From contig NZ_JAANNP010000001.1 in NCBI RefSeq assembly GCF_011250635.1, forward strand, positions 92,748 to 156,747: DNA of 64,000 nt, given 5' to 3'. Below, in pieces: positions 1 through 64,000 of this stretch. The number at the start of each line of letters is the position of its first letter. Position 1 is the first letter of the stretch. The position numbers and the translations under genes were made by a program. The notes below the pieces were generated by a model that worked only from the letters and a program-made list of their open reading frames with translations, had not been told where the DNA came from and made no database searches. The DNA is from Motilibacter deserti. Lineage in GTDB: Bacteria; Actinomycetota; Actinomycetes; Motilibacterales; Motilibacteraceae.

Positions 1-8
1 GGAGTCGC

Positions 9-776
9 GTGGATCTCGACGTCTCCGACATCCGCCGGGGCGAGGCCCGGTCCGTCGCCGGGGTGCTGGCTGCTGCGCTGCAGGACGACCCCGGCTGGAG
101 CGCGGTCGTCCCGAGTGCCGCCGCCCGGCGCCGCGTCCTGCAGTCCGTCCTTCGCGCGGCCGTCGCCGACGCGGCTCGCTCCGGCCGCGTGCTCGTCGCA
201 CGCCCACGCCCGGGCGGCGGCGGGTGCGGGGGCACTCAGGGGGGCACGCAGGAGGTCACCGACAGGCGCTTCGGCGGGCGCACAGGCGACGACACCGGCG
301 ACGACACCGGCGACGGCACCGGCGACGGCACCGGTGTGCTCGGCGCGGCCGTCTGGCTGCCCCCGGGCGCGTACCCGATGACCGCTGGGCGCAAGACGTG
401 GGCGGCGCTGCGGCTGCTTCCTGCGGGGGTGCGCGACCCCGGTGGGCTGCGGGCCGCGGCGGCCTTCGGCTCCGCGGTCGACGCGGCCTTCCCGGCCCCG
501 GCCGAAGGACCGGTCGCCTACCTGCAGGTGCTCGGCGTCCGGCCCTCGGCGGCGCGGCGCGGCGTCGGCCGTGCGCTGCTGGCACCGCTGCTCGCGCACC
601 CCTGCGCGGTCTACCTCGAGACCTCCGCCCCCGGCAACGTCGCGTACTACGAGCGCGCCGGCTTCGCGGTGCTCCCCGGCAGCCCTGCGCCCATCGGCGG
701 CCGCGGTCCGGTCATGTGGCGGATGGCCCGCCCCTCGCCGTCGGAACCCCCCGCCTCGCCGACCACGAGGCGATGA
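9..776 (+). CDS. GNAT family N-acetyltransferase with internal Gly/Asp/Thr repeat
   Basis: The C-terminal half carries a GNAT acetyl-CoA binding motif (VLGVRPSAARRGVGRALL, about residues 175-192) followed by the usual YYERAGF segment, so it should transfer an acetyl group from acetyl-CoA to an unknown amine. The GTG start follows GGAG at bases 1-4. An upstream start outside the window cannot be excluded. Between the first and second parts of the domain is a loop rich in Gly, Asp and Thr made by imperfect 12-base tandem repeats (about 285-335, GDDTG/GDGTG units), unusual for the fold and probably a slippage-prone linker. It faces the end of the minus-strand trp gene (convergent, 30 bases apart). 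The substrate cannot be inferred. Confidence 0.8.
   Translation: MDLDVSDIRRGEARSVAGVLAAALQDDPGWSAVVPSAAARRRVLQSVLRAAVADAARSGRVLVARPRPGGGGCGGTQGGTQEVTDRRFGGRTGDDTGDDTGDGTGDGTGVLGAAVWLPPGAYPMTAGRKTWAALRLLPAGVRDPGGLRAAAAFGSAVDAAFPAPAEGPVAYLQVLGVRPSAARRGVGRALLAPLLAHPCAVYLETSAPGNVAYYERAGFAVLPGSPAPIGGRGPVMWRMARPSPSEPPASPTTRR
285..335 (+). repeat. 12-base tandem repeat inside GNAT gene
   Basis: Four imperfect copies of gacgacaccggc/gacggcaccggc encode GDDTGDDTGDGTGDGTG. The unit is a multiple of three, so copy-number change would keep the frame. Confidence 0.8.
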
Positions 777-806
777 CGCGCTAAGCAGCGCTCGCCCGTC
801 GCGGCG

Positions 807-1414
807 TCAGTCCGTCGGGTCCTCGCCGCGGTCGAGCGCCGCCCACGCGTCCTTGGGAGCCGCCCGGCGGCCGCCGTCGGGAGCGTCGTAGCGCGCCCCG
901 AGGGCCGCCCACCTGCCCGACCGCGCCACGGCCACGAAACCGGCCGCGGCCAGGACGAGGCCCGCGACGACGGCCACCCACGGCCACGCGGAGAAGGCCA
1001 CCCCGATCGAGGTGCCGCCGGGCAGCGACTCGGAGGCCTCGCGTGCCGCAGCGGACTCCGAGGTGCCCGCGCGGCCCGCGACGACGGCGAGGCCTGCCCC
1101 GGACAGCAGGACCAGGACGGCGACGAGGCGGCGCAGCGGCCCGCGCGCGGCGAGCAGCCCCGCTGCGCCGGCCAGCGCGACGAGCCCCAGGGCGGAAACC
1201 GCCGGCGCGAGGTCGCCCGCGGTGAGCGGGACGGGCGGAGCGGCGACCGGTGTGCCGACCGCTCGGGCGGTCGCCCAGGTGCGGCCACCGGACAGCAGGG
1301 CGACCGCGCCGGCCGCGACGACGGCGGCCAGCACCAGCCCGCGGTCCCGCGCCCCCCGTCGGGCGCCGGGCTGGGAGTCACCGACGCGCGGGCTGCGCTT
1401 GCCCTGGTCCGACG

Positions 1415-1418
<4 letters not shown>
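807..1418 (-). CDS. Trp biosynthesis-associated membrane protein (TIGR02234 type)
   Basis: A 203-residue membrane protein with about four hydrophobic segments ([15 protein letters not shown], an Ala/Leu-rich stretch, [37 protein letters not shown]) and a charged C-terminal tail. Actinobacteria keep a protein of this pattern directly after trpE; its biochemical role is unknown. The chosen GTG start overlaps the trpE stop in a GTGA quartet (1415-1418), implying translational coupling. The reading frame is open upstream inside trpE, but that extension is low-complexity and unlike the family. No trpC follows on this strand; a convergent GNAT gene ends the operon here. Identification rests on position and hydropathy. 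Confidence 0.75.
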
Positions 1419-3018
<1,600 letters not shown>

Positions 3019-3022
<4 letters not shown>

Positions 3023-3462
3023 GCGGCGCCTCCCAAGAGCTCGACCGCGTCGAAGCAGGTGCGATCGCCGGTGTGGCAGGCCGCCCCCACCTGGTCCACC
3101 GAGACGAGCAGCGCGTCGCCGTCGCAGTCGAGGCGCACGCTCCTGACGTGCTGGACGTGGCCCGAGGTGTCGCCCTTCACCCAGTACTCCTGCCGGCTGC
3201 GGCTCCAGTACGTCGCGCGCCCGGTCGTCAGCGTGCGGTGCAGCGCCTCGTCGTCCATCCAGCCGACCATCAGCACCTCGCAGGTGTCCCACTGCTGGAC
3301 GACGGCGGCGACGAGGCCGTCCGCGTCGCGCTTGAGGCGCGCGGCGACGGCGGGGTCGAGCTCGCTGGAGACGACCCGGCCGGAGGGCTCGAGGACGTTG
3401 GGCTCGCGGCCGGCCGGCATCGGGGCGGCGGGCACGGGGTCGGCGGCGGGTGTTCCGGGCAC
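3019..3462 (-). CDS. hisI: Phosphoribosyl-AMP cyclohydrolase
   Basis: HisI opens the adenine ring of phosphoribosyl-AMP, the third step of histidine synthesis. The body matches the family closely: [20 protein letters not shown], the [18 protein letters not shown] stretch, the LDCDGDALL acidic motif (Mg site) and the Cys pair in [12 protein letters not shown] that binds zinc. GTG at 3462 gives 147 residues with a Pro/Ala-rich leader. An in-frame ATG at 3420 would give 133 residues, nearer the usual length, so the start is uncertain. It is first in the hisI-trpE operon and ends in a GTGA overlap with trpE. It is separated from hisF by two plus-strand genes. Confidence 0.93.
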
Positions 3463-3540
3463 GTGACCATCCTGCCTCACCACGGGCGACCGGTCCGCGC
3501 ACAGTCCACAGGGGGGTGATGCCCGAATACGGCTTCGCTC

Positions 3541-3546
3541 TACGAT
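3541..3546 (+). promoter_or_regulatory. Leaderless-type -10 box (TACGAT)
   Basis: TACGAT lies 6 bases before the GTG of the DUF3152-like protease gene, which has no Shine-Dalgarno sequence. Inferred transcript start at or beside the start codon. Confidence 0.5.
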
Positions 3547-3552
3547 CACTGC

Positions 3553-4719
3553 GTGGCCCGCGCGCTCCGTCGCGCTCCTGCGCGGCGACGCCTCGCGAGC
3601 TCCCGTACTCCGCTCCGGCCGAGCAGCGGCCGGCACGTCGCGCGCGTCCGGGGGCCGGTCAGGGCTGCCCGGCGCGGGCTCGCGTCCGTGCTCCTGTGCC
3701 TGCTGGCCGCAGTCCTCGCGCAGACGCTGCCCCTGTCGCGCGCCGGCGCCCCGGTGGCCCCGGGGGCGGTGGGGCTCGCAGCCGCCATACCCGCGCCGAC
3801 CGGGCCAGCGGCGCCCACCCCGCACGCTGAGGCCGAGCCGGCCACGCCCCGGCCCGCTGAGGCCAAGCCGGCGGCGCCCCGGCCCGCTGAGGCCGAGCCG
3901 GCCACGCCCCGGCCTGGTCAGGCCAAGCCGGCGGCGCCCCGGCCCGCTGAGGCCGAGCCAGCGGAACGGGCCGCCCCCGTTCCGGCCGTCGAGCTGACGC
4001 TCACCCGGGAGGCGCCGGTCGGGCGCCGGGTCGCCGTCTCGGGCGCGGTCGTGCCGCGGCCCCGCGCCGGCACCGCGGTCGTGCTGCAGCGTCGGGCCGC
4101 CGGGCAGTGGACGGCCGTCCAGACGTTGCGCACGGGGACGGCGGGGCGGTTCCGCACGACCGTCCGGCACACGCAGGCCGGTGTCTACGCCTACCGCGCG
4201 GCGCTCGCGCGAGGGCCTGCGTCGGCGCCCGCGCGCGTCACCGCCGTGCGCGTCCACACGTACGTGGTGCGCACCCGCGGGGACTTCCCCAGCGCGGTGC
4301 GCGAGTTCGCCGCCTCCGCCGCCGCGACCTATGCCGACCCCCGCGGATGGGCGCGCGGCTTCCACCGCTTCCGGCGAGTGGGCTCCGGGGGCGACTTCAC
4401 GCTGGTGCTCGCCGCCGCGTCCGCCGTGCCGTCGTACGGCCGGGTCTGCGACGCGGCCTACAGCTGCCGCTCGGGCCGCTACGTCGTCATCAACGAGGCG
4501 CGCTGGCGCGGCGGGAGCCGCCCGTTCCCCGGCCCCCTGCGCCAGTACCGCCGCATGGTGCTGAACCACGAGACCGGGCACTGGCTCGGGCTGGGCCACG
4601 TCGGCTGCCCGCGCGCCGGTGCGCTCGCCCCCGTGATGCAGCAGCAGTCCAAGGGGCTGGCCGGCTGCCGTCCCAACGCGTGGCCACTCGACCGTGAGGT
4701 GCGCCGGGTGGCCGGCTGA
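3553..4719 (+). CDS. Secreted DUF3152-type zinc metalloprotease
   Basis: A 388-residue exported protein. Residues about 42-60 form a hydrophobic signal segment after an Arg-rich start. Residues about 92-140 are five 10-residue Pro/Ala/Glu/Lys repeats ([20 protein letters not shown]). A beta-rich module follows ([26 protein letters not shown]). The C-terminal DUF3152-like domain has the metzincin motif [12 protein letters not shown] (His339, Glu340, His343, His349) and, downstream, Met in VMQQQS, likely the Met-turn. It therefore probably cleaves peptides outside the cell, held away from the surface by the repeat stalk. Cysteines in the domain (CDAAYSC, GC) suggest disulfides. The substrate is unknown. 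Confidence 0.85.
3829..3958 (+). repeat. 30-base tandem repeats (Pro/Ala stalk)
   Basis: About 4.3 copies of a 30-base unit beginning gaggccgagccgg, alternating between two variants (Glu-Pro-Ala-Thr and Lys-Pro-Ala-Ala). Charge alternates + and - along the stalk. Confidence 0.85.
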
Positions 4720-4827
4720 CCCGGAGGCGGGCGTAGGCGGGCGTGGGCGGGCCCGGGGCGGCGGGCGGGGCGTCCACGCGAGGCCGACCGGACGGTGGGC
4801 CGGGCTGCGGGCCCCTCGGGGCGCCCG

Positions 4828-4833
4828 TAGCGT
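4828..4833 (+). promoter_or_regulatory. Leaderless-type -10 box (TAGCGT)
   Basis: TAGCGT ends 6 bases before the ATG at 4840; no Shine-Dalgarno sequence is present. Confidence 0.5.
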
Positions 4834-4839
4834 GGCGGC

Positions 4840-5469
4840 ATGAGCCACGCGACGGTCGAACGCCAGGCGCTGTGCGCGACGCTCGAGGCCGTCGGACCCG
4901 ACGCGCCGACGTTGGACGAGGGCTGGGCCGCGCGCGACCTCGCCGCCCACCTGGTCCTTCGCGAGCGGCGGCTCGACGCGGCGATCGGCATCCTGGCCAC
5001 GCCGCTCTCCGGCTGGACGCGTCGGGTCCAGGCGGGCATCGCGGCACGGCCATGGCCCGAGCTGGTTGACGCCGTACGCACCGGCCCACCCGGCTGGTCG
5101 CCGTACGCGCTGCCCGGAGTGGACGCACGGGCCAACCTCGTCGAGCTCCTCGTCCACCACGAGGACGTGCGGCGGGCGCAGGACGGGTGGCAGCCGCGTG
5201 CCCTTCCGCGCGAGCTCGAGGACGCGCTCTGGGGCCAGCTGTCGCGTACGGGACGGCTGCTCTACCGCAAGTCGCCCGCGCCCGTGCTGCTGCGTCGCGA
5301 CACCGGGCAGGAGGCCACGGTGGCGAAGGGCGCCGGAGCCCCGATCGTCGTCGAAGGCCCGGTGGTCGAGCTGCTGCTCCACGCGTTCGGCCGCGGGTCG
5401 CATGCGCAGGCCTGCGTGCGCGGCGACGCGGATGCGGTCGCCCGGCTCGACGCCGGGCTGGGTGTGTGA
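4840..5469 (+). CDS. TIGR03085-type, maleylpyruvate isomerase/DinB-fold protein
   Basis: A 209-residue protein of the mycothiol-dependent maleylpyruvate isomerase-like group common in actinobacteria. The DinB-fold helical bundle carries metal-ligand candidates in [12 protein letters not shown] (His about 37) and [14 protein letters not shown] (His about 108-109), and the C-terminal [13 protein letters not shown] segment is typical of the group. A mycothiol-dependent or metal-dependent role is likely, but the substrate is unknown. In related actinobacteria a gene of this group also sits among his/trp genes. It is flanked by minus-strand hisF and the plus-strand protease and seems transcribed alone. 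Confidence 0.75.
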
Positions 5470-5484
5470 GCTGGGAGCCGAGAG

Positions 5485-6258
5485 CTAGCGGACCTCGTGG
5501 CCCCGGGCCAGAAGGGCGCTCTTGACTTCACCGATCCGCAGTTGGCCGAAGTGGAAGACGCTCGCCGCCAGCACGGCGTCGGCCCCCGCCTCGACGGCGG
5601 GCGCGAAGTCGTCGAGCTTCCCCGCACCGCCACTGGCGATGACGGGGACCGTCACAGCCGCACGGACGGCGCGCAGCATCTCCAGGTCGTAGCCCTGCTG
5701 CGTGCCGTCAGCGTCGATGGAGTTGAGGAGCACCTCGCCCACGCCGAGGTCGGCGGCGCGGGCCGCCCATTCGACCGCGTCGATGCCCGTGCCCTTGCGC
5801 CCGCCGTGGGTCGTGACCTCGAAGCCGCTCGGCGTGGGGGCGACGTCGGCCGGGCAGCGGCGGGCGTCGACCGAGAGCACGAGGACCTGCGAGCCGAAGC
5901 GCTCGGCGATCTCGCGCACCAGCTCGGGCCGGGCCACGGCCGCGGTGTTGACGCCGACCTTGTCGGCCCCGGCGCGCAGCAGCTTGTCCACGTCGGCGAC
6001 GGTGCGGACGCCGCCGCCGACGGTGAGCGGGATGAAGACCTGCTCCGCGGTCCGGCGGACCACGTCATAAGTCGTCTCCCGCTCACCGCTGCTGGCGGTG
6101 ATGTCGAGGAACACCAGCTCGTCGGCGCCCTCGGCGTCGTAGACCTTCGCCATCTCGACCGGGTCGCCCGCGTCGCGGATCTCGGTGAACCGGACGCCCT
6201 TCACGACGCGCCCGGCGTCGACGTCGAGGCAGGGGATGACACGGACGGCGAGGCTCAC
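5485..6258 (-). CDS. hisF: Imidazole glycerol phosphate synthase cyclase subunit
   Basis: HisF (257 residues, normal length) condenses PRFAR with ammonia supplied by HisH to form imidazole glycerol phosphate and AICAR. The TIM-barrel signature residues are present: [15 protein letters not shown] with the catalytic Asp near residue 11, [15 protein letters not shown] with the second catalytic Asp near 130, and [12 protein letters not shown] at the phosphate site. The GTG start has TAGGCT 6 bases upstream and no Shine-Dalgarno, so it looks leaderless with its own promoter. Its partner hisH lies at 9.4-10.1 kb. The upstream gene on the same strand is a secreted protease ending 23 bases away. Confidence 0.95.
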
Positions 6259-6264
6259 GCGCCG

Positions 6265-6270
6265 AGCCTA
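6265..6270 (-). promoter_or_regulatory. Leaderless-type -10 box of hisF (TAGGCT)
   Basis: On the minus strand TAGGCT precedes the hisF GTG by 6 bases. Any -35 element must lie inside the 3' end of the protease gene. Confidence 0.55.
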
Positions 6271-6281
6271 TGTGAGCTGGG

Positions 6282-8111
6282 TCAGGAGAACCGGAACGAG
6301 CCCAGCTTGACGGAAGAACCTTGCCACGAGGTAGCCGTGGCCTCGCAGACGTAGATCTTGCTCCGATCGGTCGGCGTGTAGGTGTCCGTATTGCTGAGGA
6401 CCTGCGCGTTTGCCGGGATCGTTGCTGGGACGAATCCGGTCACAGCAACCCAACGGTAGGACAACGTCACGCCCTGCTCGAAGATCACAGCGTTGCAGCC
6501 CAGGCGTCCCGTGGCGGGGTCGGCGAGCCCGGTGTTGACGCTCAACCGGGGGTTGGTGATGTTCGGGAAGTACTCATAGTCGTCGCGGGTCACAGAACCC
6601 ATTGCGTTCGCACTCGTCGCCCGACAGACGAGCCAGCGGCCGGCGGTGGCCTTCAATACGTCGACCGTCAGGACGAGGCTCGGGCTCGTCCCCAGCGGCC
6701 GAAGGTCGTTGACCGCGTTCAGTTCGGGGACGGAAAGCCACTGGTAGCTCGTCACGACGCCGGGCACATCAGTGGTAGGCACTGAGCACGCCGCCACGGT
6801 GTCAGGGGCAGGCAGAAGCCCACCGTCGGGTATGCCCGTGATGGTCGGGCGACTCGCGAGCACATCAGGCGCCGGCGGCACGGCGACGTCCGCGGCCGCC
6901 GTGGCGGTCCCGGCCCGCGACGTGGCCGTCACCTTGCAGGTGAGCGTGCGCCCCGCGTCCGCCTCGGTCAAGACGTGGACAGGGCCACCCTCGAGCTTGC
7001 TACTGCCGACGTACCACTCAGGAACCACGCTGCTGGTGTTGGCCGTCCAGGATCCCGCGCCGCACGTGATGGGCTGGCCGAGCGCGACGGTGCCGGACGC
7101 CGCCGGGGCGGCGGTGTTGTAGGGCAGCGCGCGGTTCTGCGTCCTGGCGAGCTTCGGGAGCGACGTGCGCGCGGCCTTCGTCCACGCGGAGTAGGCCCCG
7201 ACGCTGGTGAAGACCGTGGGCGCGAGGTCGCAGCCCTTGGCCGCGCCGTAGCTCGACACGCCCACGACGAAGACGGCCTTTCCGACCTTCGTCGTGAGAG
7301 GGCCGCCGCTGTCGCCGTTGCACCCGCCCGCGAAGCGGCCGCGCCCGAGGGAGCGAGCGGCGGCGAGCTGCGTCTTCGGGCTGAAGTAGCGGAACGTGCG
7401 GTCGGCGAGGGCGTTGACCTGGCGCAGCGTCGTCGTCCGCAGCTGGCCGGTCAGCTTGCCCTTCTCGTTGTCGCCCCAGCCGTAGATGCGCAGGCCGGCC
7501 ACACGTCCCGCGCGCGCCTTCGCGGCGAGCGAGGGCGAAGCGAGCCGGGCGTAGGCCCTCAGCGAGAGCGGGACCAGCGGCCGCAGCACAGCCACGTCGT
7601 TGACGGCCGTGCGGTCGCGGTAGCCGCTGTGGAAGCGGATGGCCTCGACCGGCACGAGCGTGCCCTTGCGCAGGGCATTGGCCCCGATCTCGACGTAGTA
7701 GAGCCCCTTGGCGTCGGGGACGCAGTGCGCCGCCGTGACGATCTCGGTCGGCGAAATGGCGGAGGAGCTGCACAGGGCGTCCGCCGACGTCGCACCCTTG
7801 CGCACGTGCCAGAGCGGGAGCACCCAGGGCACCGTGCTGGCCGGGCGGGCGACCACCGTGCCGTGCGTGACGGAGCGCGTCACACCGAGCTCGGGCAGTG
7901 CGGGGACGGCCGGCGCGACGGCAGTCGACGTCGCACCGGCGGTCGACGCCGCGCCGGCGGTCGAGGCAGGCCGCGACAAGGCTGCTGCGGAGGCTGCGGG
8001 CGCAACGTCGGCGGACACTGCCGGAAGGGTCGAGGCCTGCGCCGGAAGGGCACCGACGGCGGCCGTGGGAACGAGGAACAGGGCCGGCAGGACGAGCCGG
8101 GCACGCATCAT
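6282..8111 (-). CDS. Secreted trypsin-like serine protease with Ig-like repeats
   Basis: A secreted S1-family endopeptidase of about 609 residues. Two adjacent ATGs (8111 and 8108) start it; the longer upstream frame lacks a signal sequence at its start. Residues 1-28 form a signal peptide (LVLPALFLVPTAAVGALPAQA). An Ala/Thr/Ser-rich propeptide follows. The catalytic triad is complete: His129 in TAAHC, Asp172 in NDVAVLRP, Ser268 in GDSGGP. The last 300 residues hold about three beta modules of the type ITCGAGSW...LTCKVTATSRAG, resembling bacterial Ig-like adhesion or binding domains. The 3' part has slightly lower GC than its neighbours. It sits inside the his cluster, where no protease is expected, and its stop is 23 bases before hisF. 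Confidence 0.88.
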   Translation of the reverse strand: MMRARLVLPALFLVPTAAVGALPAQASTLPAVSADVAPAASAAALSRPASTAGAASTAGATSTAVAPAVPALPELGVTRSVTHGTVVARPASTVPWVLPLWHVRKGATSADALCSSSAISPTEIVTAAHCVPDAKGLYYVEIGANALRKGTLVPVEAIRFHSGYRDRTAVNDVAVLRPLVPLSLRAYARLASPSLAAKARAGRVAGLRIYGWGDNEKGKLTGQLRTTTLRQVNALADRTFRYFSPKTQLAAARSLGRGRFAGGCNGDSGGPLTTKVGKAVFVVGVSSYGAAKGCDLAPTVFTSVGAYSAWTKAARTSLPKLARTQNRALPYNTAAPAASGTVALGQPITCGAGSWTANTSSVVPEWYVGSSKLEGGPVHVLTEADAGRTLTCKVTATSRAGTATAAADVAVPPAPDVLASRPTITGIPDGGLLPAPDTVAACSVPTTDVPGVVTSYQWLSVPELNAVNDLRPLGTSPSLVLTVDVLKATAGRWLVCRATSANAMGSVTRDDYEYFPNITNPRLSVNTGLADPATGRLGCNAVIFEQGVTLSYRWVAVTGFVPATIPANAQVLSNTDTYTPTDRSKIYVCEATATSWQGSSVKLGSFRFS

Positions 8112-8217
8112 GAAGTACCCCCAGGGTGAATGCGGGGTGAGCATAAGCGGCGCGTCCGACAAGGCGGCTGTGACATCCACAGCACCACCCGGGTGGTGCA
8201 GCCGCTCCCTGGCGTCC

Positions 8218-8952
8218 TCAGCCGGCGACGGCGAGCGCTTCCTCCAGCGTGAACGCGCCGGCGTAGAGCGCCTTTCCGACGATCGAGCCCTCGACCCCGG
8301 ACGGGACCAGGGTCCGCAGGGCCCGCAGGTCGTCGAGCGTGCTCACGCCACCGGATGCGATCACCGGCTTGTCCGTGGCGGCGCACACCGAGCGGAGCAG
8401 GTCGAGGTTCGGGCCCTGCAGCGTGCCGTCCTTGTTGACGTCGGTGACGACGTAGCGGGCGCAGCCGTCGCGGTCGAGCCGCTCGAGGACCTCGAAGAGC
8501 TCGCCGCCCTCCTGCGTCCAGCCCCGCGCGGCGAGGGTCGTCCCGCGCACGTCGAGGCCCACGGCGATCAGGTCGCCGAACTCGCCGATCGCGCGGCGCA
8601 CCCACTCCGGCGACTCGAGGGCCGCCGTCCCGAGGTTGACGCGGGCGCACCCGGTCGCGAGGGCCGCGCGCAGGGACTCGTCGTCACGGATCCCTCCGGA
8701 CAGCTCGACCTTGGCGTCGACGCTGCGGACGACCTCTGCGAGCAGCTCGCGGTTGGAGCCGCGGCCGAAGGCGGCGTCGAGGTCGACCAGGTGGATCCAC
8801 TCCGCCCCGGCGGCCTCCCACGCGCGGGCGGCGGCGAGCGGCTCGCCGTAGGACGTCTCGCTGCCCGCAGCGCCCTGGACGAGGCGGACGGCCTGGCCGT
8901 CGGCGACGTCGACGGCGGGCAGCAGGACCAGGCGGTCGGAGAGGTCGGTCAC
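8218..8952 (-). CDS. priA: PriA: bifunctional ProFAR isomerase (HisA) / PRA isomerase (TrpF)
   Basis: A 244-residue TIM barrel of the HisA family. It shows [18 protein letters not shown] with the first catalytic Asp, [29 protein letters not shown] with the second catalytic Asp, and [12 protein letters not shown]. In actinobacteria this enzyme (PriA) usually serves both histidine (HisA) and tryptophan (TrpF) synthesis. No trpF is visible in the window, which fits but does not prove the dual role. GTG at 8952 starts 5 bases after the stop of the preceding small membrane protein, with GGAGG 11 bases upstream, so it is probably co-transcribed. Confidence 0.92.
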
Positions 8953-8957
8953 GGGAG

Positions 8958-9302
8958 TCAGTGCCTCCGGTCGAAGAGGAGAGTGGCCAGGACGGGAGCG
9001 GCCACGACGGCGAGCAAGAGCGCACCGGCACGCAGCAGCCAGTCGGACGTGGAGAGCCAGACGGCGCCCTGGGCGAGGACCAGCAGGGCGATCAGGCTGA
9101 GGGTCTGGACCCGGCGCCGGCGGGCACGCGGGCCGGTCGGACGGCCGACACGGGTGCGCCGCGGCAGCTTGGCCCGCGCTCGCGTGAGCGCCGTGCGCCG
9201 CTTGCGCGAGCGCGCCTCGCGCAGCTCACGCTCCCGTGTCGCGCGCGCCCGCTCGGCCTCGAGGAGGGCGCGCCGACGCGCCCGCTCACCCTTGGCCGCC
9301 AC
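8958..9302 (-). CDS. Small basic two-segment membrane protein
   Basis: I do not recognise a family. From the GTG at 9302 the product is 114 residues: about 70 very basic residues ([21 protein letters not shown], then [17 protein letters not shown]) followed by two hydrophobic segments ([16 protein letters not shown] and [22 protein letters not shown]). It could be a membrane-anchored protein with a charged cytoplasmic helix. The start is favoured by TAAGGT 8 bases upstream (leaderless pattern) and by the loss of coding character further up. It lies between hisH and priA and ends 5 bases before priA. Confidence 0.65.
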
Positions 9303-9310
9303 GGGCCAGA

Positions 9311-9316
9311 ACCTTA
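9311..9316 (-). promoter_or_regulatory. Leaderless-type -10 box (TAAGGT)
   Basis: Minus-strand TAAGGT ends 8 bases before the GTG at 9302. It would drive the small membrane protein and priA separately from hisDCBH. Confidence 0.5.
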
Positions 9317-9432
9317 ACGGCTGCCGCAGCGCAGCCGGTCGGGCGCCAGGGGTGGCGTCACGTGCCCTGGCCCGAGCCGCCTGCCGGCACAGGGCAGGTC
9401 GCGCCCGCCCTCGGAACGAGGGCTCGCAGGGG

Positions 9433-10076
9433 TCAGGTGAGCGTGCGCAGCCAGTTCTCGAGCAGCGCCGCACCCGCGTCGCCGGACTTCTCGGGGTGGA
9501 ACTGGGTCGCGCTGAGCGTGCCGTTCTCGACGGCGGCGAGGAACGGGTGGCCGTGCCGGGACCAGGTCAGCAGCGGGGCCGGGTACCGGTCCGAGGGCGG
9601 CATGTCCATGCCACGCACGCCGTAGGAGTGGACGAAGTAGAACCGCTCGCCCTCGAGCCCGGCGAACAGCCGGGTGCCCTCCGGCACGTCCACGGTGTTC
9701 CAGCCCATGTGCGGGAGCACGGGCGCCTCGAGCCGGTCGACGACGCCGGGCCACTCCCCGCAGCCGGCGGACTCGACGCCGTGCTCGACGCCCTTCTCGA
9801 ACAGGATCTGCATGCCCACGCAGATGCCCAGCACCGGGCGGCCCCCGGCCAGCCGGCGCCCGATGACCTCGCCGCCGCGTACGGCCCGCAGCCCCTTCAT
9901 GCACGCCGCGAACGCCCCGACGCCGGGCACGACGAGCCCGTCGGCGGCCTCGGCGACCGCGCGGTCGGAGGTCAGCGTGACGTCGGCCCCGACCCGCTCG
10001 AGCGCGCGCACGGCCGAGCGAAGGTTGCCCGAGCCGTAGTCGAGGACGGCGACCTTCGGCCCGTTGGACGGGGCCA

Positions 10077-10077
<1 letters not shown>
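9433..10077 (-). CDS. hisH: Imidazole glycerol phosphate synthase glutaminase subunit
   Basis: HisH (214 residues) hydrolyses glutamine and channels ammonia to HisF. It is a class I glutamine amidotransferase: [11 protein letters not shown] at the N-terminus, [11 protein letters not shown] with the nucleophilic Cys, and [12 protein letters not shown] with the His-Glu pair. The ATG at 10077 shares its A with the hisB TGA (TGATG), so translation is coupled. The reading frame extends far upstream through hisB but only as an alternate-frame reading. It is last in the hisD-C-B-H operon. Confidence 0.95.
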
Positions 10078-13182
<3,105 letters not shown>

Positions 13183-13188
13183 GGACCA

Positions 13189-13194
13189 AGTCTA
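13189..13194 (-). promoter_or_regulatory. Leaderless-type -10 box of hisD operon (TAGACT)
   Basis: Minus-strand TAGACT ends 6 bases before the hisD GTG. Confidence 0.55.
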
Positions 13195-13261
13195 GGGACC
13201 GCGCGAGCGCGCCAGGGCCGGCGCGACCGGGCTGGGGAAGATCGGGCGGACGGCTGTGGAA

Positions 13262-13267
13262 TACCGT
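13262..13267 (+). promoter_or_regulatory. Leaderless-type -10 box (TACCGT)
   Basis: TACCGT ends 6 bases before the GTG at 13274. This favours that GTG over the in-frame GTG at 13256, which lies upstream of the box. Confidence 0.5.
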
Positions 13268-13273
13268 TGCCAC

Positions 13274-13975
13274 GTGCCCGAGCGGCTTCCGCTGTTCCCC
13301 CTCGGCGCCGTGCTCTTCCCCGGCGCGACGCTCGCGCTCCACGTCTTCGAGGAGCGCTACCGGGCGCTCGTCGAGCACCTGCTCGACCTGCCGGCCGACG
13401 CGCCGCGCTCCTTTGGCGTGGTCGCCATCCGGTCCGGGCGCGAGGTGGGCCAGAGCTTCACCGCCGTCGGCGAGCCCCGCGAGCACCTGCACGACGTCGG
13501 CTGCGTGGCCGAGATCCGCGACGTGGAGGCCTACTCGGACGGGCGCTACGACATCGTCACGAGCGGGACGCGCCGCTTCCGGCTGGAGAGCCTGGAGCCG
13601 CCGGGAGCGTCGGGCGGGCCGTGGACCGGCGGCGTCGTCGAGTGGCTGCCCGAGCCCGCGGACGGCGCCGACGCGGGACGCCGAGCCGTCGCCGTGGCCC
13701 GGCTGCTGGCCGAGTACGTCGCGGCGCTCCCTGCGTCGGTCGCCCGCGAGCTTCCCCTGCCGGACGGGCGCGGGGGGCTCACACCGGCTGCGCTGTCGTA
13801 CGCAGTCGCGAGCTCGCTCGTCGTGCCGCAGGACGAGCGCCAGCTGCTGCTCGCGGCACCCGACACCGAGCGACGGCTCGCCCTCGAGGCCCGGCTGCTA
13901 CGCCGTGAGACCGCTCTCGTGTCCGCCCTCGCGGCCGTCCCGCTGCACGCACCGGCCACGACGCTGCCGAACTGA
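13274..13975 (+). CDS. Lon substrate-binding (LAN) domain protein
   Basis: A 233-residue protein matching the N-terminal substrate-recognition domain of Lon protease without the ATPase or peptidase parts. It begins PERLPLFPLGAVLFPGATLALHVFEERYR, then has GVVAIRSGREVG, VGCVAEIRDVE and YDIVTSGTRRFRLESLE, all typical of this beta-rich domain, followed by a helical C-terminal part. It may recognise unfolded peptides or act as an adaptor; the exact role is unknown. The start is set by TACCGT 6 bases upstream. The gene is divergent from hisD. Confidence 0.85.
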   Translation: MPERLPLFPLGAVLFPGATLALHVFEERYRALVEHLLDLPADAPRSFGVVAIRSGREVGQSFTAVGEPREHLHDVGCVAEIRDVEAYSDGRYDIVTSGTRRFRLESLEPPGASGGPWTGGVVEWLPEPADGADAGRRAVAVARLLAEYVAALPASVARELPLPDGRGGLTPAALSYAVASSLVVPQDERQLLLAAPDTERRLALEARLLRRETALVSALAAVPLHAPATTLPN

Positions 13976-14026
13976 GGCGGGAGCACGGCAGGCCGAAACC
14001 GCGCGCGCCGGGCGGGAGTGGCTCGG

Positions 14027-14032
14027 TAGCCT
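14027..14032 (+). promoter_or_regulatory. Leaderless-type -10 box (TAGCCT)
   Basis: TAGCCT ends 8 bases before the GTG of ybaK at 14041. Confidence 0.45.
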
Positions 14033-14040
14033 CCCGCCCC

Positions 14041-14538
14041 GTGGCGAAGCGTGCGGGTGGGAAGGCGGCCGGTGGCACTCCGGCGACGGTGGCGCTGACG
14101 GCGGCGGGGGTGGCCTTCGTCGCCCGGCCCTACGACCACGACCCCTCCGCCAAGTCCTACGGGCTCGAAGCCGCGCAAGCGCTCGGGGTGGAGCCCGCGC
14201 GGGTCTTCAAGACCCTGCTCGCCGACGTCGACGGCACGCTCGCCGTCGGCGTGGTGCCGGTGAGTGCCCAGCTCGATCTGAAGGCCCTGGCCGGCGTGCT
14301 CGGGGCGAAGAAGGCGAGCATGGCCGACCCGGCCGCGGCCGAGCGGTCGACGGGGTACGTCGTCGGCGGCATCAGCCCGATCGGCCAGCGCAAGCAGCTG
14401 GCCACCGTGGTCGACGAGAGCGCGCTGGCGCACGGGACAGTGCTGGTGTCCGGGGGCCGTCGCGGGTTCGACATCGAGCTGGCGCCCGCCGACCTCGTGC
14501 GGGTCACCGGCGCGCGAACGGGTGCGATCGCGCGCTGA
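14041..14538 (+). CDS. ybaK: Cys-tRNA(Pro)/Cys-tRNA(Cys) deacylase YbaK/EbsC
   Basis: A 165-residue YbaK-type editing protein, predicted to hydrolyse cysteine mischarged on tRNA-Pro in the cytoplasm. It starts with a short basic leader, then PATVALTAAGVAFVARPYDHD, the conserved YGLEAAQALGVEPARVFKTLLADVDG with the key Lys, and GYVVGGISPIGQRKQLATVVDE near the C-terminus, a strong family match. It stands alone between the Lon-like protein and the convergent membrane gene. Confidence 0.93.
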   Translation: MAKRAGGKAAGGTPATVALTAAGVAFVARPYDHDPSAKSYGLEAAQALGVEPARVFKTLLADVDGTLAVGVVPVSAQLDLKALAGVLGAKKASMADPAAAERSTGYVVGGISPIGQRKQLATVVDESALAHGTVLVSGGRRGFDIELAPADLVRVTGARTGAIAR

Positions 14539-14582
14539 AGTGCGTTGGCGACCGCCGCCCGGACGAGGTGAGCCGCGCGCAG

Positions 14583-15176
14583 TCAGGTGCCGCTCGGGCG
14601 CTCGCCCACGCGGCGCCGGCCATGGCGGCCGGGCTCGTGCGGGCCGGCGGCCCGGGCTCTGCCGTCGCCCGCCGGGGGGTCGTCGACGCCGAAGCCGGCC
14701 GTGAGCGCGAAGAAGATGACCGTGGCCGCGATCGGCCAGCACAGCAGCACGCCGTAGGCGTGCAGGTCGAGCGCGGCGATGACCCGCTCCCCGACCGCAT
14801 GCCCGTCGGCCGACAGCTCCCCCGGCCCGAGCCGCGAGCCCGCCTGCCACGCGACCGCCGAGCCGAGCAGGCCGCCCAGGACCAGCCCGAGCAGCGCGTA
14901 CGAGCCCGTGCGGCCGAACCGGACGAAGGCGAGCAGGGCACAGAGCACTCCGGCCACGATCGCGACGCAGGCGAACCAGGCCTCCGCGCCGAAGACGGCA
15001 GGGGTGGGGTCCGGGACGATGCCGTCGGCCGTCACGGTGCCTTCGACCTGCGGCGCCACCCACTGCCAGGCAGCTCCGGCGAGGAGGCCGACGAGCGCGG
15101 AGCCGAGGGCGACGACAGCGGCCGCCCGCAGCCCGGCCACCCAGCCGAAGCGTGCAGCGAAGCCGCGCGGGCTCAC
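14583..15176 (-). CDS. Four-segment membrane protein, DUF2567-like
   Basis: A 197-residue integral membrane protein with four predicted membrane segments (AAAVVALGSALVGLLAGAAW; FACVAIVAGVLCALLAF; YALLGLVLGGLLGSAVAW; VLLCWPIAATVIFFALTA) and a hydrophilic, Arg-rich C-terminal tail. The arrangement and its position near hisD and ybaK resemble DUF2567 membrane proteins of actinobacteria, but I judge this on pattern only. GTG at 15176 has no clear ribosome-binding site or -10 box. Function unknown. Confidence 0.65.
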   Translation of the reverse strand: MSPRGFAARFGWVAGLRAAAVVALGSALVGLLAGAAWQWVAPQVEGTVTADGIVPDPTPAVFGAEAWFACVAIVAGVLCALLAFVRFGRTGSYALLGLVLGGLLGSAVAWQAGSRLGPGELSADGHAVGERVIAALDLHAYGVLLCWPIAATVIFFALTAGFGVDDPPAGDGRARAAGPHEPGRHGRRRVGERPSGT

Positions 15177-15285
15177 TCTGCTTGCGCGCTGCAGGCGCGG
15201 CTGGCGTCGGTCACGTCGAAAGACATTACGACGAGGTCACGAGTGGCGCGGGCCACACCGCTCTGTCCACCCATCCGAGTGGCCG

Positions 15286-15316
15286 GGAGCCCGGCTGTGA
15301 ACCGCGACCGGGCTCC
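15286..15316 (-). terminator. Rho-independent-type hairpin after dnaE
   Basis: GGAGCCCGG (15286-15294) pairs perfectly with CCGGGCTCC (15308-15316), loop 13 bases, starting 8 bases beyond the dnaE stop. There is no U tract, as is common in GC-rich actinobacteria. Confidence 0.6.
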
Positions 15317-15323
15317 GGGAAGG

Positions 15324-18300
15324 TCAGCCGAGGCAGGCCGGGCCGAGCAGCGCCTTGAGGTCGCCGAACAGGGCAGGCGTCGGAGTGACCCGCAGCCCGT
15401 CGTCGATGCGCAGGACGGTGGTCTTGCCGCGGCCGCGCAGCGCGAGGTGCACCTCGGTGATGCCCGGATGCGCGGCCAGCACCTCGCGGAGCCGCTCGAC
15501 CACGGGCGGGGTGCACCGCTGCGTCGGCAGCGAGATGCGCACCGGGCCTCCGGTCGCACCCTCGGTCAGGTCGGGGACCTGCAGGTCCATCGCGATCAGC
15601 TTGGGGACGTCCTCGCGCTTGTCCAGCCGCCCCTTCACGACCACGACGGCGTCCTCGGCCAGCGACATCGCCACCAGCTGGTAGGTCGCCGGGAAGAAGA
15701 GGCACTCGATCGCGCCCTCGAGGTCCTCGATCGTCGCGATGGCCCACGGGTTGCCCTGCTTGGTGAGCTTGCGCTGCAGCCCCGACACGAGCCCACCGAT
15801 CGTCACGACCTGGCCGTCGGGACGGTCCTCGTCGGCCATGAGGGCCGAGATCGTGCAGTCGCTCTGGGCGGCGAGGACGTGCTCGACGCCGAGCAGCGGG
15901 TGGTCGCTGACGTAGAGGCCGAGCATCTCCCGCTCGTAGGCCAGCAGGACGGACTTGTCCCACTCCCCCACGCCGAACTGCACCGCGCCGAGCGTGGCAC
16001 CCGGGCCGTCCCCGTCGTCGCCCATCGCGCCGAACAGCGAGTCCTGCCCGATCGCCTCGTTGCGCTTGACGTCGACGTGCAGGTCGACGAGCTCCTCGTG
16101 CTTGTCCAGCAGCGCGCGCCGCGTCACCCCGAGCGAGTCGAAGGCGCCGGCCTTGGTCAGCGACTCGATGACCCGCTTGTTGCAGACGACGAGCGGGACT
16201 TTGGCGAAGAAGTCCTCGACGTCGGTGTAGAGGCTCTTCTCCACGCGGGTCGCGCAGATGGCCTCGACGACGTTGGCCCCGACGTTGCGGATCGCGGTCA
16301 GCCCGAAGCGGATGTCCGAGCCGCGCGGGGTGAAGTTCGCGTCGGACTCGTTGACGTCCGGCGGAAGCACCTTGATGCCCATGCGGCGGCATTCGTTGAG
16401 GTAGAGCGCCGACTTGTCCTTGTCGTCGCGCACGCTCGTCAGCAGCGCGGCCATGTATTCGGCCGGGTAGTTCGCCTTCAGGAACGCCGTCCAGTAGGAG
16501 ACGAGGCCGTAGGCGGCGGAGTGCGCTTTGTTGAAGGCGTAGTCGGAGAACGGGAGGAGGATGTCCCAGAGCGTCTTGATCGCGGCCTCGGAATAGCCCC
16601 GCTCCTTCATCCCGCCCGCGAAGTTGACGTACTCCTTGTCCAGGACCTCGCGCTTCTTCTTGCCCATCGCGCGGCGCAGCAGGTCTGCTTGTCCGAGCGA
16701 GTAGCCGGCGAGCTTCTGCGCGATCGCCATGACCTGCTCTTGGTAGACGATCAGGCCGAACGTCCCGCCGAGGATGTCGGCGAGCGGCTCCTCGAGCTCG
16801 GGGTGGATCGGGATGACCGGCTTGCGCTTGTTCTTGCGGTCGGCGTAGTCGTTGTGCGCGTTGGCGCCCATCGGGCCGGGGCGGTAGAGCGCGCCGACGG
16901 CGGAGATGTCCTCGAAGTTGTCCGGGCGCATGGAGCGCAGCAGCGCGCGCATCGGGCCGCCGTCGAACTGGAAGACGCCGAGCGTGTCGCCGCGCGAGAG
17001 CAGCTCGTAGGTCGCCGGGTCGTCGAGGGTGAGCGCCTCGAGGTCGGGGACCTCCTTGCCGTTGACGGCGATGTTCTTCAGGCAGTCGTCGATGATCGTG
17101 AGGTTGCGCAGCCCGAGGAAGTCCATCTTGAGCAGGCCGAGCGTCTCGCAGGTCGGGTAGTCGAACTGCGTGATGATCGCGCCGTCCTGCTCGCGCTTCA
17201 TGATCGGGATGTGATCGATGAGCGGCTCGCTGGACATGATGACGGCGCAGGCGTGCACGCCCCACTGGCGCTTCAGCCCCTCGAGCCCCATCGCCGTGTC
17301 GACGACCTTCTTGACCTCGACGTCGGCCTCGTAGAGCGAGCGGAACTCTCCCGCCTCGGAATAGCGCTTGTGCGAGGAGTCGAAGATCCCCTTGAGCGGG
17401 ATGTCCTTGCCCATCACCGCCGGCGGCATCGCCTTGGTGATGCGGTCGCCCATGGCGAACGGGTGGCCGAGGACGCGCGCGGAGTCCTTGATGGCCTGCT
17501 TGGCCTTGATGGTGCCGTAGGTGACGACCTGGGAGACCCGGTCCACGCCGTACTTCTCGGTGACGTACTGGATGACCTCGCCGCGCCGACGCTCGTCGAA
17601 GTCGATGTCGACGTCGGGCATCGAGACGCGCTCGGGGTTGAGGAACCGCTCGAAGAGCAGCCCGTGCTGGAGCGGGTCCAGGTCCGTGATGCCCATGACG
17701 TACGCCGCCAGCGAGCCCGCCGCCGAGCCGCGGCCCGGGCCGACGCGGATGCCCTGGGACTTGGCCCACCCGATGAAGTCGGCGACGACGAGGAAGTAGC
17801 CCGGGAAGCCCATCTGCAGGATGACGCCGACCTCGTAGTCGGCCTGCTTGCGCACGTGGTCCGGGACGCCGCCCGGGTAGCGCCGGAGGAGGCCGCGCTC
17901 GACCTCCTTGACGAACCAGGTGTGCTCGGACTCGCCCTCGGGGACGGGGAAGCGCGGGGCGAGGTTGGCGCCCTCGGTGAACTCGACGTTGCAGCGCTCG
18001 GCGACGAGCAGCGTGTTGTCGCAGGCCTCGGGGAACTGGGACCACAGCGAGCGCATCTCGTGCGCGGGCTTGAGGTAGAAGTCCTGTGCGTCGAACTTGA
18101 ACCGGTTGGGGTCGGCGAAGGTCGACCCGGACTGGACGCACAGCAGGATCTCGTGCGCCGTGGCGTCCTTGGCGTAGGTGTAGTGCAGGTCGTTGGTGGC
18201 CAGCAGTGGCAGCTGCAGGTCCTTGGCGAGGCGGAACAGGTCCTCGTGGGCCCGCTTCTCGATGCCGATGCCGTGGTCCATCAGCTCGCAGTAGAAGTTC

Positions 18301-18863
18301 TCGCGGCCGAAGATGTCGCGGAACTCCCCCGCGGCCTCGCGGGCCAGGTCGTACTGCCCCAGGCGGAGCCGGGTCTGGATCTCCCCCGACGGGCAGCCGG
18401 TAGTGGCGATGAGCCCCTTGCCGTACTGCGAGAGCAGCTCGCGGTCCATGCGCGGCTTGTAGAAGAAGCCCTCGAGGCTGGCCCGAGACGAGAGCCGGAA
18501 GAGGTTGTGCATCCCCTCCGTCGTCTCGGCGAGCAGCGTCATGTGGGTGTAGGCGCCGGAGCCGGAGACGTCGTCCTCACCGCCGTTGCCCCACCGCGCG
18601 CGCGTGCGGTCACTGCGGTGGATGTGCCCCGGCGCGAGGTAGGCCTCGGTGCCGATGATCGGCTTGACGCCGTGCGACTTGGCCTTTTTGTAGAAGTCGT
18701 AGGCGCCGAAGACGTTGCCGTGGTCGGTCATCGCGACCGCCGGCATGCCCATCCGGGACGCCTCCGCGAAGAGGTCGTCCAGCCGGGCCGCACCGTCGAG
18801 CATGGAGTACTCCGTGTGCACGTGCAGGTGCACGAAGCTCGACTCGTTGCCTCCGTCTGACAC
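15324..18863 (-). CDS. dnaE: DNA polymerase III alpha subunit
   Basis: The replicative polymerase catalytic subunit, 1179 residues from the GTG at 18863. The N-terminal PHP domain begins SFVHLHVHTEYSMLDGAARLDDL and has AMTDHGNVFG. The polymerase active site shows GSAAGSLAAYVMGITDLDPL, FERFLNPERVSMPDVDIDFDE (about residues 405-421, catalytic aspartates) and the KYG...QVVTYGTIKAKQAIKD stretch. The C-terminal OB-fold region has VVTIGGLVSGLQRKLTKQGNPWA. A longer in-frame GTG start at 18926 exists, but the shorter product has the usual actinobacterial beginning close to the PHP motif. AGGGGG lies 11 bases before the chosen start. Confidence 0.95.
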   Translation of the reverse strand: MSDGGNESSFVHLHVHTEYSMLDGAARLDDLFAEASRMGMPAVAMTDHGNVFGAYDFYKKAKSHGVKPIIGTEAYLAPGHIHRSDRTRARWGNGGEDDVSGSGAYTHMTLLAETTEGMHNLFRLSSRASLEGFFYKPRMDRELLSQYGKGLIATTGCPSGEIQTRLRLGQYDLAREAAGEFRDIFGRENFYCELMDHGIGIEKRAHEDLFRLAKDLQLPLLATNDLHYTYAKDATAHEILLCVQSGSTFADPNRFKFDAQDFYLKPAHEMRSLWSQFPEACDNTLLVAERCNVEFTEGANLAPRFPVPEGESEHTWFVKEVERGLLRRYPGGVPDHVRKQADYEVGVILQMGFPGYFLVVADFIGWAKSQGIRVGPGRGSAAGSLAAYVMGITDLDPLQHGLLFERFLNPERVSMPDVDIDFDERRRGEVIQYVTEKYGVDRVSQVVTYGTIKAKQAIKDSARVLGHPFAMGDRITKAMPPAVMGKDIPLKGIFDSSHKRYSEAGEFRSLYEADVEVKKVVDTAMGLEGLKRQWGVHACAVIMSSEPLIDHIPIMKREQDGAIITQFDYPTCETLGLLKMDFLGLRNLTIIDDCLKNIAVNGKEVPDLEALTLDDPATYELLSRGDTLGVFQFDGGPMRALLRSMRPDNFEDISAVGALYRPGPMGANAHNDYADRKNKRKPVIPIHPELEEPLADILGGTFGLIVYQEQVMAIAQKLAGYSLGQADLLRRAMGKKKREVLDKEYVNFAGGMKERGYSEAAIKTLWDILLPFSDYAFNKAHSAAYGLVSYWTAFLKANYPAEYMAALLTSVRDDKDKSALYLNECRRMGIKVLPPDVNESDANFTPRGSDIRFGLTAIRNVGANVVEAICATRVEKSLYTDVEDFFAKVPLVVCNKRVIESLTKAGAFDSLGVTRRALLDKHEELVDLHVDVKRNEAIGQDSLFGAMGDDGDGPGATLGAVQFGVGEWDKSVLLAYEREMLGLYVSDHPLLGVEHVLAAQSDCTISALMADEDRPDGQVVTIGGLVSGLQRKLTKQGNPWAIATIEDLEGAIECLFFPATYQLVAMSLAEDAVVVVKGRLDKREDVPKLIAMDLQVPDLTEGATGGPVRISLPTQRCTPPVVERLREVLAAHPGITEVHLALRGRGKTTVLRIDDGLRVTPTPALFGDLKALLGPACLG

Positions 18864-19061
18864 TGGCTCGCGCCCCCTGTGCTGCTCCCTGACCTGCCCG
18901 ACGAGAGTAGGCGAGACCACTGACACGACACGCGGAGCGAGCGTGGCTCTCGTCGTGTCGGGGCCGGGCGGCCGCTTCCTGAGGACGAAGCGACGGGGAA
19001 GGCGGCGGCCAGCTGCCGGACGAGCTGCCAGCCCGGGCGCCGGGCGGCGGGTGGCTCTGCT

Positions 19062-19610
19062 TCAGGTCGGCTGCCGGATCACGAGCGCGGCCTCGACCGG
19101 CTCGTCCCCGACGGCCGCGTACGTGTGCGGCCGGTCCGTCGCGAGCGCGACGAAGCCGCCTGCCGCCACCTCGACCTCGGCGCCGGGCGGCCCCACCCGC
19201 AACGTGCCACGGAACACGAGCAGGTGCTCCGCGGTCCCCCGCGGATGCGCCGGCGAGCTCTGGACCGCCCCCGGCCGGACGTCGAGCCGGTAGAGCTCGG
19301 TCGTCATCCCCGGGTCCGCGAAGGAGCGCAGGAGTGTCCCGGTGACGGCGTCACCGGCCACGCTCGGGGCGGGATCGGAGGAGCCCGGCCCGGCCAGGAG
19401 CGCGCCGAGCGGGACGCCGAGCTGGGCCGCCACCGCGTACAACGTCTCCAGCCGGGCGTTGCGCGTGCCCGCTTCGAGCCCCGACAGCGTCGCCTTGCCG
19501 ATCCCCGCGTCCGCGGCCAGCCGGGAGAGGCTGAGCCCTCGCTCGGTGCGCAACGCGCGGATGCGGGCGCCGACCGCAGTCGGCGAGGCACTCTTCGCCG
19601 GCTCGTCCAT
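19062..19610 (-). CDS. XRE-family regulator with C-terminal cupin domain (SutR-like)
   Basis: A 182-residue transcription factor. Residues about 10-70 are a helix-turn-helix of the Cro/CI type (VGARIRALRTERGLSLSRLAADAGIGKATLSGLEAG), and residues about 105-180 form a cupin barrel (EHLLVFRGTLRVGPPGAEVEVAAGGFVALATDRPHTY) likely to bind a small ligand. It is divergent from a BenE-family transporter across 48 bases that contain a near-perfect palindrome. In E. coli ydcN (sutR) and the BenE-like ydcO form the same neighbourhood, so it probably controls the transporter and itself. The ATG at 19610 is chosen; the upstream frame extension is low-complexity. Confidence 0.88.
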   Translation of the reverse strand: MDEPAKSASPTAVGARIRALRTERGLSLSRLAADAGIGKATLSGLEAGTRNARLETLYAVAAQLGVPLGALLAGPGSSDPAPSVAGDAVTGTLLRSFADPGMTTELYRLDVRPGAVQSSPAHPRGTAEHLLVFRGTLRVGPPGAEVEVAAGGFVALATDRPHTYAAVGDEPVEAALVIRQPT

Positions 19611-19629
19611 CGCCCCATCATCTACCCTC

Positions 19630-19645
19630 GTTCCGTATTCGGAAC
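19630..19645. promoter_or_regulatory. Candidate operator between XRE-cupin regulator and BenE transporter
   Basis: GTTCCGTATTCGGAAC: 6-base arms GTTCCG and CGGAAC separated by TATT. It lies 14 bases before the transporter ATG and about 20 bases before the regulator ATG, so bound protein would block both. Confidence 0.65.
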
Positions 19646-19658
19646 ACAGGAGGCGGGC

Positions 19659-21014
19659 ATGGCCGAGCGGCACGAGGGCACCTCCGCCTCTGCGAGCGGC
19701 ATGCCCGGCGAGGCGAGTGCCGCCGGGAGCAGGCACTCAGGGGGTCGCGACGGCAGGGCCGGCCGCGCCGGTCACCGAGGTCACACCGGCCATACCGTCC
19801 TTGCCGGGCTGATCGCCGCCGTCGTGGGGTTCACCAGCTCGTTCGCCGTCGTGCTGACCGGGCTGCGCGCCGTCGGCGCGAGCGAGGCGCAGGCCGCCTC
19901 CGGGCTCGCCGCGCTCTGCCTCGGCATGGGCCTGTCGGCGCTGCTGCTCAGCGTCCGGCTGCGGATGCCGATCAGCGTCGCCTGGTCCACCCCGGGGGCC
20001 GCGCTCCTCGCCTCGACCGGCGCCCCCTCGGGGGGCTTCCCGGCGGCGGTGGCGGCCTTCCTGGTCACCGGCGCCCTCCTCGTCCTCGCGGGGCTCTGGC
20101 GCCCGCTCGGGCGGGCGATCGCCGCGATCCCGCCCGCGCTGGCCAACGCCATGCTCGCCGGCGTCCTGCTCTCGCTGTGCCTGGCCCCGGCCCGGGCGGC
20201 GGTGGAGATCCCGCGCCTGGCGCTGCCGGTCGTCGCCGTGTGGCTGGCGCTCACCCGCTGGGCCCCGCGGTGGGCGGTGCCCGGGGCGCTCGCGGCGGCG
20301 GCCGTCGGCGTCGCCCTCGAGTCCGCGGGAGGGCTCGGCGACACGCTGTCCGGTACGCCGTTGCTCGCCACACCGGAGGCCGTCGCGCCGAGCTTCGACG
20401 TCGCGGCCGTCGTGGGCCTGGCGTTGCCGCTGTTCCTCGTGACGATGGCGTCGCAGAACATTCCGGGGATGGGCGTCCTCGCCTCCTACGGCTACCGGCC
20501 GCCGCTGCGCCCGCTGCTCGGGGTCACGGGGGCTGCAACCGTCGCGGCGGCGCCCTTCGGCGGCCACGCCGTCAACCTGGCGGCGCTCACGGCCGCTCTC
20601 GCCGCCGGCCCCGGCGCCGCTCCCGACCCGGAGCGGCGGTGGGTCGCGGGCGCGACGAGCGGTGCTGCGTACGTCGTGCTGGGCCTGCTGGGAGGGCTCG
20701 TCACGGCGCTGGCCGGCCTGGCCCCGCTGCTGCTCCTGCAGGCGGTCGCCGGCCTGGCCCTGCTCGGCGCGCTGGCCTCCGCGCTCAAGGCTGCGACGGA
20801 CGACCCGGCGATGCGTGAGGCCGCGGTCGTCACCCTCGTGGTCACCGTGTCCGGGGCCCAGGTGGCCGGGGTCGGCTCGGCATTCTGGGGGCTCGCCGCC
20901 GGCTGGGTGGTGCTCGGCGTGGGCAGGCTGCCCGGGCTGCGCCCCGCCCGCCCGGCCCCCGTCGTGGCCGAGGCGCCGGATGGCCGGGACGACCGAGCGC
21001 GCGAGCACCCCTGA
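19659..21014 (+). CDS. BenE-family benzoate/H+ symporter-like transporter
   Basis: A 451-residue membrane transporter with about 12 hydrophobic segments. Diagnostic BenE features are GFTSSFAVVLTGLRAVGAS in the first segment, MPISVAWSTPGAALLAS, IPPALANAMLAGVLLSLC, LVTMASQNIPGMGVLASYGYRPP and APFGGHAVNLAALTAAL. It belongs to the nucleobase/benzoate superfamily; benzoate is only one possible substrate. The ATG at 19659 is preceded by AGGAGG at 19648-19653. An approximately 40-residue hydrophilic N-terminal tail (His/Arg/Gly-rich) precedes the membrane part. It is paired with the divergent XRE-cupin regulator and followed by a strong hairpin. Confidence 0.88.
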   Translation: MAERHEGTSASASGMPGEASAAGSRHSGGRDGRAGRAGHRGHTGHTVLAGLIAAVVGFTSSFAVVLTGLRAVGASEAQAASGLAALCLGMGLSALLLSVRLRMPISVAWSTPGAALLASTGAPSGGFPAAVAAFLVTGALLVLAGLWRPLGRAIAAIPPALANAMLAGVLLSLCLAPARAAVEIPRLALPVVAVWLALTRWAPRWAVPGALAAAAVGVALESAGGLGDTLSGTPLLATPEAVAPSFDVAAVVGLALPLFLVTMASQNIPGMGVLASYGYRPPLRPLLGVTGAATVAAAPFGGHAVNLAALTAALAAGPGAAPDPERRWVAGATSGAAYVVLGLLGGLVTALAGLAPLLLLQAVAGLALLGALASALKAATDDPAMREAAVVTLVVTVSGAQVAGVGSAFWGLAAGWVVLGVGRLPGLRPARPAPVVAEAPDGRDDRAREHP

Positions 21015-21033
21015 GGGGCCCTGAGCGGGCCCC
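21015..21033 (+). terminator. Hairpin directly after BenE gene
   Basis: GGGGCCC and GGGCCCC with a 5-base loop begin at the base after the stop codon. Confidence 0.55.
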
Positions 21034-21240
21034 TGGGGGCGGGCGGGACGCGGCGTTCACCCGAACGGCACTGCACCTTCGCCAAGTGCGCCCCCGAGCG
21101 GCCGGTGTGCCGTACATTCCCTCCACCGGCGAGGAACAGCGGCTGATTCAGCGGCCACGAGGAGCGACTCCAGCGAGAGCGCAGCAGCGCCCAGGCCCAC
21201 CGGTGCTGGCACCTGTCGTTCCTCGTTCCCGGAGCACCGC

Positions 21241-22242
21241 ATGCGCTCTCGCGTCCTTCCACGCACCCCTGACGCCGCCGACGACGACCCCGACGGGGCC
21301 GTCGTGCCCGTCCACCGCGCAACGGCGCCCTCCGTCGCAGGAACCGCGCGCGTCGTACCCGTCGCCTCCGCGCTCGTGCCTGCCCAGCGGGCTGCTCCTG
21401 AGCCGGCCTTCGGGCTCGAGCAGGTCCTGGCCGCAGCACGGGCAGCGGCCGCGCCGCTGGGCCTGTCCCCCGCTTCGGTCCGCGCCGCACGGGTGGTGCA
21501 GGTCGTGTCCACCGCGGTGCTCGAGGTGGACGGCCTGGCGGTGAAGGTCTACCCGGCCGGGAGCGATGCCGTGCGGCTCTCCGCGCAGGCCGCAGCCCTG
21601 GACGCGGCCGCGTCCCTGTGGGTACGCCCGGTCGCGCCGCCGGTCGTCACGCGGCACGGCGTGGTCGTCGGGTATCCCTGGGTGCCCGCCGGCGCGCCCG
21701 TGGGCTGGCCCGAGGTGGGGTCGCTGCTGCGGTCCTGGCACGCGGCGGCCGTGCCGACGGACGAGCTGCCGGCATGGACGCCGCTGCGCCGCCTGCCCGG
21801 CCAGGTCGCGGCCTACGCGGCGCTGCCGGCCGCGGACCCGGGCCTGGTCCGGGTGGCACTCGCGGCGCGCGAGCGGCTCCTGACGGAGGTGTCCGGCCTG
21901 TCGAGCGGACTGGGCGTCGGCGCGATCCACGGCGACGTGTCACCCTCGAACGTCTTGCGCCGCGACGGGCGGCCCGTGCTGATCGACAGCGACTTCGTCG
22001 CCGTCGGCCCCAAGGAGTACGACCTCGTCCCCGCCGCCCAGCGTCGGGAGCGCGGTGAGCTCGACGAGGCGGAGTACCTCGACTTCTGCGCCGCCTACGG
22101 CTACGACGTGCGCTCCTGGCCGGGCCTGGGCCTCGTCGAGGAGATCTGCGGGCTCGGCGCCGTCACCTTCCGGGTCTGGTGCGCGGCGCAGCGCGGCGAG
22201 GACGTCTCGTGGCTGGGGACAGCGCTCTCCCGCTACGTGTGA
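21241..22242 (+). CDS. Aminoglycoside phosphotransferase-family (kinase-fold) protein
   Basis: A 333-residue protein whose C-terminal two thirds have the small-molecule kinase fold: VVSTAVLEVDGLAVKVYPAG (strands with the ATP-binding Lys), AIHGDVSPSNVLRRDGRPVLIDSDFVAVGPKEYDL (catalytic HGDxxxxN loop and the Mg-binding Asp). The first 60 residues are a disordered Ala/Pro/Asp-rich stretch. It should phosphorylate a small molecule such as a sugar, choline or amino-alcohol; the substrate is not evident and a resistance role is not supported. ATG at 21241 follows GGAG at 8 bases. TACATT at 21112-21117 is a possible -10 box with a long leader. Confidence 0.82.
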   Translation: MRSRVLPRTPDAADDDPDGAVVPVHRATAPSVAGTARVVPVASALVPAQRAAPEPAFGLEQVLAAARAAAAPLGLSPASVRAARVVQVVSTAVLEVDGLAVKVYPAGSDAVRLSAQAAALDAAASLWVRPVAPPVVTRHGVVVGYPWVPAGAPVGWPEVGSLLRSWHAAAVPTDELPAWTPLRRLPGQVAAYAALPAADPGLVRVALAARERLLTEVSGLSSGLGVGAIHGDVSPSNVLRRDGRPVLIDSDFVAVGPKEYDLVPAAQRRERGELDEAEYLDFCAAYGYDVRSWPGLGLVEEICGLGAVTFRVWCAAQRGEDVSWLGTALSRYV

Positions 22243-22249
22243 GCCCTTG

Positions 22250-22753
22250 TCAGCCCGCGACGAGCTCGGGCGCCGGCAGCTCTTCGACGTAGGCCGCGAA
22301 CGTCGCGTTGTTGACGGCCCGCGTGCGGATGGAGCGGACGTGCGCGAGCGCGGTGCGGCCGTCGACCCCGAGCAGCTCCCGGACGGCGAGGGCCACGACG
22401 AGGCCGGAGCGGTTCTTGCCGAAGCCGCAGTGCACGAGGACCTGCCGCCCGGCACGGACCGCATCGACGGTGAGAGACACGAGCGCGTCGAGCTGCTCCG
22501 CGTCGGGCACCTGCGCGGCGTCGGTCAGCGGGTCCTTGACGTAGCGCAGGCCGGCCACCCGCTCGGCGGGGTGGACGTGGTCCGCGTCGTTGACGTCGAC
22601 GATCACCTCTATCCCGGCGCGGGTGGCCCACGCCCAGTCCAGCGGCATGCCCGCCTGCCACAGCCCGGGCAGGATCAGCGTGGGCGGCTGCACCGGCGGC
22701 TGGGCCGGCGCGGAGGCGGGCTGGGCTGTCGTCGAGAGGGGCGTCACGTGCAC
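22250..22753 (-). CDS. Dual-specificity/tyrosine phosphatase-like protein
   Basis: A 167-residue protein with the cysteine-phosphatase loop VLVHCGFGKNRSG (Cys109, Arg115) and a general-acid candidate Asp in YVKDPLTDAAQVPD. This is the layout of small dual-specificity phosphatases. GTG at 22753 is chosen because GGGGAAGA lies just upstream; another GTG (22747) and an upstream ATG (22807) are in frame. It converges with the kinase-fold gene, 7 bases apart, which invites but does not prove a functional link. Target unknown. Confidence 0.8.
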   Translation of the reverse strand: MHVTPLSTTAQPASAPAQPPVQPPTLILPGLWQAGMPLDWAWATRAGIEVIVDVNDADHVHPAERVAGLRYVKDPLTDAAQVPDAEQLDALVSLTVDAVRAGRQVLVHCGFGKNRSGLVVALAVRELLGVDGRTALAHVRSIRTRAVNNATFAAYVEELPAPELVAG

Positions 22754-22833
22754 TGATCTTCCCCACGCCGGTGGGCTGAAGCGAGCCGACCGGGTTGTCC
22801 CCGCCACATGGTCAGCAGGTGTTCGCCGGGCGT

Positions 22834-24804
22834 TCAGCCACCGCCTTGCACAGGCACGACCGCCTCCGTCCGCACCCCGCTCCCCCGCACTGCATGCTCG
22901 GACGCGAGGCCCGCAGGTTTGGTGCCCGAAGCCTCCGCCCGCTCCGGGGCGGCGAACTGCGTGCGGTAGAGCTCCTCGTAGCGGCCACCGGCGGCGAGCA
23001 GCTCCTCGTGCGTGCCGCGCTCCACCACACGCCCTGCCTCGACGACGAGGATGAGGTCGGCGGCGCGGACGGTCGAGAGCCGGTGCGCGATGACGATCGC
23101 CGTGCGGCCGGCGAGGGCCTCACCCAGCGCCTGCTGCACGGCGGCCTCGGAGGTCGAGTCCAGGTGAGCGGTCGCCTCGTCGAGGATGACCACGCGGGGG
23201 CGGGCGAGCAGGAGCCGGGCGATGGTGAGCCGCTGGCGCTCGCCGCCGGACAAGCGGTAGCCGCGCTCGCCGACGACCGTGTCGAGGCCGTCGGGGAGCG
23301 CTGCGACGAGGTCGGTCAGCCGCGCCCGCCGGAGCACTTCGTCCAGCTCGGCGTCCGTGGCCTCAGGGCGTGCGAGCACGAGGTTGGCCCGGATCGTGTC
23401 GTGGAAGAGGTGGCCGTCCTGGGTGACCATGCCGAGCGCGTCGCGGATCGAGGCGAAGGAGAGGTCGCGCACATCGACGCCGGACAGCCGGACCGCCCCG
23501 GCGTCGACGTCGTAGAGCCGCGGCAGCAGGCTGGCGATGGTGGACTTGCCGGCGCCGGAGGAGCCGACGAGCGCGACCATCTGGCCCGGCTCAGCGCGGA
23601 ACGACACGCCGTGCAGCACCTCCACCCCGCCCCGGGTGTCGAGCTTTGCGACCTCCTCAAGCGAGGCGAGCGAGACCTTGTCCGCCGCCGGGTAGGCGAA
23701 GCGGACGTCCTCGAACTCGACGGACACCGGCCCGTCGGGCACCTGCAGCGGGTCCGGCCGCTCCCGGATGAGCGGCTCGAGGTCGAGGACCTCGAACACC
23801 CGCTCGAAGCTGACCAGCGCGGTCATGACCTCGACCCGCGCGCTCGCCAGCGCGGTCAGCGGGGCGTAGAGCCGGGTGAGCAGCAGGGCGAGCGTGACGA
23901 CCGCGCCCGCGTCGAGGCTGCCGCGCAGGGCGTAGAACCCGCCGAGCCCGTAGACCAGGGCCAGCGCGAGGGCCGAGACGAGGGTCAGCGCGGTGACGAA
24001 GACCGTCTGGACCATGGCGGTGCGCACGCCGATGTCCCGCACCCGGGCGGCCCGGCCCGCGAACTCGGCCGACTCGTGGGCCGGGCGGCCGAAGAGCTTG
24101 ACGAGCGTGGCGCCGGGCGCGGAGAAGCGCTCCGTCATCTGCGTGCCCATGGCAGCGTTGTGGTTCGCCGCCTCCCGCTCGAGCGAGGCCATCCGCGTGC
24201 CCATGCGACGGGCCGGCACGACGAAGACCGGCAGCAGCACCAGCGCGAGGAGCGTGACCTGCCAGGACAGGCTGAGCATGACGGCCAGCGTCAGGACGAG
24301 CGCCACGAGGTTGCCGACGACCCCGGAGAGGGTGTCGCTGAAGGCGCGTTGGGCGCCGATGACGTCGTTGTTGAGCCGGCTGACCAGCGCGCCGGTGCGC
24401 GTCCGGGTGAAGAAGGCGACCGGCATCTGCTGCACGTGGTCGAAGACCGTGCGGCGCAGGTCGAGGATCAGCCCCTCGCCGATGCGGGCGGACAGCCAGC
24501 GGTTGAGCAGGCCGAGCCCTGCCTCCACGATCGCGAGCCCGGCGATGATCAGGGCGAGCGTGACGACCGTCGACGTCTCGTCCCCGTCGACGATGGCGTC
24601 CACCACGCGCCCGGCAAGCACCGGAGTGGCCACCGCGAGCACGGCGAGCACGACGCTGAGCAGCAGGAACTGCACGAGCATCCGCCGGTGGGGGCGCGCG
24701 AACGCCAGGATCCGCCGCAGCGTGGCCCGCGAGAACGGGCGTCGCTCTTCCTCCGCGTTCATCGCGTGGTACATCGACATCCACGCGGTGACTTCCATGT
24801 CCAT
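22834..24804 (-). CDS. ABC exporter (fused permease and ATPase half-transporter)
   Basis: A 656-residue type IV (multidrug/lipid-type) ABC exporter. Six membrane helices occupy about residues 35-335 and include the family stretch MPVAFFTRTRTGALVSRLNNDV. The ATPase has Walker A VGSSGAGKST, Q-loop MVTQDGHLF, signature LSGGERQRL, Walker B RVVILDEAT and the switch His in IAHRLS. A 30-residue insertion (KVSLASLEEVAKLDTRGGVE) splits the start of the ATPase domain. GAGGA lies 8 bases before the ATG at 24804. It is 31 bases downstream of a 62-residue ORF under a SoxR-type promoter. Export of redox-active compounds is therefore an attractive inference, matching SoxR-controlled ABC genes known in Streptomyces. 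Confidence 0.9.
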   Translation of the reverse strand: MDMEVTAWMSMYHAMNAEEERRPFSRATLRRILAFARPHRRMLVQFLLLSVVLAVLAVATPVLAGRVVDAIVDGDETSTVVTLALIIAGLAIVEAGLGLLNRWLSARIGEGLILDLRRTVFDHVQQMPVAFFTRTRTGALVSRLNNDVIGAQRAFSDTLSGVVGNLVALVLTLAVMLSLSWQVTLLALVLLPVFVVPARRMGTRMASLEREAANHNAAMGTQMTERFSAPGATLVKLFGRPAHESAEFAGRAARVRDIGVRTAMVQTVFVTALTLVSALALALVYGLGGFYALRGSLDAGAVVTLALLLTRLYAPLTALASARVEVMTALVSFERVFEVLDLEPLIRERPDPLQVPDGPVSVEFEDVRFAYPAADKVSLASLEEVAKLDTRGGVEVLHGVSFRAEPGQMVALVGSSGAGKSTIASLLPRLYDVDAGAVRLSGVDVRDLSFASIRDALGMVTQDGHLFHDTIRANLVLARPEATDAELDEVLRRARLTDLVAALPDGLDTVVGERGYRLSGGERQRLTIARLLLARPRVVILDEATAHLDSTSEAAVQQALGEALAGRTAIVIAHRLSTVRAADLILVVEAGRVVERGTHEELLAAGGRYEELYRTQFAAPERAEASGTKPAGLASEHAVRGSGVRTEAVVPVQGGG

Positions 24805-24835
24805 CAGGTGCGTCCTCGCTGTCGTCGGACGTTCG

Positions 24836-25024
24836 TCACGCTAGCCCCGGCCACTGACAGCCCGCCATGCGCGCGCTGCCAGAGGTAGACGGCGGAACGG
24901 CCTCGGACTCGTCGCTGCGCACCCCGAACAGCTGGAGCCCCATCAGCCAGGTGGCGCTGCCGGTGACCCATGCGGCCTCCCGCGGCGACCGCTCGGCCTG
25001 GTCGTCCTCTCCTCGTCCACTCAC
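24836..25024 (-). CDS. Uncharacterised 62-residue protein under a SoxR-type promoter
   Basis: I do not recognise this product. From the GTG at 25024 it reads 62 residues: an acidic start (SGRGEDDQAERSPRE), a short hydrophobic stretch (AAWVTGSATWLMGLQLFGV, about residues 17-35) and a Ser/Pro-rich end with one Cys (GCQWPG). TAGCGT ends 8 bases before the GTG, a leaderless layout. It precedes the ABC exporter on the same strand by 31 bases. It may be a real small membrane or accessory protein, or only a translated leader; coding evidence is limited to frame, promoter position and spacing. Confidence 0.5.
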   Translation of the reverse strand: MSGRGEDDQAERSPREAAWVTGSATWLMGLQLFGVRSDESEAVPPSTSGSARMAGCQWPGLA

Positions 25025-25032
25025 GGGTCGCG

Positions 25033-25063
25033 ACGCTAGGACCTCAACTATGGTTGAGGTCAA
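25033..25063 (-). promoter_or_regulatory. SoxR-type promoter: -35 TTGACC, 19-base spacer, -10 TAGCGT
   Basis: On the minus strand TTGACC (25063-25058) and TAGCGT (25038-25033) are separated by exactly 19 bases. Overlong 19-base spacers with the operator inside are the hallmark of MerR/SoxR-activated promoters. The SoxR box fills the spacer. Confidence 0.75.
25041..25060. promoter_or_regulatory. SoxR box
   Basis: ACCTCAACTATGGTTGAGGT: perfect 8-base arms around TATG. The arms CCTCAA and TTGAGG match the known SoxR operator of enterobacteria and actinobacteria. It lies 26 bases before the soxR start and inside the leftward promoter. Confidence 0.85.
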
Positions 25064-25085
25064 CCGACAGCGGCGGAGGCGGGCA

Positions 25086-25574
25086 GTGGCCGAGGACGGA
25101 CGGACGGGCACCCTCGGCATCGGCGACGTGGCCCGCCGCAGCGGCGTCGCGGTGTCCACCCTGCACTTCTACGAGCGCAAGGGCCTGCTCAGCAGCACGC
25201 GCACCGGTGGCAACCAGCGACGCTACGAGCGGGACGTGCTGCGCCGGGTGTCGTTCATCCGGCTCGCACAGAAGGTGGGGATCTCGCTGCAGGAGATCGG
25301 GGAGGCCCTCTCGGCGCTGCCGGAGGGCCGCACGCCCACCGTCGCGGACTGGGCGCGGCTGTCCCGCCAGTGGCACGACGACCTGCAGGAGCGGATCGAC
25401 GGGCTGACCCACCTGCGCGACGACCTGCTCGGGTGCATCGGCTGCGGATGCCTCTCGCTGCGCAGCTGCGCCCTGCTCAACCCGGGCGACGAGCTCGGCC
25501 GGCACGGGCCCGGCGCCCGGCGCTGGGTCGAGGACGAGCCGGGGGCACGCCGGCCGGCCGCGGACGAGCGCTGA
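25086..25574 (+). CDS. soxR: Redox-sensing MerR-family activator SoxR
   Basis: A 162-residue SoxR. The MerR DNA-binding domain starts LGIGDVARRSGVAVSTLHFYERKGLL, followed by the dimerisation helix and the [2Fe-2S] loop CIGCGCLSLRSC (Cys117, 120, 122, 128), all four cluster ligands present. Oxidation of the cluster by redox-active compounds should switch on target promoters. The GTG at 25086 is preceded by GGAGG with 6 bases spacing. An in-frame ATG at 25050 lies within the SoxR box and is rejected. The C-terminal tail after the cluster is longer than in enterobacteria, as usual in actinobacteria. The evident target is the divergent ABC exporter unit. Confidence 0.95.
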   Translation: MAEDGRTGTLGIGDVARRSGVAVSTLHFYERKGLLSSTRTGGNQRRYERDVLRRVSFIRLAQKVGISLQEIGEALSALPEGRTPTVADWARLSRQWHDDLQERIDGLTHLRDDLLGCIGCGCLSLRSCALLNPGDELGRHGPGARRWVEDEPGARRPAADER

Positions 25575-25581
25575 CGCTCCG

Positions 25582-26037
25582 TCAGGGGCCGAGCTCCTTG
25601 GCCATGTCCCGGTGCGGGATGCCGGCGTCGTCGTAGACCGGGCCGTACGCGGTGTAGCCCAGCCGCTCGTAGAACCCCATTGCCTGCAGCTGCGCGGACA
25701 GGACGACCCGCCGGAGCCCCAGGGCCCGCGACTCCGTCTCGACCGCGTCGACCAGCACGCGCCCGACGCCGCCGGTGCGCGCCGACGCCCTGACGGCGAG
25801 GCGCCCCAGGTGCGCCTCGCCCGGCGGGTCCTCGTACATCCGCACCGTGCCCACGACCTCGCCGTCGCGTACGGCGAGGAAGTGCACCGACGTGTCGTCC
25901 CGGTCGTCGCGCTCGAGCTCGATCGGGACCTGCTGCTCGTCGACGAAGACCTCGACGCGCACGGCGAAGGCCCGGTCGAAGCCCTCCGGCGAGGTGACCC
26001 GCTCGATCTGCACAGCGGCCGGTGTCACCGACGTCAC
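25582..26037 (-). CDS. GNAT family N-acetyltransferase (YjcF-like)
   Basis: A 151-residue stand-alone [33 protein letters not shown], then [40 protein letters not shown] with the acetyl-CoA loop, and [27 protein letters not shown]. The FV-DEQ...H...D pattern is typical of a widespread uncharacterised group. GTG at 26037 overlaps the stop of the pseudouridine synthase gene (GTGA), so the two are translationally coupled in the lspA operon. Substrate unknown. Confidence 0.88.
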
Positions 26038-26963
26038 CCCTCCTCCCGCAGGATCTCCAGCGCCTGCGCCAGGTCGGGCGGAGGCGGCGAGGTGAAGGTG
26101 ACGCGCTCGCCCGTCGACGGGTGGTCGAACGCCAGGGTCTGGGCGTGGAGCCACTGCCGCGTGAGCCCCAGCCGCTGGGCGAGCACGGGGTCGGCGCCGT
26201 AGGTCAGGTCGCCCACGCAGGGATGGCGCAGCGCGGACATGTGGACGCGGATCTGGTGCGTCCGCCCGGTCTCGAGGTGGATGTCGAGCAGCGTCGCGGC
26301 CCGGAAGGCCTCCACCGTCTCGTAGTGCGTCACGCTCTCCCGGCCGCCGGCGACCACCGCCCACTTCCAGTCGGAGGAGGGGTGGCGGTCGATCGGGGCG
26401 TCGACGGTGCCCCGCGACGGGTCCGGATGGCCCTGCACCAGCGCGCCGTAGACCTTGTCCACCGTGCGCTCCTTGAACGCCAGCTTGAGCAGCGTGTAGG
26501 CGCGCTCGGACTTGGCCACGACCATGAGGCCGGTGGTGCCGACGTCGAGCCGGTGCACGACGCCCTGGCGCTCCGCGGCGCCCGAGGTCGAGATGCGGAA
26601 GCCCGCGGCCGCGAGCCCGCCGATCACCGTCGTGCCGTTCCAGCCCGGGCTCGGGTGGGCCGCGACCCCCACCGGCTTGTCCACCACGACGATGTCGTCG
26701 TCGTCGTAGACGATTCCCATGCCCTCGACGTGCTCGGGCACCAGCTCGACGGGCGCAGGCGGGGGCGGCAGCTCGACCTCGAGCTCGGACCCGGTCACGA
26801 GCCGCTGGGACTTGTACGCGGGGGTGCCGTCGACGCGGACCAGCCCCTCCGCGACGAGCTCGGCCGCACGGGTACGCGAGAGTCCGAAGAGCCGGGCGAG
26901 CGCGGCGTCCAGCCGCTCGCCCTCGAGCCCCTCCGGGACCGGCAGCGAGCGGATGTCAGGCAT
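26034..26963 (-). CDS. RluA/RluD-family pseudouridine synthase
   Basis: A 309-residue enzyme converting uridine to pseudouridine in RNA, probably 23S rRNA. An N-terminal S4 RNA-binding domain ([31 protein letters not shown]) is followed by [17 protein letters not shown], the catalytic motif [19 protein letters not shown] with the essential Asp, and [26 protein letters not shown] at 26963 overlaps the end of lspA by 8 bases. It lies directly after lspA, the conserved order in actinobacteria. The exact target site (RluD or other) cannot be fixed from sequence alone. Confidence 0.93.
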
Positions 26964-27579
26964 CACGCCGCTCCCGGAGCTCGGCGGCCGAGACGTCCTG
27001 CTGCTCCTCGCGCCCGGGATCGGCGAGGGCCTCCGCGTCGTCGCCGTGCGCGTCGTCGCCGTGCGCGGGCCCGGTCGGCTGCACGCCGCGCAGCGACAGC
27101 AGCACCAGCAGCGCCGCCGCGCAGCAGATCGCCATGTCGGCAACGTTGAACACGGGCCAGTTCGGCAGCTCGAGGAAGTCCACGACGTGGCCGCGGAAGA
27201 GGCCCGGCGCGCGCAGCACCCGGTCAGTCAGGTTGCCGAGGGCGCCGCCGAGCAGCAGGCCGAGCGCGACAGCCCACGCGGTGCTGTGCAGGGTGCGGGC
27301 CATGCGGATGATCACGACCGCCACGACCGCGGCGACCACCGTGAACAGGACCGTGGCGCCCCCGGCGATCCCGAAGGCCGCTCCGGGGTTGAGCACGAGC
27401 CGCAGCTGCAGGACGCCGTCGAGCACCTCGACGGGCTCTTTGCCCTCCAGCGCGGACTTGGCGACGACCTTGGTCACCTGGTCGACGGCGTAGACGACGA
27501 GCGCGACGAGGCCGAGCGCGAGCACGGCGGGACGACGACCGCGCCCGCGAGCGGGCGACGGGGGGCTCTGGTGGCTCAG
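26956..27579 (-). CDS. lspA: Lipoprotein signal peptidase, probable CTG start
   Basis: LspA cleaves signal peptides of prolipoproteins at the membrane. Four membrane segments are seen; the catalytic aspartates lie in GNLTDRVLR and [11 protein letters not shown], with NPGAAFG and [15 protein letters not shown] also conserved. A 35-residue acidic tail follows the last helix. No ATG or GTG stands where translation should begin. CTG at 27579 forms a CTGA overlap with the upstream stop and has AGGAG 5 bases before it, an ideal site. GTG at 27603 is in frame but lacks any ribosome-binding site. The product from CTG is 207 residues. Confidence 0.92.
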
Positions 27580-28325
27580 CGACGCTCCTCGCGCTGCTTG
27601 CACGACACGCACAGCGTCGCGCGGGGGAAGGCCTGCAGCCGGGCCTTCCCGATCGGCTGGCCACAACTCTCGCACGTGCCGTAGCTGCCGTCGTCGATGC
27701 GGGCCAGCGCGCGCTCTACCTGGAGCAGCATCCCGCGCGAGTTGTTGGCCAGCGAGAGCTCGTGCTCCCGCTCGAAGGTCTTGTTGCCGGCGTCGGCCTG
27801 GTCGTCGCCCGCCCCGTCGCCGGAGTCGCGCAGCAGGTCGGCGATCTCGGTCTCGGTCTCGGCGACCTCGCGGCGCAGCCGCTCGGCCTCGGCCTGCAGC
27901 TCCTGGCAGACCTCGCGCAGCTCGTCCGGGGTCCAGGGGTCCTCGCCGGCGCGGACGGGCAGCGAGGCGGCGGTGTCGGCGAGCGGAGCCGCCCGATCGT
28001 CTCCGGGTGCCGCTTGCTCGGGGATCGACGTCGCCACGGGTGCCTCCGGGTCGGGTGCGGTGGCCACGCCGGCCGGGGCGGCCGCGGGCTCGGGAGTCTC
28101 GACGACGGAGGCCCTGGCGGACGCCCGCTTGCCCGCGGGCTTGGCGGCCGGCTCGGCCGCGCTGTCGGCCTTGGCCTTGCGGGTCACCGTGGGCGCTGCG
28201 GGCGCCGCCGCGGCAGCCGTCTTGGCGGCGCGCTTGCGGGGGGCCGGGGGGCCGTCTCCCGAGGCCGCCGGTGCGGTCTCGGCGGTCTGAGAAGCCCGGC
28301 TGCTCGTGCCGCGGGTCGTGGCCAT
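27576..28325 (-). CDS. TraR/DksA-type C4 zinc-finger protein
   Basis: A 249-residue protein. The C-terminal 110 residues are the TraR/DksA domain: a coiled coil (LREVCQELQAEAERLRREVAETETEIADLL), then YGTCESCGQPIGKARLQAFPRATLCVSCK, the four-cysteine zinc finger. The N-terminal 130 residues are Ala/Pro/Lys-rich and probably disordered. DksA-like proteins act in the RNA polymerase secondary channel; the role of actinobacterial members is less clear. ATG at 28325 has GGAGGGGG 8 bases upstream. The frame continues open into the gene before it, owing to a probable single-base loss there. Confidence 0.88.
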   Translation of the reverse strand: MATTRGTSSRASQTAETAPAASGDGPPAPRKRAAKTAAAAAPAAPTVTRKAKADSAAEPAAKPAGKRASARASVVETPEPAAAPAGVATAPDPEAPVATSIPEQAAPGDDRAAPLADTAASLPVRAGEDPWTPDELREVCQELQAEAERLRREVAETETEIADLLRDSGDGAGDDQADAGNKTFEREHELSLANNSRGMLLQVERALARIDDGSYGTCESCGQPIGKARLQAFPRATLCVSCKQREERR

Positions 28326-28464
28326 CGTCGGATCCCCCTCCCCAGCGCTCGGACAGTCTGCCGAGGATATGCACCCCCGGGTCGTGCGGACAACGACGAA
28401 GCCGCGCCGGAAGTGCCCGGGCGCGCACGTGGGCCCGCCGGAGGTGCTCCGGCGCGGGGCCGGC

Positions 28465-28778
28465 TCATCCCGGGCCGGGCGCTCCCGCGAGCAGCCGGGA
28501 CACCCGTTCGGCCAGGTCGGCGCGGCCTCCCCGTCGATCTCCACGACCTTGTCGCGGCTGGTCGCGCCGGCCACGAGGCGCACGTGGCGCCGCCGGGCGC
28601 CGAGCGCGTCGGCCAGCGCCCGCAGGGCCGCCTCGGTGGCCCGCCCGTCGACCGCGGGGGCGGTCACCGCGACCACGAGCGCCTCCCCGCGTACGCCTCC
28701 GACGGCCGTGCGGGACGCACCCGGCCGGACCCGCAGGGCGACGCGCACCGGCGCCGCGCCACTGCTCCCCGCGCTCAT
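28465..28778 (-). CDS. DUF167 (YggU) family protein with apparent frameshift near its 3' end
   Basis: The first 85 codons from ATG 28778 give a normal DUF167 domain (VRVALRVRPGASRTAVGG, VTAPAVDGRATEAALRALADALG, VAGATSRDKVVEIDGEA). After about 28525 the frame loses family character and stays open into the downstream zinc-finger gene. One base over, the sequence continues as ADLAERVSRLLAGAPGPG and stops at 28465, the expected C-terminus. One G missing from a GCGGCC-like site (about 28519-28525) would explain this: mutation, sequencing error or, less likely, a real fusion. The ATG follows GGGGAGG. The function of DUF167 proteins is unknown. Confidence 0.75.
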
Positions 28779-28810
28779 CGCCGCCTCCCCTCGCCCCTCG
28801 TTCCCGGCGC

Positions 28811-28817
28811 TACGCTA
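28811..28817. promoter_or_regulatory. Overlapping divergent -10 boxes (TACGCTA)
   Basis: TACGCT on the plus strand (28811-28816) faces the ileS leader. Its complement reads TAGCGT (28817-28812) toward the DUF167 gene. Only one of the two could be occupied at a time. Confidence 0.5.
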
Positions 28818-28907
28818 GGACCGGCGTTCGAGAAGGTGACGACGGGGACGAGTAGCCCCGCACGCAGCCAGGAGCGACCCGGGGACGGTGCGAGCCCGGG
28901 GGCGTGC

Positions 28908-29104
28908 GCGGCGGTGAAGATCACCCCCGAGCCGCCGGAACAAGCCGCCGGAGCGTTCCGCGCGACGGTGGCGTAGACCCGGCCGGCGCCGTGCAGAGAG
29001 GGACGCTCCCGTGGAGCGGCCAAGGAGGGTGGTACCGCGGGGCCCGGCCAGACCGGCAGCCTCGTCCCTCCGTCGAGCGAGACGACGCAGACGACGGAGG
29101 AGCA
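28908..29104 (+). ncRNA. T-box riboswitch of ileS, ultrashort translational type
   Basis: The leader of ileS. A short hairpin GGCGG/CCGCC (28910-28914 with 28932-28936) presents ATC (28920-28922), an isoleucine codon, as the specifier. The T-box motif AGGGTGGTACCGCG is at 29026-29039; its TGGT would pair with the ACCA end of uncharged tRNA-Ile. CCTCCGTCG (29067-29075) pairs perfectly with CGACGGAGG (29092-29100), which contains the ileS ribosome-binding site. Uncharged tRNA should free this site, giving translational rather than termination control, as known for actinobacterial ileS leaders. No U-tract terminator is present. Confidence 0.9.
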
Positions 29105-29112
29105 CGCACCCC

Positions 29113-32100
29113 GTGAGCCCTGACACCCGCACCTACAACCCGCTGCCGCCGCAGGTCGACCTGCCGGCGCTCGACCGCGACGTGCTGGACGTGTGGCGGT
29201 CGGAGAAGACCTTCGCCCGCAGCCTGGAGCAGTCCGAGGGGCAGCCGTCGTGGGTGTTCTACGAGGGCCCGCCGACCGCCAACGGCATGCCGGGCACCCA
29301 CCACGTCGAGGCTCGCGTCTTCAAGGACGTCTTCCCGCGGTTCCGCACCATGAGCGGCTTCAGCGTGCCGCGCAAGGCGGGCTGGGACTGCCACGGCCTG
29401 CCGGTCGAGCTGGCGGTCGAGAAGGAGCTCGGCTTCTCCGGCAAGAAGGACATCGAGTCCTACGGCGTGGCCGAGTTCAACCAGCGCTGCCGCGCCAGCG
29501 TCGAGCGGCACGTCGACGCGTTCGAGGCCATGACCGAGCGGATGGGCTACTGGGTCGACATGTCCCAGGCCTACCGCACGATGGACCCGGAGTACGTCGA
29601 CTCGGTCTGGTGGGCGCTGCAGCGCATCGCCGAGAAGGGCCTGCTGGTCGAGGACTACCGCATCGCGCCCTACTGCCCCCGGGACCAGACGACGCTCTCG
29701 GACCACGAGCTCGGCCAGCCCGGTGGCTACGAGGACATCGTCGACCCGTCGGTGTTCGTGCGCTTCCCGCTCACGTCCGGCCCCGAGGCCGGCCGGGCGG
29801 CACTGCTGGTCTGGACGACCACGCCGTGGACGCTCGTGTCCAACACCGCGGTCGCCGCGCATCCCGAGGTCGAATACGTCGTCGCCACCGACGGCGCGGA
29901 GCGGCTGATCGTCGCCCGGCCGCTGCTCGAGCAGGCCCTCGGCGAGGGCTGGACGGTCGACGCGACGTACACGGGGGCGCAGATGGAGCGCTGGCGCTAC
30001 CAGCGCCCGCTCGACCTGCTCGCGTGGCCCGAAGGGGCCGACGGCCACTTCGTCGTGCTGGGCGACTACGTGACGACCGAGAACGGGACCGGCCTTGTCC
30101 ACCAGGCGCCGGCGTACGGCGCGGACGACATGGCCGTGTGCCGCCGCTACGGCATGCCCGTCGTCACGCCCATCCGGCGCGACGGCACCTTCGACGCCGA
30201 CCTGCCCGTCGTCGGCGGCAAGCTCTTCAAGACGGCCGACCCGGACCTGATCGTCGAGCTCGAGAAGCGCGGCGTGCTGTTCAAGCACGTGCCGTACGAG
30301 CACGCCTACCCGCACTGCTGGCGCTGCCACAGCGCGCTGATCTACATGGCGATGCCGTCGTGGTACATCCGCACGACCGAGCGCAAGGACCAGCTCATCG
30401 CGGAGAACGAGAAGACGCGCTGGTTCCCGGACGCGGTCAAGTGGGGCCGCTACGGCGACTGGCTCAAGAACAACGTCGACTGGGCGCTGTCCCGAAGCCG
30501 GTATTGGGGAACCCCATTGCCGGCATGGCGCTGCACTGAAGCGCACATCACCGTTGTCGGGTCGCGCAAGGAGCTCGGCGAGCTCGCCGGGCGCGACCTG
30601 TCAGGCCTCGACCCGCACCGGCCGTTCGTCGACGAGATCACGCTCGCGTGCCCGACGTGCGGCGCCGAGGCGACGCGCGTGCCCGAGGTGATCGACGGCT
30701 GGTTCGACTCCGGCGCGATGCCGTTCGCGCAGTGGGGATACCCGCACGTGGCCGGCAGCGTCGAGCAGTTCGAGCGGGCCTACCCGGCGCAGTTCATCGC
30801 CGAGGCGCAGGACCAGACGCGCGGCTGGTTCTACACGCTCATGGCCGTCAACACGCTCGTGTTCGACCGCTCGTCCTACGAGAACGTCCTCTGCCTCGGC
30901 CTGATCCTCGCCGAGGACGGCCGCAAGATGAGCAAGCACCTGGGCAACGTGCTCGCCCCGGTGCCGCTCATGGACGAGCACGGCGCCGACGCGCTGCGCT
31001 GGTTCATGTTCGCCGGCGGCTCGCCCTGGGGCGCGCGCCGCGTGGGCCACACCGGCCTGCAGGAGGTCGTGCGCAAGGTCCTGCTGACCTACTGGAACAC
31101 CGCGTCGTTCCTCTCGCTCTACGGCCGGACCGCGGGCTATGACCCGGCGGCCACGCCCGCTCCCCCGCTGGCCGAGCGCTCCGTGCTGGACCGCTGGGCG
31201 CTCTCCGAGGCGCACCGCGTGGCGCTGGCCGTGACCGAGGCCATGGAGGAGTTCGACGCCCAGCGCGTCGGCACCCTGCTCTCGCGCTACATCGACGACC
31301 TGTCCAACTGGTACGTCCGCCGGTCGCGCCGCCGCTTCTGGGACGGCGACCCTGCGGCGCTGGCGACGCTGCACGAGTGCCTCTACGTGCTGACGCTGCT
31401 GCTCGCGCCCGTCGTGCCGTTCGTCACCGAGCGGGTCTGGCGCGACCTGTTCGCGGCGACCTCCTCCGAGCTGCCGTCCTCGGTCCACCTCGCGGCCTGG
31501 CCGACGGTCGACGGGGCGCTCGTCGACGACACCCTCGCCGAGCAGATGACGCTCGTCCGGCGGGTCGTCGAGCTGGGCCGCTCGGCGCGCACCGAGCACA
31601 AGGTCCGCACCCGGCAGCCGCTGGCAGAGGTCGCCGTGCTGTCCAAGGACTGGGCGGCGCTTCCGGAGGAGCTGCGGGCGATCGCCCGCGAGGAGCTCAA
31701 CGTCGAGCGCGAGGGCGTCCTCGCCGAGGACGCCGCGCTGGTCACGCGCACCGCCAAGCCCAACTTCCGCGCGCTGGGCAAGCGCTTCGCCAAGCGCACC
31801 CCGCTGGTGGCCGCGGCCGTCACGGCCGCGGACGTGAGCGCGCTGCTCGCGGAGTCGGCGGTGCAGGTCGAGGGCGAGCGGGTCGCGCTGGAGCCCGACG
31901 AGTTCACGGTGACCGAGACGCCGAAGCAGGGCTGGGCCGTCGCGAGCGAGCCGGGCCTGACCGTCGCGCTCGACCTGGAGCTGACGCCGGAGCTCGTCCG
32001 GGCCGGCCTCGCCCGGGAGGCGGTCCGGCTCGTGCAGGACGCCCGCAAGGCCAGCGGCTTCGAGGTCAGTGACCGGATCGCGCTGTGGTGGCAGGCCGAG

Positions 32101-32277
32101 GGCGAGCTCGCCGTGGCGCTTCAGGAGCACGGCGGGGCCGTGTCGGCGGAGGTGCTGGCGACGGAGTACGCCGCCGGCGAGCCGGAGCAGCACGGCGACG
32201 CGAGCGGGGATGGCGCCGAAGCCCACCGATTCAGTGACGAGGCGCTCGGGCTGACCTTCTGGGTCGCCAAGCGCTGA
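29113..32277 (+). CDS. ileS: Isoleucyl-tRNA synthetase
   Basis: IleRS of 1054 residues, charging tRNA-Ile. The class I motif is GPPTANGMPGTHH (about residues 54-66, in place of HIGH) and the second is DGRKMSKHLGN (KMSKS, about 603-613). The CP1 editing domain has WTTTPWTLVSNTAVAAHP and GTGLVHQAPAYGADD. The anticodon-binding region contains DDLSNWYVRRSRRRFW, and the ending resembles the long C-terminal domain of the eukaryote-like (type 2) IleRS. GTG at 29113 is chosen; GGAGGAG lies 10-13 bases upstream, inside the T-box sequestrator hairpin. It is monocistronic, with a perfect hairpin after the stop. Confidence 0.96.
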   Translation: MSPDTRTYNPLPPQVDLPALDRDVLDVWRSEKTFARSLEQSEGQPSWVFYEGPPTANGMPGTHHVEARVFKDVFPRFRTMSGFSVPRKAGWDCHGLPVELAVEKELGFSGKKDIESYGVAEFNQRCRASVERHVDAFEAMTERMGYWVDMSQAYRTMDPEYVDSVWWALQRIAEKGLLVEDYRIAPYCPRDQTTLSDHELGQPGGYEDIVDPSVFVRFPLTSGPEAGRAALLVWTTTPWTLVSNTAVAAHPEVEYVVATDGAERLIVARPLLEQALGEGWTVDATYTGAQMERWRYQRPLDLLAWPEGADGHFVVLGDYVTTENGTGLVHQAPAYGADDMAVCRRYGMPVVTPIRRDGTFDADLPVVGGKLFKTADPDLIVELEKRGVLFKHVPYEHAYPHCWRCHSALIYMAMPSWYIRTTERKDQLIAENEKTRWFPDAVKWGRYGDWLKNNVDWALSRSRYWGTPLPAWRCTEAHITVVGSRKELGELAGRDLSGLDPHRPFVDEITLACPTCGAEATRVPEVIDGWFDSGAMPFAQWGYPHVAGSVEQFERAYPAQFIAEAQDQTRGWFYTLMAVNTLVFDRSSYENVLCLGLILAEDGRKMSKHLGNVLAPVPLMDEHGADALRWFMFAGGSPWGARRVGHTGLQEVVRKVLLTYWNTASFLSLYGRTAGYDPAATPAPPLAERSVLDRWALSEAHRVALAVTEAMEEFDAQRVGTLLSRYIDDLSNWYVRRSRRRFWDGDPAALATLHECLYVLTLLLAPVVPFVTERVWRDLFAATSSELPSSVHLAAWPTVDGALVDDTLAEQMTLVRRVVELGRSARTEHKVRTRQPLAEVAVLSKDWAALPEELRAIAREELNVEREGVLAEDAALVTRTAKPNFRALGKRFAKRTPLVAAAVTAADVSALLAESAVQVEGERVALEPDEFTVTETPKQGWAVASEPGLTVALDLELTPELVRAGLAREAVRLVQDARKASGFEVSDRIALWWQAEGELAVALQEHGGAVSAEVLATEYAAGEPEQHGDASGDGAEAHRFSDEALGLTFWVAKR

Positions 32278-32287
32278 CGCCCGGGAA

Positions 32288-32330
32288 GGGAGCGAGCCGG
32301 GGCCGCCGCGGGTGGCACCCGCTCGCTCCC
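32288..32330 (+). terminator. Terminator hairpin after ileS
   Basis: GGGAGCGAGC (32288-32297) and GCTCGCTCCC (32321-32330) form a perfect 10-base stem, 10 bases beyond the stop. Confidence 0.7.
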
Positions 32331-32416
32331 GCCGGCGGCAGGGCGTGGCTCCCGCTGGCGGCAGGGCGCGGCTCCCGCTGGCGGGACCGCGTAGCTCCCG
32401 CTGGCGGGGGCGAGCG
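32325..32416. repeat. Four 23-base tandem repeats downstream of ileS
   Basis: Units start gctcccgc(c/t)ggcgg at 32325, 32348, 32371 and 32394, exactly 23 bases apart; the last half of the unit diverges. The first copy overlaps the 3' arm of the ileS terminator. Confidence 0.85.
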
Positions 32417-32492
32417 CAGACGGGAACGGCGGGCCGGCCCCGAGGGGCCGCCCGCCGTCGTCGTCCGTGCCGGCGCCGCGCGCCGGGTCTGG

Positions 32493-32525
32493 CTAGCTCT
32501 TGGCTAGCTCTTGGCTAGCTCTTGT
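32493..32525. repeat. Three 11-base tandem repeats at the divIVA stop codon
   Basis: The unit ctagctcttgg is repeated three times; each copy carries TAG on the minus strand. The first TAG (32515-32517) ends divIVA. Confidence 0.85.
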
Positions 32526-33279
32526 CCATGCTGAACCCGCTGTCGTCCGCGCGGTGGCCACCGCCGCCGACGGGAGCGAACCCGCGGCCCTCGCCGCTGT
32601 CGCTGCCCCCACGGGAGTCGAGCTCCTGCAGCTGGCCGCTGATGAACGACTTGAGCCGCGCGCGGTAGTCACGCTCGAAGGAGCGCAGGTCGTCGACCTT
32701 GCGCTCGAGCACCGAGCGCTCGGTCTCGAGCGTGCCGAGCACCTGGCGCTGGCGCTCCTCCGCCTCGCGGATCAGCGCCTCGGCCCGGGTGCGGGCCTCG
32801 CTGACGATGCGGTCGGCCTGGGTCCGCGCCTCGGCGACGTGCTCGTCCGCGGTGCGCTGCGCCAGCGCGAGGATGCCGGCGGCCTGCTCCGGCGCAGCCG
32901 GGGCGGGCGCGGGCGGCGCGGGGGCGGGCTCGGGCTGGGCGGGCACAGGGGCCGGCGCGACGGCGTGCTGGCCGGTGGGGACGGCGACCGGGTGCGGCCC
33001 GGTCGGCACGGCCACGGGGTGAGGGCCGGTCGGCACCACCACGGGGTGCGCCCCGGTGGTGGGAGCTCCCTCGCCGCGGGCGAGCCGGGCCTGGGCCTCG
33101 GAGAGCGCGCGCTGGCACTGCGAGAGCTTGCCGCGCAGCTCGTCGTTCTCGCGGGTCAGCCGCGTGAGCTCGGCCTCGACCTCGTCGAGGAAGTCATCGA
33201 CCTCGGCCTCGTCGTAGCCACGTCCGAGGCGCGTGCTCGTGAACTGCTTGTTGGCGACGTCCTCGGGACTGAGAGGCAT
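32515..33279 (-). CDS. divIVA: Cell-pole growth protein DivIVA (Wag31)
   Basis: A 254-residue coiled-coil scaffold marking curved membrane and directing polar growth in actinobacteria. The N-terminal membrane-binding domain reads PLSPEDVANKQFTSTRLGRGYDEAEVDDFLDEVEAELTRL, the family signature. A Pro/Ala linker has repeated VPTGPHPVA units (about residues 76-105). The second coiled coil (EARTQADRIVSEARTRAEALIREAEERQRQVLGTLETERS) follows. It is last in the ftsZ-yggS-sepF-yggT-divIVA cluster and ends within an 11-base tandem repeat. Confidence 0.95.
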   Translation of the reverse strand: MPLSPEDVANKQFTSTRLGRGYDEAEVDDFLDEVEAELTRLTRENDELRGKLSQCQRALSEAQARLARGEGAPTTGAHPVVVPTGPHPVAVPTGPHPVAVPTGQHAVAPAPVPAQPEPAPAPPAPAPAAPEQAAGILALAQRTADEHVAEARTQADRIVSEARTRAEALIREAEERQRQVLGTLETERSVLERKVDDLRSFERDYRARLKSFISGQLQELDSRGGSDSGEGRGFAPVGGGGHRADDSGFSMDKS

Positions 33280-33321
33280 GTGGTGCTCCTCGACGGGTCG
33301 GTGGGTGGTCAGGAAGGAACA

Positions 33322-33615
33322 TCAGACGATGAACACAGCCCGGACCACACTAGCCAAGACCTGTACGAACACGATCAGCACGAGGAACGACAGGTCGAGC
33401 GAGACGTTACCCAAGCGCAGGGGCGGGATCACCTGCCGGAGGGCACGCAGTGGCGGGTCGGTGACGGAGTAGATGGCTTCGGCCACCACGAGCACGACTC
33501 CGCGCGGCCGCCAGGAGCGGGCGAAGAGCTGGACGTAGTCGAGGACGAGCCGGGCGATCAGGATGAATGTGTAGATCGTCAGCAGGACGTAGACGATCTC
33601 CCCGAAGGTACGCAC
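33322..33615 (-). CDS. YggT family membrane protein
   Basis: A 97-residue protein with two hydrophobic regions (IVYVLLTIYTFILIARLVLDYV and SFLVLIVFVQVLASVVRAVFIV) around the conserved VTDPPLRALRQVIPPLRLGNVSLDLS. This is the standard YggT pattern. Members sit next to sepF in many Gram-positive genomes and are linked to division or osmotic tolerance, without a defined mechanism. It starts 5 bases after the sepF stop, so the two are co-transcribed. Confidence 0.93.
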   Translation of the reverse strand: MRTFGEIVYVLLTIYTFILIARLVLDYVQLFARSWRPRGVVLVVAEAIYSVTDPPLRALRQVIPPLRLGNVSLDLSFLVLIVFVQVLASVVRAVFIV

Positions 33616-33620
33616 AGGCC

Positions 33621-34292
33621 CTAACTCTGGTTGAAGAAGCCGTTCTCGGCCATCCGGGCCCGCTCCTCGGCGCTGACCGAGACGTTGGCGGGCGAAAGCA
33701 GGAACACCTTGTTCGTCACACGCTCGATGGTGCCACGGAGGCCGAAGATGAGCCCCGCCGCGAAGTCGACGAGCCGCTTGGCGTCGGCGTCGTCCATGTC
33801 CGTGAGGTTCATGATCACGGGGACACCGCCGCGGAAGCTCTCACCGATCTGCTTCGCGTCGTTGTAGGAGCGCGGGTGGATCGTGGTGATGCGGTCCAGC
33901 GCCACGGGCTGCGGAGCGGGCGCCGGCGCGGTGCGCGCCACCGTCGCGAGCGAGCCCTCGGTGCCGTGGGACAGCGAGCCGTGCGAGAGCGAGCCGTGCG
34001 CATGCGCGCCACGCCCCGCCGGCTCGCGCAGGCGTACGTCCCGGGCGGGCATCTCGGAGACGCCGCCCTCGGAGTGCAGGCCCTCGCTGTGCAGCGAGCG
34101 GGCCGCCCGCGGCCGGGGTGCCGGCTCGTAGGACTCGGCGCGCTTGTGCTCGGGCTCGGCGTCGTAGTCCGCACCGTAGGCGGCGTCGTAGCCGCGCTCG
34201 TCGCCGTCGTAGTCGTCGTAGCGGTCGTAGCGATCCGCCTCGTCCTCGACGAGGCCGAGGTAGACCGCCATCCTGCGCATCCCGCCGGCCAT
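33621..34292 (-). CDS. sepF: Cell division protein SepF
   Basis: SepF (223 residues) tethers FtsZ to the membrane. The N-terminal amphipathic helix [18 protein letters not shown] is followed by a Tyr/Asp-rich linker and a His/Ser-rich stretch ([12 protein letters not shown]). The C-terminal beta domain shows [67 protein letters not shown], closely matching the family. ATG at 34292 has GGAGG 8 bases upstream; an upstream in-frame GTG at 34313 would bury that site and is rejected. Confidence 0.95.
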
Positions 34293-34345
34293 GTTCGCGC
34301 TGCCTCCGGTCACTTCGCACTAGTTCGAGCACAGTTGCGGCACCT

Positions 34346-34365
34346 GGCCTCCCGGGCGGGAGGCC
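34346..34365 (-). terminator. Hairpin between yggS and sepF
   Basis: GGCCTCCC and GGGAGGCC pair perfectly around GGGC. The 217-base gap between yggS and sepF also holds several ggtcctgc direct copies; it may separate ftsZ-yggS from sepF transcription or carry the sepF promoter. Confidence 0.4.
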
Positions 34366-34509
34366 TGTCTGCCTCGGTCCAGCGAGAGCCGGTCCTGCTG
34401 GGCCGGGCTCGCTGGAGCCGGTCCTGCAGAGTCGGTCCCGCCGGTTGAGCGGTCCTGCTGCTGCCCGCCGCCACGAGGCGCGGCGGGATCGTGCTGCTGG
34501 AGTCGGACG

Positions 34510-35238
34510 TTACCGGAGCGGGGGCCTCATCCCGAGGATCGCGCTCCCGACGCGCAGGTGTGTCGCGCCGGCGTGCACGGCGGCCTCCAGGTCGCCGCTC
34601 ATCCCCGCGCTGATCCAGCTCGCGTCGGGGTGACCCTTGCGGAGCCGGTCACTCACCGTTGCCAGTTGGGCGAAGGCCGCGGCCGCGTCCCCGCCCCGGG
34701 GGGCGACGGCCATCACTCCGCGCAACCGGAGGCTCCCGCTGCCGGCCACTGCGTCCGCGATCTCGTCGACCTGGCTCGGGAACGCTCCCCCGCGGGGGCC
34801 CAGGGCTCCGGCGAGAGCGTCGGGGGCCGATGCGAGGGGTGGGTCGAGGCTCACCTGCACCAGGCAGTCGAGCCGGCGGCCGCCCTGCTCGGCCCCCCGC
34901 CGCAGAGCCGTCACGAGCCGCAGCCGGTCGACGGAGTGGACGACGTCGGCCCACCGCGCCACGGCTGCCGCCTTGTTGGTCTGCAGCTGGCCGATGTAGT
35001 GCCAGCGCAGCCCGAGCCCGGCGCACTCGGCGGCCTTGGGGCCCGCCTCCTGCTCGCGGTTCTCGGCCACGTCGGCCACCCCGAGCTCGGCCAGCAGCCG
35101 GACGTCGGAGGCGGGATGGGTCTTCGTCACGGCGATCACCGTCACCTCGGCCCGGTCGCGGCCCGCCTCCCGGCAGGCCGCGACCACCCGTTCCTCGACC
35201 GCGGCGAGGCGCTCGCCGAGCTCGTCGCGGCGGCTCAC
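34510..35238 (-). CDS. YggS-family PLP-binding protein
   Basis: A 242-residue single-domain protein of the alanine-racemase-fold group that binds pyridoxal phosphate and helps PLP homeostasis, without known catalysis. It has VTVIAVTKTHPASDVRLLAELG with the PLP Lys, AENREQEAGPKAAE, WHYIGQLQTNKA, and SAGMSGDLEAAVHAGATHLRVGSAILG. GTG at 35238 has GAGGA 5 bases upstream and lies 13 bases after ftsZ. In most actinobacteria a polyphenol-oxidase-family gene (YlmD/YfiH) lies between ftsZ and yggS; it is absent here. Confidence 0.94.
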   Translation of the reverse strand: MSRRDELGERLAAVEERVVAACREAGRDRAEVTVIAVTKTHPASDVRLLAELGVADVAENREQEAGPKAAECAGLGLRWHYIGQLQTNKAAAVARWADVVHSVDRLRLVTALRRGAEQGGRRLDCLVQVSLDPPLASAPDALAGALGPRGGAFPSQVDEIADAVAGSGSLRLRGVMAVAPRGGDAAAAFAQLATVSDRLRKGHPDASWISAGMSGDLEAAVHAGATHLRVGSAILGMRPPLR

Positions 35239-35251
35239 TCCGGTCCTCGGA

Positions 35252-36490
35252 CTACTTGAGGAAGTCGGGCACGTCGAGGTCGTCGTTGGCGTCGTCGAAC
35301 ACGATCGTGCGCGGGCGCGCGACCGGCCGGGCACCGACGGGCTCGGGGCGCTGGGCCGGAGCCGGCACCGGCCGCGCCACGGGCGCCGGCTCGGGGGCGC
35401 GTACCGGACGAGCCGCCGCGTCGCCACCCTGGCCCGCACCCAGCCCGGGCGGGAGCGGGACGGCAGCGGGAGGAGCGGCGACCGTGCCCGGGGCCCGGCG
35501 GGCCTGCTGCTGCTCCTGCTGGCCCTGCCCGCGCCGTCGCGGCTGGCCGCCGTCGAAGCCGGCCGCGATGACCGTGACCCGCACCTCGTCGCCCAGCGCG
35601 TCGTCGATGACCGCACCGAAGATGATGTTGGCCTCACCGTGCGCGGCCTCGGCGACCAGCTGCGCCGCCTCGTTGATCTCGAAGAGGCCCAGGTCCGAGC
35701 CGCCGGCGATCGAGAGGAGCACGCCGTGCGCGCCCTCGACGGAGGCCTCGAGCAGCGGCGAGGCGATCGCCTGCTGCGCGGCGACGACCGCGCGGTCCTC
35801 ACCACGGGCCGAGCCGATGCCCATGAGGGCCGAGCCGGCCCCGGACATCACGCTCTTGACGTCGGCGAAGTCGAGGTTGATCAGGCCGGGCGTCGTGATG
35901 AGGTCGGTGATGCCGGACACGCCCTGCAGCAGGACCTGGTCGGCCTGCTTGAACGCGTCGAGCATGGAGATCTGCCGGTCGGAGATCGAGAGCAGCCGGT
36001 CGTTCGGGATGACGATCAGCGTGTCGACCTCGTTGCGCAGCTCCTCGATGCCGCTCTCCGCGCTGGTCGCCCGGCGGCGGCCCTCGAAGGTGAACGGCCG
36101 CGTCACGACGCCGATGGTGAGCGCGCCGAGCGAGCGGGCGATGCGCGCGACGACGGGGGCGCCACCGGTGCCGGTGCCGCCGCCCTCGCCGGCGGTGACG
36201 AAGACCATGTCGGCGCCCTTGAGCACCTCTTCGATCTCTTCCTTGTGGTCCTCGGCCGCCTTGCGGCCGACCTGGGGCTCGGCCCCGGCCCCGAGGCCAC
36301 GCGTGAGCTCGCGGCCCACGTCGAGCTTGACGTCGGCGTCGCTCATCAGCAGCGCCTGCGCGTCCGTGTTGATGGCGATGAACTCAACGCCCTTGAGGCC
36401 GACCTCGATCATCCGGTTGACGGCATTGACGCCGCCGCCGCCGATGCCGACGACCTTGATGACCGCCAGGTAGTTCTGCGGTGCTGCCAC
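35252..36490 (-). CDS. ftsZ: Cell division protein FtsZ
   Basis: The tubulin-like GTPase that forms the division ring (412 residues). It starts [26 protein letters not shown] and contains [13 protein letters not shown] and the GTP-binding tubulin signature [16 protein letters not shown] (about residues 98-113). The T7 region appears as [14 protein letters not shown]. The variable Pro/Ala/Gln linker ends in the conserved tail [10 protein letters not shown] that binds SepF and other partners. The GTG start has AAGGG 8 bases upstream. Its usual upstream neighbour ftsQ is about 23.5 kb away on the same strand. The upstream bases 36491-36620 keep TTGACA and TTGAGGG-type repeats that resemble known actinobacterial ftsZ promoter regions. 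Confidence 0.97.
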
Positions 36491-36570
36491 GTCGGTTGCC
36501 CTTCGGGTCTGGGCCGTGCGGCCCGTCCGGTACTTGAGGTCGAGGACGGGGCCGCGGCCCGGGAGCTCCC

Positions 36571-36616
36571 GGACCCTCAACCCTCACCCTCAAGTGGAGC
36601 TTCATAGTTATGTCAA
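36571..36616 (-). promoter_or_regulatory. Probable retained ftsZ promoter region
   Basis: Minus strand: TTGACA (36616-36611), an AT-richer TAACTATGAA, then TTGAGGG/TGAGGG/TTGAGGG repeats about 85-100 bases before ftsZ. This resembles the ftsQ-ftsZ intergenic region of other actinobacteria from memory; no exact -35/-10 pair is assigned. Confidence 0.45.
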
Positions 36617-36729
36617 CCGCTCCATGGCCGGAAAAGCTAGCCGCGAGAGGAGGAGAAACCGGGGAGGCGCGCGGCGTGTCGCGCAACCTGCCCCGATCCC
36701 CCTCGCTCGCAGGCGCCAGACTGGGCGGC

Positions 36730-37167
36730 ATGCCTCTGGACGGAACGTACGAGCCGAGCCCCGAGGCCTGGGTCCGCGACCAGGTCGAGCTGTACGAGCG
36801 CACCGGCGGTGCGGAGGGGAACACCTTGCGCGGCGTGCCGGTCGTGGTCATCACCTCGCGCGGCGCCAGGTCCGGCAAGCTGCGCAAGAACCCGGTGATG
36901 CGCGTCGAGCACGAGGGCCGCTACGCCGCCGTGGCTTCGAAGGGCGGCAGCCCAGAGCACCCGACCTGGTACCACAACATCGTCAGCGAGCCCCTGGTCG
37001 AGCTGCAGGACGGGCCAACTCCGCGTGACATGCGCGCTCGCGTGCTCGAGGGCGCAGAGCGGGCGCAGTGGTGGGAGCGCGCGGTCGCGGTCTGGCCGGA
37101 CTACGCCGACTACCAGAAGAAGACCGACCGGCAGATCCCGGTCTTCCTGCTCGAGCCGGTCGAGTGA
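36730..37167 (+). CDS. Deazaflavin (F420)-dependent nitroreductase-family protein
   Basis: A 145-residue split-barrel protein of the Ddn-like group: [59 protein letters not shown] is the full signature, and the C-terminal IPVFLLEPV is typical. Members use F420H2 to reduce quinones, enones or nitro compounds. The substrate is not predictable. CAGACT ends 7 bases before the ATG, with no Shine-Dalgarno. It is the first gene of the accessory block next to ftsZ. Confidence 0.9.
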
Positions 37168-37279
37168 GCCAGCCCGCGCCGCCGGCCCCGCCACGGCCCG
37201 ACGGGGCACGCGGAATGGCGACAGCCTGACATCCTGTTGGGTAGTTGCAGACACAACGACCGACGGCAGAAGGTGCGAC

Positions 37280-38299
37280 ATGGAACTGGGCATCACGACG
37301 TTCGCCGAGACGTACGCCGACCCGGCCACCGGGCGCACGGTGAGCCACCGCGAGCGGCTCGCGGAGGTGCTCGAGGAGATCGAGCTCGCCGAGCAGGTGG
37401 GCCTGCAGGTGTACGGCGTCGGCGAGCACCACCGAGCCGACTTCGCCGCGTCGGCGCCGGGGATGGTGCTCGCTGCGGCTGCGGCGCGTACCCGCACGAT
37501 CCGGCTGACCAGCGCCGTGACCGTGCTCAGCTCCGCGGACCCGGTGCGGGTCTTCCAGGAGTTCGCGACCCTGGACCTGCTGTCGAACGGGCGCGCCGAG
37601 CTCATGGCCGGCCGCGGGTCCTTCATCGAGTCCTTCCCGCTGTTCGGGTACAGCCTGTCCGACTACGACGAGCTCTTCGCCGAGAAGCTCGAGCTGCTGC
37701 TCGCCGTGCGCGACCACGAGCGGGTCACGTGGTCGGGGCGGTTCCGGCCCGCCCTCGAGGACCAGCCGGTCCTCCCCCGGCCGGTGCAGCAGCCGCTTCC
37801 GGTCTGGGTCGCGGTCGGCGGCACCCCGGAGTCGGTGATCCGGGCCGGCCTGCTCGGCCTGCCCATGGCCCTGGCCATCATCGGCGGCCAGCCGGCGCGC
37901 TTCGCCCCGCTGGCGGACCTGCACCGGCGCGCGATCGCGCAGGGCGGGCACTCCCCCGCCCCGGTCGCCGTGCACGCCCACGGCTACCTCGCGGCGACGA
38001 GCCAGCAGGCCGAGCAGGACTACTACCCGTCGTACGCCGCGGCGATGAGCAAGCTCGGGCGCGAGCGCGGCTGGGGCGCCATGACGCCGGAGCAGTTCCG
38101 CGGCCTCGCGGCGCCGGACGGGTCGCTCGTCATCGGGAGCCCGGCGCAGGTGGCCGAGAAGATCCTGGCGATGCGCGAGTCGCTGGGGATCGAGCGGTTC
38201 ATGCTGCACGTCAGCGTGGGGACGCTGCCGCACAAGGACGTCCTGCGGGCGATCGAGCTCCTGGGCACCGAGGTGGCCCCGCTGGTCGCCGCCGGCTGA
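37280..38299 (+). CDS. LLM-class (luciferase-like) flavin-dependent oxidoreductase
   Basis: A 339-residue TIM-barrel oxidoreductase using FMN or F420. It begins [18 protein letters not shown] and shows [68 protein letters not shown], then [30 protein letters not shown]. The pattern is close to the LLM_2I7G subgroup of unknown substrate. The ATG has AAGG 8 bases upstream. It follows the Ddn-like gene on the same strand by 112 bases and ends at a strong hairpin shared with convergent cbtA. Confidence 0.9.
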
Positions 38300-38396
38300 C
38301 GGGGCGCTGGTGTGCCTGCTCGGCCAGCAGGCGTACTCCGCACGGTCATCGCGGCCGAGCTGGGCATCGAGGGGCCCGACGCCTCGTGAGGGCCCT

Positions 38397-38435
38397 GCTT
38401 CCAGGCCCGGCGCGGCTACGGCCGGGCCTGGAAGC
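38397..38435. terminator. Bidirectional terminator hairpin between LLM gene and cbtA
   Basis: GCTTCCAGGCCCGGC and GCCGGGCCTGGAAGC form a perfect 15-base stem with a 9-base loop, between convergent genes. No T tracts. Confidence 0.75.
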
Positions 38436-38450
38436 GACGGGCGGGTTCCG

Positions 38451-39221
38451 CTAGGCCAGCGCGTTCGACGGGGTCTGAGCGCGGCGCGGCTCCAGCAGCC
38501 GCTCCGCGAGCGCCCCGAAGACGAGGGCGAGCGTGCTCCACAGCGCGGCCTGGACCCCGAGCGAGGCCAGTCGGAACTTCCACAGCAGGTCGGCCGAGTA
38601 GCCGGCGGGGATCTCGTCGACGCCCGGCATGGCCCACATCGCGACGCCGGCCGCGACGACGAACGCGAGCCCGGCGGCGGGTACGGCGGTCCAGGCCCCG
38701 TGCGGCGCGAGCGCCCGCCCGACGATGAGGGCGACGCCCGCGGCTGCCAGGGAGAGCAGGAGCATGGCCAGCCACAGAGAGGTCCGCCGGCCGATGGTCT
38801 CTCCGTCGCCCACGCCCGGCGGGTTGCCCGGGTACTTGAGGAACGGCACCAGGATCACCGCCGCGAAGGCCGCCAACCCGAGCACCCCCGAGGTCGCGCG
38901 GGCATGCGCCTGCCCGACCCGGCCGTACACGAAGGCGAACGCGAGCGCGAAGATCCCGCCCACCGCGACGCCGTAGACCCCGACCCCGGTGGCGAGGCCG
39001 ATCGTCGACTGGACGCCCCGGCTGACGAGCTCGTCCTCCTCCTCGGCGTGCGCAGCCCCGGCCGGCTCGGCGCCGTGGCTGTGCCCGCCGGACGCCTCCT
39101 CGAGCGCGATCGCGTCGCGGACCTGCGGCTCGCCGAAGACGGACGCGACGATCAGCGCGGCGAGGCCGGCCACGAGGCCGGCGAGCATGCCGCGGACGAG
39201 CAGGTTGCGTACGACATCCAC
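38451..39221 (-). CDS. cbtA: Cobalt uptake membrane protein CbtA
   Basis: A 256-residue membrane protein with about five hydrophobic segments, beginning LLVRGMLAGLVAGLAALIVASVFGEPQVRDAIALE. A periplasmic-side loop rich in His and acidic residues (GGHSHGAEPAGAAHAEEEDE) is a likely metal-collecting segment. CbtA with CbtB is a predicted cobalt transporter family typically under B12 riboswitch control. GTG at 39221 has GAGG 8 bases upstream and lies 10 bases after cbtB. Confidence 0.9.
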   Translation of the reverse strand: MDVVRNLLVRGMLAGLVAGLAALIVASVFGEPQVRDAIALEEASGGHSHGAEPAGAAHAEEEDELVSRGVQSTIGLATGVGVYGVAVGGIFALAFAFVYGRVGQAHARATSGVLGLAAFAAVILVPFLKYPGNPPGVGDGETIGRRTSLWLAMLLLSLAAAGVALIVGRALAPHGAWTAVPAAGLAFVVAAGVAMWAMPGVDEIPAGYSADLLWKFRLASLGVQAALWSTLALVFGALAERLLEPRRAQTPSNALA

Positions 39222-39231
39222 GGCTCGCGCC

Positions 39232-39462
39232 TCAGTGGCAGGGGAAGCCGAGCAGATGGCGACCGTCGTGCACGAACTCGTGCAGCGTGGCACCGGAGAA
39301 GACCGACGTCGCGCCTTGCTCGGCACCCACGAAGTAGAGGGCGATCAGGGCCAGCAGGCCGAGGAAGAAGGCCCAGGGCAGCACCGCCCGCACCGGGATG
39401 GCGACGGGGGTGGGGCGGTCGACCGGAGTGCTGGGCGACTGCGTGGCGGAGATGGAGCTCAT
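39232..39462 (-). CDS. cbtB: Cobalt transporter subunit CbtB
   Basis: A 76-residue protein with one membrane helix (AVLPWAFFLGLLALIALYFVGAEQGA) and the conserved C-terminal metal-ligand motif HEFVHDGRHLLGFPCH, diagnostic of CbtB. The ATG has GAGGAGG 5 bases upstream, the site that the upstream cobalamin riboswitch probably controls. It is the first gene of the cbtBA operon. Confidence 0.92.
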   Translation of the reverse strand: MSSISATQSPSTPVDRPTPVAIPVRAVLPWAFFLGLLALIALYFVGAEQGATSVFSGATLHEFVHDGRHLLGFPCH

Positions 39463-39504
39463 GGAACCTCCTCGGGAATTCGCGTCCCGCTCAGAGTTCG
39501 AGTG

Positions 39505-39622
39505 ACGGCAGAGGGTCTGGCTCCCGCGCTCCCGGCCTCCCGTCAGGGCGACCGTGGGCGCGGTAACAGTGGCGCGACCGCTGCCGGGCTCTCACCGGCT
39601 TCCTCATGCCGTCACAATGGCT
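39505..39622 (-). ncRNA. Cobalamin riboswitch of cbtBA
   Basis: Minus strand shows, in order, GAGGAAGCCGGTGAGAGCC (39605-39587, first conserved element), GCCACTGTTACC (about 39573-39562) and the B12 box GCCAGACCCTCTGCCG (39541-39526). These match the cobalamin riboswitch consensus. The site is 40-60 bases before cbtB. When cobalamin is plentiful, cbtBA expression should fall. Confidence 0.9.
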
Positions 39623-39627
39623 GGCGC

Positions 39628-39633
39628 AGTCTA
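39628..39633 (-). promoter_or_regulatory. -10 box of the cbtBA transcript (TAGACT)
   Basis: Minus-strand TAGACT places the transcript start just before the riboswitch. A TTGCCA at about 19 bases upstream could be the -35 element; it falls at the 5' end of the divergent FhuF-like gene. Confidence 0.5.
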
Positions 39634-39678
39634 GGGGAAGCGAGCGCCGTCCTGGCAACGCACGTACCGGCCGAGACC

Positions 39679-40389
39679 GTGGCCCGGAGCCTGACGGGGC
39701 TGGGCCCGTTCGTCGAGCTCGCCACCGGCCCGGCCGACGACGGCTGGCTGCCGGTCGCCCGGCTCGTCGGTGACCCCGGCGTGCTCCGCGAGCGCGTACG
39801 CGGCGGCCGCGCCGCGCTCGCCACCATGGCGGGCGCTCCGCCCGGCGCGGTGGAGGAGCGCGTGGTGACGTCGGTCGTCATGCTGGGCGTCGCCGCCCGG
39901 CTGGCCGCCCCCGCGGTCGCGGTCGCCACCGTCTGCGACGCCGTGCTCCCGGTCGCCGCCCTGCGGTGGCGGGACGGTCCGCCCGGCCCCGTGCCCCTGC
40001 TCCTGCCCGTCTCGGTCGGCGTTCCGACGGGCGGCTCGCTCGGGGTCGCGCTCGTGGACGACGTGCTGGCACCGCTCGTCGAGACCGCGTCCACCCTCGC
40101 GCCGCTGGCCCCGCCCCTGCTGTGGGGGAACGTGGCTTCCGCAGTCGCGGGAGCCGCCGGGGCGCTCGCGCGCGCCCGTCCCGACCTGCGGGAGCGGGCG
40201 TACGCGGTGGCCGACGAGCTGCTCGCGCACCCGCCTCTCGCGCGGTCCGGGAGGTTCGACACGCGACGCGCCTTCTCCCGCCGCACCTGCTGCCTCTACT
40301 ACCGGCTTCCCGGCGGTGGGACGTGCGGCGACTGCCCGCTCCCCCCGCCCGGCCTGAGCCCTTCTGCCACGATGCCGGGATGCCGCTGA
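39679..40389 (+). CDS. FhuF-like ferric reductase / (2Fe-2S) protein
   Basis: A 236-residue protein ending in RRTCCLYYRLPGGGTCGDCPL, the CC-x10-CxxC cluster motif of FhuF-type siderophore-iron reductases. The body is Ala/Val-rich with few charged residues, common in the family. Cytoplasmic reduction and release of iron from a siderophore is the known role of FhuF; here it is an inference. GTG at 39679 is chosen. CTG at 39649, after AGGGGAAG, is a possible alternative start that would overlap the cbtBA promoter. The end overlaps the next gene by 10 bases. Confidence 0.78.
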   Translation: MARSLTGLGPFVELATGPADDGWLPVARLVGDPGVLRERVRGGRAALATMAGAPPGAVEERVVTSVVMLGVAARLAAPAVAVATVCDAVLPVAALRWRDGPPGPVPLLLPVSVGVPTGGSLGVALVDDVLAPLVETASTLAPLAPPLLWGNVASAVAGAAGALARARPDLRERAYAVADELLAHPPLARSGRFDTRRAFSRRTCCLYYRLPGGGTCGDCPLPPPGLSPSATMPGCR

Positions 40390-41513
40390 CGGCGCGACAG
40401 CTCAACCGGGCCACGCTCGCCCGCCAGCTGCTGCTGGACCGCGCACCGCTCGACGTCGTCGCGGCCGTCCGGCAGGTCGTCGGGCTGCAGGCGCAGGAGC
40501 CGGCCTCGCCCTACGTCGCGCTCTGGAACCGCGTGGCCGGCTTCGACCCGGCCGAGCTCGACGCCGCCTTCGCGCAAGCGCGGCTGGTCAAGTCGTCGCT
40601 GATGCGCGTCACCCTGCACGCGGTGGCGGCCGAGGACCGGCCCGGCTTCCACGCCGCCATGCTGCCGACGCTGCGCGCGCCACGGCTGGGGGACACGCGG
40701 TTCACCTCGAGCGGGCTGTCGGTCGAGGACGCCGACGCGCTCGTCCCGCCGTTGCTCGGCTTCCTCTCCGCACCGCGGTCCGGCGCGGAGGTCGAGGCCT
40801 GGCTCGCGGACCGGCTCGGCCGCGACCCCGGCCCCGGGGTGTGGTGGGCGCTGCGGACGTACGCGCCGCTGCGCCACTTCCCCACCGGCGGCCCGTGGTC
40901 GTTCGGCCCCCGCAACGCGTACGTCGCGGCGGGCGACGTGCCGGAGCACTCCGAGCGGGACGCGGGGCTGGCTGTGCTCGTGCGCCGCTATCTGGAGGCG
41001 TTCGGCCCCGCGACCGTGCCGGACGTCGCCGGCTTCTGCCTGGTGCAGCGGACGCGGGCCCGGAAGGCGGTCGCGGACCTGGGCGAGCAGGTGGTGCGCC
41101 TGACCGGGCCCGACGGGGTGGAGCTGCTCGACGTGCCGGGCACGCCGCTGCCCGACGACGACGCCCCGGCGCCCGCACGGCTGCTGGGGATGTGGGACAG
41201 CGTGCTACTCGCCTACGCCGACCGGAGCCGGGTCGTGCCGCCGGCGTACCGCAAGCTCGTGACGCGCACCAACGGCGACGTGCTGCCGACCCTGCTGGTC
41301 GACGGCCACGTCGCCGGGGTCTGGCGCCCCTTAGAGGACGGGATCGAGGCGACCGCGTTCCACGCACTGCCGGAGGAGGCGTGGGCGGAGCTGGAGGCCG
41401 AGGCGCGCAGCCTGCTGCAGATGGTCTGCGACCGCGACCCTGCGGTCTACCGGCGGTACGCCCGCTGGTGGGCCGCGCTGCCGGCGGCGGAGGTGCGGAT
41501 CCTCGGCGGCTGA
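40380..41513 (+). CDS. Winged-helix DNA-binding domain protein (AlkZ-like, HTH_42)
   Basis: A 377-residue protein of the crosslink-repair/glycosylase-like family: LTARQLNRATLARQLLLDRAPLDVVAAVRQVVGLQAQEPASPYVALWNRV at the N-terminus, SSLMRVTLHAVAAEDRP, FGPATVPDVAGFCLVQ, and LLGMWDSVLLAYADRSRVVP with DGHVAGVWR near the end. The QxQ-like motif region (GLQAQEPASP) matches proteins such as AlkZ, which unhook DNA crosslinks, though most members are untested. The ATG lies within the end of the FhuF-like gene. CACGAT 6 bases upstream is a possible weak leaderless box. Confidence 0.85.
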   Translation: MPLTARQLNRATLARQLLLDRAPLDVVAAVRQVVGLQAQEPASPYVALWNRVAGFDPAELDAAFAQARLVKSSLMRVTLHAVAAEDRPGFHAAMLPTLRAPRLGDTRFTSSGLSVEDADALVPPLLGFLSAPRSGAEVEAWLADRLGRDPGPGVWWALRTYAPLRHFPTGGPWSFGPRNAYVAAGDVPEHSERDAGLAVLVRRYLEAFGPATVPDVAGFCLVQRTRARKAVADLGEQVVRLTGPDGVELLDVPGTPLPDDDAPAPARLLGMWDSVLLAYADRSRVVPPAYRKLVTRTNGDVLPTLLVDGHVAGVWRPLEDGIEATAFHALPEEAWAELEAEARSLLQMVCDRDPAVYRRYARWWAALPAAEVRILGG

Positions 41514-41566
41514 CACGGCTGCGGGTGAAGAGACGGCGATCGCGCTTCTCGTCGTGGAGCGACGCC

Positions 41567-41572
41567 TAGGGT
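41567..41572 (+). promoter_or_regulatory. Leaderless-type -10 box (TAGGGT)
   Basis: TAGGGT ends 6 bases before the GTG at 41579. Confidence 0.5.
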
Positions 41573-41578
41573 GTGCGC

Positions 41579-42274
41579 GTGAGCCAGGTGGTGCAGTCGC
41601 GCGCGGCCGGCACGCGGACGAGGCAAGCCGTCGGGATGGACAGCTTCCGCCTCGCCCTGGCAGCTGCGTACGCCGTCCTGCTCGCGGTCCTCCCGTTCGT
41701 CGTCGAGTCCGACGCCTCGTTGAGCAGGCTGCGCGCGCAGGTCCTCAGCGGAGCGGTCGACGAGGTGGAGGTCGTCGGCGGGCCCGGGACCAGGAGCGGG
41801 TGGGGCTCTCAGGAGGTCCGGTGGCGGGACGGCCTGCTGCAGCGGGTGACGACCGTCGAGCTGCGACCGTCCGACGTGTCCGCCGAACCGCGCGACGGCG
41901 TGGTCCATGAGGACGTGGCAGCGTTGCTCCGTCACGATAACCCCTCCGTCGTGGTGAGTCGCAGCAACGATCCCGGCTGGGAGCCCGAGGTGTTCGGCCA
42001 GGCGGCTCCGGGCTGGGTCGCGGCACTGCTGTTCATCGTCGCCATCGCCTCGCTAGGCCTACTGATCCTGGGTCCTCCACCGTGGCGTGGGACGCGCTGG
42101 GCCTGGTTCTGGCTGGGGGTCTGGATCCCGCCGGTGGGAACGCTCGCCTTCCTGCTCCTGTCCGGCCCGGCCCCCCTCGTCTCACGGCGGCCGACGCGGC
42201 GGAGGTTGACGGGGCTCTGGGGCTTCCTCCTCGGCGCCGCGCTCGCCGCGGCCCTGCCGTCGCCGTGGTGGTGA
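41579..42274 (+). CDS. Uncharacterised multi-pass membrane protein
   Basis: I recognise no family. The 231-residue product has one N-terminal membrane segment (LALAAAYAVLLAVLPFVV), an extracytoplasmic-type beta-rich domain of about 95 residues (VDEVEVVGGPG, EVRWRDGLLQRVTTVELRP, HDNPSVVVSRSNDPGW), then three membrane segments (WVAALLFIVAIASLGLLIL; WFWLGVWIPPVGTLAFLLL; LTGLWGFLLGAALAAAL). GTG at 41579 is supported by TAGGGT 6 bases upstream over the GTG at 41573. Isolated between the AlkZ-like and PhoD-like genes. Confidence 0.7.
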   Translation: MSQVVQSRAAGTRTRQAVGMDSFRLALAAAYAVLLAVLPFVVESDASLSRLRAQVLSGAVDEVEVVGGPGTRSGWGSQEVRWRDGLLQRVTTVELRPSDVSAEPRDGVVHEDVAALLRHDNPSVVVSRSNDPGWEPEVFGQAAPGWVAALLFIVAIASLGLLILGPPPWRGTRWAWFWLGVWIPPVGTLAFLLLSGPAPLVSRRPTRRRLTGLWGFLLGAALAAALPSPWW

Positions 42275-42348
42275 GCAGCGCTCCGCCAGGACACCGCTGC
42301 GTCCCTCGTCTACCAGGACGAACGACGCCACGGCCTTGATCCCCGGGG

Positions 42349-42354
42349 TAGCGT
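42349..42354 (+). promoter_or_regulatory. Leaderless-type -10 box (TAGCGT)
   Basis: TAGCGT ends 5 bases before the GTG at 42360. Confidence 0.5.
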
Positions 42355-42359
42355 GACGT

Positions 42360-44039
42360 GTGGACCCTGCCAGCACGCCTCTCGCCGAGCCCGAGCCCCG
42401 ACTCCGGGTCGGGCCGCTGCTGCGCTGGGCGGACGACACGCGCGCGACGGTCTGGGTCGAGACGGACCGGCCCGGGACGGTCTCGGTCCTGGACGCCGAG
42501 GCCGAGACGTGGTCGGTGCACGGGCACCACTTCGCGGTCGTGGTCGTCGAGGGGCTCGCGCCCGACTCCGAGACCGCCTACGACGTCCGGCTCGACGGCC
42601 GGGTCGTCTGGCCGCTGCCCGGGGACCGGCGGCCCGCGCCGGTGATCAGGACGACGGGGCCGCGCACGCAGGAGGCCTTCTCGCTCTCCTTCGGCTCGTG
42701 CCGGGCGCTCGCGCCCTACGACGAGCGGGGCTTCCACGGCCACGGCGCCGACGCGCTGGTCGCGCTCGCCGAAGGCGTCCTCGCCGGGCGGACGTCGCTG
42801 CCCGACCTGCTCGTCCTGCTCGGTGACCAGGTCTACGCCGACGAGCCGGACGCGGAGATGGTCGAGCGGCTGCGGCAGCGGCCCGGCGTGGCCCCGGACG
42901 TGGCCGACGAGATCAACAGCTTCGACGAATACACCTGGCTCTACGAGAAGACGTGGAGCCACCCGTCCCTGCGCTGGCTGCTGTCGACGGTGCCGAGCGC
43001 GATGATCCTCGACGACCACGACCTGCGCGACGACTGGAACACGTCGGAGGCCTGGCGCCGGCACATGACGGCGAAGCCGTGGTGGAGGGACCGCGTCGTC
43101 GGCGCGTTCGGCTCGTACTGGGTCTATCAGCACCTCGGCAACCTCTCCCCCGACGAGCTCGCCGCGAGCCCGGTCCTGCGGGCGATCCGAGAGGCGCCCA
43201 CCGAGGCCGAGCGCGAGCAGGTGCTCGACGCGATGGCCTGGCGCTCGGACGAGGACCCCGGGGCCCACCGCTGGAGCCACGTCCGCCAGATGGGCGGCAC
43301 GCGCCTGGTGATGATCGACTCGCGCTGCTCCCGCTCGCTATCGTCCGGTCGCCGCGGGATGGTCGACGACAACGAGTGGCAGTGGCTCCAGCAGCACCTG
43401 ACCGGGGACGTCGACCACCTGCTCGTGGGCACCTCCCTGCCCTGGCTGCTGACCCCGTCGGTGCACGAGCTGGAGGGGTGGAACGAGGCGACTGCGGGCG
43501 GGGCGTGGGGCAAGGCCTTCTCGCGGCTGGCGGAGAAGATCCGGTGGGCCGTCGACCTCGAGCACTGGGCGGCGTTCCGCAGCAGCTTCGACAGCCTCAC
43601 GCAGGCGCTCGGCGACGTGGCGTCCGGCCGGCGGGGGAAGGCGCCGGCGAGCGTTCTCGTCCTCTCCGGAGACGTGCACCTGTCGTACGCCGCCCGCGCC
43701 CGGATCGCCGGCGCGAGCGCAGACGCCTCGCCGGTCTGGCAGCTGGTGATGTCGCCCTTCCGCAACCCGTTGTCGCGCTCGATCAGGGCCGCCAACCGCG
43801 TCCTCATGACCCCGCCCGCGCGGGCGGCCGTGACGTGGCTGGCGCGGCGCGCGGGCGTGCCGGCGCCGGGGGCGCGCTGGGGCCTGGACCACGGGCCGTG
43901 GTTCGACAACGGCGTCTCCACGTTGACGGTCCGCGGGCGCGACGTCCGGCTGCGCACCGAGCTCGCCGAGCTCGCCGCCGGCGACGTGCAGGTGCTGCGG
44001 ACCGTGCTCGACGAGAGCCTGACGGCGCCTGGGCGCTGA
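42360..44039 (+). CDS. PhoD-family alkaline phosphatase / phosphodiesterase
   Basis: A 559-residue metallophosphatase. An N-terminal fibronectin-like domain (LRVGPLLRWADDTRATVWVETDRPGTVSV) precedes FSLSFGSCRAL, DLLVLLGDQVYADEPDAEM, AMILDDHDLRDDWNTSEAW, HLLVGTSLPWLL and VLVLSGDVHLSY, the ordered metal-binding motifs of PhoD-like enzymes (Fe/Ca type). No signal peptide is visible, so unlike secreted PhoD it is probably cytoplasmic. It would cleave phosphate mono- or diesters; substrate unknown. The start is supported by TAGCGT 5 bases upstream. It appears monocistronic. Confidence 0.9.
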   Translation: MDPASTPLAEPEPRLRVGPLLRWADDTRATVWVETDRPGTVSVLDAEAETWSVHGHHFAVVVVEGLAPDSETAYDVRLDGRVVWPLPGDRRPAPVIRTTGPRTQEAFSLSFGSCRALAPYDERGFHGHGADALVALAEGVLAGRTSLPDLLVLLGDQVYADEPDAEMVERLRQRPGVAPDVADEINSFDEYTWLYEKTWSHPSLRWLLSTVPSAMILDDHDLRDDWNTSEAWRRHMTAKPWWRDRVVGAFGSYWVYQHLGNLSPDELAASPVLRAIREAPTEAEREQVLDAMAWRSDEDPGAHRWSHVRQMGGTRLVMIDSRCSRSLSSGRRGMVDDNEWQWLQQHLTGDVDHLLVGTSLPWLLTPSVHELEGWNEATAGGAWGKAFSRLAEKIRWAVDLEHWAAFRSSFDSLTQALGDVASGRRGKAPASVLVLSGDVHLSYAARARIAGASADASPVWQLVMSPFRNPLSRSIRAANRVLMTPPARAAVTWLARRAGVPAPGARWGLDHGPWFDNGVSTLTVRGRDVRLRTELAELAAGDVQVLRTVLDESLTAPGR

Positions 44040-44057
44040 GCCCGCGCGGACCGGTTG

Positions 44058-44086
44058 CTCAAGGCAGGCTGCCCGGAGGCCGACGA
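44058..44086 (+). promoter_or_regulatory. Candidate flagellar (sigma-28/WhiG-like) promoter
   Basis: CTCAAG (44058-44063), 15 bases, GCCGACGA (44079-44086). This is close to the TAAA-N15-GCCGATAA pattern of FliA/WhiG-type sigma factors and lies 52 bases before the chemoreceptor gene. Confidence 0.45.
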
Positions 44087-44138
44087 CTCGTCCGAACCGT
44101 GCGTGGCGCCCGCCGCGCCCGTGAAAGGACGATCGCCC

Positions 44139-45725
44139 ATGCCTTCCCTCCGCTGGATCCGCGACCGCGGGGTCCGGACGAAGATCCTTGCCTCCCTCGG
44201 GCTGCTCGCGGTCGTCGCGACGGTCGTCGCCGTCGTGGGCGTCGCGCAGATCCGCACCCTGCGCGACGACAACGCGGCGATGAACACCCAGACGATCCAG
44301 CCGCTCGTCGCGCTCGGCGACCTCCAGCGCGACCTGCAGAGCTGGCGGGCGCGCGTGACGGAGTACAGCAGCGCGCTCGCGGACCGGCGCCGGGAGATCC
44401 GCGACGAGAACGCCGAGCTGCAGCAGAAGGTCGAGCAGCGGGCGACGGACTACCTGCCGCTCGCCGCGGACCCGTCCGCGGTGCAGAAGCTGCAGGAGCT
44501 GCTGGGGACGTACGCCCAGCTGACCGAGGAGGCGCTCTTCCCCGCCGTCGACGGCGGGGACGTGGCCGGCGCGGTCACGATCTTCCAGGAGAAGGTGCGC
44601 CCGGTCACCTCCGACCTGCTCGACGCCTACAAGGCCGAGGCGGACGCGCAGGCGGCAAAGGCGGCCACGGCGGCGGAGCAGGCGGACTCCGGCGCGGCCG
44701 GCGCCATCCGGCTGGTCGTCGTCGTGTTCGTCGTCGGGCTGCTGCTCGCGCTCGGGCTCGGTGTCTGGGTCGCCGGCGGCATCGTGCGCAGCGTGGGCCG
44801 GGTGCGCGAGGCGCTCTGCGCGATGGCGCGCGGTGACCTGACGGTCCAGGCGTCCGTGGAGGGCAAGGACGAGCTGGGGCAGATGGCCGAGGCGCTGGCC
44901 CAGGCCCGCGAAGGCGTACGCGGCCTGCTCGTCGCGGTCCGCGACTCCGCCGTCGGCATGGAGCGCAGCTCGCGCGAGCTCACCGACGCCGCGGTGCAGG
45001 TGGCGGCCAGCGCCGCCGAGTCCTCCGGCCAGGCCGACGTGGTGGCGAACGCGTCCAGCGCGGTCTCCTCCAGCGTGCAGACGCTGGCGTCGGGCAGCGA
45101 GCAGATGGGCGCGTCCATCCGCGAGATCAGCGAGAACGCGAACCAGGCCGCGCACGTCGCCGCCCAGGCGGTGGGCGTCGCGGACGCCACGAACGAGACC
45201 GTCACCGCGCTCGGCGAGTCGAGCCGGCAGATCGGCGAGGTCGTCCGGGTCATCACCTCGATCGCGGAGCAGACCAAGCTGCTGGCGCTGAACGCGACGA
45301 TCGAGGCTGCCCGCGCGGGCGAGGCGGGCAAGGGCTTCGCCGTCGTCGCGAACGAGGTCAAGGAGCTCGCGTCCGAGACCGGCCGCGCCACCGGTGACAT
45401 CGCCGCCCGCGTAGAGGCCATCCAGGCCGACACCGGCAGCGTCGTCTCCGCGATCGCCGAGATCGCCGGCGTCATCTCCCAGATCAACGACTTCACCACG
45501 ACGATCGCCTCTGCCGTCGAGGAGCAGACGGCGACCACCGCGGAGATGTCGCGCAACGCCGTCCAGGTGGCTTCGGGCTCGGAGGAGATCGCGGGCACCA
45601 TCGCCGGCGTCGCGCAGAGCGCGCACAGCACGACCGCCACGGTCGGTGACGTGCAGGAGGCCGCCGGCGGCCTGTCGCGGATGTCCGCCGAGCTGCAGGC
45701 GCAGCTGGACCGCTTCACGTACTGA
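44139..45725 (+). CDS. Methyl-accepting chemotaxis protein
   Basis: A 528-residue chemoreceptor. A membrane helix ([20 protein letters not shown]) is followed by a four-helix-bundle sensor domain of about 150 residues, a second helix ([25 protein letters not shown]), a HAMP region ([18 protein letters not shown]) and a long signalling coiled coil whose hairpin tip [28 protein letters not shown] is intact (about residues 378-405). It should pass ligand signals to CheA/CheW. No che or flagellar genes are in the window. ATG at 44139 has AAAGGA 9 bases upstream; an upstream frame extension is rejected. A strong hairpin follows. Confidence 0.94.
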
Positions 45726-45743
45726 CGCTCCGCCCCGCGTGCC

Positions 45744-45779
45744 ACGAGGCCTCCGCACCGTCCGGTGCGGAGGCCTCGT
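45744..45779 (+). terminator. Terminator hairpin after chemoreceptor gene
   Basis: ACGAGGCCTCCGCACC pairs with GGTGCGGAGGCCTCGT: a perfect 16-base stem with loop GTCC. Confidence 0.8.
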
Positions 45780-45807
45780 CGCGTCCACGGGCGTGCAAGA
45801 GTGGCGC

Positions 45808-46119
45808 ATGACCGCTTCGACGTGCACCTGCAGCGACGGCTCCTGCGCGGGGCACAACGGCTCGCGACTCTCGATCGGCTCGACGAACTCCGTGCTGTCG
45901 ATCGGCTCCGCCGACTCGGTCCTCTCGATCGGCTCGGTCGGCTCTGTGCTCTCCGTCGGATCGAGCGGGTCGGTGCTCTCCCTCGGGTCCGCCGGCTCCG
46001 CCCTCTCGGTCCTGTCCGTCGGGTCGGTCCTGTCCGTGCTGTCGGCGCTGTCGGTCGGCTCGGTCGGGTCGGCGCTGGCGGTGGGCGGGCGGTGGGCGAA
46101 GCTGTCGCGCAGGCACTGA
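45808..46119 (+). CDS. Small nine-residue-repeat protein with N-terminal Cys motif
   Basis: A 103-residue product of no family I can name. It starts MTASTCTCSDGSCAGHNGS (Cys at 6, 8, 13 and His 16, a possible metal or disulfide knot). Eight imperfect nine-residue repeats follow, of the form S-(V/R/A)-L-S-(I/V/L)-(G/L)-S-x-x: SRLSIGSTN, SVLSIGSAD, SVLSIGSVG, SVLSVGSSG, SVLSLGSAG, SALSVLSVG, SVLSVLSAL, SVGSVGSAL. The end is basic (GGRWAKLSRRH). Regular Ser/Gly/aliphatic alternation suggests a beta-solenoid or stacked sheet. Frame, codon bias and the repeat regularity argue for a real gene; no ribosome-binding site is clear. Confidence 0.65.
   Translation: MTASTCTCSDGSCAGHNGSRLSIGSTNSVLSIGSADSVLSIGSVGSVLSVGSSGSVLSLGSAGSALSVLSVGSVLSVLSALSVGSVGSALAVGGRWAKLSRRH
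45863..46081 (+). repeat. 27-base tandem repeats encoding nine-residue units
   Basis: About eight imperfect copies of a 27-base unit (tc ggt/gtc cgtgctgtcgatcggctc pattern). Copies drift toward the 3' end, where GTC/TCG triplets dominate. Confidence 0.75.
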
Positions 46120-46143
46120 GGCTCGACGACAGCGGCATCGCCC

Positions 46144-47382
46144 CTAGAACACGCTCTTCGGGATGTGGCCGGTGACGACCTGGGTGCGGTCCACGACCTC
46201 GGCCGCGTGGTAGTTCACGGCGATCGACGCGAAGGAGTAGGCCTTCGCGGCCGTCATCCCCTGCGTCGTCACCAGGAAGTCGACCGTCTTCTCGACCGCC
46301 ATGCGCATGGCACGGTCGAGGTCCCAGTGGATCCCCATCATGATCCAGAAGTCGCGGTTCTCGGCCCAGGGCAGCTCGGTCTCGACGTTCTTCATCACTC
46401 GGATGCGGAAGTTCCCGACGCAGGAGTGCTCGACCGCGGTGCCGCTGACCTCGCCGTCGCCCTGGGCGCTGTGCGGGTCGCCGATGAAGATCTGCCCGCC
46501 GGGCTGGAAGACCGGGAGGTACAGGGTCGAGCCCGAGGTGAGGTCGCGGACGTCCATGTTGCCGCCGAAGGTCCAGGGCGGGGTCGAGTTCTGCACGCCG
46601 GTAGCGGGCGGCGGAGCGTCCTCGGTGTTGCCGATGAAGACTCCGCTCTGGGGGGCGACGGCGACGATGCCCGGGAACGGCGCCGCTGGGATCTTGAGCT
46701 TGTCGGAGAAGTGCACGGTCTGGTGGCCCTCGCGCCCGGTGACCTCGTACATGTGCGTGCGCACGTCGGGCCACACCCCTGCCGGCATGTTCGGCGGGAT
46801 GACTGCAGGAATGTCGAGGCCGACGTCGCCCTGGCGCCAGCCGGGGTAGAAGTCGGCCATCACCCCGCCGGTCGGGGCGGTGTTGTTGAAGCCGAACGGT
46901 GCGCGGGTCTCCATCTTCTCGATGTCGATGACGAGGGTGTCCCCCGGCTCTGCGCCCTTGACGTAGATGGGGCCGGTGAGCACGTGGCCGCCGTACTGCT
47001 TGCCTGCGGCGGTGCGCGCGGCTCGGGTCTCCCAGAACGCGATCGCGTCGGGCAGCACCGCCTCGGGCCCGGCTCCGAAGGCAGCGAAGTAGTCGTTGGG
47101 ATGCACCGCCTGGGTCGCCCCCTGGTGCGAGAGCATGTCGACGCGCACCCTGTCGCCGGACTTGATCGTGGCGGCCGGGGTCGCGTTGATCGGGAAGCCG
47201 CCCCAGTGCAGGTTGTCCGGGGTCGCCTTGACGTGCACGTCGTACTTGCTGCTCGCCGCTCGGCGGACGCCCTTGCTCTCCAGGGCCGACGCCTGTCCAG
47301 GCAGGCTTGCCGCGAGCGGCACCGAGAGGCCGGCAGCCAGGAGGCTGCGTCGGCTCACCGAGCTCCAGTGGTTGGCGGACAC
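46144..47382 (-). CDS. Tat-exported acetamidase/formamidase family protein
   Basis: A 412-residue FmdA/AmdA-family amidase. The N-terminus SSVSRRSLLAAGLSVPLAASLPGQASA is a twin-arginine signal (Arg11-Arg12), so it should be folded before export. The mature part has LHWGGFPINATPAATIKSGD, VHPNDYFAAFGAGPEA, LTGPIYVKGAEPGDTLVIDI, FPGIVAVAP and GGNMDVRDLTSGSTLYLPVFQPGG, typical of the family, which frees ammonia from formamide or acetamide. Export is unusual for these mostly cytoplasmic enzymes. GTG at 47382 is supported by GAAGGAG about 6 bases upstream; a GTG at 47445 lacks a site and would put the twin arginines far from the start. Confidence 0.88.
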   Translation of the reverse strand: MSANHWSSVSRRSLLAAGLSVPLAASLPGQASALESKGVRRAASSKYDVHVKATPDNLHWGGFPINATPAATIKSGDRVRVDMLSHQGATQAVHPNDYFAAFGAGPEAVLPDAIAFWETRAARTAAGKQYGGHVLTGPIYVKGAEPGDTLVIDIEKMETRAPFGFNNTAPTGGVMADFYPGWRQGDVGLDIPAVIPPNMPAGVWPDVRTHMYEVTGREGHQTVHFSDKLKIPAAPFPGIVAVAPQSGVFIGNTEDAPPPATGVQNSTPPWTFGGNMDVRDLTSGSTLYLPVFQPGGQIFIGDPHSAQGDGEVSGTAVEHSCVGNFRIRVMKNVETELPWAENRDFWIMMGIHWDLDRAMRMAVEKTVDFLVTTQGMTAAKAYSFASIAVNYHAAEVVDRTQVVTGHIPKSVF

Positions 47383-47483
47383 GATGGACTCCTTCGTCGG
47401 AACGGCCACGGGGATGTTGCTGCGGGTGGCCGGGCTGAGTCGCACGGTCTCGGCGACGACGCCAACGATCGAGCGGAGTTGTT

Positions 47484-47499
47484 CGCGTGACGTAACGCG
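47484..47499. promoter_or_regulatory. Near-perfect palindrome upstream of formamidase
   Basis: CGCGTGACGTAACGCG mismatches at one symmetric pair only. It lies about 100 bases before the formamidase start. The nearby GTGAC/GTAAC...GCAAAC spacing vaguely recalls GlnR (nitrogen) boxes. Regulator unassigned. Confidence 0.35.
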
Positions 47500-47593
47500 C
47501 AGGCAAACAGCGCGTTCCAGCAGTCGCGGATCGACGCAGGTGACGTGGCCGCGGCCCGGGTCCGACTGCCGTATCCGCCGGCGCGGGATCAGC

Positions 47594-49129
47594 TCACCGG
47601 GTGGCCACCCCGCCGGGCGGAGCCTCCAGGGTCACCGCCGTCCAGGAGACGGCCGGCAGCGTCAGCCGCATGACCGAGCCGTCGAGACGAGCAGTCGCGT
47701 TGTCCTGGACACCGACCCTTTCCTGGTCGTCACGCAGGTTGGCGGCGTGCACGTCCGCGTCGTGCAGGCTCTGCGCCCGCACGATGCGCACGTCGCCCAG
47801 GTGCGACACTTCGACGTCCACCGCGACCTCGTCGGTGAGGCTCCGGTTCACCAGGAACACCGCCGTGGAGCCGGACTCCGCCTCGTGCGTGGCCACGGCG
47901 TCCACCACGGGCACGTCCCCGTAGCGCTCGGTGCGGTAGGTGGGGCAGTCGAGCTTGAGCTCCAGGGTCGTGCCGCGAGCCAGGGACGAGGCCTGGGCGA
48001 AGGGGAAGAACGTCGTCTGTCGCCAGGCGTCGCCACCCGGCTCGGTCATGATCGGCGCGATGACGTTCACCAGCTGCGCGAGATTGGCCGACTTCACGCG
48101 GTCGGCGTGCCTCAGCAGCGAGATCAGCAGGCTCCCGAAGACCACCGCGTCCATGACGGTGTACGCGTGCTCGAGGAGGCGTGGGGCGACGGGCCAGGTG
48201 CCGGCGTCGGTGATGCGCTCGACGTCGGTGTAGCGGGACAGGTACCACACGTTCCACTCGTCGAAGGCGATGTACATCGTCTTCGCACTGCGCTTGAGCG
48301 CTTTGACGTGGTCAGCGGTCGCGGCGACGGTCTCGATGAAGAGGTCCATCTCCACGGCGGAGGCGAGGTAGCTCCCGTAGTCGCCGTCGTAGGGCTCGAA
48401 ATAGGCGTGGCAGGAGATGAAGTCGACGACGTCGTAGGTCTCCTCGAGCACCACGCGCTCCCACTCCCCGAACGTCGGCATACCGGCGCCGGAGCTGCCA
48501 CAGACGACGAGCTCGAGGCCGGGGTCGATCTGCCGCATGGCGCGAGCCGTCTTCGACGCAAGCTCGGCGTAGCTCTCCGCGGTGCCGTATCCCAGCTGCC
48601 AGGGGTGGTCCATCTCGTTCCCCAGGCACCACATGCGGATCGCATGCGGCTCGACCGAGCCGTGCTCCGCCCGCAGGTCCGACAGCGCCGTCCCGGATCG
48701 GATGTTCGCGTACTCCAGGACGTCGAGGGCTTCCTGCACCCCGCGCGTGCCGAGGTTGACGGCATAGACCATCTCGCTCCCGACCTTCTGCAGCCACGTC
48801 GCGAACTCGTTCAGGCCGATCTCGTTGGTCTCGGTCGAGTGCCAGGCCAGGTCGAGCCGGCGTGGTCGCCGGTCCCTCGGCCCGACCCCGTCCTCCCACC
48901 GGTAGCCCGAGACGAAGCTGCCGCCGGGGTAGCGGATGGCGGTGACGCCGAGCTCACGGACGAGGGCCACGACGTCCTTGCGGTAGCCGTCCTCGTCGGC
49001 GGTGGGGTGGGTGGGCTCGTAGATGCCGTCGTACACCGCCCGGCCGAGGTGCTCCACGAAGGAGCCGAAGAGACGTGCGTTGATCTCCCCGACGACGAAG
49101 TGCGGGTCGATGGTCAGGTGTGCGCGCAT
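47594..49129 (-). CDS. GH51 alpha-L-arabinofuranosidase
   Basis: A 511-residue glycoside hydrolase removing terminal arabinofuranose from arabinoxylan or arabinan oligosaccharides. It begins INARLFGSFVEHLGRAVYDGIYEP and has RYPGGSFVSGYRWEDGVGP. The acid/base Glu172 lies in WCLGNEMDHPWQ, and the nucleophile Glu291 in IAFDEWNVWY. No signal peptide, so it acts inside the cell on imported oligosaccharides. ATG at 49129 has GAGGA 6 bases upstream. It follows the second permease gene by 36 bases, forming the end of the sugar operon. Confidence 0.94.
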   Translation of the reverse strand: MRAHLTIDPHFVVGEINARLFGSFVEHLGRAVYDGIYEPTHPTADEDGYRKDVVALVRELGVTAIRYPGGSFVSGYRWEDGVGPRDRRPRRLDLAWHSTETNEIGLNEFATWLQKVGSEMVYAVNLGTRGVQEALDVLEYANIRSGTALSDLRAEHGSVEPHAIRMWCLGNEMDHPWQLGYGTAESYAELASKTARAMRQIDPGLELVVCGSSGAGMPTFGEWERVVLEETYDVVDFISCHAYFEPYDGDYGSYLASAVEMDLFIETVAATADHVKALKRSAKTMYIAFDEWNVWYLSRYTDVERITDAGTWPVAPRLLEHAYTVMDAVVFGSLLISLLRHADRVKSANLAQLVNVIAPIMTEPGGDAWRQTTFFPFAQASSLARGTTLELKLDCPTYRTERYGDVPVVDAVATHEAESGSTAVFLVNRSLTDEVAVDVEVSHLGDVRIVRAQSLHDADVHAANLRDDQERVGVQDNATARLDGSVMRLTLPAVSWTAVTLEAPPGGVATR

Positions 49130-49165
49130 CAAGAGTCCTCGGTTGACTAGTCGAATGGCGGACTT

Positions 49166-50056
49166 CTACTTCAGGCTTCCCAAGGACAGGCCGCCCTGCC
49201 AATAGCGCTGAAGGGTGAGGAACGCGACGATCAAGGGCACGACCGAGATGAGCGAGCCGAGGATGATGATGCTCCACAGGCTCTGCCCGCCTGCGGCGCC
49301 GTAGGTCGAGGCCGTCGACTGCCAGAGCCCGATCCCGACGGTGACCGGGAAGAGCCGGTTGTCGGACAACATGGCCAGGGGCAGGAAGTAGTTGTTCCAG
49401 GAGGCCACGATCGACAGCAGCAGCACGGTGATGATGGCCGGCCGCATCAGTGGGAGCGCTATCCGCAGGAACGTCCTGAACTCCCCTGCGCCGTCCACTC
49501 GCGCGGCGTCCAGCAGCTCGTCGGGCACCGCGTCCCGCGCGTAGACGTGCATCAGGTAGACCCCGAACGGGTTCAGCCAGGTGGGGAGGATCACCGCCCA
49601 GACCGTGTTCGTCAGGTCGATCTTCGCGAACAGGATGAAGGTCGGGATGACCAGCGCGGTCGTGGGCACCATCACGGCGCCGAGCAGGATGGCGAACGCG
49701 AGCCGACGGCCCGCGAAACGGTACTTGGCGAAGCCGTAGCCCGCGAGCACGGCCAGGACCGTCGCGCCGACTCCACCGGCGACGGCGTAGAGCGCCGAGT
49801 TGAGCAGCCACCGCCGGTAGATCCCACCCCCGTAGGTGAACAACTGTCGGAAGTTCTCCCCGTAGTCGATGTCGTCGGAGAACCAGAGCGCATTGCCGCC
49901 ACCGAACAGCCCGGCCGAGCTCTTGGAGCTGTTGACGATCAGCCACCAGAACGGCACCAGGAAGTAGACGACGAGGAAGGCCAGAAGGACGTGCAGCGGG
50001 AGGTACCGCGGTCTCCTGGGGGTGCGTGAACCCCGCTGAGTGACGCCGCTGCTCAT
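49166..50056 (-). CDS. Carbohydrate ABC transporter permease (MalG-type)
   Basis: A 296-residue CUT1-family permease with six membrane helices. The EAA loop, which docks the ATPase, is PDELLDAARVDGAGEFRTFLRIALPLMRPA (about residues 185-215). The N-terminus (HVLLAFLVVYFLVPFWWLIVNSSKS) and C-terminal LQRYWQGGLSLGSLK are typical of MalG/UgpE proteins. The ATG overlaps the stop of the preceding permease (ATGA). No ATPase gene is in the locus, so a shared MsiK-like ATPase is presumed. Confidence 0.93.
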   Translation of the reverse strand: MSSGVTQRGSRTPRRPRYLPLHVLLAFLVVYFLVPFWWLIVNSSKSSAGLFGGGNALWFSDDIDYGENFRQLFTYGGGIYRRWLLNSALYAVAGGVGATVLAVLAGYGFAKYRFAGRRLAFAILLGAVMVPTTALVIPTFILFAKIDLTNTVWAVILPTWLNPFGVYLMHVYARDAVPDELLDAARVDGAGEFRTFLRIALPLMRPAIITVLLLSIVASWNNYFLPLAMLSDNRLFPVTVGIGLWQSTASTYGAAGGQSLWSIIILGSLISVVPLIVAFLTLQRYWQGGLSLGSLK

Positions 50057-50997
50057 GAGAGGAAGCTCCCTCGCTTGCGGGTGGCAAACAGGAAGAGGTA
50101 GACGCAGACGAACACGACGGCGCCGAGCGAGAAGGAGATCGCCGAGCCGTAGTTGTAGTTGGCCAGGTTGAAGGCCTGCTCGTAGGCGTACATGTTCGGG
50201 GTGAAGTCCTCCGGGAGGGCGCCGGCGGCGAGCGGCTGGAGGATCTTGGGCTCGTTGAAGAACTGCAGGGTCCCGATGAGCGCGAACACCAGGATCAGCA
50301 GCAGGGCAGGGGCCACGAGCGGGATCTTGATCCGCAGCGCGATCTGCCATTGGGACGCCCCGTCCATGCGCGCGGCCTCGTACAAGGAGGGATCGATGCC
50401 CTGGAGGGCGGCGAACAGGATGATCATGTAGTAGCCGGCCCACTGCCAGGTCACGACGTTGAACAGTCCCCAGAAGATGAGCTTCGAGCCCAGGAAGTCC
50501 GGCGCATCGGCCCCGACCAGAGAGGAGATGTCGGCGAGCGGGCCGAAGTTCTTGCTGTAGAGGAATCCCCACATCAATGCTCCGATGACCGCCGGGATTG
50601 CATACGGCATGAAGATCATCAGTCGTGAGAATCTGGCGAAACGATTGACCATCAGGTCGAGCATGAGCGCGACAGCGAGCGAGATGGCCATCTGGACCGG
50701 GATGAGGACGAGCGAGAAGCGGATGACGAACGAGACGCCTTCGCGGAACGAGGGGTCGTTGAAGGCTTTGACGTAGTTGTCGAACCAGACGAGCCGGGTG
50801 CCGCCGATCAGCGCCCTGCGGAAGAGGCTCAGGTAGAGGGCGTACCCGAGGGGCAGGATCAGCATCGTCACGAAGACGATCCCGAACGGCGCGACGAACA
50901 GCCAGCCGGCGAGGTTCTTGCGCCTGGCGGGGGCACGGCGGCGCGCGGCACGCACCGGGTGCGCGGTGCTCGTGGAGGGGGTGAGCGAGAGGGTCAT
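50053..50997 (-). CDS. Carbohydrate ABC transporter permease (MalF-type)
   Basis: A 314-residue CUT1-family permease with six membrane helices, starting after a basic cytoplasmic tail (AARRRAPARRKNLAGWLFVAPFGIVFVTMLILPLGYALYLSLF). The EAA loop is IDPSLYEAARMDGASQWQIALRIKIPLVAPA. It pairs with the downstream MalG-type permease through an ATGA overlap and with the upstream binding protein, 77 bases away. Substrate is inferred as arabino- or xylo-oligosaccharides from the GH51 gene. Confidence 0.93.
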   Translation of the reverse strand: MTLSLTPSTSTAHPVRAARRRAPARRKNLAGWLFVAPFGIVFVTMLILPLGYALYLSLFRRALIGGTRLVWFDNYVKAFNDPSFREGVSFVIRFSLVLIPVQMAISLAVALMLDLMVNRFARFSRLMIFMPYAIPAVIGALMWGFLYSKNFGPLADISSLVGADAPDFLGSKLIFWGLFNVVTWQWAGYYMIILFAALQGIDPSLYEAARMDGASQWQIALRIKIPLVAPALLLILVFALIGTLQFFNEPKILQPLAAGALPEDFTPNMYAYEQAFNLANYNYGSAISFSLGAVVFVCVYLFLFATRKRGSFLS

Positions 50998-51074
50998 CGT
51001 GATCTCCAGGTCTGGCAGATACGACGGCTGGCCGACCCGTGGCTCTCGGACCGGCCAGCCGTGGGGTCACCTCG

Positions 51075-52475
51075 TCACTGCACGGTGAAGCCTTGCTCCT
51101 TGGCGTAGCCCTCGACGTCCTTCTGCAGCGCGTCCGCAGCCTCGGAACCGCTCGCCTTGCCCTCGTTGATGGCGGCGATCTGCTTGGTGAAGGCGGTGTA
51201 GAAGTACTGGCCGATCGGGGTGTAGGTCATGCCCTGGTAGCCGTTCGCCGCAGGCACGTAGACCTCCTTGTTCGCCTGCTGGCCGTTGAAGAACGGGACC
51301 TTGTAGTCAATGAAGGCCGGGTCGTTCAGCACCTTGAGGCTCAGCGGGAAGATGATCTGGTTCTTCCAGCCCTCCTCGAGGGACGCGTCGTCGGCGTACA
51401 CCCCGAAAGCGACCTTGGCCGCCAGCTCGGGGTTGTCGGCCTGCTTGGTCACGGAGAACGCCGAGCCGCCCCAGTTGACCTGCACCGGGTTGCTGGGGTC
51501 CCACTGCGGCAGCGGAGCCGTCGCCCACACGCCCTTGTCGTCGCCCGTGCCGACGCCGGCGCCCTGGAGGTATCCGGGAGCCCATGCGGCGGAGAGGTAC
51601 GTCGCGTAGTCGCCGCCGATGACCCCGGAGATGTACTCGGGCGTGAACTGGTCCTGCTTGCCGACCAGGCCCTTGGACGTCAGGCCGGCCCAGTAGTCCA
51701 GCACCTGCTTGACAGCCTCGCTGTCGAGGTCGATGCCGATCGTGCCGCCGTCCGAGGGCGAGTAGTTGAATGGCTGAGCACCGTTCTGGTACAGCAGGGC
51801 CGTCACGTAGGCCGGCTGGTTGGCCGGGAAGTCACCGAAGAGCGGGCCACCGGCGTCCTTGACCTTCTGGGCCGCGGCTTCGTACTCGTCCCAGGTCTTG
51901 GGCGGCGTGATCCCGTACTTGTCGAAGACGTCCTTGCGGTAGATCATCCCCATCGGGCCGCCGTCCACGGGGGCGCCGAAGACGCCGTCACCCACCGAGA
52001 CGTCCTTCCATGCGCCGTCGCTGAAGTTGGCCTTGACGTCCTCGTAGCCGAGGCCTTTGAGGTCGACCAGCGCGTCCTGGACCTGGAAGGTCGGGATCCG
52101 GTCGGCCTCGAGCATGACGACGTCGGGAGCCCCCGATCCCGCGGAGACGGCCGTCTGGAACTTCTCGTACTCGTCCGGGCCGGCCCCTGCGTTCGTCCAG
52201 CAGATCTGGACGTCGTCATTCTGGCTGTTGAAGTTGTCGACGACCTTCTCCATGTTCGGGTACCACGCCCACATGGTGACGACCGGAGCCTGCTCGTTGC
52301 GGACCTTGTTCGTGCAGTTGGCCGCCTTGCCGCCGCCGCCCCCACCGGCGCCGGCACTGGCCGTGCCGGCCCCATCGGCAGCGGAGTCGTCATCGCCACC
52401 TCCGCACCCCGAGAGCATGGCAACGAGCGCGAAGCACGCTGCGGCTGAAGCAGCAATGGCTGATCTCGTCTTCAT
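51075..52475 (-). CDS. Sugar ABC transporter substrate-binding lipoprotein
   Basis: A 466-residue extracellular solute-binding protein. The signal peptide ends in the lipobox LSGC (Cys24), so it is anchored to the membrane as a lipoprotein. A flexible Gly/Ala linker follows, then VVTMWAWYPNMEKVVDNFNSQND, PDVVMLEADRIPTFQVQDALVDL and the usual type 1 binding-protein fold (KTWDEYEAAAQKVKDAGG). ATG at 52475 has AAGGG 5 bases upstream. Its promoter carries a LacI operator over the -10 box. It is first in the operon binding protein-permease-permease-GH51. Confidence 0.93.
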   Translation of the reverse strand: MKTRSAIAASAAACFALVAMLSGCGGGDDDSAADGAGTASAGAGGGGGGKAANCTNKVRNEQAPVVTMWAWYPNMEKVVDNFNSQNDDVQICWTNAGAGPDEYEKFQTAVSAGSGAPDVVMLEADRIPTFQVQDALVDLKGLGYEDVKANFSDGAWKDVSVGDGVFGAPVDGGPMGMIYRKDVFDKYGITPPKTWDEYEAAAQKVKDAGGPLFGDFPANQPAYVTALLYQNGAQPFNYSPSDGGTIGIDLDSEAVKQVLDYWAGLTSKGLVGKQDQFTPEYISGVIGGDYATYLSAAWAPGYLQGAGVGTGDDKGVWATAPLPQWDPSNPVQVNWGGSAFSVTKQADNPELAAKVAFGVYADDASLEEGWKNQIIFPLSLKVLNDPAFIDYKVPFFNGQQANKEVYVPAANGYQGMTYTPIGQYFYTAFTKQIAAINEGKASGSEAADALQKDVEGYAKEQGFTVQ

Positions 52476-52580
52476 TGGGCCTTCCCTTCCGGTGCGGGAC
52501 GTCTTCGTCGATGCAGGCGGACCGCTGCGATCGAGCCGGACGACCTTCACCCGCCCGACGAGACCTGCAGTTGCGCAGCA

Positions 52581-52609
52581 TTTTCAACGTTGTAGAAGGG
52601 AACTGTCAA
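52581..52609 (-). promoter_or_regulatory. Promoter of sugar operon with LacI operator
   Basis: Minus strand: TTGACA (52609-52604), 17 bases, TGAAAA (52586-52581). The plus-strand sequence TTTTCAACGTTGTAGA (52581-52596) covers the -10 and matches the two esterase operators at 14 of 16 positions to TTTACAACGTTGTAAA. Repression by blocking RNA polymerase is inferred. Confidence 0.7.
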
Positions 52610-52704
52610 GAGCTCGATATATGATAGTTATCGACGTCGCGCCGACGCTTCGGAAGAAGGCGCGGTCATGCGTTCGGGATGCCGCGCACCAACGGTCGGG
52701 CCGG

Positions 52705-52710
52705 TAGGAT
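52705..52710 (+). promoter_or_regulatory. Possible -10 box of lacI-type gene (TAGGAT)
   Basis: TAGGAT 43 bases before the regulator ATG. A second candidate, TATGAT (52620-52625), lies in the AT-rich part of the same intergenic region. Confidence 0.35.
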
Positions 52711-52753
52711 CCGACAATAACGCGGCGAGCATCAGGAAAAGCAGGGAGGGCCG

Positions 52754-53824
52754 ATGGGCGCGACCATGCACGACGTCGCACTGATTGCGGGCGTCTCGGT
52801 CAAGACGGTCTCGAACGTCATCAACGACTACCCGCACGTGCGGCCGGTGACCCGCAACCGCGTGCTCGCGGCGATCGCGGAGCTGGGCTACCGGCCCAAC
52901 CTCACCGCCCGAGGGCTGCGCTCGGGCAAGACCGGCATCATCGGCCTCGCGGTGCCGGAGTTGCGGGAGAACTACTTCGCCGAGCTCGCCGACTCCGTCA
53001 TCCGGGCGGCCGAGAAGCACGGGCTCGGCGTGCTCGTCGAGCAGACCAACGGGGACCGCGACACCGAGCGGCTGGTGATCTCCGGGGCCCGGATGCACTT
53101 CACCGACGGGATCCTGTTCAGCCCCGTCGGCATGGGCCAGGCGGACGCCCCCCTGCTCGACGTCCCCTTCCCGCTCGTGCTGCTGGGCGAGCGGATCTTC
53201 AACGGCCCCACGGACCACGTCACCATGCACAACGTGTCCTCGGCCGTCGCCACGGTCGAGCACCTGCTGTCGATCGGCCGCCGGCGCATCGCCCTGGTGG
53301 GGGCGGAGGGGGACGACGACTCCGACGCCAGCTCGTGGAGCCTGCGGACCCGCGGGTACCGCCGCGCCCTCGACCAGGCCGGGATCCCCGGCAACGAGCG
53401 CCTCGTCCGGCGCACCTCGCACTGGAACCGCGCGGGAGGCGCGGCGGCCATCCACGAGATGGTCGCCGAGGGCCAGGAGTTCGACGCCGTGTTCGCCCTC
53501 AACGACGCCCTCGCCCTCGGCGTGCTGCGCGGGCTCCAGGAGGTGGGGCTGCGGGTGCCGGAGGACGTCGCCGTGGTGGGCTTCGACAACGTCGACGAGA
53601 GCCAGTACGCCGTCCCCTCCCTCACCACGGTCGACCCCGGCCGCGAGGAGATCGCGGCGACGGCCGTCGAGCTGTTGGTCGAGCGGATCAACGAGAAGGG
53701 TGTGAAGGCCCCGCCCCGGACCGTCAAGGCGGACTTTCACATCGTGTCCCGCGAGTCGACCGGCGCCGGGCCGGTCCCGTCTCCGCTCGTAGCTGCCACA
53801 CCCCGGGTCGAGCTGCCCACCTGA
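52754..53824 (+). CDS. LacI-family transcriptional regulator
   Basis: A 356-residue LacI-type repressor. The N-terminal helix-turn-helix is TMHDVALIAGVSVKTVSNVINDYPHVRPVTRNRVLAAIAELGYRPN, then the hinge helix LTARGLRSGKTGIIGL. The periplasmic-binding-protein-like sensor domain contains FDAVFALNDALALGVLRGLQEVGLRVPEDVAVVGFDN and VPSLTTVDP. It is divergent from the sugar operon and convergent with the esterase, and both carry the same palindrome. GGGAGG lies 5-6 bases before the ATG. Inducer probably an arabinose- or xylose-containing sugar. Confidence 0.93.
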   Translation: MGATMHDVALIAGVSVKTVSNVINDYPHVRPVTRNRVLAAIAELGYRPNLTARGLRSGKTGIIGLAVPELRENYFAELADSVIRAAEKHGLGVLVEQTNGDRDTERLVISGARMHFTDGILFSPVGMGQADAPLLDVPFPLVLLGERIFNGPTDHVTMHNVSSAVATVEHLLSIGRRRIALVGAEGDDDSDASSWSLRTRGYRRALDQAGIPGNERLVRRTSHWNRAGGAAAIHEMVAEGQEFDAVFALNDALALGVLRGLQEVGLRVPEDVAVVGFDNVDESQYAVPSLTTVDPGREEIAATAVELLVERINEKGVKAPPRTVKADFHIVSRESTGAGPVPSPLVAATPRVELPT

Positions 53825-53931
53825 GCTTCGCCGCCTCTCGCCGACGCTCCCGCTGGTGTCCGGTCGTGCCGGAGCCGGGGCGTGCCGCCGGCGGGGACGA
53901 GCCCGCCGGCGGCACGCGTTGCTCGGGACGG

Positions 53932-55440
53932 TCAGAGCCAGAAGGACAGACTGGAGATCATCTTCTGCGCGCCCGCCATGAGGGCGGCGGCCTGCGCGTC
54001 GGTCAGCTGGCGGCCGTCGTGGAGCGCGTCCACCTCGTCGACGAAGCCCTGCAGGAGCGCGACCGTCTGCTCGGACTTATCGCGGGAGAGGGCCTGGTCC
54101 ACCTTGCGCAGCTGCGTGCTGAGGTCCCGCTTCTCGCGCCGGTCCAGGCCCGTGGCGCCGACGGCCGTGTCCAGCGCGGCGATCTTGTCGGCCATGAAGG
54201 CATGGGGCTGCCAGAGGTAGTCGCGGGCGAAGATGGTGAACAGCTGGTTCCAGGCGTTGAAGTCGTGGGCGCCGGCGACCACTTCGTTCTCCACGAAAGC
54301 GGTAGCGTCCAAGGCGGTCACGGTGTTGGCGTTGGGCAGGCCAAAGTCCCAGCGCCCGCCGCCGTAGAGGATGTAGGGCTTGTCCACGTCCGGCGTCGTG
54401 GCCCGCACGGACGCACCGCCGCTCCACGGGCCCCAATAGCCGAACTTCGTGGCGTCGAAGTTGATGAGGTTCTGCGTGACGGCGGAGCCGGCCGACAGGC
54501 CCGCGAAGGCACGGTCGATGGCGCGCGTCGAGACGTTGTAGTTGCTCTCGACGAAGGGGATCACGACGTTGCGCAGGTTCGGGTAGCCCTGGTTGGCCGC
54601 GCCCAGGTAGTTGGTGTTGGTGGTGATGACGACGGCTTCCTCGGTGGCGCGGTCCGCCAGCAGGTTGTCCATGATCGTCGGGACGTCGCCCATGGTCATC
54701 CAGTCGGACTGGTCCTGGCCGCCGCCGTGCTGCATGTAGATCGTCTTGTACGGCTTGCCCCGCTGGGCGCGGTAATCCGGCGGGAGGTAGACGCCGATCG
54801 TGCGGGTGGCCGTCCCGATCTGCAGGGGGACGTAGCTCCAACTGCCGTGCTTGATGTCCGGTCGAGGGTTCTCGATCGTCCGCGCGGCGAGCGGCGCATA
54901 GTTCTGCTTCACCGGGTCGTACGGCACGTTCACCATGTTGAAGGCGCGTCGAGCGGTGCCGGTGAGCCCGTCGGGGGCGAAGCGGGGCGAGTTGGCCGGG
55001 TCGGCCACCCACAGGCTCGTGTCGTTGTTGACGTAGAACCAGTACTGGTTGGCGCCCGCAGCCAACGGCACCTCCGTCACCCAGTAGCCGTCGCCGGCAT
55101 TGGTCATCTGCACGTTGTAGGCGCCGCCGCCCCTCATGAGCCCGGGCTTGTACTGCTGCGGCTGATAGACCGTCGGGTCGCTCGGGTCGGCCCAGTTCCT
55201 CAGCAGGATGTCGGCCACGAAGCGCACGCTCGTGGCGGTCGGGTTGTAGTAGACGAAGCGAGCGGTGTAGCCGGTCGGCGAACTCGGGTCCGCGAACACC
55301 CTCGGGCCCGGCGTCTCCGCCGCCTCAGCCGACATCGTCGACTGACTGAGGCCCATCGCGGCGCTCATCGCCAGTGCTGCAACCAGCGCGGAGAGCCGCC
55401 GGAGACGCCCACCTGTCCGCTGTCCCGTCACTTGCAACAC
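53932..55440 (-). CDS. Secreted esterase (CE1/feruloyl-esterase type) with helical C-terminal domain
   Basis: A roughly 502-residue exported esterase. The signal peptide is LSALVAALAMSAAMGLSQSTMSAEA. Residues about 40-150 form a beta-sandwich (Ig/CBM48-like; VFADPSSPTGYTARFVYYNPTATSVRFVAD). The alpha/beta-hydrolase domain has PYKTIYMQHGGGQD, the nucleophile Ser316 in AFAGLSAGS, and His in VAGAHDFNAWNQLF. About 85 C-terminal residues are a helical FIMAH-like module. It probably removes ferulate or acetate from arabinoxylan outside the cell. Start: GTG codons at 55449, 55446 and 55440 compete; AAGGA is 9 bases before 55440. Two LacI operators overlap its promoter. Confidence 0.85.
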   Translation of the reverse strand: MLQVTGQRTGGRLRRLSALVAALAMSAAMGLSQSTMSAEAAETPGPRVFADPSSPTGYTARFVYYNPTATSVRFVADILLRNWADPSDPTVYQPQQYKPGLMRGGGAYNVQMTNAGDGYWVTEVPLAAGANQYWFYVNNDTSLWVADPANSPRFAPDGLTGTARRAFNMVNVPYDPVKQNYAPLAARTIENPRPDIKHGSWSYVPLQIGTATRTIGVYLPPDYRAQRGKPYKTIYMQHGGGQDQSDWMTMGDVPTIMDNLLADRATEEAVVITTNTNYLGAANQGYPNLRNVVIPFVESNYNVSTRAIDRAFAGLSAGSAVTQNLINFDATKFGYWGPWSGGASVRATTPDVDKPYILYGGGRWDFGLPNANTVTALDATAFVENEVVAGAHDFNAWNQLFTIFARDYLWQPHAFMADKIAALDTAVGATGLDRREKRDLSTQLRKVDQALSRDKSEQTVALLQGFVDEVDALHDGRQLTDAQAAALMAGAQKMISSLSFWL

Positions 55441-55499
55441 AGTCACCACTCCTTCGGCTGGAACGACGTCGAGCGCCGGGGCGGCGGCCCGCGGTCGCC

Positions 55500-55528
55500 A
55501 ACGTAGTCCGGGTTTACAACGTCGTAAA
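55500..55528 (-). promoter_or_regulatory. Esterase promoter overlapping operator 1
   Basis: Minus strand: TTTACG (55528-55523), 17 bases, TACGTT (55505-55500). The -35 element is part of LacI operator 1. Confidence 0.5.
55513..55528. promoter_or_regulatory. LacI-type operator 1 (TTTACAACGTCGTAAA)
   Basis: Arms TTTAC/GTAAA around ACGT. It is the exact reverse complement of operator 2, 22 bases away centre to centre. Confidence 0.75.
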
Positions 55529-55534
55529 GAGTCT

Positions 55535-55550
55535 TTTACGACGTTGTAAA
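55535..55550. promoter_or_regulatory. LacI-type operator 2 (TTTACGACGTTGTAAA)
   Basis: Exact inverted copy of operator 1, two helical turns upstream, extended by one T/A pair on each side. The remainder of the 319-base gap (55551-55759) shows only a short palindrome ATAGCGCTAT and no gene. Confidence 0.75.
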
Positions 55551-55759
55551 AGATCTTGTCCCATAGCGCTATCGGCGCAGCAGTGAAGAGCGACAGAAGG
55601 CGCTGCGCCGTGCGGGCCGCGGCGTCGCCTCACACCCGAGGGCGCAATCGTTGCCGCCCGCAGCGAGCGTGCCGACGGGCCGACGCAATGCAGCCGGGAT
55701 GCTGTCCGAGAGCGCCTTTGTCCCGTCGGCCTTGACGGCTGGGCTGCCATGATCGGCAC

Positions 55760-56593
55760 ATGCCCCGAGTCGACAGCGCCTCCCGCATGATCCATGCCCC
55801 CCAACACGACGTGTACGCCGCGCTGGTGGATCCCGCGCTCCTCGTCCGATGGCTGCCACCGCACGGCATGACCGGTCGCTTCGAGCACTTCGACGCACGG
55901 GCGGGCGGCTCGTACCGGCTCGTCCTCACCTATTCGACGACCCCGTCGACGGGCGGAAAGACGACGTCCGACTCCGACGTCGTGCACGCCCGCTTCCTCG
56001 CGCTCGAGCCCCCCGAGCGTGTCGTCCAGGCCGTCGACTTCGAGTCAGCGGACGAAGCGTTCGCCGGCACCATGCGCATGACGTGGGAGCTGCGCGCGAG
56101 CAGCGGGGCGACCCTCGTGGCGATCCGCGCCGAGGACGTGCCTGCCGGCATCACCCCCGAGGACCACGCCGCAGGCATGCAGGCCTCGCTCGCGAACCTC
56201 GCCCGCCTGCTGGAGGAGCAGGCCCCCGCGAGGCTGGCCGTCGCCGACAAGCGCAACGTGCACGACGTCCTCGACGGCGTGGCAGAGCTGTGGTCCCCGC
56301 ACGTCGTGGGCGAGGTCAACGACTACGACGTCAAGGCCGCGAACGTGGAGGGCGACTACGCCGAGCACGTCCACGAGGACACCGACGAGGTCTTCCTGGT
56401 GCTGACCGGGCGGCTGCACCTGGACCTGCCGGACCGCACGGTCAGCCTCGGCCCCATGGACGTCTTCACCGTGCCCCGGGGCGTACGCCACCGGCCCCGC
56501 GCGGAGCCGGGCACCCGCATCGTGAACGTCGAGCCACGCGGCACGACGCAGGACGGGACCGCGACGGGCACCACCGGCCATCGGCTCGGCTGA
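55760..56593 (+). CDS. AHSA1/SRPBCC domain fused to a cupin
   Basis: A 277-residue two-domain protein. Residues 1-155 are an AHSA1-type START-like domain (RMIHAPQHDVYAALVDPALLVRWLPPHGMTGRFEHFDARAGGSYRLVLTY, then MQASLANLARLLEE). Residues about 165-260 are a cupin (HVHEDTDEVFLVLTGRLHLDLPDRTVSLGPMDVFTVPRGVRHRPRAEPG) with metal-ligand His and Glu residues. Each half resembles free-standing ligand- or stress-related proteins, and the fusion suggests joint handling of a hydrophobic ligand. Function unknown. CATGAT ends 6 bases before the ATG, a weak leaderless-type box; no Shine-Dalgarno. Confidence 0.85.
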   Translation: MPRVDSASRMIHAPQHDVYAALVDPALLVRWLPPHGMTGRFEHFDARAGGSYRLVLTYSTTPSTGGKTTSDSDVVHARFLALEPPERVVQAVDFESADEAFAGTMRMTWELRASSGATLVAIRAEDVPAGITPEDHAAGMQASLANLARLLEEQAPARLAVADKRNVHDVLDGVAELWSPHVVGEVNDYDVKAANVEGDYAEHVHEDTDEVFLVLTGRLHLDLPDRTVSLGPMDVFTVPRGVRHRPRAEPGTRIVNVEPRGTTQDGTATGTTGHRLG

Positions 56594-56677
56594 CCACCTC
56601 AGCGCAGGCCGGCGTCGTCGACCCTGCGCCGTGCGGGGCGGCGGCCCGTTGCGTGAGATCCTCGAGCGTCGGCGAGG

Positions 56678-57619
<942 letters not shown>

Positions 57620-57818
57620 AGGAGGTCCTTCCGATCGGTCCGGGCCGTTGCTGCCTGGATCTTGCCGGTACGCCGTCGTCGTGCCCCGTCGCGGGCCCTC
57701 CATGCGGTAGCCGCCCGGACGTCCTGCGGGAGTGCTACCCCCGTCGGCGGCCGGCGCACCCCGCGGCGGCCGCCCAAGCCCCTGTCGGGCAGCCACGCTG
57801 CGTCCTACCGGCCGAGGG

Positions 57819-58289
57819 TCAGCGCGGGCCCGCCGGACTCGGCGTGCCGGAGGCGGCGGCGATGACGCCCGTGAGCGCGGTGTGCAACTGGCGGAGCTCC
57901 GCGAGGTCCATGCCGAGCCGGTCCACGACCGCCGGCGGGATCTTGAGCGCCTCTTCGCGCAGGGCGACGCCGGCAGGCGTCAGGGACACGGCGAGCAGCC
58001 GCTCGTCGGCCGAGTCTCGCTCCCGGCGGACGTACCCGGCCGCCTCGAGCCGCTTGAGCAGCGGCGACAGCGTCCCGGGGTCGAGCTGCAGCAGTCGGCT
58101 CAGGTCCTTGACGGACAACGGGGCGTGCTGCCAGAGGGCCAGCATGACGAGGTACTGCGGATGCGTCAGGCCGAACGGCTCGAGCAGCGGCTTGTAGACC
58201 GCGACGACCCCGCGCGCGGCCACCGACAGTGCGAAGCAGACCTGCTCCTCGAGCGCGAGGGGGTCGCCGATGTCGTCCAGGTCACCCAC
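57819..58289 (-). CDS. ohrR: OhrR-type MarR regulator (organic hydroperoxide sensor)
   Basis: A 156-residue MarR-family repressor. ALEEQVCFALSVAARGVVAVYKPLLEPFGLTHPQYLVMLALW matches OhrR, with the peroxide-reactive Cys18 and the conserved Tyr residues. The winged helix is LSVKDLSRLLQLDPGTLSPLLKRLEAAGYVRRERDSADERL. Oxidation of Cys18 should release it from DNA. AAAGGAGG lies 5 bases before the GTG at 58289. A palindromic site and a two-way promoter lie upstream. The usual partner ohr (hydroperoxide reductase) is not adjacent. Confidence 0.9.
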   Translation of the reverse strand: MGDLDDIGDPLALEEQVCFALSVAARGVVAVYKPLLEPFGLTHPQYLVMLALWQHAPLSVKDLSRLLQLDPGTLSPLLKRLEAAGYVRRERDSADERLLAVSLTPAGVALREEALKIPPAVVDRLGMDLAELRQLHTALTGVIAAASGTPSPAGPR

Positions 58290-58309
58290 GTCGGCCTCCT
58301 TTCGTCGGC

Positions 58310-58319
58310 TACGATCGTA
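58310..58319. promoter_or_regulatory. Two-way -10 box TACGATCGTA
   Basis: A palindrome giving TACGAT on both strands (58310-58315 plus, 58319-58314 minus), serving ohrR leftward and the small Cys protein rightward. Confidence 0.55.
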
Positions 58320-58346
58320 CCAATGGTTGGGGTACCAACGATTGGT
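58319..58346. promoter_or_regulatory. Candidate OhrR operator
   Basis: A 28-base interrupted palindrome. Outer arms ACCAAT/ATTGGT (58319-58324, 58341-58346), inner arms GTTGG/CCAAC around GGTA. It adjoins the two-way -10 box. Confidence 0.6.
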
Positions 58347-58414
58347 CCTGGTCCGCGAGCTGCCCGGCCAGTTCCAGAACGCGTCCGCAGCGCGAGAAGG
58401 GGCATGAGACCGGA

Positions 58415-58666
58415 ATGGCACGACCCTGGCGGCGCAAGACGACCGAGACCGACGTCAAGCGCGAGCGCCGCAACCCGTTGTTCTTCTTCATGGGCCCGCC
58501 CGACCTCGGCGACCCGAACGAGCCCAGCGCCCCGGCGCCACGCGTCGCCATGGACTGCACATCGTGCGGTCGGCCGATGAGCGAGCACGTCATCGACCGC
58601 TCGCAGGGCCGCTCGGCCACCTACTGCCCGCCCCGCCCCGCCGAGACTGCCGACCAGGCCGGCTGA
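58415..58666 (+). CDS. Small CxxC protein divergent from ohrR
   Basis: An 83-residue product with no family I recognise. A basic start (MARPWRRKTTETDVKRERRN) leads to a Phe-rich segment (PLFFFMGPPDLG), then CTSCGRPMSEHVIDRSQGRSATYC, a CxxC plus a third Cys and a His that could bind a metal or react with oxidants. It is read from the two-way promoter shared with ohrR, so peroxide induction is plausible. AAGGGG lies about 13 bases upstream of the ATG, rather far, so the start is uncertain. Confidence 0.6.
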   Translation: MARPWRRKTTETDVKRERRNPLFFFMGPPDLGDPNEPSAPAPRVAMDCTSCGRPMSEHVIDRSQGRSATYCPPRPAETADQAG

Positions 58667-58823
58667 CCACGACCGCGGGAAGCAGCAAGCCGCCCGCCCG
58701 CCGCGGGTGCAGAGCGCGCCCCGGACGTGCGCGCGTCACCGGCGGCGCGGCAGCGACGCGCGCGTGGCAGGGCGGCACCGGGACGCCTCCGCACACCCGT
58801 GCGGATGCAGGATCATCGCTTCC

Positions 58824-59498
58824 GTGGACGACTCCTTCACCCGCTATCTGGGCTCGCTCGCGGCCTCATGGGACGCCTTCGCGAAGGCGCACGCGGGAGC
58901 GCGGGCCGTGCACGACGACGGCTACATCGCGCTGCTCGACCCCGAGCATCCCGTCCTCACGAACGCCGCCGTCCTCACACCGGGCGCGGTCCCCGAGGTC
59001 CTGGGGCTCCTCCGGCCGCACGCCACGTGGGCCGTCTGGTCCCGCGACGCGGCCACGGCCGCGGCGCTGGAGGCGGAGGGGCTGCGCCGGGACGTCACGA
59101 CCCGGCCGATGCTCGCCCGCCTGCCCGTTCGGTCGGGAGCGCCGGCCCCGGGAGCGCAGGTGCTGCGCGGCGCCGACCCCGGCCGGGTGGCCGAGCTCAA
59201 CGGCGCGGACCCGGAGCTGCTGCGTGGAGTCCCGGGCCTGCGGGCGTACCTCAGCGGCGACGGGGAGTCCGGCCTGGTCCTCCTGCCGCACGGCGACGAC
59301 GTCAACGTCTCGATGGTGGCCACGCGGGAGGGCAGCCGTGGCCGCGGCCTCGCCGGGACCGTCCTGCACGCCGCGCTCGAGGACATGCAGCACGAGGGGA
59401 GCCGGACCGCGACCCTGCAGTCGACCCCCCTCGCCGAGCGGCTCTACGCGCGCCTCGGCTTCTCCCCCGTCGCGACGTGGCAGGAATGGGGCCCGTGA
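58824..59498 (+). CDS. GNAT-fold acetyltransferase-like protein
   Basis: A 224-residue protein with two GNAT-like halves. The C-terminal half shows VNVSMVATREGSRGRGLAGTVLHAALEDMQHEGSRTATLQSTPLAERLYARLGF, the acetyl-CoA motif and the following helix. The N-terminal half (ALLDPEHPVLTNAAVLTPGAVPEVLGLLRPHATWAVWSRDAATAAALEAEGL) resembles a degenerate repeat of the fold. Such double-GNAT proteins are common in actinobacteria and mostly uncharacterised. GTG at 58824 is the best start; no clear ribosome-binding site. Confidence 0.8.
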   Translation: MDDSFTRYLGSLAASWDAFAKAHAGARAVHDDGYIALLDPEHPVLTNAAVLTPGAVPEVLGLLRPHATWAVWSRDAATAAALEAEGLRRDVTTRPMLARLPVRSGAPAPGAQVLRGADPGRVAELNGADPELLRGVPGLRAYLSGDGESGLVLLPHGDDVNVSMVATREGSRGRGLAGTVLHAALEDMQHEGSRTATLQSTPLAERLYARLGFSPVATWQEWGP

Positions 59499-59576
59499 CC
59501 GCAGCGGGTCGAGGCTGCCGCACTCGCCGGGTGCGGGCACCGCGCGAGGCGGCACCGGCACCCGGCGTGGCGGAGG

Positions 59577-60070
59577 TCAGCCCTCGCTGACGTCCAGCGC
59601 CCGCAGCCCCCGGAGGACGGGCTGCGCGGCGGCGACGAGGGCTTCCCTGGCGGCGACATCGGCGGCGTCGCCCTTGACCTGGTTCCTGACCCGGTCGAGG
59701 AACTGCTGGAGGTAGCCGAGCGCCGGGGCCTCTCGGCCGGCGCGCGCCGCATCGACCGCCCGGTCGAAGACGCTCACGCAGGGTGGCCGTGGTGCGGTCG
59801 CTGATCGTGCCGTCGGCGTTGTAGGCGGCGAGCAGGGTCGACCTCCTGCAGCCCCGACACCCAGCTCTCCCGGTACTCCAGGTCCACGAACGGCACGATC
59901 CTGGCCTGCTTCGGCCCGAAGGCCAGGTAGTCGCTGACGTTCCTCCACCATCCGCGGGTGTTCCGGTTGACGGCGACGACGCCGCAGTCGTGCTGGACGT
60001 CAAACAGGACCGAGCGGTATTCGAGAACGATGTCGTTCTCGCCGGCAAGAGCCGGCCGCGGGCGGCCGAG
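59577..60070 (-). pseudogene. Broken gene fragment abutting ftsQ (two frameshifts)
   Basis: Three frames read in turn as coding. The first (from 60070) has AGENDIVLEYRSVLFDVQHDCG, then GWWRNVSDYLAFGPKQARIVPFVDLEYRESWVSGLQEV. After a shift near 59840 comes TLLAAYNADGTISDRTTATLRERL. After another near 59775 comes SVFDRAVDAARAGREAPALGYLQQFLDRVRNQVKG up to the stop at 59577. The last part is a helical FIMAH-like C-terminal module seen in secreted enzymes. The 5' end is missing: the fragment begins within a few bases of the ftsQ stop. GC is a little lower than nearby. The parent function is unknown; probably a remnant of a secreted protein gene. Confidence 0.65.
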
Positions 60071-60075
60071 CGGGG

Positions 60076-60912
60076 TCAGGTGGAGCGCGTCGTCGGCGCG
60101 TCCGGCGCGCTGACGTCGTACGTCTTCGCGTCCTTCACCGCGGCCATGAGGGCCACGAGCACCTCGGCCTTGCGCTGCGCCCGCTCCACGTCGCCCCAGA
60201 CCACCGAGTGGCCGCTGCGCAGCACGAGCGTCACGCTGTCCGGGGTCTTCGCCTCGACGCGGACGACGCGCTTCTGCAGTCCGGCGGGCAGCCCGCCGAC
60301 GACGACGGCCGCGGCCACCCGCGTCGGGCCGGCGGCCGTACGCAGCACCGGCAGCGCCGTCTTGCCCTTCGCCGCAGCCGGCGGTGCCGGAGCGAACGCG
60401 ACCCCGGCGGCGTCGACGTAGGTCAGCCCGCTGTCGCGCATGGACGTGACCGCCACCGGCGTCCGCTCCGCGACGGTGACGACGAGCGTCCGCGGGAAGC
60501 GGCGCTCGACCCGGACGTCGCGCACGGCGGGTATGGCGGCCACGCGCTCGCGGACGGCGGCAGGGTCGACCCGCGCGAGCGGGAAGCCGGGCGAGACGTC
60601 GGCGGCGGCGCGTACCTGCTCGGGGGGCACGCGGGACGCGCCGACCACCTCGACCGTCCGCACCCCCAGCAGCGAGGTCCCGAGGGCCACCCAGGCGGCC
60701 ACCCCGAGCAGGACGACGAGGCCGGCCAGGACGCCCATCGCACGCGGGGACAGCCGGGGACGGACGACCCGGCGCGGCGCGGGGGACGCGCCCGCGGGAC
60801 CCGGCGGCGCCGGCCGCTGGCGGGGCATCCCGGACCGCGCGGGCGCACGGCCCGGCGCACCCGGGCGGGTGCCCGCGCGCCCGGCCCGGTCCGGCGGCCG
60901 CCGCGGCTTCAC
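60076..60912 (-). CDS. ftsQ: Cell division protein FtsQ
   Basis: FtsQ (278 residues), a single-pass divisome protein linking FtsL/FtsB. A long Pro/Arg-rich cytoplasmic tail precedes the membrane helix MGVLAGLVVLLGVAAWVAL. The POTRA domain reads VRTVEVVGASRVPPEQVRAAADVSPGFPLARVDPAAVRERVAAIPAVRDVRVERRFPRTLVVTVAERTPVAV, matching the family. GTG at 60912 overlaps the murC stop (GTGA). In most actinobacteria ftsZ follows directly; here a broken gene and about 23.5 kb of accessory genes follow. Confidence 0.94.
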   Translation of the reverse strand: MKPRRPPDRAGRAGTRPGAPGRAPARSGMPRQRPAPPGPAGASPAPRRVVRPRLSPRAMGVLAGLVVLLGVAAWVALGTSLLGVRTVEVVGASRVPPEQVRAAADVSPGFPLARVDPAAVRERVAAIPAVRDVRVERRFPRTLVVTVAERTPVAVTSMRDSGLTYVDAAGVAFAPAPPAAAKGKTALPVLRTAAGPTRVAAAVVVGGLPAGLQKRVVRVEAKTPDSVTLVLRSGHSVVWGDVERAQRKAEVLVALMAAVKDAKTYDVSAPDAPTTRST

Positions 60913-62327
60913 CGCGGGGCCTGCAGCAGCTCGAGGACCTCCGGTCCCACCATCGTCACGTCACCCGCGCCGAGGGTCAGCACGACGTCGCCGCCCCGGG
61001 CGCGCTCGACGAGCCGCCCGGCGACGGCCGACCAGGACGGCTCGAAGCACACCTGCTCCCGCGGGAGCTGCACGGCCGCGGCGACCGAGGCTCCGGTCGC
61101 TCCGGGCAGCGGGTCCTCCCCGGCCGGATAGACCTCCATGACGACGACCTCGTCGGCCAGCGCGAGCGCCGCGCCGAACGCGTCGCGGAACGCCGCGGTC
61201 CGCGAGTAGCGGTGCGGCTGGAACGCCACGACGAGCCGCCCGCCGAGCGCGACGCCACGCGCCGCGCGCAGCGTCGCCTCCACCTCGGTCGGGTGGTGCG
61301 CGTAGTCGTCGTAGACCCGGATGCCCGCGGCCGTCCCCTTGTTCTCGAAGCGGCGGCGGGTGCCGGTGAAGGCGGCGAGGCCGTCACGGACGTCCGCGGC
61401 GGGGAAGCCGAGGCCCAACGCGGTGGCGAAGGCTGCAGCGGAGTTCAGGGCATTGTGCCGCCCCGGCACCTGCAGCTTGACCTCGCCGAGCCGTCGCCCG
61501 CGATGGACCGCAGACCAGCGCGACCCCGGGCCGACGAGGCGGAGCCCCTCGACGCGCAGGTCTGCGTCCTCGGCCTCGCCGTAGGTCTGAACTCGGATTC
61601 CTGCATCGCGAGCCTGTTGTGCGAGCAGGCGGGCGCCGGGGTCGTCGGCGCACGTGACCATCAGCCCGCCGGGGAGCACCCGGTGCGCGAACGCCTCGAA
61701 GGCCGCCGTGACCGCCTCCCCGGTGCCGTAATGGTCCAGGTGGTCGGCCTCGACGTTCGTGACGATGGCGGCGTCGGGCGAGTAGAGCAGGAACGACCCG
61801 TCGCTCTCGTCGGCCTCGGCGACGAACAGGTCGCCGGAGCCGTTGTGGGCGTTGGCCCCGGACTCGTTGAGGCTGCCGCCGATCGCGAACGACGGGTCGG
61901 CCCCGCAGTGCTGCAGCGCCACGGTCAGCATCGAGGTCGTCGTCGTCTTGCCGTGCGTGCCCGCGACCGCGACGGCGCGGCGCCCGGCCATCACCGCGAC
62001 GAGCGCGGCAGCGCGCGGCAGCACCAGCAGCCCGCGCGCCTGGGCCTCGGTTAGCTCCGGGTTGTCCGGGCGGATCGCGCTCGACACGACGACCGTGTCC
62101 GCGTCGGCGACGTTGGACGCGGCGTGCCCGATGTGCACGGTGGCGCCCAGCGCGCGCAGGGCGGTGACCGTACGCGACTCCCGCGCGTCACTGCCCGAGA
62201 CCGGGATGCCGCGGGCGAGCAGGATCCGTGCGATGCCGGACATGCCGGCGCCGCCGATGCCGACGAAGTGGACGCGCCCCAGCGCGTCGGCCGGCGGGAC
62301 GGGGTCTGGTGCGGGGACGGCGCTCAT
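60909..62327 (-). CDS. murC: UDP-N-acetylmuramate--L-alanine ligase
   Basis: MurC (472 residues) adds the first amino acid of the peptidoglycan stem peptide. It has [22 protein letters not shown] (UDP-binding domain), the ATP loop [39 protein letters not shown] and [18 protein letters not shown], all conserved. The ATG overlaps the murG stop (ATGA), and the end overlaps ftsQ (GTGA). No upstream frame extension is used. Confidence 0.96.
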
Positions 62328-63421
62328 CGACGCTCCCCCTCGGCCACACCGAGCACGAGCGCGGCGAGCCGGTCGTCCCCGTCGCGGCGCCCGAACTCGG
62401 CCGCCGCGCGCCCCATCGCCTCGAGGCGCGGCGCGTCGGCCAGCAGCGGCGCCAGCGTAGAGGCGACCCACTCCGGCGTGCAGTCGGCGTCGTCGACGAG
62501 AAGGCCGCCACCCGCGCGGACGACCGGCTCGGCGTTGAGGCGCTGCTCGCCGTTGCCGTGCGGCAGCGGCACGTAGGCGGCGGGCAGCCCGACCGCGGCG
62601 AGCTCGGCACACGTCATGGCGCCCGCGCGGCAGAGCGCGACATCGGCGGCGGCGTAGGCGAGGTCCATGCGGTCGAGGTACTCCAGTGCGACGTAGGGAG
62701 GGCCGGACGTCCGCTCGACCGGGACGACGTTGCCCCGGCCTGCTGCGTGCAACACCTGCACGCCCGCCGCGGCCAGGGCGTCCGCGCCCCCGTGCACCGC
62801 GAGGTTGAGCCTGCGGGCGCCCTGCGAGCCGCCGAAGACGAGCAGGGTCGGCAGGTCGGGCGCCAGCCCGAGCTCGGCCCGGGCGGCGGCCCGGACACCG
62901 GCCCGGTCCAGCGTCGTGATCGTGCGGCGCAGCGGCATCCCGACGTAGTCCGCGTGCCGCAGCGGCGTGTCCGGCCATGCGCCCGCGACGTGGTGCGTGA
63001 GCCGGGCGCCGAGGCGGTTCGCCAGCCCCGGGCGCGCGTTGGCCTCGTGCACGACCACGGGGACGCCGAGCCGTCGGGCGGCGAGGTACGCCGGGGCGGC
63101 CACGTAGCCGCCGAACCCGACGAGGACGTCGGCCTCGGTGCGGCGCAGCACGGCCGCAGCCGCCCGGACGGCGCCGACGAGCCGGGCCGGGACCTTGAGC
63201 AGCGCCGGGCTCGGCCGGCGCGGCACCGGCACCGGCGGGATGAGGGCGAGGTCGTAGCCACGCTGGGGCACCAGCCGTGTCTCGAGGCCGCGCTCGGTCC
63301 CGAGCGCGGTGACCCCGATGTCGGGCCGGGCACGGCGCAGGGCGTCGGCGAGCGCGAGCGCGGGCTCCACGTGGCCTGCGGTCCCGCCGCCGGCGAGGAC
63401 CACATGCAAGCTGGCGGGCAC
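62324..63421 (-). CDS. murG: UDP-GlcNAc:lipid I glycosyltransferase
   Basis: MurG (365 residues) makes lipid II on the inner face of the membrane. It contains [71 protein letters not shown] and [43 protein letters not shown], the full set of family loops. It begins one base after the ftsW stop and overlaps murC, so the cluster is one operon. Confidence 0.96.
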
Positions 63422-63422
63422 G

Positions 63423-64000
63423 TCAGCGTCCTCCTGCGGTACGCGGCGACGGGGCGGGCCGCGGCTCGGGCGGCCGGCGGGCCGGCTGCGGGCGGGATGC
63501 GGGTGCGGGGCGCCCGGTGCTGCGGACCGGGGCCGCCGGGCGTGGCGAGGGGCGGCGGCGGGGCTCCGGCTCGCCCGGAGCGGCCCCGCCGGGCGGCGCC
63601 GAACCGGACGCTCCCGTGCCCCGGGCTCTCCCTCCGGCAGCTGCCGGGCGGCCCGTTGGGGAGTCGGGCCGGCCGGACATGCCCGCGGCCCGCGGCCGGG
63701 GGGCGCCCGCAGGCAGGCGCCGGCCGCGGCGTGCCTCGTCCCGGGCGAGCGCGAGCAGGAGCCCGATGGCGGCCATGGTGGTCAGCAGCGCCGAGCCGCC
63801 GGCCGAGACGAGCGGCAGCGGGATGCCGATGACCGGCACGACACCGAGGACCGCGCCGATGTTGACCAGGGTCTGGAACGCGATCCAGATCGTGACCCCG
63901 GCGGCGGCGAGCCGGACGAAGGAGTCCTGCGTGCGCATCGCCACGCGGAGGCCGCCGTAGCAGAGCGCCCCGAAGAGCGCGAGCACGAGCAGCGTGCCGA
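63423..64000 (-). CDS. ftsW: FtsW, 3' part (runs off the window)
   Basis: The last 191 residues of a SEDS-family peptidoglycan glycosyltransferase. Membrane segments include [37 protein letters not shown], and the family motif [31 protein letters not shown] Pro/Arg/Gly-rich cytoplasmic tail of about 100 residues follows, longer than usual. The gene heads the murG-murC-ftsQ part. The 5' end lies beyond base 64000. Confidence 0.93.

Follow-up and report, generated by a model that had tools for sequence, protein, structure and literature searches.

A predicted SoxR promoter and a predicted PafBC-type DNA-damage promoter stand in tandem upstream of an ABC exporter gene in Motilibacter deserti

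An ABC exporter gene of Motilibacter deserti is preceded by 2 promoter elements of different kinds, a SoxR/MerR-type promoter (P1) adjoining soxR and, closer to the exporter, a PafBC-type (RecA-NDp) promoter (P2). Judging from the sequence, the 2 promoters probably drive the exporter in tandem, with the 62-codon open reading frame found here being the sequence that lies between them. Two separately studied stress circuits would meet at one exporter, which suggests that pumps of this kind deal with molecules that are at once electron-cycling and DNA-damaging, an idea directly testable on a promoter region of about 260 bp. The features are located within the window, that is, the whole stretch of 64,000 nucleotides that was analyzed (contig NZ_JAANNP010000001.1, positions 92,748 to 156,747).

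Features of the soxR-exporter region, with positions counted from the first nucleotide of the window
Feature	Position	Strand	Basis
ABC half-exporter (membrane domain and ATPase), EcaA/SCO7008-like	22834..24804	-	PF00664 and PF00005
Shine-Dalgarno-like GAGGA	24813..24817	-	8 nt before the exporter ATG, from sequence
62-codon leaderless GTG frame	24836..25024	-	GTG 8 nt past the P1 -10
P2, RecA-NDp/PafBC-type DNA-damage promoter, TGTCAGTG-N8-TAGCGT	24838..24859	-	motif match and conservation
P1, SoxR/MerR-type promoter	25033..25063	-	TTGACC - 19 bp - TAGCGT, from sequence
SoxR box, CCTCAACTATGGTTGAGG	25042..25059	.	sole copy in the genome
soxR, redox-sensing MerR-family activator	25086..25574	+	TIGR01950, CX2CXCX5C

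The preliminary description of this region had placed a perfect SoxR box between 2 hexamers exactly 19 bases apart, in a promoter pointing away from soxR and toward a small frame followed by an ABC exporter. Both the geometry and the orientation are borne out on the minus strand, where the -35 hexamer TTGACC (25063-25058) and the -10 hexamer TAGCGT (25038-25033) are separated by a 19-nt spacer with the box within it. The 7-bp arms of the box are perfect but its centre is non-palindromic, so the word "perfect" has to be limited to the arms. A pattern search of the genome and the window found CCTCAA-N6-TTGAGG once in the 4.99-Mb genome, at P1, whereas the base composition predicts 0.16 boxes per genome by chance and approximately 4e-7 boxes accompanied by both hexamers. 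The product of soxR scores 219.8 bits against the curated SoxR model TIGR01950 (cut-off 116.9) and retains the [2Fe-2S] cysteine motif CX2CXCX5C (CIGCGCLSLRSC); its orthologue in the sole other species of the genus compared (G001) is 85.6% identical and adjoins the same exporter. We consider the predicted SoxR box and its 19-bp-spacer promoter, located beside a true soxR, to be real. The soxS promoter of Escherichia coli similarly has a SoxR box between hexamers with a 19-bp spacer, but its target is the regulator soxS rather than an exporter; PafBC is not known from E. coli. Almost all genes behind SoxR-box promoters in related genomes (L001-L016 and L041) start 6-8 nt past the -10 hexamer, and leaderless translation hence looks like the rule for actinobacterial SoxR-box promoters.

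The exporter is 93% identical in G001 and 76-85% identical to its best 80 relatives from named actinobacterial genomes. The 31-bp P1 element (≤3 mismatches) was recovered at 75 of the 78 orthologous loci that, among these 80, have sufficient upstream DNA, compared to 0 in shuffled upstream sequences; 5 paralogues of 61-63% identity that belong to the same taxonomic family lack it. The exporter itself is leaderless at 34 of the 75 loci, with the ATG 6-8 nt past the -10 hexamer. Many of the Streptomyces orthologues carry the same SoxR promoter, and the SoxR target SCO7008/ecaA of Streptomyces coelicolor is an ABC transporter gene, with a soxbox conserved across Streptomyces (PMC4146615). Given the promoter conserved at the orthologues and the published SCO7008/ecaA case (PMC4146615), predicted SoxR control of the exporter is well supported and known in kind, in agreement with the earlier remark that SoxR-controlled ABC exporters occur in Streptomyces; this half of the arrangement extends known biology to a new genome. 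The exporter fits SCO7008/EcaA and is its putative orthologue. As in the ecaA system, a SoxR-type box lies in the promoter of an ABC transporter gene; by contrast, soxR here adjoins its sole box, the exporter is not leaderless, starting approximately 228-229 nt past the P1 -10, and a PafBC-type promoter is located between P1 and the exporter.

This second promoter, missed in the preliminary description, occupies the 3' end of the 62-codon frame, with the last T of its -10 hexamer being the first base of the stop codon; a conserved PafBC-type promoter thus makes up the final codons of the frame. Identity between M. deserti and G001 is 82-88% from the P2 block (approximately 24860) to the exporter start, compared to 50-70% in the part of the frame upstream of it. 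The conserved block is of the RecA-NDp type. It matches the PafBC motif published for Mycobacterium tuberculosis, TGTC(A/G)G-N10-TA-N3-T (PMC8151990), and is expected by chance on one strand of 250 bp with a probability of 1.6e-5. The G001 copy is one base off the tighter TGTCRGTG form, and the site is also kept in G004. Genome-wide, there are 18 P2-type sites where 0.63 would be expected, whereas the reversed pattern has 0, and the genes behind them include recA, uvrA, sbcD and a DNA polymerase III alpha gene, as well as a LigD-type gene and one for an exonuclease that is partly UvrC-like. The genome also carries pafA, followed by an FKBP-like frame and 2 WYL-domain genes, which is the order expected for pafBC; the WYL genes are putative pafBC, an assignment based on their domain and location and not on a PafB/PafC model. 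The motif upstream of the exporter is accordingly found in a genome that has pafBC-type genes and in which the same motif is enriched before DNA-repair genes. Single-stranded DNA activates PafBC, which gives the housekeeping polymerase access to the PafBC class of promoters (PMC11804915). The exporter site shares its motif with the PafBC/RecA-NDp regulon, to which the other sites preceding DNA-repair genes point, but differs in that its target is an exporter and that a SoxR promoter accompanies it in tandem; in the reviewed cases of dual control, PafBC is paired with LexA (PMC8223512). A second PafBC-type site in the window, TGTCAGTGGTCTCGCCTACTCT (18904-18925, minus strand), lies 40 nt upstream of a DNA polymerase III alpha gene. 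Elsewhere in the genome, PafBC-type sites precede similar genes at 3 loci (L136, L145 and L150) whose products share the N-terminus MGNS.VDALAALSAA..., possibly a repeated family of the HNH-endonuclease type.

From the promoter elements and how they are conserved, and from the presence of genes for both regulators, we infer the following course of binding, induction and transport. Oxidized SoxR, made from the neighboring gene, would fire P1, whose 19-bp spacer is that of a MerR-type promoter, yielding a transcript that starts at or within 1-2 bases of the GUG of the frame and may well be translated. After DNA damage, the housekeeping RNA polymerase would be enabled by active PafBC to initiate at P2, approximately 195 bp downstream of P1, on a transcript with a leader of approximately 26 nt and a GAGGA Shine-Dalgarno site ahead of the exporter ATG. 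This GAGGA is identical in G001, where it is part of a 21-nt identical block. Redox-active DNA-damaging compounds, such as quinone- or phenazine-like antibiotics, would set off both promoters and would in turn be removed from the cell by the exporter.

The published PafBC motif was detected upstream of 7 of the 86 exporter loci, whereas each shuffle gave 0.025 on average and 145 kb of coding sequence used as control had none. The 7 loci are those of M. deserti, G001 and G004, 2 from Sphaerisporangium and 2 from Rhodococcus; in G004, the SoxR box has been lost while the PafBC-type site has been kept. Most exporter orthologues have P1 only. When 394 genomes were searched with a strict pattern, the P2-exporter arrangement was recovered solely in M. 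deserti and G001, and a tight composite (a SoxR box followed by TGTCRGTG within 4-34 nt) was found in none of the 394. Taken as a prediction from these searches, the SoxR-PafBC pairing is real but sporadic. In 6 Kribbella exporter leaders (L060, L078, L106, L113, L117 and L118), TGTCGGTG occurs a few nt past the P1 -10, with (A/G)ATCAT after it, and may be a PafBC site of a weak or overlapping kind; because the -10 is poor, we do not count these loci as established. No paper combining PafBC and SoxR was found in the literature searched, where RecA-NDp, Streptomyces and ABC transporter are named together only in a general review, and the probable DNA-damage input to the exporter is not described in that literature.

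The 62-codon frame is most likely inter-promoter sequence, perhaps translated, without a sign of protein-level selection, and the comparisons do not support a new small protein. The leaderless frame of the preliminary description does exist, and G001 has an ATG at the same leaderless position, opening a frame of 78 aa. At the local G+C content, however, 62 open codons are expected by chance with P of approximately 0.34, so an open frame with a leaderless start proves little. Codons 1-33 carry 16/12/16 substitutions between the 2 species at codon positions 1/2/3, compared to 40/22/204 in the exporter (chi-square P 2e-7), and positions 1 and 2 of the small frame diverge by 42%, whereas the third positions of the exporter diverge by 32%. 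Purifying selection was not detected over these codons in the 2 species. The codon usage score is near zero for the small frame and approximately 0.4-0.5 per codon for the exporter, which belongs to the training set. The 3' halves of the frame are in different reading frames in the 2 species, and the distance from its end to the exporter ATG is 31 nt in M. deserti and 4 nt in G001. The hydrophobic middle noted previously is present in the 62 residues, but includes Arg and Asp in G001. An AlphaFold model has a mean pLDDT of 61.8 and is too weak for a fold search. The 62 residues matched no protein family and, in 98 genomes, gave only background-level matches except for the same locus in G001; none of the other exporter loci examined has the frame. 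The preliminary description had named loss of conservation of the frame in relatives as evidence against its small protein, and this is largely what is seen, in 2 species. Two other readings of the region were discarded, namely, a 55-aa frame (24971-24804) with a stop codon overlapping the ATG of the exporter, which matched no family and had no equivalent seen in G001, and a vestige of a former gene that diverged from soxR, the small frame having no resemblance by eye to the SoxR-box genes of relatives.

These results bear on 3 alternatives to tandem control of the exporter. A real small protein made together with the exporter, the accessory subunit or redox sensor proposed earlier, would account for the start codon that both species keep at the leaderless position, for a mildly raised third-position G+C content (P of approximately 0.01), for the one helix that the model predicts (residues 14-32, pLDDT approximately 80) and for a REAAWV patch (within 24884-24982, minus strand) that shows solely synonymous changes between the 2 species amid a fast-changing stretch. 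The patch and the G+C content leave room for a residual role of the frame, but with substitutions spread over all codon positions, a charged middle and a different C-terminus in G001, and neither a family nor equivalents at other exporter loci, we regard such a protein as very unlikely. A leaderless-looking small frame can arise as an accident of tandem promoters. It is also quite unlikely that the SoxR promoter acts by itself, the PafBC-type motif being a chance match or inactive, and the 229-nt leader from P1 to the exporter having no function. The orthologues with P1 alone, many of them leaderless, would fit this reading, but the low chance of meeting the P2 motif and the retention of the P2 block both in G001 and in G004, which has no SoxR box, while the surroundings diverge, argue against it.

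Translation of the frame, whatever its sequence, might instead control the exporter, through coupling or through effects on P2. Consistent with this are the conserved leaderless start, the frame of G001 ending almost at the exporter ATG and the overlap between the stop codon and the P2 -10 in M. deserti. In M. deserti, however, the frame stops well short of the exporter ATG, which has a Shine-Dalgarno site of its own, the leader shows no unusual degree of structure (z = 1.27) and matches no RNA family, and many leader-bearing orthologues lack a start codon where a leaderless frame would begin; we consider this form of control unlikely. Within the preferred reading, in which both promoters drive the exporter, there is an improbable elaboration: the SoxR transcript and its leaderless frame run through the PafBC promoter, so that translation or promoter interference would pick the stress that drives the exporter, and the pairing would have arisen or persisted in several lineages (this genus, Sphaerisporangium, Rhodococcus and perhaps Kribbella).
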